Shown here: one piece after another, positions 1 to 36,147 of the stretch
Position numbering within the stretch: the first letter of the stretch is position 1
Layout of the letters: the number at the start of each line of letters is the position of its first letter
Source: Candidatus Fusobacterium pullicola
GTDB lineage: Bacteria; Fusobacteriota; Fusobacteriia; Fusobacteriales; Fusobacteriaceae
NCBI GenBank assembly: GCA_018883725.1
Contig: JAHLFN010000073.1
Span: 1 to 36,147, forward strand
Reading direction: 5' to 3'
DNA length: 36,147 bases
The notes under the pieces: model-generated
The model's database searches: none
Seen by the model: only the letters and a program-made list of their open reading frames with translations
Told to the model about the DNA's origin: nothing
Position numbers and translations under genes: made by a program

Positions 1-38
1 TAGACATAGTTAGTAACTACTCCTTTTCTTATTGTATT

Positions 39-55
39 TCCCTCAAAATGAGGGA
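39..55. other. small GC-rich hairpin upstream of the first operon
   Basis: TTCCCTC and GAGGGAG pair across an AAAAT loop. No T run follows on the plus strand, so it is not a standard terminator. It resembles the hairpins that precede ribosome binding sites elsewhere on this plasmid. A TTGACA at 69-74 lies just downstream, but I see no good -10 box at 16-18 bp from it. Confidence 0.35.
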
Positions 56-154
56 GGAAAAATAATCTTTGACAAATTATTATACTACAAAGGATTAGGA
101 GTGGTTTACATAGATTTAAGTTAACAGAAACCGAAAAATTATAAGGAGGAATTT

Positions 155-424
155 ATGAGATTTAATAGATTATTTTATAAAACTAAACCAAGAGAAAATA
201 GACAGTTTTTTAGATATGTATGTTTTAAAAAATTATTAATGAAACATATTCTTTTTTCACTCAATTTTAAGTACACATTTAATGATATAAAAAGTCTAAG
301 AATGAGTAGAAATCTCAAAACTAAAATTCTTATAAAATTTAAAGATGGAGTAATTATTAAACTAACAAAAGGAGGAAATAAACATGAAGCTAATTATTGC
401 AGAAAAGGAACAAGTTGCAAATAG
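155..424 (+). CDS. small basic hypothetical protein upstream of topB
   Basis: An 89-residue, strongly basic protein with no family I recognise. The case for translation is the ribosome binding site AAGGAGG at 143-149, placed ideally before the ATG. The last 41 bases overlap the start of topB in another frame, and topB has its own GGAGG, so the two could be translationally coupled. There are no membrane segments and no clear motif. The composition, rich in Lys, Phe, Ile and Asn, is what any AT-rich open frame would give, so it may be a leader ORF without a conserved product. A homologue search with topB as fixed neighbour would decide. Confidence 0.4.
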   Translation: MRFNRLFYKTKPRENRQFFRYVCFKKLLMKHILFSLNFKYTFNDIKSLRMSRNLKTKILIKFKDGVIIKLTKGGNKHEANYCRKGTSCK

Positions 425-2705
425 TATTAGTAAATATTTAGAAACCTTAGGAGAAGTTACAACTAGAAAAAAAGGATATATTCAATCTCAAAACTACTAT
501 ATTGTTTGGACATATGGACATTTATTAAAAAATAAATTTCCAGAAGAATATGATCCAAGATTGAAGGATTGGAAATATGAAGATTTACCACTTAAATTTG
601 AGTGGGAATTATCTATTATTGAAGGTAAAGAATACTTATTTAATATTATTTCAGATATAATAAAAAAACCTGAAGTTCAATCTATTATTCATGCTGGAGA
701 TCCTGACTCTGAAGGACAATTAATAATTGATGAATTACTTAATTTTATAAATAATAAAAAGCCTGTTGAAAGAGTATTAATAAATGATACTACTTTAAAT
801 GGTATTAAAATAGCCTTTTCAAAAATTGAAGATAATAAAAATTATATTAATTTAGGAAAAAGTGCTTATGCTAGAAGTATAGGTGATTATTTAACAGGAA
901 TTAATTTAACTAGATTAGCAACATTAATTAATTTAGAAAATGAGATTGACTTAATTCGATTTGGTTCTGGAACTTTAACTATTGGAAGAGTTCAAACCCC
1001 AACTTTAAATTTAGTATATACTCGAGATCTGGAAATAGAAAACCATATTAAAAAGAAAATTTTTGAATTATTTTCTTCATTGGAAATTCAAAGAAAATCT
1101 AATCCAAAAGAAAGAGAAGAAATGTTACTTCAAAAAGAACTATATCAACAAAATTTCCACGATAAAGAATTAGGGAAAAAATATTGTTCTCAAATGATGA
1201 AACTGTTTAATGAACTTCAAAATAATTATACATGTAAGTTAAAATATCATTTACCCAATGAACAAAAAGAATTAGATCCACAATTTATTAAAACTCATTT
1301 AGAAGATACTATCAATTTATTAAAATCACAAAATGAGTTTAAAGTAGTAGTAAAAAAAGAATTGTCAAAAGAACCAGCTCCACTACCTTTTAACTTATTA
1401 AAATTACAACAGTATTGTTCTAAGAAATTTGATTATACTCCTGATGAAGTCATGGAAATTACCCAAAATTTAAGAGATAACTATAATTGTATCACATATA
1501 ATAGATCTGATTGTCAATATTTAACATCAGCACAGTTTAGTGAAGCTCCTGAAACAATTAAACAAATTTTAAAAAATCTTGATTTATATGTTCCTGAAAT
1601 AAGTACTCAAATTGTTTCAAAAGCTTTTGATGATTCTAAAATTTCTGCCCATACAGCTATTATCCCAACAAATATAGAACTAGATCTTTCTTTGTTGAGT
1701 GAGAAAGAAAAAAATGTTTATAAAGCAATATCAGATTATTATTTAATTCAATTTATGCCTAAAGCTCTAAAAGAAAAGACAACTGTAAGTCTATCTTTCT
1801 TTACAGAAAATGACTTTTCATCGTCTTCTTCAAAATATATAGAATTAGGGTATAGAGCATATTTAAGAGATAAATTAGAAGATGAGGACGAAGAAAAAAG
1901 TGATATTCATAAATTACTTGCTGGAACTTACAGTGCTAAATACATAGAAAGTAATATTATTGAAAAAGAAACTACCCCTCCTAAAAGATATACTTATGAA
2001 ACACTTCTTGGAGATATGAATAGTATTTCTAAATATGTAGCAGATCCAAAAATTAGAGAAATATTAAAAGCTAAAGACAAAGATATTGAAGGAGCAAATG
2101 GATCAATAGGAACTCCAGCTACTGTATCAACAATCTTAAAAAATTTATTTGAAAGAAAATATATAGAAAAGAAAGATAAAACAATAAGAACTACTGATAT
2201 AGGGAGAGAATTTCTAAAAACACTTCCTGATGAATTAAAGAAACCTGATATGACAGCATTATGGTGGACATATCAAGAAGAAATAAAAAAAGGAGCAGAT
2301 CCTAATGTATTAATAGATAATGTTTATGAAGCAGTTAAAAAAATAGTAGACAATAAAGAAATAGTACCTCTTCCTGATAAATTTAAAAAGAGTGTAGAAA
2401 AAGAAAGTTTTGGAAATTGTCCTATTTGTAATAGTCCTATTTATAAAGGAAAAACTAAATCTGGACTAATCAATTATTATTGTAGTAATTATAAAAATGG
2501 TTGTACTTTCTCTTTATGGGAAAAAATGAAATATTTTGATAACACTATAAACATTACTGATGGTAGAGCTAAATCTCTACTAAATAATCAACATATTACA
2601 ATCAAGCTAAAAACTAAGTCTGGTAAAGAATACTCTGGAAAATTAAAATTAAAAATCAATAAAGTTAATGATAAAAATTATATAAATTTTGAACCTATAA
2701 AATAA
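384..2705 (+). CDS. topB: DNA topoisomerase III (type IA), plasmid-borne
   Basis: A type IA topoisomerase that relaxes or decatenates DNA through a 5'-phosphotyrosine intermediate. The N-terminal TOPRIM domain starts MKLIIAEKEQ and has the acidic metal motif GDPDSEGQ at residues 105-111. The catalytic tyrosine is Y372 in ITYNRSD, the place of ITYPRTD in the family. A zinc-ribbon-like C-terminus with CPIC at about 679-682 and two further cysteines follows. At 773 residues the length is normal. TopB is common on conjugative plasmids, where it may help replication or separate transferred strands. It is preceded by GGAGG and followed 10 bases later by the ArdC-like gene, so both are probably one operon. 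It lacks the C-terminal tail seen on the ArdC-like protein. I am confident of the family; the role in transfer is inferred. Confidence 0.93.
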   Translation: MKLIIAEKEQVANSISKYLETLGEVTTRKKGYIQSQNYYIVWTYGHLLKNKFPEEYDPRLKDWKYEDLPLKFEWELSIIEGKEYLFNIISDIIKKPEVQSIIHAGDPDSEGQLIIDELLNFINNKKPVERVLINDTTLNGIKIAFSKIEDNKNYINLGKSAYARSIGDYLTGINLTRLATLINLENEIDLIRFGSGTLTIGRVQTPTLNLVYTRDLEIENHIKKKIFELFSSLEIQRKSNPKEREEMLLQKELYQQNFHDKELGKKYCSQMMKLFNELQNNYTCKLKYHLPNEQKELDPQFIKTHLEDTINLLKSQNEFKVVVKKELSKEPAPLPFNLLKLQQYCSKKFDYTPDEVMEITQNLRDNYNCITYNRSDCQYLTSAQFSEAPETIKQILKNLDLYVPEISTQIVSKAFDDSKISAHTAIIPTNIELDLSLLSEKEKNVYKAISDYYLIQFMPKALKEKTTVSLSFFTENDFSSSSSKYIELGYRAYLRDKLEDEDEEKSDIHKLLAGTYSAKYIESNIIEKETTPPKRYTYETLLGDMNSISKYVADPKIREILKAKDKDIEGANGSIGTPATVSTILKNLFERKYIEKKDKTIRTTDIGREFLKTLPDELKKPDMTALWWTYQEEIKKGADPNVLIDNVYEAVKKIVDNKEIVPLPDKFKKSVEKESFGNCPICNSPIYKGKTKSGLINYYCSNYKNGCTFSLWEKMKYFDNTINITDGRAKSLLNNQHITIKLKTKSGKEYSGKLKLKINKVNDKNYINFEPIK

Positions 2706-2715
2706 GGAGAAAAAT

Positions 2716-3702
2716 ATGAAAAAAACAGCTTTTGATATAGTTATAGAAGAAAGAAAAAAACTGGTTAATAGAATTATTGAAAATATGGAAAAAGGATATT
2801 TTTTTACAAAAAATGGGTGGAGCAACTTAGCTGTTCTTCCACAAAATCCAGTATCAGATCTACATTATAAAGGAGGAAATAGATTTAAATTAATGCTTGA
2901 AGCTATTGATAACAATTATCAAGATCCTCGTTGGTTGACATTTAAACAAGCTCAAGAGAATAATTGGAAAATAAAAAAAGGAGCAAAAGGAATACTATGT
3001 GAAAAATGGATTTTTACAAAAAAAGTAAAAGAAAAAGATGAAGATGGTTTAGAAAAAGAGGTAGAAAAAACTTTATCTAAACCAATAGTAAACTATTTTA
3101 TTGTTTTTAATGCTGAACAAATAGAGGGGATTCCTCCATATTCTAAAACTGTTTTTACTAAAGATGATATATTAAAAACTGTGGATAATTTTATTAAATC
3201 TTCAGAAGTTAAAATAAGAGAAATTGCTCAACCAGAAGCTTATTATTCCCCATCAAAAGATGAAATAGTTCTTCCTATTAGAAAAGCTTTTAAATCAGAA
3301 GAAGCTTTTATGAGAACAACTTTACATGAAATGTGTCACAGTACAGGGCATGAAAGTAGATTAAATAGAGATCAAACAGGGCATTTTGGAACACCAAGTT
3401 ATGCTAAAGAAGAGTTAGTAGCAGAATTAGGAAGTCTATTTACTGAAACATCTTTAGGTTTTAAAATTGAAGGAGAACATTTCAACGATCATAGTAATTA
3501 TTTAAAATCTTGGATTGAAGCATTAAAAAATGACTATAATGAATTATTTAGAGCTTGTTCTGAAGCAGAAAAAGCCTCAAGTTATTTATTAGAAAGATAT
3601 AATGAATATGAAAAAAATAAAGAAAAATCAAATGAAAAAACAAATTCTAAAAAAATAATTAAAAGAAAATCTAAAGACAAAGAAGATGATTTTGAACTAT
3701 AA
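2716..3702 (+). CDS. ArdC-like antirestriction protein with zincin domain and putative export tail
   Basis: The N-terminal half (about 1-140) resembles the ssDNA-binding ArdC_N/DUF1738 domain. The C-terminal half is a zincin-type metallopeptidase with HEMCH at 204-208 and a likely third ligand Glu in KEELVAELGS (231-240). In the literature ArdC of plasmid pSa protects incoming DNA from restriction and is reported to move into the recipient with the transferred strand. Residues 312-328 form a basic-then-acidic tail, KKIIKRKSKDKEDDFEL, nearly the same as the ends of four unrelated proteins encoded between 22.1 and 27.6 kb. I infer a type IV secretion signal. The gene follows topB by 10 bases and is closed by a strong terminator. 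Family call strong; export inferred. Confidence 0.88.
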   Translation: MKKTAFDIVIEERKKLVNRIIENMEKGYFFTKNGWSNLAVLPQNPVSDLHYKGGNRFKLMLEAIDNNYQDPRWLTFKQAQENNWKIKKGAKGILCEKWIFTKKVKEKDEDGLEKEVEKTLSKPIVNYFIVFNAEQIEGIPPYSKTVFTKDDILKTVDNFIKSSEVKIREIAQPEAYYSPSKDEIVLPIRKAFKSEEAFMRTTLHEMCHSTGHESRLNRDQTGHFGTPSYAKEELVAELGSLFTETSLGFKIEGEHFNDHSNYLKSWIEALKNDYNELFRACSEAEKASSYLLERYNEYEKNKEKSNEKTNSKKIIKRKSKDKEDDFEL

Positions 3703-3727
3703 AAAGAGTCTTTATTGGCTCTTTTTT
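3701..3727 (+). terminator. intrinsic terminator after the ArdC-like gene
   Basis: A 10-bp stem AAAAAGAGTC/GGCTCTTTTT (one G-T pair) with a 6-base loop, running into a T tract. It begins inside the stop codon of the ArdC-like gene and closes the topB-ardC operon. Confidence 0.8.
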
Positions 3728-3733
3728 ATACCT

Positions 3734-3811
3734 TTATATTAATCCTTCTTCTCTAAAGCTGAAATAGTTGGTATTATTAACTAATATATGATCTAAGACT
3801 TCTATTTCCAT
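3734..3811 (-). pseudogene. C-terminal remnant of a RadC-family (JAB) protein
   Basis: The minus strand reads MEIEVLDHILVNNTNYFSF followed by REEGLI and a stop. This matches the last part of RadC/UPF0758 proteins (LDHIIIG...YFSFKEEGLL). There is no ribosome binding site and the JAMM residues are absent, so it is a decayed fragment. The RadC-like gene at 22912 has a similar stretch (DHYIIGKGSIFSFKEEGMI), but the fragment looks closer to chromosomal RadC. It probably marks an old insertion or rearrangement point. Confidence 0.5.
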
Positions 3812-3852
3812 CATATGATTTTTAAAATAATAATAATTATTATTAATAAAAA

Positions 3853-3874
3853 AACAAGAGATTTTTCTCTTGTT
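3853..3874 (-). terminator. hairpin with minus-strand T run
   Basis: A perfect 8-bp stem, AACAAGAG/CTCTTGTT, with a 6-base loop. On the minus strand it is followed by a T7 run, so it would terminate a minus-strand transcript. No minus-strand gene lies upstream, so either a short RNA starts in the 3.9-4.1 kb region or the hairpin is a relic. Confidence 0.5.
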
Positions 3875-3882
3875 ACCTTTTA

Positions 3883-4011
3883 GTCCATAAGTCTATAAAA
3901 GTATACTTTTATAGACTATTAGATTTTATACAAAAAACAATAATATTTTAGTCTTTTTTAGTCTTTAAATTATATTTTTTGAAACATAGGTTTTATAGAC
4001 TTATTTGGACT
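3883..4011. repeat. palindrome and AGTC/GACT half-site cluster (candidate res site or operator)
   Basis: A perfect palindrome lies at 3890-3917: half-site AGTCTATAAAAG, centre TATA, then the inverted half-site. Related half-sites follow: AGTCT at 3950 and AGTCTTTAAA at 3960 in one direction, TTTTATAGACT at 3991-4001 and TTTGGACT at 4004-4011 in the other. GTCC at 3883-3886 mirrors the last one. A 28-bp inverted site with a central TATA is the size of a serine-resolvase crossover site, and a serine recombinase is encoded at 5953. The last half-sites overlap the -35 box of the 4005-4034 promoter, so repression is an equally good reading. Confidence 0.5.
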
Positions 4012-4034
4012 TTTTTTAAAAAAAATGCTATAAT
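4005..4034 (+). promoter_or_regulatory. sigma-70-type promoter for the 4.1 kb operon
   Basis: TTGGAC (4005-4010), an 18-base spacer and a perfect TATAAT (4029-4034). The -35 box is embedded in the inverted AGTC/GACT half-sites, which suggests regulation by whatever binds them. Confidence 0.75.
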
Positions 4035-4054
4035 ATTTATGAGAATTGAATTTA

Positions 4055-4076
4055 TTAACTTGAAATGAAAAAGAGG
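4055..4076 (+). repeat. 22-bp leader repeat, copy 1
   Basis: The 22 bases beginning TTAACTTGAAATG and ending AAAGAGG recur exactly at 36025-36046. Here they lie about 20 bases after a TATAAT box, at the start of the expected transcript. Confidence 0.7.
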
Positions 4077-4113
4077 TTTACACTTAACTAATATAGCAGA
4101 GTTGGTGAAATAA

Positions 4114-4347
4114 ATGGGATTTTGGGTATGTAATGAATGTGAAGGTAAATTAAAAATAATTTTAACTGAAATATTGCTTAAAGATTATAATATTGATAAA
4201 AAAGGAAAACCTATCGGAAAATGTTTAAAAAAATCTTTATCAAAAGAATATAATCAAGTAAACTACCATTGTACAAAATGTGGCAGAAGTTATTTTTCTG
4301 ATACTAAGTTAGTAGATGTAGCAAAATGGCAAGAAAAGGAGAGGTAA
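4114..4347 (+). CDS. small zinc-ribbon-like protein
   Basis: A 77-residue protein with CNEC at residues 6-9 and CTKC at 53-56, spaced as expected for a two-knuckle zinc ribbon. No further domain is visible. It is the first gene after a strong promoter, though its ribosome binding site is weak (GGTG about 8 bases before the ATG). The next gene starts 4 bases after its stop, so these are cotranscribed. Function unknown; a small regulator or nucleic-acid-binding protein is plausible. Confidence 0.6.
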   Translation: MGFWVCNECEGKLKIILTEILLKDYNIDKKGKPIGKCLKKSLSKEYNQVNYHCTKCGRSYFSDTKLVDVAKWQEKER

Positions 4348-4351
4348 AAAT

Positions 4352-4585
4352 ATGATTAAGATAAAAGAAATTAGAGTAGAAAAAATTGAAGATATTTTAG
4401 AAAAGCAGAATGAACTTTTAGAAGAAGATGAGAATTATACTTTTAGAATAATTCCTGTATTTCTAACAGGATATTCTTTAGAAGTTTATCTTCCAAAAGA
4501 CTATAAACTATATGATATGTTAAATGGATTTTATAACTCATTTAGAGAAGAAGTTCAAAAATTAGAAGATATAAATAAAAAGTAG
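4352..4585 (+). CDS. small acidic hypothetical protein
   Basis: 77 residues, acidic, mixed alpha/beta in appearance (KIKEIRVEKIEDILEKQNEL then a beta-like middle). No motif that I recognise. It has a GGAGAGG ribosome binding site and lies 4 bases after the zinc-ribbon gene. Confidence 0.55.
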   Translation: MIKIKEIRVEKIEDILEKQNELLEEDENYTFRIIPVFLTGYSLEVYLPKDYKLYDMLNGFYNSFREEVQKLEDINKK

Positions 4586-4608
4586 AACCATAAAATACTG
4601 GAGGAAAA

Positions 4609-5448
4609 ATGGGGTATATATTACATAAAGGAAAAGTTATGCAAATATCAGAGGATAGAAAATATAAAGGTTACTGTTCACAGAACTGCAAATCTTCTTA
4701 TACTTATGATGGACAGAAATATTGTGCACCTTTTTGTGATGAAGCATATAAAAGGTTAGCTGAATGTTATGAAGCTGAAAAACCAATAAAATTTTTAAAA
4801 GAATTTAGTGGTTTTATCAAAACCAAAGAAGAAATAAAAGATGAATATAGATTAAGATGGGGACATCTATATAAATTTAAAGGATTTACCTATAAAAGAG
4901 GAAAAATATTTGTATGTATTATAGGAGAAACTAATAGCAAGGAAGAATATCCTCAAGAATATTTTGATTGGGAAGATTTAGAAGAAAAAGCTAATTTATT
5001 TATGAAAAAAAATATTATCTCTAATAATACTAATAGTGGAGATATTATAGTACAGGGTTCTGTTGAAAAAACTATTATCAATGGAAAAGTTTATAAAGGA
5101 AACAATATAAAAATTTCCAATAATCAAGTATTTGTTGATGGAAAATTAGTCAATGAAGCTCTAAATGATGAAAAAAATATTAAAAAAGACTTATTCCAAG
5201 ATATAGAAGATAGAGGAATAGGATATATAGGAGTATTAGAATCTATTATAAAAGAAATAGAATCATATGGAAATGAAACTATTTTAAAAGAATGTTCTCT
5301 TCCTAATAAAACTTGGGAAGAAACTAAAGAAGAATATATCAGATATTATACAGATGATACTTTTGAAACATATTGGCTATGGACAAGTATAGCTGAATTA
5401 AGTAATAATTTAGCTGAAGCTTTCAGATTAGCTATGAATAACCAATAG
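4609..5448 (+). CDS. hypothetical protein with cysteine-rich N-terminus
   Basis: A 279-residue protein. The first 45 residues hold four cysteines (CSQNC, then CAPFC), which could bind zinc. Residues about 145-185 (GDIIVQGSVEKTIINGKVYK and the following residues) look like a beta-rich repeat with alternating Gly and Ile. The C-terminal 90 residues are predicted helical with Trp and Tyr. A good GGAGG lies before the ATG. No family is recognised. It is the third gene of the operon from the promoter at 4005. The cysteine-rich start and the neighbouring zinc-ribbon protein may point to a shared nucleic-acid role, but that is a guess. Confidence 0.6.
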   Translation: MGYILHKGKVMQISEDRKYKGYCSQNCKSSYTYDGQKYCAPFCDEAYKRLAECYEAEKPIKFLKEFSGFIKTKEEIKDEYRLRWGHLYKFKGFTYKRGKIFVCIIGETNSKEEYPQEYFDWEDLEEKANLFMKKNIISNNTNSGDIIVQGSVEKTIINGKVYKGNNIKISNNQVFVDGKLVNEALNDEKNIKKDLFQDIEDRGIGYIGVLESIIKEIESYGNETILKECSLPNKTWEETKEEYIRYYTDDTFETYWLWTSIAELSNNLAEAFRLAMNNQ

Positions 5449-5572
5449 TAGAAGAGTTAAAACAAAAGGATATAGAATTTATAAGAAATTACTATTTTAA
5501 AAAATTACACCATAGAATTTAAAAAAGGAGAAAAAATGATAATATATTTTTTTATATATATCTGGTTTTTTT

Positions 5573-5911
5573 ATGATGTATATTATTAAATTAGGAAAAT
5601 TAATATTAGAAGAAAATTTTAATTTAAAAAAACTTTTTTCAAAAGAAATACAATTAGATTATATTAAATTGTTAAGTATAATTTTTATTGGAAATATTAT
5701 CAGTAAGAAAAAAGGTATATTTTTAATAAAATCTTTTTTAGAAGATATAATTCAAGCAATATTAATACAAGGATTTTTGCTAGTTTTGTTAGTAATAGTT
5801 TTTAAAATAGTTAAATTAAAACCTTTTAATATACTTTTAGATAGAAGTAATATTCTTTTTTGTTTATTCGCTACAATGCTTACTATATATTTTATACATA
5901 TCTCTTATTAA
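5573..5911 (+). CDS. small hydrophobic membrane protein, possibly frameshifted at its start
   Basis: A 112-residue protein with hydrophobic stretches at about 34-44, 59-80 and 93-110, so probably membrane-bound. Its ATG at 5573 has no ribosome binding site. A good one (AAAAAGGAGAAAAA) lies before an ATG at 5536, but that frame gives only 17 hydrophobic residues (MIIYFFIYIWFFYDVYY). Loss of one T from either T7 tract (5547-5553 or 5566-5572) would join the two into one gene. It may therefore be a slippage-controlled gene, a decaying gene or a sequencing error. Its end is followed closely by the recombinase. Function unknown. Confidence 0.4.
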   Translation: MMYIIKLGKLILEENFNLKKLFSKEIQLDYIKLLSIIFIGNIISKKKGIFLIKSFLEDIIQAILIQGFLLVLLVIVFKIVKLKPFNILLDRSNILFCLFATMLTIYFIHISY

Positions 5912-5952
5912 GAAGTTATTTGATAGAAAAATTATTAAAAAGGATAAATAAT

Positions 5953-6735
5953 ATGAAATATGGTTATATTCGTGTATCAACAAGACAACAAGATGAAACT
6001 AGACAAAGAACAGCTCTTATTTCATCTGGAGTACCTTTAGAAAATATCTTCAGTGATAAAAGTAGTGGTACTACTTTTGTAGGAAGAGAAGCTTGGGAAA
6101 AACTTCTTGCTAAAGTAGTAATAGGAGATATTATTGTAATAAAGGAACTTGATAGACTTGGAAGGAATAATGAAGAAATAAAAAATAATTTTGAATTATT
6201 AGATAAAAAAGGAGTTTATTTAGAGTTCTTAGAACAACCTTTACTCAATACATTTGGGATGAGTAAATTGGAAAGAGAACTTTTACAACCTATTGTATTA
6301 CATCTTCTTGGTTATTTTGCTGAAAAAGAAAATGAAAAAAGGAATATTAGACAAAGTGAAGGATATGCTAATTTACCAAGAGATTCAAAAGGAAGAATGA
6401 TTAGTCGTAAAACTGGTAAACCAGTTGGACGTCCTAGTGCCTTAGATAACTTAACATCAGAACAACGAAGAGCTATCGAATTATTTACAAATTCTCAAAT
6501 ATCTTTAGAAGAATGTATAAAACTTAGCAATCTAAAAAGAGCTACTATTTTTAATATAAAAAAAGCTCTTTTTCCAAGTACTCCTAAAAAAAGCAAAAAG
6601 AAAATTATGACTGAAGATATGAAAAAAAATATTCAACTATGGTTAGATAAAAAAATATCTTTAGAGGAATGTATAAAAAGAACTGGATATAGCCGTTCTT
6701 ATCTATTCAACTTTAAAAAATCAGAAAATAAGTAA
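5953..6735 (+). CDS. serine recombinase (resolvase/invertase family) with duplicated C-terminal helix-turn-helix
   Basis: A 260-residue small serine recombinase. The N-terminus MKYGYIRVST carries the nucleophile S9 with R7, and the conserved KELDRLGRN is at residues 64-72. I start it at 5953, after AAAAAGGA; the longer open frame upstream overlaps the previous gene and does not look like the family. After the catalytic domain there are two copies of a helix-turn-helix-like repeat (about 174-205 and 226-257), both containing ISLEECIK. Family resolvases normally have one such domain. A likely role is resolving plasmid multimers; the palindromic cluster at 3883-4011 is a candidate target. It ends at a terminator shared with the convergent gene. 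Confidence 0.9.
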   Translation: MKYGYIRVSTRQQDETRQRTALISSGVPLENIFSDKSSGTTFVGREAWEKLLAKVVIGDIIVIKELDRLGRNNEEIKNNFELLDKKGVYLEFLEQPLLNTFGMSKLERELLQPIVLHLLGYFAEKENEKRNIRQSEGYANLPRDSKGRMISRKTGKPVGRPSALDNLTSEQRRAIELFTNSQISLEECIKLSNLKRATIFNIKKALFPSTPKKSKKKIMTEDMKKNIQLWLDKKISLEECIKRTGYSRSYLFNFKKSENK

Positions 6736-6760
6736 GGGAAAATTATATTTTCCCTTACTT
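6730..6760. terminator. bidirectional terminator between convergent genes
   Basis: A 13-bp stem, AAGTAAGGGAAAA/TTTTCCCTTACTT, with a 5-base loop. It overlaps the stop codons of the recombinase (plus) and of the convergent minus-strand gene ending at 6755. Confidence 0.8.
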
Positions 6761-7144
6761 ATTTAACATTTTATTTAATATTTCTTTTGTTTCTAATACT
6801 TCTTCAATTTCTTTATCTGTAAGTCCATCAAGTAATTCTTCTAGTTCATTCTCTTGTTTTATTATTTTTTCAATCTCTTCTAATTTTAGCTCATATATTG
6901 AATAACCTTTATTTTTTATTAACTCTTCTAATCTTAATACCTGTTGTACTAAGTCATCATTAGCACAAGCATAATAATTACCTATTCTAAAAAAGTAATA
7001 TTTTTTTTTAAACCATTCACAAAAAGCTATGTTGAAATTTTTTTCTTCCACCATTTCATTAAAAAAACTTCTCAAAATTTCTTCCCTACTTCCTTCTATT
7101 TCTAGCATTTTTTCTGGGTCATCATATAATCTAATATTTAACAT
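6755..7144 (-). CDS. hypothetical protein, paralogue A of a tandem pair
   Basis: A 129-residue protein starting MLNIRLYDDPEKMLEIEGS; the ATG at 7144 follows AAGGAGG. It is clearly related to the next gene upstream (MLNIRLYDDIKRMIEVEGS): both have an N-terminal block of about 85 similar residues (FFNEM[VI]EEKN, then a Trp-Lys-rich stretch) and a long acidic helix or coiled coil at the end. No known family. The leader including the start is a perfect copy of the paralogue's leader, so the pair arose by a recent duplication. Acidic, small and paired: a decoy or antirestriction-like function is possible, but nothing shows it. Confidence 0.6.
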   Translation of the reverse strand: MLNIRLYDDPEKMLEIEGSREEILRSFFNEMVEEKNFNIAFCEWFKKKYYFFRIGNYYACANDDLVQQVLRLEELIKNKGYSIYELKLEEIEKIIKQENELEELLDGLTDKEIEEVLETKEILNKMLNK

Positions 7145-7195
7145 TCTCAATTCCTCCTTTTTTATGAGGGTATATCCTTTAGATATACCCTCTTC
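7119..7195. repeat. 77-bp direct repeat, copy 1 (start codon, RBS and hairpin)
   Basis: Identical to 7561-7637. It contains the first 9 codons of the minus-strand gene, AAGGAGG and a perfect 11-bp hairpin (GAGGGTATATC/GATATACCCTC, 7166-7192) just upstream of the ribosome binding site. Confidence 0.85.
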
Positions 7196-7205
7196 TTTAG
7201 ATCTA

Positions 7206-7586
7206 CTATTTTTCAACTTTATCATTTAATAAATTATCTATCTCTTCTATTACATACTCTCTAAAAAAATTTTCAACCTCTTTTTCAAGTTTTTTCTTTT
7301 TAATAATTTCTTCTACCTCTTCTAGTTCAAGCTCCTCTATATCGTACCCTTCATTTTCTATTATTTTTTTTACTTCTTCTATCTGTTCCCCTAATCTTTC
7401 CTCTGCATAAACATAAATATTTCCTATTGATTTAAAAGGTAAATTTTTTTTACACCATTGATAAAAAGAAAGATCTAAATTTTTTTCTTCTATCATTTCA
7501 TTAAAAAAGTTTCTTAAAATATCTTCACTACTTCCTTCTACTTCTATCATTCTTTTTATATCATCATATAATCTAATATTTAACAT
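7206..7586 (-). CDS. hypothetical protein, paralogue B of a tandem pair
   Basis: A 126-residue paralogue of the downstream gene. The ATG at 7586 follows AAGGAGG; an earlier TTG in frame is not needed. It shares the N-terminal MLNIRLYDD block, the FFNEMIEEKN segment and a C-terminal acidic Glu/Lys helix. The C-termini have diverged more than the N-termini. Both genes have the same 77-bp leader with a hairpin immediately upstream of the ribosome binding site, so they are expected to be expressed together from the upstream minus-strand operon. Function unknown. Confidence 0.6.
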   Translation of the reverse strand: MLNIRLYDDIKRMIEVEGSSEDILRNFFNEMIEEKNLDLSFYQWCKKNLPFKSIGNIYVYAEERLGEQIEEVKKIIENEGYDIEELELEEVEEIIKKKKLEKEVENFFREYVIEEIDNLLNDKVEK

Positions 7587-7637
7587 TCTCAATTCCTCCT
7601 TTTTTATGAGGGTATATCCTTTAGATATACCCTCTTC
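7561..7637. repeat. 77-bp direct repeat, copy 2
   Basis: Identical to 7119-7195, with the hairpin at 7608-7634. It separates the stop of the DUF960-like gene from paralogue B. Confidence 0.85.
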
Positions 7638-7649
7638 CTTTTTTTAGTC

Positions 7650-7985
7650 TTAATATTCGCTTGGGTACATTATTGTCCAGTATTCTCCGAATTTTTCATC
7701 TTCTCCTAAAACACACCATAATTTTTTTTCAGTTGTTTTATGTCCTAATTCAAATTCTCTTTTATTTTTTGGTTCTTCTTGTCTATTTACCATTTTTGTA
7801 TCTTTAAACTCAAAGATTTGGAAATAATCTAGTCCTTTTTCTTTTTCTTCTTCTTCTCTTAATCTGATCGCTGATACTATCATCATTACTTCTCTTACGT
7901 CAATTTCTGTTTGTACCCCTTTAGTGATAAAGATATGTCTGTACCCTTCTAATTTAGTTGATGTGTAAGTTGCTGTTGTCATCAT
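7650..7985 (-). CDS. DUF960-like protein
   Basis: A 111-residue protein. The pattern GYRHIFITKGVQTEID, then GLDYFQIFEFKD, then RQEEPKNKREFELG, then KKLWCVLGEDE...TIMYPSEY follows the order of DUF960 proteins (TRGV, LDYLQVFEL, QE-P, K-W--DD, T-M--PEEY). DUF960 is found on mobile elements of low-GC bacteria and has no established function. AGGAGG lies 7 bases before the ATG. The 5' leader is long and contains the first copy of the structured element (8051-8245), whose sequence recurs before the gene at 12204-12818. A partly shared leader suggests shared control. Confidence 0.5.
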   Translation of the reverse strand: MMTTATYTSTKLEGYRHIFITKGVQTEIDVREVMMIVSAIRLREEEEKEKGLDYFQIFEFKDTKMVNRQEEPKNKREFELGHKTTEKKLWCVLGEDEKFGEYWTIMYPSEY

Positions 7986-8050
7986 AATAAAACCTCCTAA
8001 TTTTTATAAACTATCTTGTTAAGGATCTACACCTTCCCCATCAAAATAAT

Positions 8051-8245
8051 TTTTTTCTTTTTTTTATTTTTTAGATAGCCGAGAAAGAGCCAAATTTTCT
8101 GAAAAAATCAATATTTTTTAGAAAAGTTTTTATGGAACAGAGTGGAGAAAAAAGTTTTCTAAAAACTCAAAGAGCATGATGTTGATTTTTTCTCTCAAAG
8201 AGAAAATTTGCAATAATTCGAAGGCTGAAAAATAAAAAAAGAGAT
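8051..8245. ncRNA. long foldable noncoding element, copy A
   Basis: Nested helices can be drawn: AGCC/GGCT with flanking T/A-rich strands (8077-8080 with 8223-8226), CAAATTTTCT/AGAAAATTTG (8091-8100 with 8201-8210), GAAAAAATCAA/TTGATTTTTTC (8101-8111 with 8182-8192) and TTTTTAGAAAA/TTTTCTAAAAA (8115-8125 with 8155-8165). The terminal loop contains ATGGAACAGAGTGG. Copy B at 12900-13085 keeps the helices and loop while the sequence drifts, including a paired change GAAA/TTTC to GTAA/TTAC. Transcription strand is uncertain. It may belong to or resemble ARRPOF, a published RNA motif from Fusobacterium plasmids, but I cannot test that here. Confidence 0.6.
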
Positions 8246-8256
8246 CCAATAAAAAA

Positions 8257-8283
8257 AAGAACTGACTTTTGATGTCAGTTCTT
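8257..8283. terminator. hairpin terminator, stronger on the minus strand
   Basis: Stem AAGAACTGAC/GTCAGTTCTT with a 7-base loop. On the minus strand an uninterrupted T run follows, so it can terminate the NYN-par operon; on the plus strand it is followed by a T-rich run as well. Confidence 0.7.
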
Positions 8284-8301
8284 CCTTTTTCTTTATAAAA
8301 T

Positions 8302-8331
8302 GAAAAATCCCTCTATATCGAGGGATTTTTC
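8302..8331. terminator. second hairpin, possible bidirectional terminator
   Basis: A perfect 12-bp stem GAAAAATCCCTC/GAGGGATTTTTC with a TATATC loop. It lies between the first terminator and the TTCAATTCA repeats. Confidence 0.6.
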
Positions 8332-8405
8332 TTCAATTCATTTAAAATTCAATTCACATAAGTTCAATTCATTTAAGTTTCAATTCATTGTACTACTTCA
8401 ATTCC
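8332..8405. repeat. five tandem TTCAATTCA repeats (candidate centromere or iterons)
   Basis: TTCAATTCA begins at 8332, 8348, 8363 and 8379, with a last TTCAATTCC at 8397. Start-to-start distances are 16, 15, 16 and 18 bases, partly with TTTAAG between them. The array lies at the 3' end of the parA/parB-like/NYN operon, so a partition-protein binding site is the first thing to test. It lacks the spacer diversity of a CRISPR. Confidence 0.65.
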
Positions 8406-8443
8406 TGTAATTTATTTTACCATTTTATTAACTATTTGTCAAT

Positions 8444-9313
8444 TTAATTTCTAACTATAGAGTAAGATTTTTCTATTTCTTTTTCTAAAAATTCTACTGC
8501 TTTTTCTTTAGTAAGTATATCTCCTTCTACAAATAAATTATTATTTAAATAAACTTCTTTTTTACTTGTTGGATAGACACTATATAAATCTTTCTCATTA
8601 TATTTATATTTATAGACTTCTAATTTTAAATTTTGTACTGCATTTTTATAATGATATAGAATTTCATAATTAGGTAATTTAAAATATGGAATATTTGATT
8701 TTATAATATATTCTAAATCTCTATTTTTTAAAACTCTTGTGTTATCTACATAATCTTCCAAACTTTTTACAATATTCTCTTCATATTTTTTATAATTTTT
8801 TATTTCATTTTTAATTTTTTCTTCCTCTATTTTAAAAACTGTTTCTTCCAATATATATATTTCATCTGGGAAATTTCTTAAATTGATATCATAACTATTT
8901 TGATTAGTTAATAAATATACAAACTCTTTATATCTTTTTATAATTTTTATCAAAGGTGTCATATCTTTATCATTTGAAATGATAATAAATCCATCTATAT
9001 TAGAATTTTCATATAATTCTTCTAATAAATCTGTTGTTATTTTTAAATCTGAATAATTTTTTCCTTTATTAGATGTATGATAAGTTTCTATCCCATATTC
9101 TTGCAATTTTGATTGATGATGGCTTTGGTATAAATCATCAATATCAAAATTACAATATACTTTTATATCCAATATTCTTAAACATTTTTCTTCACACCAT
9201 TTTTTTAATTTTTCAAAAAATAAAGTTCCTATTAGATTTTGATTATTTTTTATTAAAGTTTTATGTAGATTTTCATAATCTATAAAAATCATAACATTCT
9301 TTTTTTCACCCAT
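8444..9313 (-). CDS. NYN-domain (PIN-like) putative ribonuclease
   Basis: 289 residues. The first 160 residues match the NYN/DUF88 fold: FIDYENLH at 10-17 (acidic D12 and E14), KNYSDLKITTDLLEEL at 85-100 (D89, D95) and IISNDKDMTPLI at 111-122 (D115, D117). These acidic residues form the metal-binding site of PIN-like nucleases. The C-terminal 120 residues are Lys/Tyr-rich and unrecognised, with a possible winged-helix (VKSLEDYVDN...). The gene lies 10 bases after the parB-like gene and is the last of the partition operon, so it may act in plasmid maintenance or as an RNA-cleaving defence or toxin. Family call good; role inferred from position only. Confidence 0.75.
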   Translation of the reverse strand: MGEKKNVMIFIDYENLHKTLIKNNQNLIGTLFFEKLKKWCEEKCLRILDIKVYCNFDIDDLYQSHHQSKLQEYGIETYHTSNKGKNYSDLKITTDLLEELYENSNIDGFIIISNDKDMTPLIKIIKRYKEFVYLLTNQNSYDINLRNFPDEIYILEETVFKIEEEKIKNEIKNYKKYEENIVKSLEDYVDNTRVLKNRDLEYIIKSNIPYFKLPNYEILYHYKNAVQNLKLEVYKYKYNEKDLYSVYPTSKKEVYLNNNLFVEGDILTKEKAVEFLEKEIEKSYSIVRN

Positions 9314-9323
9314 ATTTTAACTC

Positions 9324-10043
9324 CTAATTTATTTCTTGTAATACTTTTTCTATTTTTATTAAATACTTTTGTAATTCATTAATTTTACTACTATTTTTTT
9401 CAGTTATTCTTATTTCTTTTACTTTTTCTTGTACTTCCCCTAATTTCATAGAAAAATCTTCTATATTAAATGCTGGAAGTATTTCTATATCATCTGTTAC
9501 AACTATACTTTCTTTATATTCTAATTTTTTTAAGCTTTTAAACTCATCTTTAGTTATTTTTTTATCCTCATATTCTATTGTCAATCTATTTAAAAAATCA
9601 GGATTTTTATCCAAATATTCTATATCTTCATCACTTATTACTGCTATAAGTGATTTTAAATTTTCATTTTTTAAATCTCTATAATATTGGTATCTCTTTC
9701 TATATCTTCTAGCTGTTTTAGGATTTACTCCTACTAGCTTTAGATATTCATTATAATAACTTGTATATTGATTTGCATTTTCTCCATTTCCAAGTATTTC
9801 AAATACCTTTTGAAAATGTTCTCCATACCATAATTTACTTGTTGCTGTATAGTTGATGAAGTCAAATATACTCTCTCTTAATTTTTGATTTACTCCTTCA
9901 TCTTCTGTTATATTTGCTATTGATAAATCTAAATCTTCCATTTTTAATATTTTTTTCTCTTCTAATGAAGTAGTTTTTACTTCATTTTTTCTAATTTGTA
10001 TTTGTTGTCTTAATGATATTAAATCTGGTCTACCTTTTCCCAT
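9324..10043 (-). CDS. putative plasmid partition protein B (centromere-binding partner of ParA)
   Basis: A 239-residue protein that starts one base after the ParA stop, the usual arrangement of parA-parB. It begins MGKGRPDLISLRQQIQ, has a central helical stretch including NPKTARRYRKRYQYYRDLK (helix-turn-helix-like, about 108-126), and ends in a probable coiled coil (VQEKVKEIRI...LQKYLIKIEKVLQEIN) that could dimerise. No ParB nuclease-fold motif is visible, so it would be an atypical centromere-binding protein. It is named by position and composition. The TTCAATTCA array at 8332-8405 is a candidate binding site. A replication or copy-control regulator is an alternative. Confidence 0.55.
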   Translation of the reverse strand: MGKGRPDLISLRQQIQIRKNEVKTTSLEEKKILKMEDLDLSIANITEDEGVNQKLRESIFDFINYTATSKLWYGEHFQKVFEILGNGENANQYTSYYNEYLKLVGVNPKTARRYRKRYQYYRDLKNENLKSLIAVISDEDIEYLDKNPDFLNRLTIEYEDKKITKDEFKSLKKLEYKESIVVTDDIEILPAFNIEDFSMKLGEVQEKVKEIRITEKNSSKINELQKYLIKIEKVLQEIN

Positions 10044-10044
10044 A

Positions 10045-11229
10045 CTATCCCTCTATTTCTTCTATTAATATTCTTAATAATTCCGTTAATTTTTCTTGAA
10101 CAGGTATTAATCTTTGGTCGCCACTTTCCCAAATAGTTTTACTATCATTCAATAATTTAGTAATAATAGCCATTCTTTTAATAGGTTCTGGACAATATAT
10201 CCCTGTATCTTTTACTATTTTTTGTACTTCTTCATAATATTCTTTTTCTACTGTTGTATCGTCATATCTATTAAAAAGTATTGAAGCAACTTTATTGACT
10301 CCTGCCTCTTCTATGGCAGTAACTATTCCTTTTACAGTAAATTTATCAGCATAAGCAGGAATAATAAGTTTAGTTGCTTGATTCAATATTATTTGGTCTA
10401 TTTTTTCTGTTGGAGGACTATCTATTATTATACAATCATAATTATGATTTTTTCTTACCTCTTTTATGAAATTTTCAAAATTTTCTTTTGTTTTAGCTGT
10501 TGCAGTAAATGGACTTTCTAATGGAATATAATCTACATTTTCTCTTACTTTAACTAATTCCCCTGTTCCATATTTTATCCAATATTTTAATCCTTTACAA
10601 TTTTTATTTATTTTATATTCATCTTTGTCAAAAGTTTTATATATTTTTTCCATTTTTTCTGTTTTCTCATTTAACTCGCTTTTACTTTTTAAAAGCATAT
10701 CTAAAGCGTCATTTTGAGAGTCTAATGTTATAAATAATACTTTAATTCCTGTTGCTCCTAATCCAGTTGCTATTTGTGTTGAAAAAAATGTTTTTCCTAC
10801 TCCACCTTTAACAACTTTAAATGCAAATATTGGTAATAATTTATTTTCCAATTCCACTTTTTCCTCCTTATAAGGTCTAATAACTATTTTATCTTCATAT
10901 ATTATCATATCTACTATATTATTTTTTTCTAATTCCCATTTTTTTGCTATTCCTAATGGAATTAATAATTTGAATAAACCTTTTGATTTTTCATAACTTA
11001 ATTTAGAAATATTTTTCATATATATTATATTTTCTTCAACTTTAGTTATTTGTTCTGCTATTCCTAGTATTACTGGTTTTAAAATTATTTCATTATTTAT
11101 ATATTCTAGTAATACTTGATTATTTTCTTCTGATAAATTTAAAAGATTATTTAAGTCTTTATTCAGATTTATTCTAGCATAATTTAATCTTCCATCAGTT
11201 TTATAATTAATTGTTACTCTTTTTTCCAT
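10045..11229 (-). CDS. parA: ParA-family partition ATPase with two AbrB-like N-terminal domains
   Basis: A 394-residue ATPase that drives plasmid partition. The deviant Walker A motif KGGVGKT is at 141-147, followed by the hydrophobic strand VLFITLDSQNDA and a Walker B-like DCIIIDSPP. Before the ATPase domain are about 130 extra residues that look like two swapped-hairpin (SpoVT/AbrB) domains: YARINLNKDLNNLLNLSEEN...EIILKPV at about 17-53 and KGLFKLLIPLGIAKKWELEKN...IVIRPYKE at about 83-122. Classical type Ia ParA proteins have a helix-turn-helix here for autoregulation, so these domains may bind the promoter region. The start is the ATG at 11229 after AAAGGGA. A repeated hairpin (11257-11280) precedes that site. 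Confidence 0.85.
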   Translation of the reverse strand: MEKRVTINYKTDGRLNYARINLNKDLNNLLNLSEENNQVLLEYINNEIILKPVILGIAEQITKVEENIIYMKNISKLSYEKSKGLFKLLIPLGIAKKWELEKNNIVDMIIYEDKIVIRPYKEEKVELENKLLPIFAFKVVKGGVGKTFFSTQIATGLGATGIKVLFITLDSQNDALDMLLKSKSELNEKTEKMEKIYKTFDKDEYKINKNCKGLKYWIKYGTGELVKVRENVDYIPLESPFTATAKTKENFENFIKEVRKNHNYDCIIIDSPPTEKIDQIILNQATKLIIPAYADKFTVKGIVTAIEEAGVNKVASILFNRYDDTTVEKEYYEEVQKIVKDTGIYCPEPIKRMAIITKLLNDSKTIWESGDQRLIPVQEKLTELLRILIEEIEG

Positions 11230-11256
11230 ATATTTTATCCCTTTCAATAAGATTTT

Positions 11257-11280
11257 ACAAGGGACAAATCTGTCCTTTGC
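11257..11280 (-). repeat. GGGACA hairpin, copy 1 (5' of parA)
   Basis: Read on the minus strand: GCAAAGGACA, then GATT, then TGTCCCTTGT. It lies between the small gene ending at 11294 and the parA ribosome binding site. Near-identical copies are at 11933-11956 and 27612-27635, always in the sense orientation. Confidence 0.75.
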
Positions 11281-11293
11281 AAATTATCTTAAA

Positions 11294-11434
11294 CTATTCT
11301 TTGTTTTCTACTAATTTTTTTAACTCTATAAAAGGCATATTTTTTACTATTGTATATCCTTCCATAAAGTTTTCTCCTAAATGCAATTCTATTCCTAATT
11401 GCATAATAAAGCTATTTAATTTTGATAATTTCAT
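11294..11434 (-). CDS. 46-residue hypothetical protein, first gene of the par operon
   Basis: Reads MKLSKLNSFIMQLGIELHLG and continues to ...IELKKLVENKE. AAGGGAGTGAT precedes the ATG at 11434. It lies between the consensus promoter (11552-11580) and parA. It is too short for a family assignment; the spacing, ribosome binding site and position make it a likely real gene, possibly a leader or regulator. Confidence 0.6.
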   Translation of the reverse strand: MKLSKLNSFIMQLGIELHLGENFMEGYTIVKNMPFIELKKLVENKE

Positions 11435-11463
11435 AATATCACTCCCTTGTATTTTTTGTAAAA

Positions 11464-11540
11464 GAATGATATAATAATATTTGCTAGATACATTATATCA
11501 TTTGAAAGCTATCTTATTTGCCAGATAAGGTAGCTTTTAT
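11464..11540 (-). promoter_or_regulatory. structured 5' leader of the par operon with twin stem-loops
   Basis: Downstream of the promoter the minus strand forms two hairpins: AAAGCTA(C)CTTAT/ATAAG(A)TAGCTTT, then AATGATATAA/TTATATCATT. Both carry nearly the same loop region, TATCT[G/A]GCAAATA, which is itself partly palindromic. The same protein or small RNA may read both loops, or the repeated TATTTGC[C/T]AGATA may be a DNA operator. The AbrB-like domains of the ParA encoded downstream make autoregulation a natural guess. Confidence 0.55.
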
Positions 11541-11551
11541 TTTATATTATA

Positions 11552-11580
11552 ATTATATAATATTTTGAGTGTTTTGTCAA
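11552..11580 (-). promoter_or_regulatory. consensus promoter of the par operon
   Basis: On the minus strand: a perfect TTGACA (11575-11580), a 17-base spacer and a perfect TATAAT (11552-11557). It drives the small gene, parA, the parB-like gene and the NYN gene. It is the best promoter on this strand. Confidence 0.85.
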
Positions 11581-11594
11581 CCCACTTTTTAAAA

Positions 11595-11912
11595 TTAGTT
11601 AAGGACTATTTCATACCATAACATATCTTTTTCTTCTTCCTTTTTTGAATATAATTCTACATCTTTTCTATGTTCTATTGTTATTCCTGAAAATAAATTA
11701 TTTTTAGATAGTTCAGTATTTAATATCTCTTCTTTCATTACTGCTTTAATATATACTTCTCTTAAAGCTTGAAATATTTTTAATTGATTTTCATTTAATG
11801 TAGTTGCTCCAATTTCTCTAGCACATAATTCTATGGCTTTTTCTTCATAAAATTGATATTCTAAGTCTGTTAATTCGTTATATCTATTATTTATTCTTTG
11901 TGATTGATTCAT
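11595..11912 (-). CDS. hypothetical protein
   Basis: 105 residues starting MNQSQRINNRYNELTDLEYQ. The ATG at 11912 follows AGGAGGG; an earlier TTG in frame overlaps the hairpin and is unlikely. Largely helical, with no recognised domain and no membrane segment. The repeated GGGACA hairpin (11933-11956) lies immediately upstream of its ribosome binding site, just as upstream of parA. It is the last gene of the minus-strand group starting near 12.8 kb; its stop is close to the par promoter. Confidence 0.55.
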   Translation of the reverse strand: MNQSQRINNRYNELTDLEYQFYEEKAIELCAREIGATTLNENQLKIFQALREVYIKAVMKEEILNTELSKNNLFSGITIEHRKDVELYSKKEEEKDMLWYEIVLN

Positions 11913-11932
11913 AATTTTATCCCTCCTATTTT

Positions 11933-11956
11933 GCAAGGGACAAATCTGTCCCTTGC
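11933..11956 (-). repeat. GGGACA hairpin, copy 2
   Basis: On the minus strand a perfect 10-bp stem: GCAAGGGACA, loop GATT, TGTCCCTTGC. It sits between the stop at 11966 and the ribosome binding site of the gene starting at 11912. Confidence 0.8.
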
Positions 11957-11965
11957 ATTTTTATT

Positions 11966-12151
11966 TTAATCTACTGCTATTTCTAATGCTTTTGATGGTA
12001 CTTCTAAGATTTCGTTATTTTTACATCTAAGAAATTTAACTTTGTTTAATGTTATTTCTAGTATTTTTATTTTTTCGTCTTGAAATAATATTATATTCCC
12101 TATCTCTACTTCTAAAGGCTGAATAACATAAATTTTATTTAATTTTAACAT
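11966..12151 (-). CDS. 61-residue hypothetical protein
   Basis: A small beta-rich-looking protein (MLKLNKIYVIQPLEVEIGNI followed by alternating Ile/Leu/Val strands) with no known family. AGGAGG lies 8 bases before the ATG. Upstream of that is another intercistronic hairpin (GGGAAAGAAA/TTTCTTTCCC at 12178-12199). It resembles small barrel or SH3-like proteins in composition only. Confidence 0.5.
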   Translation of the reverse strand: MLKLNKIYVIQPLEVEIGNIILFQDEKIKILEITLNKVKFLRCKNNEILEVPSKALEIAVD

Positions 12152-12177
12152 AATTTTTTCCTCCTAATTTTGTTGAG

Positions 12178-12199
12178 GGGAAAGAAAAATTTCTTTCCC
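12178..12199 (-). other. intercistronic hairpin before an RBS
   Basis: Stem GGGAAAGAAA/TTTCTTTCCC with a very small loop, between the stop at 12204 and the AGGAGG of the next gene. No T run follows on the minus strand, so it is more likely an mRNA processing, stability or translation element than a terminator. Confidence 0.5.
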
Positions 12200-12203
12200 T
12201 TTC

Positions 12204-12818
12204 TTATACTTCTATAAATTTTAAATTTGGATTTTTTATTATTATTGTTTTTGAATATCCTGCTACTAATAATATTACTTCTTTACTTTTTTCTACAAAA
12301 GCACTATTAAAATAATTTATGACATCATACATAATTTCCACACTTGTCATTTTTACACCTTTAAAATAATTCATAGCATAATCATAAGCATAGTCATCAC
12401 TATATGAAGATTCAATTTCTCCTATTGTGTCTACATGTGATAGGATTTTTTTAATTTGAGTTTTTGTTAATCTTCTTCCTGTTCCAGCTTTTAATTTTAT
12501 TTCTAATTCTCCTTCTATTCTTTTAAAAAAAGGATTAAATGTATTACTCTTTTTGAAAGTATCATGTTCAAACTCTTCTTGAGGTAGGACTTTTATAACT
12601 TCTTCAATATCAATAGTATTATATTTTTCTAAAATATTTTTTAATACTGTTACTGAATTATCAACAGTAGTCTTATAATATGATATTAAATTTTGAAAAT
12701 CTCTAATTCTAAGACTACCTTCATAACAACCTATTTCATATTCTTTTCCTTTTTCTTTTTGATAAAAAAATGTTCCTTTTCTAATTTCTTCCAATGATTT
12801 TATTGTTTCTATTCTCAT
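12204..12818 (-). CDS. hypothetical protein under the second structured element
   Basis: 204 residues starting MRIETIKSLEEIRKGTFFYQ; AGGAGG lies ahead of the ATG. No recognised domain. The middle (about 108-128, ELEIKLKAGTGRRLTKTQIK) is basic and the C-terminus (VILLVAGYSKTIIIKNPNLK) looks like a beta hairpin. Its leader from the ribosome binding site through the structured element (12823-13085) is homologous to the leader of the DUF960-like gene at 7650-7985, so both genes probably respond to the same signal. Transfer or replication accessory role is a guess from context. Confidence 0.55.
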   Translation of the reverse strand: MRIETIKSLEEIRKGTFFYQKEKGKEYEIGCYEGSLRIRDFQNLISYYKTTVDNSVTVLKNILEKYNTIDIEEVIKVLPQEEFEHDTFKKSNTFNPFFKRIEGELEIKLKAGTGRRLTKTQIKKILSHVDTIGEIESSYSDDYAYDYAMNYFKGVKMTSVEIMYDVINYFNSAFVEKSKEVILLVAGYSKTIIIKNPNLKFIEV

Positions 12819-12899
12819 CTTGAAACCTCCTAATTTTTATAAACTATCTTGAAGTAGGAACAGTTGAAGTTTTTTACACTCTCCCCATCAAAATAATTT

Positions 12900-13085
12900 T
12901 TTCTTTTTTTTATTTTTTAGATAGCCAAGAAAAAGCAAATTTTCAAGTAAAATCAACATTTTTTAGAAAAATTTTTATGGAACAGAGTGGAGTAAAAAAT
13001 TTTCTAAAAACTTGAAGAGCCTGATGTTGAATTTACGACTGAAAGGAAGAAAATTTGTGATAATTCGAAGGCTGAAAAATAAAAA
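12900..13085. ncRNA. long foldable noncoding element, copy B
   Basis: Homologue of 8051-8245. Helices: AGCC/GGCT (12922-12925 with 13070-13073), CAAATTTTC/GAAAATTTG (12936-12944 with 13049-13057), GTAAAATCAA/TTGAATTTAC (one mismatch, 12947-12956 with 13027-13036) and TTTTTAGAAAA/TTTTCTAAAAA (12960-12970 with 13000-13010). The loop ATGGAACAGAGTGG is unchanged. A further conserved pairing links CTATCT near the ribosome binding site with AGATAG beside AGCC, so alternative folds that reach the ribosome binding site are possible. From 13086 to 13240 I see no gene. Confidence 0.6.
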
Positions 13086-13241
13086 AGAATTGAAATAGAT
13101 ACAGGAATTGACTCTTGAGGAAGTTCTACATTATTTATAAAAAAATTACCTCGTAAAATCGTTTTTAAGACCCCTCCAAGAGAAAAAAGGTATAAAACTA
13201 TGACTAATTTTTTACTTTTAAATGAAAATAAATTAAATTTA

Positions 13242-13289
13242 TAAAAAAACTACACCCTCCATCTTAGATGTCTAAGATTTTGGGTGCAG
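13242..13289 (-). terminator. terminator of the rep operon
   Basis: On the minus strand: CTGCACCC, then ATCTTAGA/TCTAAGAT inside, then GGGTGTAG followed by a T7 run. It lies downstream of the membrane-protein gene that follows rep. Confidence 0.75.
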
Positions 13290-13334
13290 TACATTTCTTC
13301 CTTGCTCTCTCTTCCTAATGATATTATTTTTTAA

Positions 13335-13628
13335 TTATACTAGTTTTGACAATAGATAATCATGAATTTCTATATTCCATTTTTGTATTAAATTAGCTCC
13401 ATAATATACTCCAAAGAAAAATAAAGTATTGAATAAAACAATCCATTTTTTATCATTGTCTGTATAAAATGTTACTAACATAACAATAAAAGAAAAATGA
13501 GCTATTAACTTCAAAAATAAATTAAGTATATTAAAAACAAATATTATACTGATAATTCTTCCAATAAACCAATTTATAAATAATGCTACAAGTATTAAAA
13601 ATCTAACTCCCTCTTTTTTTATTTCCAT
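13335..13628 (-). CDS. small integral membrane protein downstream of rep
   Basis: 97 residues with three or four hydrophobic segments (about 8-25, 26-45, 45-58 and 63-80). It starts one base after the rep stop, with GGGGAGA as ribosome binding site, so it is translated with rep. No family recognised. Small membrane proteins next to rep genes can be exclusion or copy-control factors, but nothing in the sequence shows that here. Confidence 0.55.
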   Translation of the reverse strand: MEIKKEGVRFLILVALFINWFIGRIISIIFVFNILNLFLKLIAHFSFIVMLVTFYTDNDKKWIVLFNTLFFFGVYYGANLIQKWNIEIHDYLLSKLV

Positions 13629-13629
13629 A

Positions 13630-14865
13630 TTATTTCTCCCCTTTTTCTATCTTTTCAATAGCATTAGATAAATACTTTTTTAATGTTGAATAGTATAAAT
13701 CTTTTTGTTTTTCTTTCATTTCTAACATAACTTCAATATTAAAAGCTGGAATATCTTTTTCTAAATCATTTAGTGCTATTTCTTCAACTTTAAGTTTTGT
13801 ATACTCATCTAAATCTTCAAATTTATTTTTAGGTTCTATATTAGTCTTTTTTCTTTTACTTTCTGATTTAGAAGATAATTCTTTAACTTCCTCTACTTCA
13901 GATACTACTAACTTAGGTTCTGCTTTGGAACTTTCTATTGTTTTTATCAAATAATTTATATTTTTAAATTCTGTATTTATATTTTTATAAGCAAATTTTA
14001 ATCCTTCTATTACTACCTTTTCTTTTTGAAAATGATTCAAGATTTTTTGTAGATTTTTAGCATTTAAAAAAGGTTTTATAAATCTATTTTGCATAGCTTT
14101 TTTTATAGCATTATCTAATTCTTCAGAGATTACTACTTCTTTTTTGCTCTTACTACGAGTTCTTTCTTTTTCTACTTTCCAAGAGAATTTTAATTTTTTT
14201 ATACTTTTCCCTTCTTTTATTTTTTCTATTTGAAAATCAGGAAAATATTTTTCAAGGTCTTGCTTAATAGGTTTTAGTACTCTCACATCAACATGAGTCA
14301 TTCTATATGTTGTAGGAACTCCAAGCTCTTCTCTAAATTTTTCTATTGAAATCTCATACCAACCAGTACTACTGAACTGCTTCAATAGTCTAAATAAATT
14401 TTTTGAATAAGTTGAGTTTAGTTGTGAAAATTGAATTAAATCCATTTTGCTATATTGCTGTATAAAATTATTTAACATATAACTAAAACTATCATTTACT
14501 TGTATAACAATATTTTTTTCTGTATGGTCTATACTATACATATTAAATAATACAAATGCTGTTGTTTTCTTTTCACTTTTGAACTTCAATTTCATAGTCA
14601 GTAATTTATCATTAATACTCTCAAGATATTCTGTAAATCTAGCAATACCAACATGATTATAATTTATAATCTTTTTTAATTCATCAAAATTTATTTCTAA
14701 TATATTGGTATTTTGTTCATTAGCTTTATAACAAAGAGCAAAAAATAAATCTAATTCTTTTTCCTTGAACTTACTAAAGTTTAATAAATTTAGGTCATTA
14801 TGATACTTAACTTCGTATTGCACTATATTAGTACACTCATTGCTTTCTTTTTTAGTTCTTCCCAT
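13630..14865 (-). CDS. plasmid replication initiator, Rep_3 (RepB) family
   Basis: A 411-residue iteron-binding initiator. It starts at the ATG at 14865 after AGGAGA; the open frame runs a few codons further upstream from a TTG but that is unlikely. The family pattern is visible: an N-terminal winged helix (LNLLNFSKFKEKELDLFFAL...), the middle FNMYSIDHTEKNIVIQVND, and the second winged helix with WYEISIEKFREELGVPTTYR. The C-terminal 170 residues are extra, charged and helical, with ESKRKKTN in the middle, longer than many Rep_3 proteins. Iterons lie immediately upstream, which is the usual place for binding and autoregulation. Cotranscribed with the small membrane protein. Confidence 0.9.
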   Translation of the reverse strand: MGRTKKESNECTNIVQYEVKYHNDLNLLNFSKFKEKELDLFFALCYKANEQNTNILEINFDELKKIINYNHVGIARFTEYLESINDKLLTMKLKFKSEKKTTAFVLFNMYSIDHTEKNIVIQVNDSFSYMLNNFIQQYSKMDLIQFSQLNSTYSKNLFRLLKQFSSTGWYEISIEKFREELGVPTTYRMTHVDVRVLKPIKQDLEKYFPDFQIEKIKEGKSIKKLKFSWKVEKERTRSKSKKEVVISEELDNAIKKAMQNRFIKPFLNAKNLQKILNHFQKEKVVIEGLKFAYKNINTEFKNINYLIKTIESSKAEPKLVVSEVEEVKELSSKSESKRKKTNIEPKNKFEDLDEYTKLKVEEIALNDLEKDIPAFNIEVMLEMKEKQKDLYYSTLKKYLSNAIEKIEKGEK

Positions 14866-14888
14866 ATAAAATCTCCTAAATATTTTTA

Positions 14889-15146
14889 CACAAGACAACT
14901 TTTTTTTTATATGTTGCCTTATATTATTATAATACTATATTTTTCAATGATTTTCAATAGAAAAATTAATTTTTTTTAAAAACCAAAATGATGTCTTAAC
15001 TAATCCAATAAGTTGCCTTAAATAATCCAAAATGATGTCTTAACCAATCCAATAAGTTGCCTTGAACAATCCAAAATGATGTCTTATAAAAAATAAAAAC
15101 CTTGAAAAATTAAGGTTCTTAAATCCAAAATGTTGCCTTAATATGT
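14889..15146. repeat. replication iterons (22-bp direct repeats of two alternating types)
   Basis: Five contiguous 22-bp units start at 14983, 15005, 15027, 15049 and 15071, alternating between CCAAAATGATGTCTTAA (1, 3, 5) and CCAATAAGTTGCCTTAA (2, 4). A sixth, hybrid in form (CCAAAATGTTGCCTTAA), is at 15125. Partial copies lie nearer rep: TGTTGCCTTA at 14912 and an inverted GTTGTCTTG-like unit at 14889-14901, overlapping the rep promoter region, where they could mediate autorepression. Confidence 0.88.
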
Positions 15147-15193
15147 TTCAGAGATTAGGAAAATTAAGGGTTTTGAAGGGGGTAAAATTATTT

Positions 15194-15232
15194 AAAAGAT
15201 TATATTAAAAGATTATATTAAAAGATTCTCTA
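15194..15232. repeat. three tandem AT-rich 13-mers (candidate DNA unwinding element)
   Basis: AAAAGATTATATT occurs twice in tandem, then AAAAGATTCTCTA. They sit 48 bases beyond the last iteron in an A/T-rich stretch (15180-15430), the classical layout of an iteron origin. I see no clear DnaA box. Nothing else is recognisable between 15233 and 15438. Confidence 0.65.
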
Positions 15233-15438
15233 AAAAAATTATTTTTAAAAGAAGAATTACTTTATAAAATAATAAATTAAAAAAAATTATAGCAAATAAA
15301 AAAATTTAAGAAAAAATAAAAACCAACATATTAATATTAATTTAAAGCTTTTAATTTATTGAATAAAGAGATTTTAAATAATTAAATGATAAAACTATTG
15401 ATTAAAACATTGAAATGGGTTTAAAATATATTTAAGAG

Positions 15439-15454
15439 CTTTATAGCCATTATA
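15439..15454. repeat. 16-bp direct repeat, left copy
   Basis: CTTTATAGCCATTATA is repeated at 18288-18303, just past the 3' end of the tyrosine recombinase gene. Confidence 0.7.
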
Positions 15455-15489
15455 GAAAAGAACTAAATTTGATAGGAGGCATAAGTAAA

Positions 15490-15509
15490 TATTTTATACA
15501 AAGTATGCA
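15490..15509. repeat. 20-bp inverted repeat, left copy
   Basis: TATTTTATACAAAGTATGCA matches the reverse complement of 18939-18958 at 19 of 20 positions. It is a candidate recombination or regulator site. Confidence 0.6.
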
Positions 15510-15584
15510 ACTCTTATTAAGTTTAATTATACACAAAAAAGTATTATTTTTCAATAGATTTCAGTAATCTAATTTTTATTAATA

Positions 15585-15603
15585 AAGACATCATTTTGGA
15601 TTT
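15585..15603. repeat. inverted iteron
   Basis: AAGACATCATTTTGGATTT is the reverse complement of the iteron core. It lies just before the mob promoter, so Rep binding here could loop to the main array (handcuffing) or control the mob operon. Confidence 0.65.
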
Positions 15604-15615
15604 AGTACAAAAAAC

Positions 15616-15644
15616 TTGAAATATTTAAAAATATAGGTTACAAT
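15616..15644 (+). promoter_or_regulatory. promoter of the mob operon
   Basis: TTGAAA (15616-15621), a 17-base spacer, TACAAT (15639-15644). It is 12 bases downstream of the inverted iteron. Transcription would begin near 15651 and cover a long structured leader before the relaxase gene. Confidence 0.65.
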
Positions 15645-15650
15645 TTGAAT

Positions 15651-15880
15651 AACTCAAAAATTGAAAAAATAGGCAAACTAATAGACATTATCTTCGCTCC
15701 AAGTGTCCCTAACCTTAGGAAAGTAAAGAGCCGAGTTTTAAAAACCTGCGTTGAGCAGTTTTTTAAAATAGAAGATAATGCACGATTAAGCATATTAAAA
15801 ATATGCTATCGTGATATATCAATTTTGCAAATTGAACTCTTGCGAGTGGAAAATTACTTTATTAACTTTTTAGAATGAAA
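15651..15880 (+). promoter_or_regulatory. structured leader with MobQ-like nic sequence (candidate oriT)
   Basis: Less AT-rich than its surroundings and full of helices: ATTATCTTC/GAAGATAAT (15687-15695 with 15771-15779), CTGC/GCAG with flanking TTTTAAAAA/TTTTTTAAAA (15736-15768), CACGAT-GCATAT/ATATGC-ATCGTG (15781-15813) and TCAATTT/AAATTGA (15819-15835). At 15701 it reads AAGTGTCCCTAACC, similar to the MobQ-family nic region (TAAGTGCGCCCTTA, as in pIP501), and the next gene is a MobQ relaxase. An open frame covers 15645-15878, but it has no ATG and no ribosome binding site. The origin of transfer is inferred, not shown. Confidence 0.55.
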
Positions 15881-15891
15881 GGAGGATTATT

Positions 15892-17715
15892 ATGGCTATA
15901 TTCAATTTTCATATGGATACTAGTAAAAAAAGTGGATTAGCAAAATATAACTATAATTCACGTAATGGTAAATATTCATATAAAGAAGATTTTTTATACT
16001 CTGCTAGTTATAATCTTCCTGAATTTTGTGAAGGAAAAGCTGAAAAGTTCTGGGAAGCTGGAGATTATTATGAAGGTGTTGATAGAACAAAATATAGAAA
16101 AATTGAATTTTCATTACCAACAGAATTATCAGATGAAGAAAATATTGAACTTGCAGAAAAGTATGCCAAAGAATTATTAGGAAAAAATTATGTTTATTCT
16201 TTAGCGATTCATAAAAAAGAGAGTTCAAAAGAAGGAATAAATAATATTCATTGCCATATAATTTTTTCAGAAAGAAAATTAGACGGAAAAGAAAGAGAAG
16301 AAAACTTTTTTTTTAAACGTCCAGATTTTGGGGGATTAGAGAAAGATAGAAATTTGCAAAGCAAAAAATTTTTATACCATACTAGACAATTATGGGAGAA
16401 AATTGCTAATGAAAAATTAAGAGAAAAAAATATAGAATTAATTAATTCAAAATCTTTATACGAACAAAAGTTAGAAGAATTAAGAAAAAAAAATCATTTA
16501 AAAGCTGAAATGCTAGACAGAGAACCTGTAAATATATCTGGAAAACTTTATTATAAATGGAAAAATAAATTTAGATTATCAGATGATGAAAAAAAGGCAG
16601 TAGATAAATTTAAATTAGCTAGAATTATAAAGGAAATTAAAGAGGAACATTATAAAATTAAGTTGGAGAAATATAAAAATACTAAACAAGAAACACTTAA
16701 TTTAGAAATGTTCAATTTAGTCATGGAAAAACATATAGTAATAGAAAAATTAGAGAAAGACAAAGCTAAAATTGAATACATGCAATCTAATATGAAAAAT
16801 ATTACTAAGAATATAATGAATAGACAAGCCCATGCTGAAAGAATAAAAGAATTTGAAGAGCTAAAATCTCAAATGAATTATAATGATAGATATATGAAGT
16901 TAGAAGAGTATTTTAAAAATTATAATGAGTTTGAAATTCTTAAAAAGAATAATATTCAAAATAAAAGATATATGGAATTGAAAGAATATTTTATTAGTAT
17001 AGAAATAAAAGATATTTATGATGAAAATAAATTACTTAGAAAACAAGTATTTATAAATAATAAATATAATCTTGCTAAAGAAAAAATTATCAGAAGATTA
17101 TATGAACTAGAAGAATTTTCTGATGAAAAATTATATGACTATTATTCTAATTTATCAACTAAAGAAAAAGAAAAATATTATAATACACTTCAAAGTGAAT
17201 TAAAAGTCTTAAATGAAAAAAAATCAAAAATAGATGTTCTTGTTGATAAAGCTAAGAAAGAAGCTGATATAAAAAATATTAGGACTTCAATTTATGATAT
17301 GAAAACAAATGGAGATTATTCAAAAATAATTATTGAAATTGAAAGATTAAATAAAGATAAGCTTAATAATATTGAAAAAATAGAACAATTAGAAAAACTT
17401 CAACAACATATCCATTCTAAAAATATAGATAAGGAAGCTAATGAAATTTTAAAAGAAAAAAGAGAAAATTTAAAAACTCTTCGTATTGAACAAGATAGTA
17501 TTAATAGTAGTATAAAAATAAATAAACAAAAAGTATTTAGATGGAAGAAGTTACAACAATTTGAGAGTATAACTACTCCTAAATTAAGGAATGAAAAGAA
17601 AAGTTTTGAAATTACTAATTTAAAAAACAAATTAAAATCAATTTTAGGAGGTACTTCTTTAAGACATAGAGGAAGTTTAAAAATAAAAAAAGATGATGAC
17701 TATGAGAAAGAATAA
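15892..17715 (+). CDS. MobA/MobL-family (MobQ) conjugative relaxase
   Basis: A 607-residue relaxase that nicks oriT and pilots the strand. The N-terminus MAIFNFHMDTSKKSGLAKYN has the candidate catalytic tyrosines (Y19, Y21), and the three-histidine metal site is visible as H107 (AIHKK) and H120/H122 (NIHCHIIF). After about residue 200 there is a long Lys/Glu-rich region of coiled-coil type, with no helicase or primase motif. AAAGGAGG precedes the ATG. The C-terminus (LKIKKDDDYEKE) is basic then acidic, loosely like the shared tail on the cargo proteins, but without the EL end. The TraD-like gene starts at the stop codon. The nic sequence at 15701 is its presumed target. Confidence 0.9.
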   Translation: MAIFNFHMDTSKKSGLAKYNYNSRNGKYSYKEDFLYSASYNLPEFCEGKAEKFWEAGDYYEGVDRTKYRKIEFSLPTELSDEENIELAEKYAKELLGKNYVYSLAIHKKESSKEGINNIHCHIIFSERKLDGKEREENFFFKRPDFGGLEKDRNLQSKKFLYHTRQLWEKIANEKLREKNIELINSKSLYEQKLEELRKKNHLKAEMLDREPVNISGKLYYKWKNKFRLSDDEKKAVDKFKLARIIKEIKEEHYKIKLEKYKNTKQETLNLEMFNLVMEKHIVIEKLEKDKAKIEYMQSNMKNITKNIMNRQAHAERIKEFEELKSQMNYNDRYMKLEEYFKNYNEFEILKKNNIQNKRYMELKEYFISIEIKDIYDENKLLRKQVFINNKYNLAKEKIIRRLYELEEFSDEKLYDYYSNLSTKEKEKYYNTLQSELKVLNEKKSKIDVLVDKAKKEADIKNIRTSIYDMKTNGDYSKIIIEIERLNKDKLNNIEKIEQLEKLQQHIHSKNIDKEANEILKEKRENLKTLRIEQDSINSSIKINKQKVFRWKKLQQFESITTPKLRNEKKSFEITNLKNKLKSILGGTSLRHRGSLKIKKDDDYEKE

Positions 17716-17716
17716 T

Positions 17717-18244
17717 ATGGAAAAGCTAGAAATAAAAAAAATAAAATTAGAAAAAATTAATAATCGACTGGAAAAAACTCTTCGAGAAATAAAAAAATTG
17801 GAGAGTATAGAGAATAAAAATTTGAATAAATTACTTAGAAAACAAAGAACACATAATTTAATATTAGCAGGAACTATTTTAGAAATAACTTTAGGTTTAG
17901 AGAAAGTCTTAGATAAACCTAATTATCATTCTTTAATTGGATATATTTTAAATTATGATAATATCTCTTTAGATGAAAAAAACAAATTATCCCAACTTGG
18001 AGAAGCCTTTCTAAAACAAAGAATAGAAGATACAAAAAAAATAAATCAAAATATCATAATAGAAGAAATAACTGAAGAGCAAATAAGAACTTTATTGGTT
18101 CTCTCTAAAGATTATTTAATTTTTAAATATATGAGAGATAAAATGAATAAAAATTTTTTAGAATATCTAACAAAAGCTCAATATGAAGAAATTATTTCCA
18201 AAATCAAAAATGGAGAAATAAAAAAATTAGAAAAAAATATTTAA
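17717..18244 (+). CDS. TraD/MobC-like relaxosome accessory protein
   Basis: A 175-residue basic protein. After a helical N-terminus it has LLRKQRTHNLILAGTILEIT (about 40-59), the pattern of the small TraD/MobD family of relaxosome proteins (R-x-x-R-x-x-x-x-G). I place the start at the ATG at 17717 after GAGAAAG; an alternative ATG at 17693 inside the relaxase gene has no ribosome binding site. It overlaps or abuts the relaxase stop, so the two are coupled. Likely role: DNA binding at oriT or docking to VirD4. The family match is weak but the position is typical. Confidence 0.6.
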   Translation: MEKLEIKKIKLEKINNRLEKTLREIKKLESIENKNLNKLLRKQRTHNLILAGTILEITLGLEKVLDKPNYHSLIGYILNYDNISLDEKNKLSQLGEAFLKQRIEDTKKINQNIIIEEITEEQIRTLLVLSKDYLIFKYMRDKMNKNFLEYLTKAQYEEIISKIKNGEIKKLEKNI

Positions 18245-18276
18245 AAAGGAAGGAGAAGGAGAAAACCTTCCCTTTT
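18243..18276 (+). terminator. terminator after the mob operon
   Basis: Stem AAAAAGGAAGG/CCTTCCCTTTT with one bulged C and a 12-base loop, at the stop of the TraD-like gene. The T run is short (TTTT), so strength is uncertain. Confidence 0.5.
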
Positions 18277-18287
18277 GATAAAATGAA

Positions 18288-18303
18288 CTTTATAGCCATT
18301 ATA
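18288..18303. repeat. 16-bp direct repeat, right copy
   Basis: CTTTATAGCCATTATA, identical to 15439-15454. It lies between the terminator and the stop of the recombinase gene. Confidence 0.7.
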
Positions 18304-18318
18304 TTTTAAATTATAAGA

Positions 18319-18909
18319 TTATAATAATGTATTTTTCATAATGTTAGCTATATCATCTTCTTCTATTCCAATGTACCTTAATGTAATTTTAGGACTACTA
18401 TGATTAAATGCAATCATAAGTAGTCCTATATTTTTAGTCTTTTTATAAACTGCATATCCCCATGTTTTTCTTAAACTATGAGTTCCTATTTCATATTCTA
18501 TTTTTAAATCTAATTTAGCTTTTCTTAAATATTGAATTACAGCAGAATAAGAAATAGAATTATTTGGATTAAATGAAGATTTAAATAAGAAAGAATTACA
18601 TTTAATTTTCTTACTTTTATAATATTCTTTTAGTTCTTTTATACTTTGCATACACACCTTATTAAAATAAATAACTTTACTTTTACCTGTTTTTATTTCC
18701 TCTATCTTAGCTCGATTTTTATTAACATCTTCAAATTTTAAATTTAGTATATCAGATATTCTCAATCCTGTATTAAGTCCAATATTAAAAATAGACAAAA
18801 TAATTATTTTATTATTATCTCTAAAATATTCTTTTAACCTAATAATATCATTGGAATTAATGTATCTAACTTCTTGTCCTTTTTTATTTCCAGTACTTTT
18901 AATCTTCAT
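18319..18909 (-). CDS. tyrosine recombinase (phage-integrase family)
   Basis: A 196-residue tyrosine recombinase with the full catalytic set: R50 (NTGLRISDIL), K76 (KTGKSK), H144 and R147 (GTHSLRKTWG), H170 (FNHSS) and Y179 (LRYIG). The start at 18909 follows AAAGGAG; the longer frame upstream overlaps a palindrome. Only about 20 residues precede the catalytic core, so the usual SAM-like core-binding domain is missing. Short forms like this occur as invertases and resolvases. It is divergent from virB2, with a 38-bp palindrome between. Likely targets are the repeats at 15439-15509 and 18288/18939, but multimer resolution or DNA inversion cannot be told apart. Confidence 0.85.
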   Translation of the reverse strand: MKIKSTGNKKGQEVRYINSNDIIRLKEYFRDNNKIIILSIFNIGLNTGLRISDILNLKFEDVNKNRAKIEEIKTGKSKVIYFNKVCMQSIKELKEYYKSKKIKCNSFLFKSSFNPNNSISYSAVIQYLRKAKLDLKIEYEIGTHSLRKTWGYAVYKKTKNIGLLMIAFNHSSPKITLRYIGIEEDDIANIMKNTLL

Positions 18910-18931
18910 AAATTCTCCTTTATAGTGTTTT

Positions 18932-18969
18932 AAATAGGTGCATATTTTGTATAAAATATGCACCTATTT
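18932..18969. repeat. 38-bp palindrome between recombinase and virB2
   Basis: Arms of 17 bases (AAATAGGTGCATATTTT and its inverse) around GTAT. It spans the likely -35 box and spacer of the virB2 promoter and includes the right copy of the 20-bp inverted repeat (18939-18958). It may be an operator, a recombination site or a terminator of read-through. Confidence 0.75.
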
Positions 18970-18975
18970 TATATT
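18947..18975 (+). promoter_or_regulatory. candidate promoter of the T4SS operon
   Basis: TTGTAT (18947-18952), a 17-base spacer, TATATT (18970-18975), about 27 bases before the virB2 ATG. Its -35 box lies inside the 38-bp palindrome, so a protein binding there would block it. Confidence 0.5.
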
Positions 18976-19001
18976 TAATATTTTACAGGAGGTAAAGAAA
19001 A

Positions 19002-19319
19002 ATGAAAAGAAAAATTTTCAAAAACAAAAAACTATTATTATTAGCACTATTTATAATAAGTGCTATCGTAACTCAAGGAACTTTAGCTGGGCTTGATGTT
19101 GTTGATACTCTAGAGAAAGGATTGGAATTTACGCAAACAATAGGTTATTTTGTTTTAGCAATAGGAATAGTAACATTCATACTCAACATGTTCCTTGGAA
19201 GTCGTTCAATGCCAGTAGCCGTTATAGGTGTAGGAGGAATAATAGCAGGGTGGGCTATGGCAAATGTTGAAACAGCAGTAACATGGTTTACGAACCTTTC
19301 AGCTGGAGCTTGTTTTTAA
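19002..19319 (+). CDS. virB2: VirB2/TrbC-type pilin subunit
   Basis: 105 residues. A signal peptide (MKRKIFKNKKLLLLALFIIS...) with probable cleavage near LAG at about 29, then two hydrophobic segments (about 46-65 and 72-88) separated by a short loop with GSRSMP. This is the size and topology of VirB2/TrbC pilins, which are processed in the inner membrane and polymerise into the conjugative pilus. AGGAGG precedes it. It is the first gene of the secretion operon, 10 bases ahead of the VirB8-like gene. It has a C-terminal Cys-Phe, which is unusual but of unknown meaning. Confidence 0.8.
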   Translation: MKRKIFKNKKLLLLALFIISAIVTQGTLAGLDVVDTLEKGLEFTQTIGYFVLAIGIVTFILNMFLGSRSMPVAVIGVGGIIAGWAMANVETAVTWFTNLSAGACF

Positions 19320-19328
19320 GGAGGAATA

Positions 19329-20030
19329 ATGAACTTTCTAATGTCAAGCTTTAAAAATAAGAAAAAACAAAAATTAGAGATTAATGGAGAAGAACCTAAA
19401 AATATTATTTTGCACTTAAAAAAAGAAAATCATAACTTGAAGTTATTATTAGCTTTATCCTTATTAACTACTACATTTTTAGGATATGGATTAGTTGAAA
19501 ATTCTAAAGCTAATGGAATACAAACATTTTTAGTAGAGAGAATTGGAAAAGAATATGTAGTAGCAGGAGATATTGAAAAATTAGCTTCACAGAAAAAGAT
19601 GATTCCAGAAGAGCAAATTATAAGTACACTTTTCTCTTTTATTGAGAAAACTAAGTTATTAACATCAGATATTAAATTATATGAAAAAAATTTAGAGAAA
19701 GCTAAATATTTGATGACAGAGAATACTAAAAATAAATCAAATTTATATTTGATGTCAGATGATTATAAAGAATTTGTTAAAAAACAATATAGAGTAGAGC
19801 CTGTATTCTTAACAGGAGTTAAATTGGATTCTGAAAATTCTTATCAATTAAGATGGAAATTAAGAATAAGTGATAAAGATGGAAATGTAAAGTTTGAAAA
19901 AATTTATATGGGTATATTTACTATTAAATTTATTACCGAAATGAAAAGTCCATTAGAGGTAGTAAACAACCCATTAGGAATAAAAATTATTGATTTTGTT
20001 CAAACAGAAGAATTTGAACATAAAAAATAG
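19329..20030 (+). CDS. virB8: VirB8/TrbF-type inner-membrane channel protein
   Basis: 233 residues with a basic cytoplasmic N-terminus, one membrane segment at about 38-56 (LLLALSLLTTTFLGYGLV) and a periplasmic domain. The C-terminal NPLGIKIIDF (about 216-225) matches the NPLG-[FY]-V-x-[DS]-[FY] signature of VirB8/TrbF. VirB8 nucleates assembly of the core complex with VirB9 and VirB10, which follow in order. AGGAGG precedes the ATG. Confidence 0.88.
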   Translation: MNFLMSSFKNKKKQKLEINGEEPKNIILHLKKENHNLKLLLALSLLTTTFLGYGLVENSKANGIQTFLVERIGKEYVVAGDIEKLASQKKMIPEEQIISTLFSFIEKTKLLTSDIKLYEKNLEKAKYLMTENTKNKSNLYLMSDDYKEFVKKQYRVEPVFLTGVKLDSENSYQLRWKLRISDKDGNVKFEKIYMGIFTIKFITEMKSPLEVVNNPLGIKIIDFVQTEEFEHKK

Positions 20031-20038
20031 GAGAGATT

Positions 20039-20791
20039 ATGAAAAAAATATTTATATTTTTAACTATTTTAAGTTCTCTAGCATTGGCAGGAGAACAAAG
20101 ATTAAAAACAGATTTAATAGTATCAGCTAAGAAGCAGGAAGTTAAAGAACAGATTTTTTTACAAAATAATATCTACAAAATTTATGCTAAACCATTGGTT
20201 GCAACAGCTATAAATTTTAGAGATACAGAACAAGTAAAAAGTATTATTTTTGGAGATAGTTACTACTGGAATGCAATAAATCAAGGTAATCAAATTGTAA
20301 TAAAACCATTGGAATATGGAGTAAGTACAAATTTATTTGTAACAACTGATAGAGAGAAATATTATTTTAATGTTGTTTCTTCTAAAGAAAATAGCAATAT
20401 ATTTAATCCAGTTATTAACTTTATATATCCTCAAGATAAAATAGCTGAACAAAATAAAATATTAGAACAAAAAAAATATGAAATTCCTTTAAGTGTAACT
20501 AATATTGAAGATATGAATTTTCAATATAGATGGAAGAAAAACTTAGAATGGAGTCCTATTTCAATTTCTGATGATGGTGAAAGAACTTATATTTATTTCT
20601 CTGAAAAAACTGAAGATGTCCCTGCATTTTATATGAAGGGAAACGACGGAAAACCTTCTATCATAATGGCAAACGTAAAAAGAAATCAATCAGGACAAAA
20701 GGTTATGCAAATTAATAGAACATTCAAGGAAGGATATTTAAGATTGAATAATAAAGATATAAAAATAATTAATCAAAAAAGAGATAGATAG
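20039..20791 (+). CDS. virB9: VirB9/TrbG-type outer-membrane-complex protein
   Basis: 250 residues with a signal peptide (cleavage near LALA-G, about 18). It has the N-terminal beta domain (TAINFRDTEQVKSIIFGDSY) and the CagX/VirB9 C-terminal domain: WSPISISDDGERTYIYFSE followed by PAFYMKGNDGKPSIIMAN and VMQINRTFKEGYLRLNN. Forms the outer-membrane ring with VirB10. It starts 8 bases after VirB8 and ends 11 bases before VirB10. Confidence 0.9.
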   Translation: MKKIFIFLTILSSLALAGEQRLKTDLIVSAKKQEVKEQIFLQNNIYKIYAKPLVATAINFRDTEQVKSIIFGDSYYWNAINQGNQIVIKPLEYGVSTNLFVTTDREKYYFNVVSSKENSNIFNPVINFIYPQDKIAEQNKILEQKKYEIPLSVTNIEDMNFQYRWKKNLEWSPISISDDGERTYIYFSEKTEDVPAFYMKGNDGKPSIIMANVKRNQSGQKVMQINRTFKEGYLRLNNKDIKIINQKRDR

Positions 20792-20802
20792 GGGGACTTT
20801 CT

Positions 20803-21939
20803 ATGAAGCTAAAAGAAAATATAAAGAAAGCTATCCCAAAGGGCGAAGGTAGAGAAGTCAATTATAAGAATATTTTTGGTTTAATTTTAATAATTTTATT
20901 TTTAATTTTTTCTTCAATTTATATAAAAGGCTGTGGAAAAGAAGAGAAAAAAGAAAAAGTAGATAATAATTTACAACAAATGAATGCTGGAAAAAATAAC
21001 ATTATAGAATATCTGACAGCTAAAGATAAAGAAGAAATAACAAATGAAGGAAATCCAGTACTTGAAACTATAAAAATTGAAGAAGAAAAAGAAGTAGAAA
21101 ATATAGTAGAAACAAATTATGTTGATGAGCTAATGATGGAGAGATTAAGAATAGAACAAGCAAGAAAGACAACTCCTCTTTCTCCTATTTTATCAAGAGG
21201 GAATACTCGAACTTCTAATAATAATGATTCTTTAAGTTTAACATTTCCAGATTTAGTTATTCCACCATATCCAGATATGGAAGGCGACCCTAATTATCAA
21301 AAAAAGAAAGCAGAATTTTTAAAAAATGCGTCCATAAATGATTTTGTATTACAAAAACCATTAACAGCTCCAATTTCTCCTTTCGAGGTTAAAGCAGGGA
21401 CTATAATTCCAATTACATTAGTAACAGGAATAGTAACTGATAACCCCGGGGACGTTTTAGGGTATGTTCAAAATGATGTTTATGATACAGCGACTGGAAG
21501 AGTATTACTTATTCCAGCAGGAAGTATTGTAATGGGTAAATATAATTCAAATGTAAGTTTTGGACAAGACAGGGCTCAAGCAGTATTTAATAGAATTACA
21601 TTACCTAATATGAAGTCTATTGATATTGGGGCTATGAATGCTACTGACAGAATGGGACAAAGTGGATTAAAAGATAAAGTAGATGCAAGATTAGCAGATG
21701 TATTTATGTCTGTACTTATGTCAGCAATATTAGGGGCTGGAACAGCAGTTGTAACAGAAGATAAAGATGATGGCTGGAAAACATCAGCAGGGCAAGGAGC
21801 TGGAGAACAAGCAATAAATGTAGGAAATATTTATGCAACTAAAACATTAAATGTTCAACCAAAAATTTGGATTCGTCCAAGTGTAACAGCAGGATTATTT
21901 GTAAGTAAAGATATTATATTAGAACCTTATGAAGATTAA
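20803..21939 (+). CDS. virB10: VirB10/TrbI-type scaffold protein
   Basis: 378 residues. A cytoplasmic start, a membrane segment at about 27-45 (GLILIILFLIFSSIYIKGC), a proline-rich linker around 120-165, then the TrbI domain: SPFEVKAGTIIPITLVTGI, PGDVLGYVQNDVYDTATGRV, LIPAGSIVMGKYNS and the antenna region LADVFMSVLMSAILGAGT. VirB10 spans both membranes and senses ATP use by VirD4/VirB11. A hairpin terminator follows and separates it from the cargo genes, so the four core genes may form their own unit. Confidence 0.92.
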   Translation: MKLKENIKKAIPKGEGREVNYKNIFGLILIILFLIFSSIYIKGCGKEEKKEKVDNNLQQMNAGKNNIIEYLTAKDKEEITNEGNPVLETIKIEEEKEVENIVETNYVDELMMERLRIEQARKTTPLSPILSRGNTRTSNNNDSLSLTFPDLVIPPYPDMEGDPNYQKKKAEFLKNASINDFVLQKPLTAPISPFEVKAGTIIPITLVTGIVTDNPGDVLGYVQNDVYDTATGRVLLIPAGSIVMGKYNSNVSFGQDRAQAVFNRITLPNMKSIDIGAMNATDRMGQSGLKDKVDARLADVFMSVLMSAILGAGTAVVTEDKDDGWKTSAGQGAGEQAINVGNIYATKTLNVQPKIWIRPSVTAGLFVSKDIILEPYED

Positions 21940-21945
21940 GTTTAT

Positions 21946-21972
21946 GCTACTCCTTTTGTTATAAGGAGTAGC
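21946..21972 (+). terminator. terminator or attenuator after virB10
   Basis: Stem GCTACTCCTT/AAGGAGTAGC with a 7-base loop and only a short T run (TTTA). It may let part of the transcription through into the cargo genes. From 21980 to 22100 I see no gene. Confidence 0.6.
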
Positions 21973-22107
21973 TTTAAAAATAAAATAGAGGAAATATAAA
22001 TAATATTTTTTGTATCTTATTTTTAATAAATGGACATTGGAAATTGAATAATCAATATAGCTTTTAATAAGAATTTTCTATTCTAATATTTAATAATGGA
22101 GGAAATA

Positions 22108-22899
22108 ATGAATAATATTAGACAAATAGATGAAGAGTACAGTGATGGAAGTAGGTATCAAGCATTAAGGAATAACAAGCTTTTTAAGAATAGTGAAATA
22201 GAAGTTTATACAAAAGATGGAGAAATAACTCTTATAAATAAATATATACTTGAAGATTTAAAAACGACCTTAAAGTATTCTGAAGGTAAATTAAAAGAAA
22301 TTTCTTTTTATGAAAAAGGAGAAGATTATATTACAAAACGTGAAAAACAAATTGAAATGAAAAGATTAAATATAGAGTATTTAGAAAATAAGATAGTAAT
22401 TTATGAAAAAGCTCCTAGAGCATATAATAATCCTTTAAAAAATGGGATTTATTTAGAATATGAAGGAGATAAATTAATTACTAAAGGAAATTATATAGAT
22501 GGTAAAAAAGAAGGACTTTGGCAAGAAGAAGGAAAAGAAGTTCTATATAAGAATAATGAAAAGCAAGGATTAGTTGAAAAATTTAAGTATAAATATAAAA
22601 AAGCTAAAACAGAAATAGAAATATTTAATAATCCTATTGATGTAATAAAAAATTGTAATAATCTTAAAAATTTAGAAGATAAAATATCAATTAATAATTG
22701 GGGAGCTTTTGAGGCAAATTTGTCTTATAATCTATACCATCTTAAAAATATTGAAAAGATTATTTCTAAAGAAAAAATAGAAATAAAAACAGAAATAATT
22801 TCTAAAAGAGAAGAAAAAGATTATATTCAAGAGAATAGAGTTGAAAAAAAGAAAGTAATAAGAAAAACTAAGGGAAAAGATGAAGAACTAGAATTATAA
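22108..22899 (+). CDS. MORN-like protein with putative export tail
   Basis: 263 residues, starting at the ATG after GGAGGAAATA (not the ATG 12 bases earlier). Most of the protein is unrecognised. A short MORN-like stretch with two or so repeats lies at about 112-155 (NGIYLEYEGDKLITKGNYID, then GKKEGLWQEEG). The last 17 residues, KKKVIRKTKGKDEELEL, are nearly the same as the ends of the ArdC-like, RadC-like, YwqK-like and Fic proteins. It is the first gene after virB10, with its own ribosome binding site. I infer a secreted effector or cargo of the plasmid's type IV system. Its biochemical activity is unknown. Confidence 0.65.
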   Translation: MNNIRQIDEEYSDGSRYQALRNNKLFKNSEIEVYTKDGEITLINKYILEDLKTTLKYSEGKLKEISFYEKGEDYITKREKQIEMKRLNIEYLENKIVIYEKAPRAYNNPLKNGIYLEYEGDKLITKGNYIDGKKEGLWQEEGKEVLYKNNEKQGLVEKFKYKYKKAKTEIEIFNNPIDVIKNCNNLKNLEDKISINNWGAFEANLSYNLYHLKNIEKIISKEKIEIKTEIISKREEKDYIQENRVEKKKVIRKTKGKDEELEL

Positions 22900-22911
22900 A
22901 AAGGAGAACAT

Positions 22912-24006
22912 ATGAAGAGTAGTTTTTATGAATACTTTAATTGTTCTTCAAAGGAAGAACTTTACCAAAAATATAAAAATAATGATGAAGAAGTTCAAGA
23001 ATTGTTTAAATATTTTGATTTTTTAAAAGCTAAAAATACTCAAGACTGGATTAAAAATAAAAGTGATTTAGTTGAGTTTTTAAATGCTTATGCTCCAGCT
23101 AAAAATGAACTTCAAATAATAATGCTAAATGCAAGTGGACAGATAAGAAAGTATAAAAATTTTGATTATGACACTTGTAATATAAAAAATATTTTGAAAG
23201 AAATTTATGATAATAAAGCAACTAGTTTTATTATGACAGCTAATCTTCCAGATATTACATATAAAAAATTATCTAATCTTTATAATAATCCCTTACAAAG
23301 AATGGAAGAATTATCAGAAAAACTAGAAAGTATGGTAGGTTACACAAGTCATACAATTCAAATAATTACTAATAACTATGACAACTATGGAGAATATAAA
23401 CCTCAAGATACAAAAAGAAATTTTTTATCAAATGAAAGTACAACTTTTACTGATACTGATGAGTATAAAGAGTTTATGAATTATATTGCTAAGAAAGAAC
23501 TAAGAGAATTAAATTTATTAGATGATAGAGAAAAAATAAAAGAGATATTAATAAAAGCTTATAGTGGTTTATCTCAAGAAAATTTTGGAATTATCTTGTA
23601 TGATAACAATAATAATATAAAAGATATAACAAATCTTTTTATAGGAAAAATAGATAATTCACAAGTAGATTTAAGATTAATAACAGGAATTTTATTAAGA
23701 GAAGATATAAAAGGAATTGAAATACTTCATAACCACCCTTCTGGAAATTTAAGACCATCAAGAAATGATATTAGTTTAACAGAAGCAGTAGAAGAACTTT
23801 CAACATTATTAGAAAAAAGATTTACAGACCATTATATTATAGGAAAAGGCTCTATTTTTAGTTTTAAAGAAGAAGGTATGATAGAAAATCCTTTGAGAAA
23901 TACTCCTTCCATAAAAATGGAAAAAGTAGCAGAGAAAACTAAAATATTAGATACTAAAAAAGGTAAAAAAATTATAAAAAGGAAAGAGGAGGAATTAGAA
24001 CTATGA
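22912..24006 (+). CDS. RadC-like JAB-domain protein with putative export tail
   Basis: 364 residues. The C-terminal domain (about 222-324) is a RadC/JAMM fold: FGIILYDNNNNIKDI, then LLREDIKGIEILHNHPSGNL (HNHPSG at 273-278), then the metal-ligand D286 in SRNDISLTEAV, ending HYIIGKGSIFSFKEEGMI. The N-terminal part (about 60-155) looks like a degenerate copy of the same fold without metal ligands. RadC-like proteins are common on mobile elements, where their role is unclear; suggestions include antirestriction and DNA-end processing. The last 16 residues, KKGKKIIKRKEEELEL, form the shared tail. It overlaps the next gene by 4 bases. Family call strong; export inferred. Confidence 0.8.
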   Translation: MKSSFYEYFNCSSKEELYQKYKNNDEEVQELFKYFDFLKAKNTQDWIKNKSDLVEFLNAYAPAKNELQIIMLNASGQIRKYKNFDYDTCNIKNILKEIYDNKATSFIMTANLPDITYKKLSNLYNNPLQRMEELSEKLESMVGYTSHTIQIITNNYDNYGEYKPQDTKRNFLSNESTTFTDTDEYKEFMNYIAKKELRELNLLDDREKIKEILIKAYSGLSQENFGIILYDNNNNIKDITNLFIGKIDNSQVDLRLITGILLREDIKGIEILHNHPSGNLRPSRNDISLTEAVEELSTLLEKRFTDHYIIGKGSIFSFKEEGMIENPLRNTPSIKMEKVAEKTKILDTKKGKKIIKRKEEELEL

Positions 24007-24719
24007 ATTTAAATAAAATAACAGAATATAGAAATGATATTTTAGTTAGAGAATACTATGTAAATGATTATGATGAACGTAATGGTTTATATAAAGAATG
24101 GGATAATAATGGGAAACTAAGATTGGAAGCAAATTATAAAAATGATGAACTTCATGGGCATTATATTAAATATGAAAATGAAAAAGTAAGTAAAGATATT
24201 TGGTATAGCAATGGAAAAATAGATGGGAAATATAAATCTTATTGGGATAATGGAAATCCTTATGTTGAAATTGAATATGAAGCTGGGAAAATGAATGGAA
24301 AATTTACAGCATATTATCCTGATGGTTCTATTAAAAAGGAAGGTTATAATAAAGAAGATAAAAAAGTAGGAATATGGAAATCATATTATGAAAATGGACA
24401 AATAAGAGTTGAGGAAAATTATATTAAAGGAGTTCAAGAGGGAAGATACAGAAAATGGTATGATAATGGACAATTAGAAGCAGAAGGAACTTATGAAAGG
24501 AATTACTTAGAAGGAACATTTATAACATATTATAAAAATGGAAAGCTAAAATCTAAAGGAGAATTAAAAAAATTTTTAGAAGATGGAACTTGGCTTGAAT
24601 ATGATGAAAAAGGGCATGGAGTAAAAAAAGTATATGAAAAGGGAAAAGTAATAAATGAAAGTCCAATAGTGAAGAAAAAAATAATTAAAAGTAAAGAAAA
24701 AGAAGAATTAGAACTTTAA
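24003..24719 (+). CDS. YwqK-like MORN-repeat protein with putative export tail
   Basis: 238 residues built of about eight MORN_2-type repeats of 23 residues (for example NGLYKEWDNNGKLRLEANYK and DGSIKKEGYNKEDKKVGIWK), covering about 20-210. Proteins of this type are annotated as YwqK-family antitoxins, and repeats of this kind can bind lipids or other proteins. The start overlaps the RadC-like stop (ATGA), so the two are coupled. The last 15 residues, KKKIIKSKEKEELEL, are the shared tail. Given three tagged proteins in a row, I read this as a partner or effector delivered together with the RadC-like protein; the role itself is unknown. Confidence 0.7.
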   Translation: MNLNKITEYRNDILVREYYVNDYDERNGLYKEWDNNGKLRLEANYKNDELHGHYIKYENEKVSKDIWYSNGKIDGKYKSYWDNGNPYVEIEYEAGKMNGKFTAYYPDGSIKKEGYNKEDKKVGIWKSYYENGQIRVEENYIKGVQEGRYRKWYDNGQLEAEGTYERNYLEGTFITYYKNGKLKSKGELKKFLEDGTWLEYDEKGHGVKKVYEKGKVINESPIVKKKIIKSKEKEELEL

Positions 24720-24737
24720 AAATAATAGGGGGCTTGT

Positions 24738-24818
24738 ATGAAAGAAAAATCTTTAGATTTTTTCTTTCATCAAGACCAAGGGGGGTGTGGGTACTCCCAC
24801 TATAAAGGAGTGGAATAG
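24738..24818 (+). CDS. 26-residue leader peptide within a GC-rich hairpin region
   Basis: Reads MKEKSLDFFFHQDQGGCGYS and HYKGVE; its stop codon is immediately followed by the ATG of the next gene. AGGGGGC precedes the ATG. The DNA contains an imperfect long hairpin (ATGAAAGAAAAATC/GATTTTTTCTTTCAT, 24738-24770) and a GTGGG/CCCAC hairpin, with an unusual run of G for this plasmid. It may be a leader that sets translation of the next gene. Product function not shown. Confidence 0.4.
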   Translation: MKEKSLDFFFHQDQGGCGYSHYKGVE

Positions 24819-25406
24819 ATGGATATTATAAATACAGATGGAACTTTTAGAAGATACTATAAGAACAGCAACCTTAAAGAGAGAGGTAAATATATAAATA
24901 ATGAATATGATGGAGAAATAATAAATTATCTTCCAGATGGACAAATTTGTCAAAAAAGATATTTTAATAAAGGAATTTTAGAAACAATTATATCTTATAA
25001 AAATAATGATGAACTTGTACTTAATAATGAAGATATATTAGAAAATGTATTTATTTTAAGGAATAAAGGAAAAAATGATAAGTTAAGAGCATTTCCAAGT
25101 TCTCTTTTTAAGGAAATAGATTTTATTCCTACTTATTACAAAAATGAAAATTTTATAGGAGAGCTTTTATTGAAAATATGGGGAGATAATTGTTTATGGC
25201 TAATATTTTTAGTTGATGATAGAAAAGTTATTAAGATAGTAGTTTATAGAGATAAAAATGGATTTTATGCTCCTAAAAAAACAAAATTTGATTTTTCAGA
25301 TAAAGATTTATGGACTGGAAGGTTTAAAATTAATGTATTACAAGCAAAAACTAATACTAGGTTATTAAAGCCTGTATATGTTGATAATATTGAAATACTT
25401 GATTAG
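24819..25406 (+). CDS. protein with N-terminal MORN-like repeats
   Basis: 195 residues. The first 65 residues have two or three MORN_2-like repeats (TDGTFRRYYKNSNLKERGKY, then YDGEIINYLPDGQICQKRYF). The remaining 130 residues are not repeats and are unrecognised (LLLKIWGDNCLWLIFLVDDR, then DLWTGRFKIN). It has no shared tail, unlike its neighbours, so it may stay in the donor, for instance as an immunity or anchoring partner. AAGGAG is 8 bases before the ATG; the start follows the 26-residue leader directly. Confidence 0.55.
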   Translation: MDIINTDGTFRRYYKNSNLKERGKYINNEYDGEIINYLPDGQICQKRYFNKGILETIISYKNNDELVLNNEDILENVFILRNKGKNDKLRAFPSSLFKEIDFIPTYYKNENFIGELLLKIWGDNCLWLIFLVDDRKVIKIVVYRDKNGFYAPKKTKFDFSDKDLWTGRFKINVLQAKTNTRLLKPVYVDNIEILD

Positions 25407-25441
25407 TTAATGCTAAAATTGTAAAATAAGGAGGAGAAAGT

Positions 25442-26188
25442 ATGATACTAAAAAGATTGAGATATGCTTTATTATGTAGTATAATATTAATAGGGAGTAA
25501 AGCTTATGGTTTAACTGTCTATGACCCAGCAAACCATCAGGCTAATATGCAACAATATCAAGTTGCAATACAACAAGAAATTCAGATGTATAAAACTTTA
25601 GTAGAGAATATATTACATACTCAAAATCAAATACAACAGCTCCAAAATGACGCAACTAACCTTGCAAGTATAGGAGCAGGAATAATAGGAGAAGAAAATC
25701 AGGCATTAGTTCAAACAGTACTTGATTTAAAGAGTATTTATGACAATACTGATTCTATTATACGTAATACTAAGACATTTGAAGCTAACTATAATGATTT
25801 ATTTCTTAACTTTGATGAGTATAAGAATTTAAATCACGAACAACTTGATAGAGAAGCTACAAGAGTAGTTAAGCAGATAAATAATAACTTATTAACAAGT
25901 ATAAAACTTGCTAATAAGTCTAATGAAAATATGGAAAGAGAAAGAACTAGATTAAATACATTTACAACTGGAACATCAAATCTTTCAGGAAACCTTCAAA
26001 CACAACAAGCTATTAAATCTGTAAATGAAGATATGTCTAATAAACTATCAAGACTTGAAATGTTGATGGCTGAAGATGTAAGAATGAAAGCACTTGAAAA
26101 GCAACAAGAAATAACTTTTGAGGAAATTAATAAAGAAAGATTATATAAATCAAGAGGTATAGGGAAATATAAAAAAGAATATTTTTAG
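25442..26188 (+). CDS. virB5: VirB5/TrbJ-type protein with unusual C-terminal tail
   Basis: 248 residues. A signal peptide ends near SKAYG (about 23), followed by LTVYDPANHQANMQQYQVAI, the TrbJ opening, and a long helical region rich in Gln and Asn, with a Gly-containing break (ASIGAGIIGEENQ). VirB5/TrbJ is a periplasmic or pilus-tip adhesin. The last residues, LYKSRGIGKYKKEYF, are copied almost exactly at the end of the next gene's lipoprotein (LNKSRGVGKYQKVKF). That sharing suggests both proteins are recognised by the same partner, or that one tail was copied from the other. Ribosome binding site GGAGGAG. Confidence 0.8.
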   Translation: MILKRLRYALLCSIILIGSKAYGLTVYDPANHQANMQQYQVAIQQEIQMYKTLVENILHTQNQIQQLQNDATNLASIGAGIIGEENQALVQTVLDLKSIYDNTDSIIRNTKTFEANYNDLFLNFDEYKNLNHEQLDREATRVVKQINNNLLTSIKLANKSNENMERERTRLNTFTTGTSNLSGNLQTQQAIKSVNEDMSNKLSRLEMLMAEDVRMKALEKQQEITFEEINKERLYKSRGIGKYKKEYF

Positions 26189-26197
26189 GAGGAAATA

Positions 26198-26479
26198 ATG
26201 AAAAAGTTATTATTAATGACATTTTTAGTAGGATTACTAGCAAGTTGTGGAGGAGTAGAATTAACACCATTAGAAAAAAAACAAGAGATAGCAAAAAAAG
26301 CAATATTTGAAGGAAATAAGGAAGCAAAAGCAGAATTAGATAAGATATTACAAGAGTTAAAAGAAAAAGCAGATAGTGGAAAAGCAAGAGAGGAATTAAA
26401 AGAATGGAAAGAAGTAATATCAAAAGAAAGTTTAAATAAATCAAGAGGTGTAGGAAAATATCAGAAGGTAAAATTTTAG
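26198..26479 (+). CDS. small lipoprotein after virB5 (TrbK- or VirB7-like position)
   Basis: 93 residues with a lipoprotein signal peptide (MKKLLLMTFLVGLLASC, lipobox LASC, lipidated Cys17). After the lipobox it is charged and helical. In trb operons the gene after trbJ is trbK, an entry-exclusion lipoprotein; a VirB7-like core lipoprotein is the other option. The C-terminal KSRGVGKYQKVKF matches VirB5. It is 9 bases after virB5, with AGGAGG. Which function applies cannot be read from the sequence. Confidence 0.7.
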   Translation: MKKLLLMTFLVGLLASCGGVELTPLEKKQEIAKKAIFEGNKEAKAELDKILQELKEKADSGKAREELKEWKEVISKESLNKSRGVGKYQKVKF

Positions 26480-26493
26480 GGAGAAAATAAATT

Positions 26494-26733
26494 ATGAGTT
26501 CAGGTTTAACAAGATTGATGGAGGATTTAGGATTAAAAAATTTTGATGAACTTAATGAATTTTTAAATAATCCTAAAAATTTAGATAATCCTATTGTAAA
26601 AGGATATCAAGAGTTGAAAAAATATATAAAAGAGCAAGAAGAATTAGAAAGATTATCTCCTGAAGAAATAAAAGAAAGATTTGGAATAGTAGATGAAGGA
26701 GATATAGTTAGTCAAGAGGATTTAGAAGGATAA
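26494..26733 (+). CDS. small acidic protein preceding the Fic gene (possible antitoxin or chaperone)
   Basis: 79 residues, acidic and helical (MSSGLTRLMEDLGLKNFDEL...). The Fic gene begins 2 bases after its stop, and the Fic ribosome binding site (AAGGA) lies inside this gene's last codons, so the two are translationally coupled. Class I Fic toxins are held by a small upstream antitoxin with a motif [ST]xxxE[GN]; I do not find this motif here, so inhibition by another route, or a secretion chaperone role, is equally likely. Confidence 0.55.
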   Translation: MSSGLTRLMEDLGLKNFDELNEFLNNPKNLDNPIVKGYQELKKYIKEQEELERLSPEEIKERFGIVDEGDIVSQEDLEG

Positions 26734-26735
26734 AT

Positions 26736-27608
26736 ATGGAAAAAAGCACTTATAATGTAGTTGAATATGAAAAAAATAAAAAAATAAAACAAGAAAATTG
26801 GGAAATGGCAATAGGTTTAAATGAAGTTGACGGATTAAAACCTTCAAAATATTTAAAAGAACTTATAAATGATTCATTGGAGGGAAAAACAACCTATTCA
26901 GAGATAGAAACTAAATTACATAATTATTATAAATTACAAGATATTACTAAACAAGAGATTAAAGATAATAAAGAATGTGACATAGTATCTACAAGAATAG
27001 CAGAAATCTTAGAAGATGGAAGCTTTACTTTTAGTCCAATTTATTTAAAGAGCATTCATAGAAGGCTTTTTGAGAATATATTTGAAGGAGAATTAGAAGG
27101 TTGGGCTGGAAAGTTTAGAGAAATAAACATAACTAAAAAAGAGCCAATATTAGATGGAGATACAGTAACTTATGCTAATCATTTTGATATTTTAGATTAT
27201 TTAAAATATGATTTTGAAGAAGAAAAATCAAAAGATTATACTAAACTATCTCAAGAACAACAAGTTCAAAGAATAGCAAAATTTACATCAGCTATTTGGC
27301 AAACACACCCATTTAGAGAAGGAAATACTAGAACAACAGCAGTATTCATAGAAAAATATCTTAGAACAAAAGGATATGATGTGAATAATGAATTGTTTAA
27401 AGAAAACTCTATATATTTTAGAAATGCCTTGGTTTTATCAAATTATACTAACATTTCTAAGGGAATTAATAGTAATTATGAGTATCTTTATTCATTTTTT
27501 AAAAAATTACTTATTGATAGAGAAATAAAATTAGAAAAAATGAATGTTTCTCAAAAGAAAAAAGTAATAAGAAAATCTAAAGATAAAGAAGAAGATCTTG
27601 AGTTATAA
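26736..27608 (+). CDS. Fic-domain protein with putative export tail
   Basis: 290 residues. The Fic core motif is HPFREGNTR at 191-199, within the Fic family that has FSPIYLKSIHRRLFENIF and GKFREINITKKEPILDGDTV upstream. Fic proteins transfer AMP or other phosphate groups to target hydroxyls. The usual HxFx[DE]GNGRxxR has its final Arg replaced by Ala (A202), and the second Gly by Thr, so the donor could differ from ATP or the activity may be weaker. At 45-50 it reads NDSLEG, close to the inhibitory motif [ST]xxxE[GN] but with Asn first. The last 17 residues, KKKVIRKSKDKEEDLEL, form the shared tail. Bartonella VbhT and Bep proteins are known Fic effectors of VirB/D4 systems, so export is a reasonable inference. 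Confidence 0.88.
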   Translation: MEKSTYNVVEYEKNKKIKQENWEMAIGLNEVDGLKPSKYLKELINDSLEGKTTYSEIETKLHNYYKLQDITKQEIKDNKECDIVSTRIAEILEDGSFTFSPIYLKSIHRRLFENIFEGELEGWAGKFREINITKKEPILDGDTVTYANHFDILDYLKYDFEEEKSKDYTKLSQEQQVQRIAKFTSAIWQTHPFREGNTRTTAVFIEKYLRTKGYDVNNELFKENSIYFRNALVLSNYTNISKGINSNYEYLYSFFKKLLIDREIKLEKMNVSQKKKVIRKSKDKEEDLEL

Positions 27609-27611
27609 GTT

Positions 27612-27635
27612 GCAAGGGACAGATTTGTCCCCTGC
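27612..27635 (+). repeat. GGGACA hairpin, copy 3
   Basis: GCAAGGGACA, loop GATT, TGTCCCCTGC, starting 4 bases after the Fic stop. It is the same element as at 11257 and 11933 and again in the sense orientation. Confidence 0.75.
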
Positions 27636-27656
27636 AAAATAAAATAAATTAGAGAG

Positions 27657-27694
27657 AGCTATATTGATTATAAATAATTGATATAGCTTTTTTA
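27657..27694 (+). terminator. terminator between fic and virB6
   Basis: AGCTATAT/ATATAGCT with inner ATTAT/ATAAT pairing, followed by a T-rich run. It suggests that virB6 onward has its own promoter or that read-through is controlled. Confidence 0.65.
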
Positions 27695-27717
27695 TTTGCA
27701 AAAAATAAGGAGGAACA

Positions 27718-28653
27718 ATGGATTTAACAACCATTTTAGATGAGTTAGTTAGAGAATTAGGAAAGATTCCTACTAGACTTACAGATATAGTTATAGCTTT
27801 TATACCACTTTTTATGATGATAGAAGTGGTTTACCAACTTGGTTGGAAAGAAAAATATACAGATGTATTATCAGTTATTAAAGATAATTTAAAGTTATAT
27901 TGTTGGTTATATTTTTTTGCTATTAATTATACTGAAATACGAGATAGCATGAATAGTAGCATGATATGGTTAGCAAATAAAGCGACAGGAATGCCAATGA
28001 AAGATATAGCAGGATTGCCATCAGCTATTTTAAAAAATGGGTACATAGAAATTGATAAAATATGGGATTTAATGCAAGGAATATCATTTGAAACTTTAGG
28101 ATATTTTTTTCTATGGCTTTTTGGAATAATTATATTATCTTTATTTGCAATACAGATATTTTTAGCATATTTAGAGTATGCTTTAGTAGTAAATATAGCA
28201 ATTATTTTTCTTCCACTATCAGTTTGGGCAAAAACTTCAGATTGGGGAAATAAAGTATATCCTATAATTTTTTCTCAAAATATAAAAATATTTGTTTTAA
28301 CAGTAGTAACTAATTTTACAGTTTTATACTTAAATAAAGTTTTGGAAATATCAGATTTTTTAGGTGGGATAAGTTATGTAGCTTCATTGGCAGGACTTGT
28401 ATATATTAATTATAAAGTGCCAGAAATGGTAGGAGGAATGTTTAGTGGGACACCAGCCACAGGAGGAGCAAATCCAGTAACAGTAGGAGCGATAGCAGGA
28501 GGAATAGCTGGAGCAGTTGGAGGAGGTCTAGGAGCTGGTTTAAAAACAGCAGGACAGAAAGTTTGGGGAGCTTATAAAAATAGGAAATCTTCAAAAACAG
28601 CAACTGAAACATTAGCAAATAATGTTCCTCAATTACCAAGTAATAAAGAATAG
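27718..28653 (+). CDS. virB6: VirB6/TrbL-type polytopic membrane protein
   Basis: 311 residues with about six membrane segments (around 22-40, 55-70, 120-148, 150-172, 190-207 and 215-232) and a central loop. It ends in a Gly/Ala-rich stretch (PVTVGAIAGGIAGAVGGGLG) typical of TrbL/VirB6, then a polar tail. VirB6 forms part of the inner-membrane channel. AAGGAGG precedes the ATG, and virD4 starts within 10 bases of the stop. Confidence 0.85.
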   Translation: MDLTTILDELVRELGKIPTRLTDIVIAFIPLFMMIEVVYQLGWKEKYTDVLSVIKDNLKLYCWLYFFAINYTEIRDSMNSSMIWLANKATGMPMKDIAGLPSAILKNGYIEIDKIWDLMQGISFETLGYFFLWLFGIIILSLFAIQIFLAYLEYALVVNIAIIFLPLSVWAKTSDWGNKVYPIIFSQNIKIFVLTVVTNFTVLYLNKVLEISDFLGGISYVASLAGLVYINYKVPEMVGGMFSGTPATGGANPVTVGAIAGGIAGAVGGGLGAGLKTAGQKVWGAYKNRKSSKTATETLANNVPQLPSNKE

Positions 28654-28662
28654 GTGGTAATA

Positions 28663-30579
28663 ATGAAAAAATATTTTATATTATTTCTACTAATTTTTAT
28701 ATTTGTAACACAAAAATATCCAAGAGATATTGGATATCCTAAAATATATGGGAAACCTATATATACAATTCAAGAAATTGGAAATGTAAAAAATATAAAG
28801 TTATATAATCCAGTAAATTTTTTCAAGATAAATAAGAATTTAAAGAAAAAAACATTTTCAAGTTACATGTTTTATAACATTGTTTTATTAGGAACAGCAC
28901 CTATGTGTTTGTTCTTAGCCTTGAATGTGAGGGAAAAAAATAAAGATGTATATGGAAATGCCAGATTTGCAAATAGAGAAGAAGTAAAAAAAATGAAATT
29001 GAAAAATAAAAAAGGTGTAGTTTTAGGGAAATTGAAAGGGAAAATATTAAGAAGTATAGATGTTTTCCATATAATTATTATGGCTTCTACTAGAATGGGT
29101 AAAGGTATAAATAATGTATTAACCACTCTTTTTGATTGGGAGGATTCAGTAATAGTAAATGATATTAAAGGAGAATGTTGGGAAAAAACTTCAGGATATA
29201 GAGCAAAGGTATTAAAGCAAAATGTAATGATGTTTGATCCTACTTCTGAAGAGCCAACTTGGACATTTAATCCTTTAGACGAAATAAGATTAAAGACTAA
29301 AAATGAACTAGAAGATGTTACTTTAATAGTTCAAACCTTACTTGATGATGGGCTAACTAAGAGCGACCCATATTGGATAGAGTCAGCTATTAATATAGTG
29401 AAAGCAGTTGTTCTTCATTTAAAGTATATTAAAAATAATGCAAGTTTATCAGATGTAATAGATTTTTTATCAAGAACTACTTTTGATGAAGATATAAAGG
29501 AAATTTTAGGTATAATTACTGATGAAGATGGAAATGATGAGATAACAGAGAATACATTTGAACATGTACAAGATGATACATTTTTAAAAATATATGGAAC
29601 TAATCAAAAATTACACCCTATTGTAGAACGTTTTTTTGGGCAATATTATAGAACACCAAGCAAAACAAGGGGAAGTACTATGGCAGTTGCTCAATCTAAG
29701 TTAGGAATATTTTTAGATCCCAAAATAAGAGCTAATACTCAAACATCTTCTTTTACTATAAAAGAATTAAAAGAGAAAAAGACAAGTTTATATTTAGTTA
29801 CTCCTCCATCAGCACAAAAGATGACACGTCCATTAACTAGATTAATATATTCTTTAGGAGTATATCAATTAACACCAAGAATGAAGTTCAATCATAAAGA
29901 AAAAACATTTTTAGAGAGAACTTTAGGAAGAGTAAAAAAGAAAATAGAAAATTTTATTTTTGTTAGTAAATCTAAAAATAGAATATTATTTTTAATAGAT
30001 GAGTTCCCTGTTTTGGGGAAATTATCAATAATAGAAGAGGCAGTAGCTTATGTTGCTGGATATGGAATTAAAATGATGTTGATTTGTCAATCTATTAAGC
30101 AATTAAGAGCAATATATGGTAAAGATAGCTCTATTATGGAGAATATGGGTATAAAAGTCTTTATGACACCTAATGATGAAGATACTCCAGAAATGCTATC
30201 TAAGATGTTAGGAAATAAAACTGAAATTATAAAAACAAGTAGTAGAAAAGGAATAGATGTAGAGAGAAGTTATAGTACTTCTATTGTAGCAAGTCCTTTA
30301 ATGACTCCAGCACAGATTTCAAATTTACCATATGAGAAAATCTTCATTAGGATTGTAGGATTTCCATTTATAATGGGAGAAAAAATATTTTACTATGACG
30401 ATAGAGCTTTTAGAGATAAAGAAAACTATGCACCACCTACATATCAAGGAAAAGAAGTAAAAGTAGAAAAAGAAGCAAAATATGAAGAGGAGAATTTAGA
30501 AATATTTAATGAAAATGAAGGGGAAAAAGATATTATAAAAGCTATGGAAAAAGCTAAAAACTCATGGAATTTTGATTAA
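28663..30579 (+). CDS. virD4: VirD4/TraG-type coupling protein (T4CP)
   Basis: 638 residues; the ATG at 28663 follows AGGTGG. Two membrane segments near the N-terminus (about 4-16 and 66-84) are followed by the cytoplasmic ATPase with Walker A (STRMGKG, about 142-148) and Walker B (LFLIDEF, about 443-449). It couples the relaxosome and protein substrates to the channel, so it is the expected receptor for the shared C-terminal tail on five proteins encoded here. The next gene begins 18 bases after the stop. Confidence 0.93.
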   Translation: MKKYFILFLLIFIFVTQKYPRDIGYPKIYGKPIYTIQEIGNVKNIKLYNPVNFFKINKNLKKKTFSSYMFYNIVLLGTAPMCLFLALNVREKNKDVYGNARFANREEVKKMKLKNKKGVVLGKLKGKILRSIDVFHIIIMASTRMGKGINNVLTTLFDWEDSVIVNDIKGECWEKTSGYRAKVLKQNVMMFDPTSEEPTWTFNPLDEIRLKTKNELEDVTLIVQTLLDDGLTKSDPYWIESAINIVKAVVLHLKYIKNNASLSDVIDFLSRTTFDEDIKEILGIITDEDGNDEITENTFEHVQDDTFLKIYGTNQKLHPIVERFFGQYYRTPSKTRGSTMAVAQSKLGIFLDPKIRANTQTSSFTIKELKEKKTSLYLVTPPSAQKMTRPLTRLIYSLGVYQLTPRMKFNHKEKTFLERTLGRVKKKIENFIFVSKSKNRILFLIDEFPVLGKLSIIEEAVAYVAGYGIKMMLICQSIKQLRAIYGKDSSIMENMGIKVFMTPNDEDTPEMLSKMLGNKTEIIKTSSRKGIDVERSYSTSIVASPLMTPAQISNLPYEKIFIRIVGFPFIMGEKIFYYDDRAFRDKENYAPPTYQGKEVKVEKEAKYEEENLEIFNENEGEKDIIKAMEKAKNSWNFD

Positions 30580-30597
30580 TAAAGGAGAAAGAATAGA

Positions 30598-30939
30598 ATG
30601 AATGAAGTACAAAGAAAAACAAAGTTAGAAATAAAAAGAGAACAGTTGCTAAAAATTGAAGAGCAGAAAAAACAAGCTCAACAAGAAATTAAGGAATTAG
30701 AAAAGAAAGAAGAAAGAAAAAGAAATAATAATAATATTTTAGCATTTAATTTAGCCTATGATGGCGAGAAAGCTGTCTTAAATCCATTTTTATTTAGTGG
30801 ATTAGCAAAATATATAGAAGCTATGTCAGACAGTGAAATAGAAGGTTTAATAGAGGAAGGAAAGAAAATAATAAAACTATCTAAATCAGGAAAACCTATT
30901 TTAATAGAAAAAGAGGTAATAGAAAGTGAACAACAGTAG
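30598..30939 (+). CDS. coiled-coil hypothetical protein between virD4 and virB11
   Basis: 113 residues. The first 45 residues are a Lys/Glu/Gln-rich coiled coil (KREQLLKIEEQKKQAQQEIK); the rest is globular (ILAFNLAYDGEKAVLNPFLF). No known family. Its end overlaps the GTG start of virB11 by 14 bases. Position next to VirD4 makes an adaptor or chaperone role plausible, but the sequence does not show it. Confidence 0.55.
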   Translation: MNEVQRKTKLEIKREQLLKIEEQKKQAQQEIKELEKKEERKRNNNNILAFNLAYDGEKAVLNPFLFSGLAKYIEAMSDSEIEGLIEEGKKIIKLSKSGKPILIEKEVIESEQQ

Positions 30940-31909
30940 AATAGATGTTGCAAATAAGACAATTATAAAAATATTTAAAGATTTAGAGATATATGATTAT
31001 TTAAGTGATGATACGATTACTGAAATAATGATAAATACAGACAGGAAAGTCTGGATAAAGAAACTTGGAGAAGGATTTATAGATACTAATAAATTAGCTG
31101 ATAATAATAAGACTATGAATATATTAAAAATATTGGCAACTTTAAATGAATTATCTTTAAATGAAGAAAACCCAAGATTATCAGCAGAACTAATTTATAA
31201 ATTAACAGATGAAGAGAAATATAAAAAAGCAAGACTTGAAGGATTAATACCTCCAGTTGTTGCTAATCCTAAATTTAACATTAGAAAAAAAATTCCAGTA
31301 ACTAAAAGATTAGAAGATTATTTAAAAGATAAATTTATTACTCAAGAACAATATGATTATTTTATTCAAGCAGTAAAAGATAAAAAAAATATTCTAATAG
31401 TAGGTGGAACAGATACAGGGAAAACTACCTTTGCTAATGCTCTTTTAGGGATAATGGATAGCCTGAATGAAAGACTAATTATAGTAGAGGAAGTAGAAGA
31501 ATTACAAACAAAAGCTCAAAATGTAGATAGAATAACAATAACTGAAGGTGTTTTTAGCTCAACAGAAGCTTTAAAATCTTGTATGAGATTATCTCCAGAA
31601 AGAATTATCTTTGGGGAGGTTAGAGGAGCAGAAAGTTATGATTTACTTGGAGCATTTAACTCTGGACACTCTGGAGGACTAAGTACTATTCATGCTAATG
31701 ATGGACAAGGAGGATTGAAAAAACTTGAAATGTATAATCAACTAGCTTGTCAAAAACCTATGAGTGAATTTATAGTATTAGGAATAAACATTTTAATTAC
31801 ATTAAAAATGGAAAATTATAAAAGATATTTAGATGAAATAGTAGAACTAGATGGTTATAATCCTACAACTCATATGTATGAACTAAAAACAATTTATAAA
31901 AGAAAATAG
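30926..31909 (+). CDS. virB11: VirB11/TrbB-type secretion ATPase
   Basis: 327 residues with a GTG start after AGAGG. Walker A reads GGTDTGKTT (160-168) where the family usually has GGTGSGKTT. The Asp box is RLIIVEEVEEL, then MRLSPERIIFGEVRGAESYD and the His box GHSGGLSTIHAND, all conserved. It forms hexamers at the inner membrane and powers pilus assembly and substrate transfer. The two unusual Walker A residues are worth noting, though the catalytic Lys is present. Confidence 0.92.
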   Translation: MNNSRIDVANKTIIKIFKDLEIYDYLSDDTITEIMINTDRKVWIKKLGEGFIDTNKLADNNKTMNILKILATLNELSLNEENPRLSAELIYKLTDEEKYKKARLEGLIPPVVANPKFNIRKKIPVTKRLEDYLKDKFITQEQYDYFIQAVKDKKNILIVGGTDTGKTTFANALLGIMDSLNERLIIVEEVEELQTKAQNVDRITITEGVFSSTEALKSCMRLSPERIIFGEVRGAESYDLLGAFNSGHSGGLSTIHANDGQGGLKKLEMYNQLACQKPMSEFIVLGINILITLKMENYKRYLDEIVELDGYNPTTHMYELKTIYKRK

Positions 31910-31918
31910 GAGGCAAAT

Positions 31919-32161
31919 ATGAATACTAAAATGCCACTTTATCGAGGTATGACAATAGATAAAACTGTAAGAGGATTACCTAGAAATATATTTTATTCAT
32001 TATGTATGGCAGGAATTATTTCTGTTGCAGTATTTAATAATATTTATATACTAATTCCTTTTTTATTAATATATTTCATTTTAAGGACAATTAATAAAAA
32101 AGATAGCAAAATGCTTGAAAACTTCATAAGAAGAAGTTTAAAGAAATACATTAGTTATTAG
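31919..32161 (+). CDS. virB3: VirB3/TrbD-type membrane protein
   Basis: 80 residues with a short N-terminal MPLYRG motif typical of VirB3/TrbD, then one or two hydrophobic segments (about 23-38 and 42-57). It is found with VirB4, which follows 8 bases later. GGAGG precedes the ATG. Confidence 0.8.
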   Translation: MNTKMPLYRGMTIDKTVRGLPRNIFYSLCMAGIISVAVFNNIYILIPFLLIYFILRTINKKDSKMLENFIRRSLKKYISY

Positions 32162-32169
32162 GAGGCTTT

Positions 32170-34617
32170 ATGGAAATCATTATAATAGTAATTCTTCTAA
32201 CAAGTATTGCTTTTTATATAAAAATGGAGAAAGAATATGACCCAGAAAATAAAGATAGATTGATAGATTATACAGTATGGGGAACTCCAAATAGTAAATC
32301 TCAATTAATTCAAAATAAGAATAATTCAATAATGAAAATTTTAAGATTCAAGGGATTTGATTATGAGAGTTCAACTCCAGCAGAACTTGATTATTTAAGA
32401 GCAAATATTAATAATATTCTGAAAAGATTAGATGAAGGATATGTATTACAAGTAGAGGCAAGAAGAAAAAGAGTAACCGAATATCCTAATAGTACTTTCA
32501 AAGAGAAATTATTACAACAAATGGATAATATAAGAAAAAAGAAAGTAATGAGTGGAATTTATTTTGAAAGTGAATATTATTTAATAATTACTTATTTTTT
32601 GCCAAATAAAAAGCAAAGTAAGTTGAATAACTTAATATATAAAGAAAAAAAAGATATAGAAATATATAACTTAGAGGAAGAAAAATTTTTAAAAACAGTT
32701 GATGATATAAAATTAGGATTAAAGGATTTTGTTTCACAAATTGAAGATATGAATATAGATGAAATGCTTACTTTTTTACATAGCTCATGTAGTTTAAAAG
32801 ACCACTATGTAAAAAGTATGGGGGACTTGGTAGAATTGGATAGTTATATCTCTGATACAACTATTACAGTTGGAGAAACATTAAAATTAAATGGAACTCA
32901 TTATGTAGGTTTAATATCATTACTATCTTATCCAGATGAAACATGGACAGGAATGTTTGATATTATAAATAAATTAAGTATTGAATATAAATGGACTATG
33001 AGATTTATATTTCAAGATGATAATAAAGCTGTTGTAGAAGGTAAAGATAGGGCAAAACATTTTCATAATGAAAAGAAAGGAATATTAGCAGGAATATTAG
33101 AGCGTAAATTAGAAGTCCATGCTGAAGAGTCAAGAGAAAAAGAATTAAGAGAAGAAGAATGTAATAACTATGTATTAGATATAGAAAATGGAGCAGTAAA
33201 ATCAGGATATTATACCTTTGTTTTAACTCTAATTAATGAAGATAAAAGAAAATTAGAAGATGATATGAAGCTAATTGAAAAAGAAATTAATAAATTAGGG
33301 TTTACAACAGTTCAAGAGAAAGTAAATTCATTAGAAGTATTTGTATCTACATTAGCAGGAAATGTTGAATATAATATTAGACGTCCAATATTACATACTG
33401 GAAATTATATAGATTTAATTCCTTTAGGAGCTGATTGGGACGGAGATAAGATAAATAAACATTTTAATCAAGAAGCTCTTTTATATGCAGAAAGTGGATT
33501 AGGGAGTAGTTTTAAGTTTAATTTACATATAGGAGATATAGGGCATACTTTAATACTCGGACCAACTGGAGCAGGAAAATCTGTTTTATTAGCAACATTA
33601 GCTTATCAATGGAGAAAATATAAGGATAATCAAGTTATTATATTTGATAAAGACTCATCTTCTAGGGTTTTAACAGCAGGAGTTGGGGGGAAATTCTTTG
33701 ATATAGGAGTGGACCAAATAGCTTTTCAACCTTTAAAAAATATAGATGATGAAAGAGAATTAGAATGGGCATATGATTGGCTACTTGATATTTTAGTCGC
33801 AGAAGGATTGGAGATTCAATCAGAACATAAAAAATCCTTACTTCAAAGTTTAAAATTAGTTGCTAGTATGGATAAAGAAGATAGAACAATTACTCAATTA
33901 TTATTACAAGAACAAAATAAAGACATTAGAAATATCTTAGAAAGATATACAAATGGAGATAATGGAGTATATGGAAGATATTTTGATAATAATTATGATG
34001 ATTTTAATGCAGTAAATACTTGGCAAGTTTTTGAAATGGGAGCTTTATTTAATACAAAGATTATGCAACCAATGTTAAGTTATTTATTTCATAAACTAGA
34101 AATAGAAATGTTTAATGGGAAAAAAACACTTTTGGTATTAGATGAATGTTGGTTGATGTTACAAAATGGAATTTTTTCTTCAAAAATGTTAGAGTGGTTA
34201 AAAACATTGAGAAAGAAAAATGTTTCAGTAGTTTTTGCTACACAACAATTATCAGATATAGTTAAATCTTCAATTAAAGAGGCAATATTTGAGTCTTGTT
34301 TAACAAAAGTGTATCTTCCTAATAAAGAAGCTTTAAGTTCTGATTTGTTTAAAGATATATATAAAGAATTTGGATTGAATGATACAGAACTTCATATAAT
34401 AAAAAATGGAAAAATGAAGAGAGATTATTATTACAAGTCGCAAAAAGGAGGAAAACTCTTTAGATTAAATCTAAATGAATTGGAATTAGCCTATGTAGGA
34501 GCTTCTACTCCAGATGAACAAAATAAATGTAAAGAAATATTAAAAGAAGTTGTAATTACTGATGAGTTTAATAAAAAATGGCAAGAATACAAGCAGGTAT
34601 CATATGAAGAGTATTAG
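32170..34617 (+). CDS. virB4: VirB4/TrbE-type ATPase
   Basis: 815 residues, the largest protein here. An N-terminal hydrophobic segment (about 2-16), then the CagE/TrbE/VirB domain, and the ATPase domain with Walker A LGPTGAGKS (about 463-471) and Walker B LLVLDECW (about 655-662). VirB4 energises assembly and transfer. The C-terminus overlaps the peptidase start by 14 bases. Confidence 0.93.
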   Translation: MEIIIIVILLTSIAFYIKMEKEYDPENKDRLIDYTVWGTPNSKSQLIQNKNNSIMKILRFKGFDYESSTPAELDYLRANINNILKRLDEGYVLQVEARRKRVTEYPNSTFKEKLLQQMDNIRKKKVMSGIYFESEYYLIITYFLPNKKQSKLNNLIYKEKKDIEIYNLEEEKFLKTVDDIKLGLKDFVSQIEDMNIDEMLTFLHSSCSLKDHYVKSMGDLVELDSYISDTTITVGETLKLNGTHYVGLISLLSYPDETWTGMFDIINKLSIEYKWTMRFIFQDDNKAVVEGKDRAKHFHNEKKGILAGILERKLEVHAEESREKELREEECNNYVLDIENGAVKSGYYTFVLTLINEDKRKLEDDMKLIEKEINKLGFTTVQEKVNSLEVFVSTLAGNVEYNIRRPILHTGNYIDLIPLGADWDGDKINKHFNQEALLYAESGLGSSFKFNLHIGDIGHTLILGPTGAGKSVLLATLAYQWRKYKDNQVIIFDKDSSSRVLTAGVGGKFFDIGVDQIAFQPLKNIDDERELEWAYDWLLDILVAEGLEIQSEHKKSLLQSLKLVASMDKEDRTITQLLLQEQNKDIRNILERYTNGDNGVYGRYFDNNYDDFNAVNTWQVFEMGALFNTKIMQPMLSYLFHKLEIEMFNGKKTLLVLDECWLMLQNGIFSSKMLEWLKTLRKKNVSVVFATQQLSDIVKSSIKEAIFESCLTKVYLPNKEALSSDLFKDIYKEFGLNDTELHIIKNGKMKRDYYYKSQKGGKLFRLNLNELELAYVGASTPDEQNKCKEILKEVVITDEFNKKWQEYKQVSYEEY

Positions 34618-35206
34618 GATATTAATAAAAATAATTATTGTAATAACCATAGGAATATTATATTTCAGAGAAAATTATACTATAAATGTATCTCCATCTA
34701 TCCCAATGGGAATATATAAGAAAATAAAAATAGAAGAAGATTTAAAAATTGGAGATACAGTACTGATAGATATACCTAAAGATATAAGAGAATATATGAC
34801 TAAAAGAGGATATATTAATGATGATATACATTATTTAATAAAGAAAATAGGAGCAACTTCTAAGGATAAAGTAGAAGTAATAGATAATAAGCTTTATATA
34901 AATAATAGAATAGTGAGAGAAATTCCTTTAAAAGATAGTATTGGAAGGCAATTAATTCCAGCTCGAAGAGTACAACCTAAAGAAAATGAGTTTTTTTTAC
35001 TAGGAGATACTAATAACTCTTTTGATGGGAGATATTACGGGACAATCAATAAAAAATTTATTAAGTATAAAGCTAAAGAAGTTTACTTATTTGAAAATAC
35101 AAGAAAAATAGTTAGAGAATTAAAGAAGGAGCTGAAAGAAAATGAAGAAAATACTACTATTGGGAGCAATTATAATATTAACGCAAATAGCACAAGCAAA
35201 TACTAA
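34604..35206 (+). CDS. traF: TraF-type (S26) signal peptidase for pilin maturation
   Basis: 200 residues starting at the ATG at 34604, inside the end of virB4. One membrane segment (about 5-20) is followed by SPSIPMGIYK, with the likely nucleophile Ser (S-x-P-x-G), and YLIKKIGA with the general-base Lys, as in TraF/S26 peptidases. GDTNNSFDGRYYG is the further conserved box. TraF matures or cyclises the VirB2/TrbC pilin. The last 65 bases overlap the next gene. Confidence 0.85.
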   Translation: MKSIRILIKIIIVITIGILYFRENYTINVSPSIPMGIYKKIKIEEDLKIGDTVLIDIPKDIREYMTKRGYINDDIHYLIKKIGATSKDKVEVIDNKLYINNRIVREIPLKDSIGRQLIPARRVQPKENEFFLLGDTNNSFDGRYYGTINKKFIKYKAKEVYLFENTRKIVRELKKELKENEENTTIGSNYNINANSTSKY

Positions 35207-35996
35207 AACTTTAACATTAAGAAACTTAGAAAGCGATATGCACTATCAGTTGAAAGAAAACTCAATATATCTTGAAAAATTAACAGATGAAGAGGGATTT
35301 TTAGATTATTATGATAGGAAAGTAACTTTAGATTATTTATTTGGAGATAAAGAGCATTATGATGAAAAAGGAATTGGAGTTTTTACTAATTTAAATCCAG
35401 ATATAGCTTTAAAAATAACTGGTATTACTAGTAAGAAGAAAGATATAGAAAGTGATATAGTAGGATTCCAATTAGGATATAAAGATACAGATGGTTTTAT
35501 GCTATTTGATAGTTATAGTTCATATTTAATGACAGCTAATTATTATTCTAATAAGTATAAAGCAATAGAAACAGAAGATTATCTAATAAACTTATCTACA
35601 CAAACAGGAAGAATAATTGATATTTCAGAGAATACTTTTGCTGATGTTTATTTAACGGCAGGAGCTGGATTTTATTACTTTGGTAAAGGACAAGATATGA
35701 ATACTGAAATAAAAAAAGATAGTGGATTCATGGGTAATATAGGACTTGGAATGACATATAATATGAGCTTTTATGATTTTAAAAGTTATATTGGTGGAGA
35801 ATATATGTTCAATTATTTAGAAAATATAAAATCAACTCCATTAATGGAAGAGTTGGATAAAAATTATATAGGATTAGTTGCAGGATTAGACTATATAATC
35901 AATGAAAGATTAGCTATAAACACTAAATATACAGTAAATAAATTAGGTAATGATATTCAACATACTACAAGTATAGGATTTACATTTTTATTTTAA
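35142..35996 (+). CDS. outer-membrane beta-barrel protein at the end of the T4SS operon
   Basis: 284 residues. A signal peptide (MKKILLLGAIIILTQIAQAN), then alternating strands and a C-terminal aromatic end, GFTFLF, as used for outer-membrane insertion. No specific family. It overlaps the traF end by 65 bases with its own AAGGAG, so it belongs to the operon. It could be a surface adhesin for mating-pair contact or a surface-exclusion protein. This supports a diderm host. Confidence 0.65.
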   Translation: MKKILLLGAIIILTQIAQANTKTLTLRNLESDMHYQLKENSIYLEKLTDEEGFLDYYDRKVTLDYLFGDKEHYDEKGIGVFTNLNPDIALKITGITSKKKDIESDIVGFQLGYKDTDGFMLFDSYSSYLMTANYYSNKYKAIETEDYLINLSTQTGRIIDISENTFADVYLTAGAGFYYFGKGQDMNTEIKKDSGFMGNIGLGMTYNMSFYDFKSYIGGEYMFNYLENIKSTPLMEELDKNYIGLVAGLDYIINERLAINTKYTVNKLGNDIQHTTSIGFTFLF

Positions 35997-36024
35997 ATAA
36001 ATTTAATTTATTTTAAAGAATCTG

Positions 36025-36046
36025 TTAACTTGAAATGAAAAAGAGG
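36025..36046 (+). repeat. 22-bp leader repeat, copy 2
   Basis: The same 22 bases as at 4055-4076. On a circle this would lie in the leader of the topB operon. From 36047 to the end I see only short ORFs and the hairpin ACATAG/CTATGT (36118-36134). Confidence 0.65.
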
Positions 36047-36117
36047 GAACAGATATGGAAATTGGTAATTAAATAATTTGTCTAAATCAATTTTTCTAAA
36101 AAATTGTATCACAAAAA

Positions 36118-36136
36118 AACATAGTTGTCTATGTCT
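36118..36136. other. terminal hairpin that also pairs with the first bases of the window
   Basis: ACATAG/CTATGT forms a small hairpin. Alternatively CTATGTCT (36129-36136) pairs with AGACATAG at 2-9 if the molecule is circular, with a 12-base loop. This is weak support for a closed circle of this length. Confidence 0.4.
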
Positions 36137-36147
36137 TTAAAAAAATA

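Follow-up and report, generated by a model that had tools for sequence, protein, structure and literature searches.

The window, by which we mean the whole stretch of DNA analysed (36,147 bases, the entire contig C73 of a 1.94-Mb assembly in 87 contigs), carries an operon that includes a serine recombinase gene and, ahead of the operon promoter, a putative recombination site (res) composed of repeated half-sites. Just upstream of res, after a topoisomerase gene, lies an ArdC-type anti-restriction gene (2716-3702; ArdcN and MPTase-PolyVal domains). The elements referred to below are the following.

3853-3874, no strand: terminator-like hairpin directly upstream of res
3882-3886, + strand: extra outer box AGTCC, 8 bp beyond the left end of site I
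3890-3917, no strand: site I, putative crossover site, a 28-bp perfect palindrome with the central dinucleotide AT at 3903-3904
3918-3959, no strand: spacer between sites I and II, 42 bp, constant in length to about 1 base and mostly unconserved in sequence
3921-3925, - strand: extra outer box AGATT (AATCT on the - strand), 8 bp beyond the right end of site I
3950-3954, + strand: extra outer box AGTCT, 10 bp beyond site II on the left; the relative G022 has one too
3960-4001, no strand: site II, inverted half-sites 3960-3973 (rightward) and 3988-4001 (leftward) with 14 bp between them
4005-4034, + strand: predicted promoter, TTGGAC (18-bp spacer) or TGGACT (17-bp spacer), TATAAT at 4029-4034, extended -10 TGC
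4007-4011, - strand: extra outer box (AGTCC on the - strand), 10 bp beyond site II on the right, coinciding with the -35 hexamer
4114-4347, + strand: 77-aa gene with CxxC motifs, the first after the promoter
4352-4585, + strand: 77-aa gene
4609-5448, + strand: 279-aa gene, weak match to phrog_3163
5573-5911, + strand: 112-aa gene, membrane protein-like by eye
5953-6735, + strand: serine recombinase, 260 aa, presumed cognate enzyme
6457-6570, + strand: first HTH of the recombinase, residues 169-206
6613-6726, + strand: second, duplicated HTH, residues 221-258
6726-6764, no strand: terminator-like hairpin, operon end

The preliminary description of this DNA had reported a perfect inverted site followed by two direct AGTCT half-sites and two inverted ones, and all of these are present. 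The 28-bp palindrome, formed by AGTCTATAAAAGTA and TACTTTTATAGACT, is exact at 3890-3917 and is the only ungapped 14/14 palindrome of such size in the window; a perfect palindrome of 28 bp appeared in 1 of 200 dinucleotide shuffles (mean 0.005). Direct copies of AGTCT occupy 3950-3954 and 3960-3964, and the inverted AGACT and GGACT boxes are found at 3997-4001 and 4007-4011. The exact half-site TTTTATAGACT has five copies in the 1.94-Mb assembly, three of them at this site, against 17 for a reversed control pattern, so that a single half-site is not rare whereas the arrangement is. The palindrome also came up in a terminator scan (12 pairs, 3 of them G-C), which could make it the transcription terminator hairpin of the upstream gene. 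We regard this as a remote prospect: its tail, ATTAGATTTT, would give a poor U tract, the hairpin at 3853-3874 already occupies that position, and what is conserved among relatives is the core and its spacing to site II.

When the sites found upstream of relatives of the recombinase were stacked, a second site appeared at a constant distance after the core AAAAGTATACTTTT. The layout in these relatives consists of a 28-bp site I, a 42-bp spacer and a 42-bp site II, about 112 bp in total (plus or minus 1 base in some loci), and the spacing is retained though the sequence of the spacer diverges. In the mean profile of a position weight matrix (PWM) over 13 loci, half-sites stand at 0 (rightward), +14 (leftward), +70 (rightward; z 5.0-5.9) and +98 (leftward; z 8.5-10.2), of which only the last two count as a test, since the matrix was built from site I of the same 13 loci. 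One-base shifts aside, the next peaks were one of z 3.5 opposite the +98 half-site and others of z 2.9 or less. The corresponding positions in the window are 3890, 3904, 3960 and 3988, its right half-site of site II (AGGTTTTATAGACT) falling under the PWM cut used. The half-sites of site II are thus inverted, with 14 bp more between them than those of site I, and the conserved second site comprises 3960-4001 alone rather than all four AGTCT-type boxes. A third dimer site did not stand out in the mean profile of the 13 loci, where a degenerate one is possible.

The same layout, mirrored with respect to the operon, is found in F. hwasookii CP013332. This bears on the idea of an invertible promoter, in which the segment between the arms 3887-3900 and 3991-4004, a 14-nt perfect inverted repeat with 90 nt between its copies, would flip. 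The 13 stacked loci keep the same order and CP013332 mirrors the whole 112-bp site instead of the inner segment, which leaves the likelihood of such a switch close to nil. Another variant was seen in L100 (5101-5298), where two divergent recombinase genes have one common site I and a site II on each side; its core is not palindromic and has a central AA.

The protein encoded at 5953-6735 contains a Resolvase catalytic domain (PF00239, E 5e-21, in a Pfam scan of 10 window proteins) and, in an alignment to Sin and gamma-delta read by eye, retains the residues of the catalytic site (YxRVS, D, R and DRLGR). Its best solved relative is Sin (2r0q_C, E 5.3e-15), with which it aligns over residues 3-203, DNA-binding domain included. 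The relatives of this recombinase that we found belong to the Fusobacteriaceae and Leptotrichiaceae. Among 23 such loci, with 3 kb upstream of the gene examined in each, the exact core AAAAGTATACTTTT occurs in 11, at 147 to 2,097 bp from the gene, and a weaker site-I-like palindrome in seven (G047, G019:C2, AP019838, NC_014634, G041, G006 and the second copy in G003), that of G041 being by itself at chance level and recognised through its likeness to NC_014634. No site could be called at the remaining five (the truncated second copy in G037, CP077120, CP077137, CP056008 and the first copy in G003).

The exact core has 11 copies in the 353 kb of 26 fusobacterial loci, against 0.036 expected by composition, and each copy is the upstream site of a recombinase locus; the loci had been picked for their recombinase genes, and three of the 11 cores come from near-identical Leptotrichia plasmids. 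In the genome to which the window belongs the core occurs twice, in the window and in one chromosomal gene that reads like that of ribosomal protein L13. The latter copy was discarded as a site: it is coding, at the start of the gene, 8/14 palindromic and devoid of a full site, and its existence means that the core alone is not specific. A gapped DNA pattern was likewise abandoned: it gave three matches in 61 genomes of the family, all at recombinase loci, and its reversed control also gave three, so that the pattern alone is not specific and was replaced by the model described next. At 36 loci of distant recombinases from genome and viral collections no exact core was found, which says little, as 0.009 was expected. 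Megablast of 3700-6760 against plasmids gave no match.

A model of the site built from the sequences of 15 sites (R1) was searched in 98 genomes and returned 16 matches at E 1.7e-7 or better, the next one (E 2.3e-4) being the other strand of one of the 16. Eleven of these matches were in the training alignment (G074:C2 as AP019828 and G040:C3 as NC_014634), and those outside it are G069, a near copy of a training site, G040:C2, G041:C2, G076 and G042:C4. The matches lie at close homologues of the recombinase in 13 cases, before short recombinase remnants in two and, in G042:C4, at a place where the listed neighbouring ORFs include no recombinase. Conversely, a full res was found upstream of 13 of the 16 close recombinase loci (E 1e-30 or better) in the 98 genomes. 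The three loci with no full-length match are G078, where the site is absent by both methods, the truncated second copy in G037, and G019:C2, whose recombinase has 35% identity and which has a site-I-like palindrome; the search used stricter filters by which weak matches may be lost. In the window R1 gave a single strong match (6.4e-10; next 8e-4), with a score of 35.5 bits that is below all but two of the 16.

Some sites have no intact recombinase gene beside them. L136 (6000-6112) has a full-length R1 match and, in the list of surrounding ORFs, no recombinase, i.e. an orphan res, and in L134 (5936-6046) and L135 (5849-5959) a chromosomal res precedes a short leftover of the 5' part of a recombinase gene, near ORFs that resemble tyrosine-recombinase fragments.

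The ends of homology between related plasmids were also compared, in gapped alignments and with coordinates taken relative to the site I centre (left end of the site at -14); these junctions belong to relatives and not to the plasmid of the window. The alignment of AP019824 with AP019828, AP019832 and AP019836 runs from -19/-20 rightwards, with 96.8-98.8% identity over 1.5 kb, and the 400 bp to the left are at chance level; that of G072b with AP019836 starts at -9 (94% over 0.9 kb), and that of NC_014634 with G041 at -13 (90% over 159 bp). In these three plasmid comparisons (90-99% identity) homology on the recombinase side starts at or within site I. Alignments among AP019836, AP019828 and AP019832 pass through site I without a break, and between AP019832 and AP019824 likeness resumes 868/439 bp further left. 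More distant pairs (the window and G022, AP019838 and AP019828, and CP053469 and G036 each against G019:C1) start at -8 to -13, where loss of similarity through divergence is an equally good account. A junction at +8 between AP019836 and AP019828, suggested by an ungapped comparison, was rejected: the gapped alignment is continuous, with 97.9% identity over 2,335 bp, and the stretch after +8 is simply more divergent. Crossover at site I would yield junctions of the kind seen, as could other recombination at the edge of a conserved unit.

In the comparison of the window with its nearest relative (G022:C22), 10 alignments longer than 120 bp were obtained, of which the best two are the block of res and promoter (3892-4036, 77.6%) and the recombinase gene (5945-6719, 80.5%), the other eight having 64-72% identity. 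Between these two blocks the window has 1.9 kb without detectable similarity to G022, and the distance from res to the recombinase gene is 0.4 kb with one small gene in G022 and 2 kb with four different genes in the window.

These observations help to weigh the possibility that the boxes, which continue to the promoter and across it, serve as operators, bound either by a conventional transcription regulator or by the recombinase in the role of a repressor only, with no recombination involved. A regulator would leave unexplained both the site I junctions between plasmids that are 90-99% alike on one side and the constant spacing despite a diverged spacer, and the recombinase has retained its catalytic residues; we judge this explanation to be unlikely.

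Assignment of the palindrome to another enzyme of the window, the phage-integrase-family protein encoded at 18319-18963, has also to be considered. Sites of the dif type are 28 bp long, with 11-bp arms and a 6-bp centre, a shape (11-6-11) that the palindrome shares and that would suit an Xer/dif-like tyrosine recombinase in place of the serine recombinase. Nevertheless, site and serine recombinase are both present on the Leptotrichia plasmid AP019838 (complete in L069), which has no tyrosine recombinase among its eight listed genes (an incomplete list) and no tblastn match to that of the window at 1e-15. Furthermore, the tyrosine recombinase gene has a palindrome of its own at its 5' end (18932-18969; 17-bp perfect arms with 4 bp between them), which may be another recombination site or serve as an operator; upstream palindromes, of different sequences, likewise occur at the two homologues found (L067 and L073). 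This assignment is accordingly very unlikely.

Taken together, the two-site layout, its tie to one family of recombinases and the site I junctions in relatives point strongly towards 3890-4001 being the res used by the serine recombinase that the plasmid itself encodes (5953-6735), a two-dimer site that would serve to resolve multimers and from which the operon would repress itself. The preliminary description had already proposed a serine-resolvase crossover site for the recombinase encoded 2 kb downstream, a proposal that the comparisons favor through the presence of res at 13 of 16 close loci, the three junction comparisons and the conservation of site and gene on both sides of 1.9 kb that lack detectable similarity. 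A recombinase dimer would bind the palindrome of site I and cut at its central AT dinucleotide, and a second dimer, seated on the widely spaced inverted half-sites of site II, would regulate the reaction. As the contig yielded one res, the expected substrates are plasmid multimers, which exchange between res copies would convert into monomers; the contig ends do not overlap, which leaves some doubt whether the contig represents a complete plasmid carrying only one res.

The position of the promoter is the basis for the predicted self-repression. It had been described as strong: its elements are there, whereas its strength found no backing in a consensus scan, which gave 24 promoter-like sites in 3600-7000 against a shuffle mean of 24.6. 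As this is chance level, the support for the promoter is comparative. Among 15 loci read, 10 have a -10 beyond site II, at +118 to +120, and the window and G022 have theirs at +139/+140; in the reading of the other three, different hexamers were picked for G037a and G036 (+109 and +114) and the row for G076 came from the wrong place. In those 10 loci the -35, at 17 bp, is TNGACT in seven, TGACCT in two and TATACT in one, and shares bases with the inner end of the right-hand half-site in site II; some of its resemblance to a -35 comes from the half-site motif. For the window and G022, the -35 (TGGACT and TAGATT) is on the extra box outside site II, and the rightmost box of the window (4007-4011) may be nothing more than this hexamer. 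With the -35 overlapping site II in 10 relatives and the extra box in the window, autorepression is likely: bound recombinase should block RNA polymerase at such promoters and, the operon promoter of the window lying directly beyond site II with its -35 on the outermost box, should repress the operon that contains its own gene. The autoregulation proposed earlier thus gains indirect support from the 10 loci, of the 15 read, in which a -35/-10 pair overlaps site II in its right half.

The genes between promoter and recombinase vary. For the four of the window no toxin-antitoxin family gave a match. In relatives this place is taken by zeta toxin genes (CP013332, G047 and G019:C1, the epsilon antitoxin being recognised in G047) or by genes for HipA_C (G036), Fic (G037) and acetyltransferase (G041) proteins.

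A particular feature of the window's recombinase is its second HTH, which among 23 aligned proteins is found only in those of the window and G022 and is 42% identical to the first over 38 residues. A single-sequence AlphaFold model has two three-helix units at 169-206 and 221-258, with ten-residue pLDDT means of 70-96; the catalytic domain of the same model is poor (mean pLDDT 57.9). The recombinase of CP013332 has a different, unrelated-looking extension, and a short HTH fragment was noted in G022:C2. In parallel, the half-sites of the window are accompanied by outer boxes: AGTCC/AGTCT and AGACT/AGATT at 8 bp in site I, and AGTCT/AGTCT and AGACT/GGACT at 10 bp in site II. The box pairs of G022 match these at site I and on the left of site II, its right box lying at 11 bp and not 10, and of the other 11 loci tested none has same-offset pairs at both sites and three have them at one. 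Extra boxes like those of the window arose in 1 of 200,000 random draws, a figure that is only a guide, as the statistic was set up after the boxes had been noticed and bases were drawn independently; G000 and G022 being one lineage, the doubled-box test rests on one lineage. We tentatively suggest, at somewhat less than even chances, that fusobacterial plasmids have a third res design, of two dimers and an accessory site with the wider spacing described above, and that in the lineage of the window the HTH was duplicated and matching outer AGTC boxes were gained, each subunit reading two boxes, with the -35 having moved to the outermost box and repression thereby linked to the second HTH.

Sites of this kind are known, and the layout seen here fits neither of the two best-studied designs, Sin and Tn3, whose geometries are given in the available portions of PMC2428073, PMC2764113, PMC9943657 and PMC12217951. 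As in Sin/resH (and six, the site of the Sin-like beta recombinase), there are two dimer sites rather than three. Sin-like systems also have HU or another bending protein between sites I and II. The available portion of PMC2428073 describes Sin as resolving plasmid dimers at an 86-bp res with a head-to-tail site II; the fusobacterial site differs in its length (about 112 bp), its longer spacer and the inverted half-sites of its site II, 14 bp apart. With the res of Tn3/gamma-delta TnpR, as portrayed in parts of PMC7157771, PMC12217951 and PMC2428073, it shares approximately its length (112 against 114 bp), a 28-bp site I with a central AT, a promoter within the site and, as a prediction here, autoregulation by the resolvase. 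Unlike Tn3 res (sites I, II and III), it has no third dimer site that stands out, its half-site positions do not map onto Tn3 sites II and III, and its surroundings are a plasmid operon. Toxin-type genes adjoin res in some relatives, like the toxin-antitoxin genes beside res in the Tn3 family; according to the accessible text of PMC7157771 the latter pair adjoins site I, whereas the fusobacterial genes, those of CP013332 excepted, are placed past site II, after the promoter and ahead of the recombinase gene, with the same orientation. Larger resolvases of about 310 aa, with about 110 aa extra in a C-terminal extension, appear in the accessible sections of PMC12217951; the window's enzyme resembles them in having extra C-terminal sequence, here about 55 residues that form a recognisable second HTH copy.

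The part of PMC1924603 at hand names a resolvase gene of pFN3 without referring to a res site, and the titles and abstract openings of the open-access matches listed contained neither a described Fusobacterium res nor a matching res design; tandem-HTH resolvases were likewise not found in the open-access literature, as far as its accessible text goes. The geometry of the accessory site restrains resolvases of such size, and structural work, in the portions of the literature available, rests on the Sin and Tn3 geometries. A third geometry, found with unchanged spacing on plasmids as well as chromosomes in the Fusobacteriaceae and Leptotrichiaceae, would offer a natural means of testing how the enzyme is switched on by accessory sites, and in the tandem-HTH member enzyme and site may have changed together. 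Relatives in which toxin genes separate the res promoter from the recombinase gene, for their part, make it testable whether a res-bound resolvase represses neighbouring toxin-antitoxin genes, a question left by PMC7157771 in its accessible text. Elsewhere in the window, two near-identical palindromes (TTGCAAGGGACA...TGTCCC) lie outside large ORFs at 11931-11958 and 27610-27637, 15.7 kb apart.
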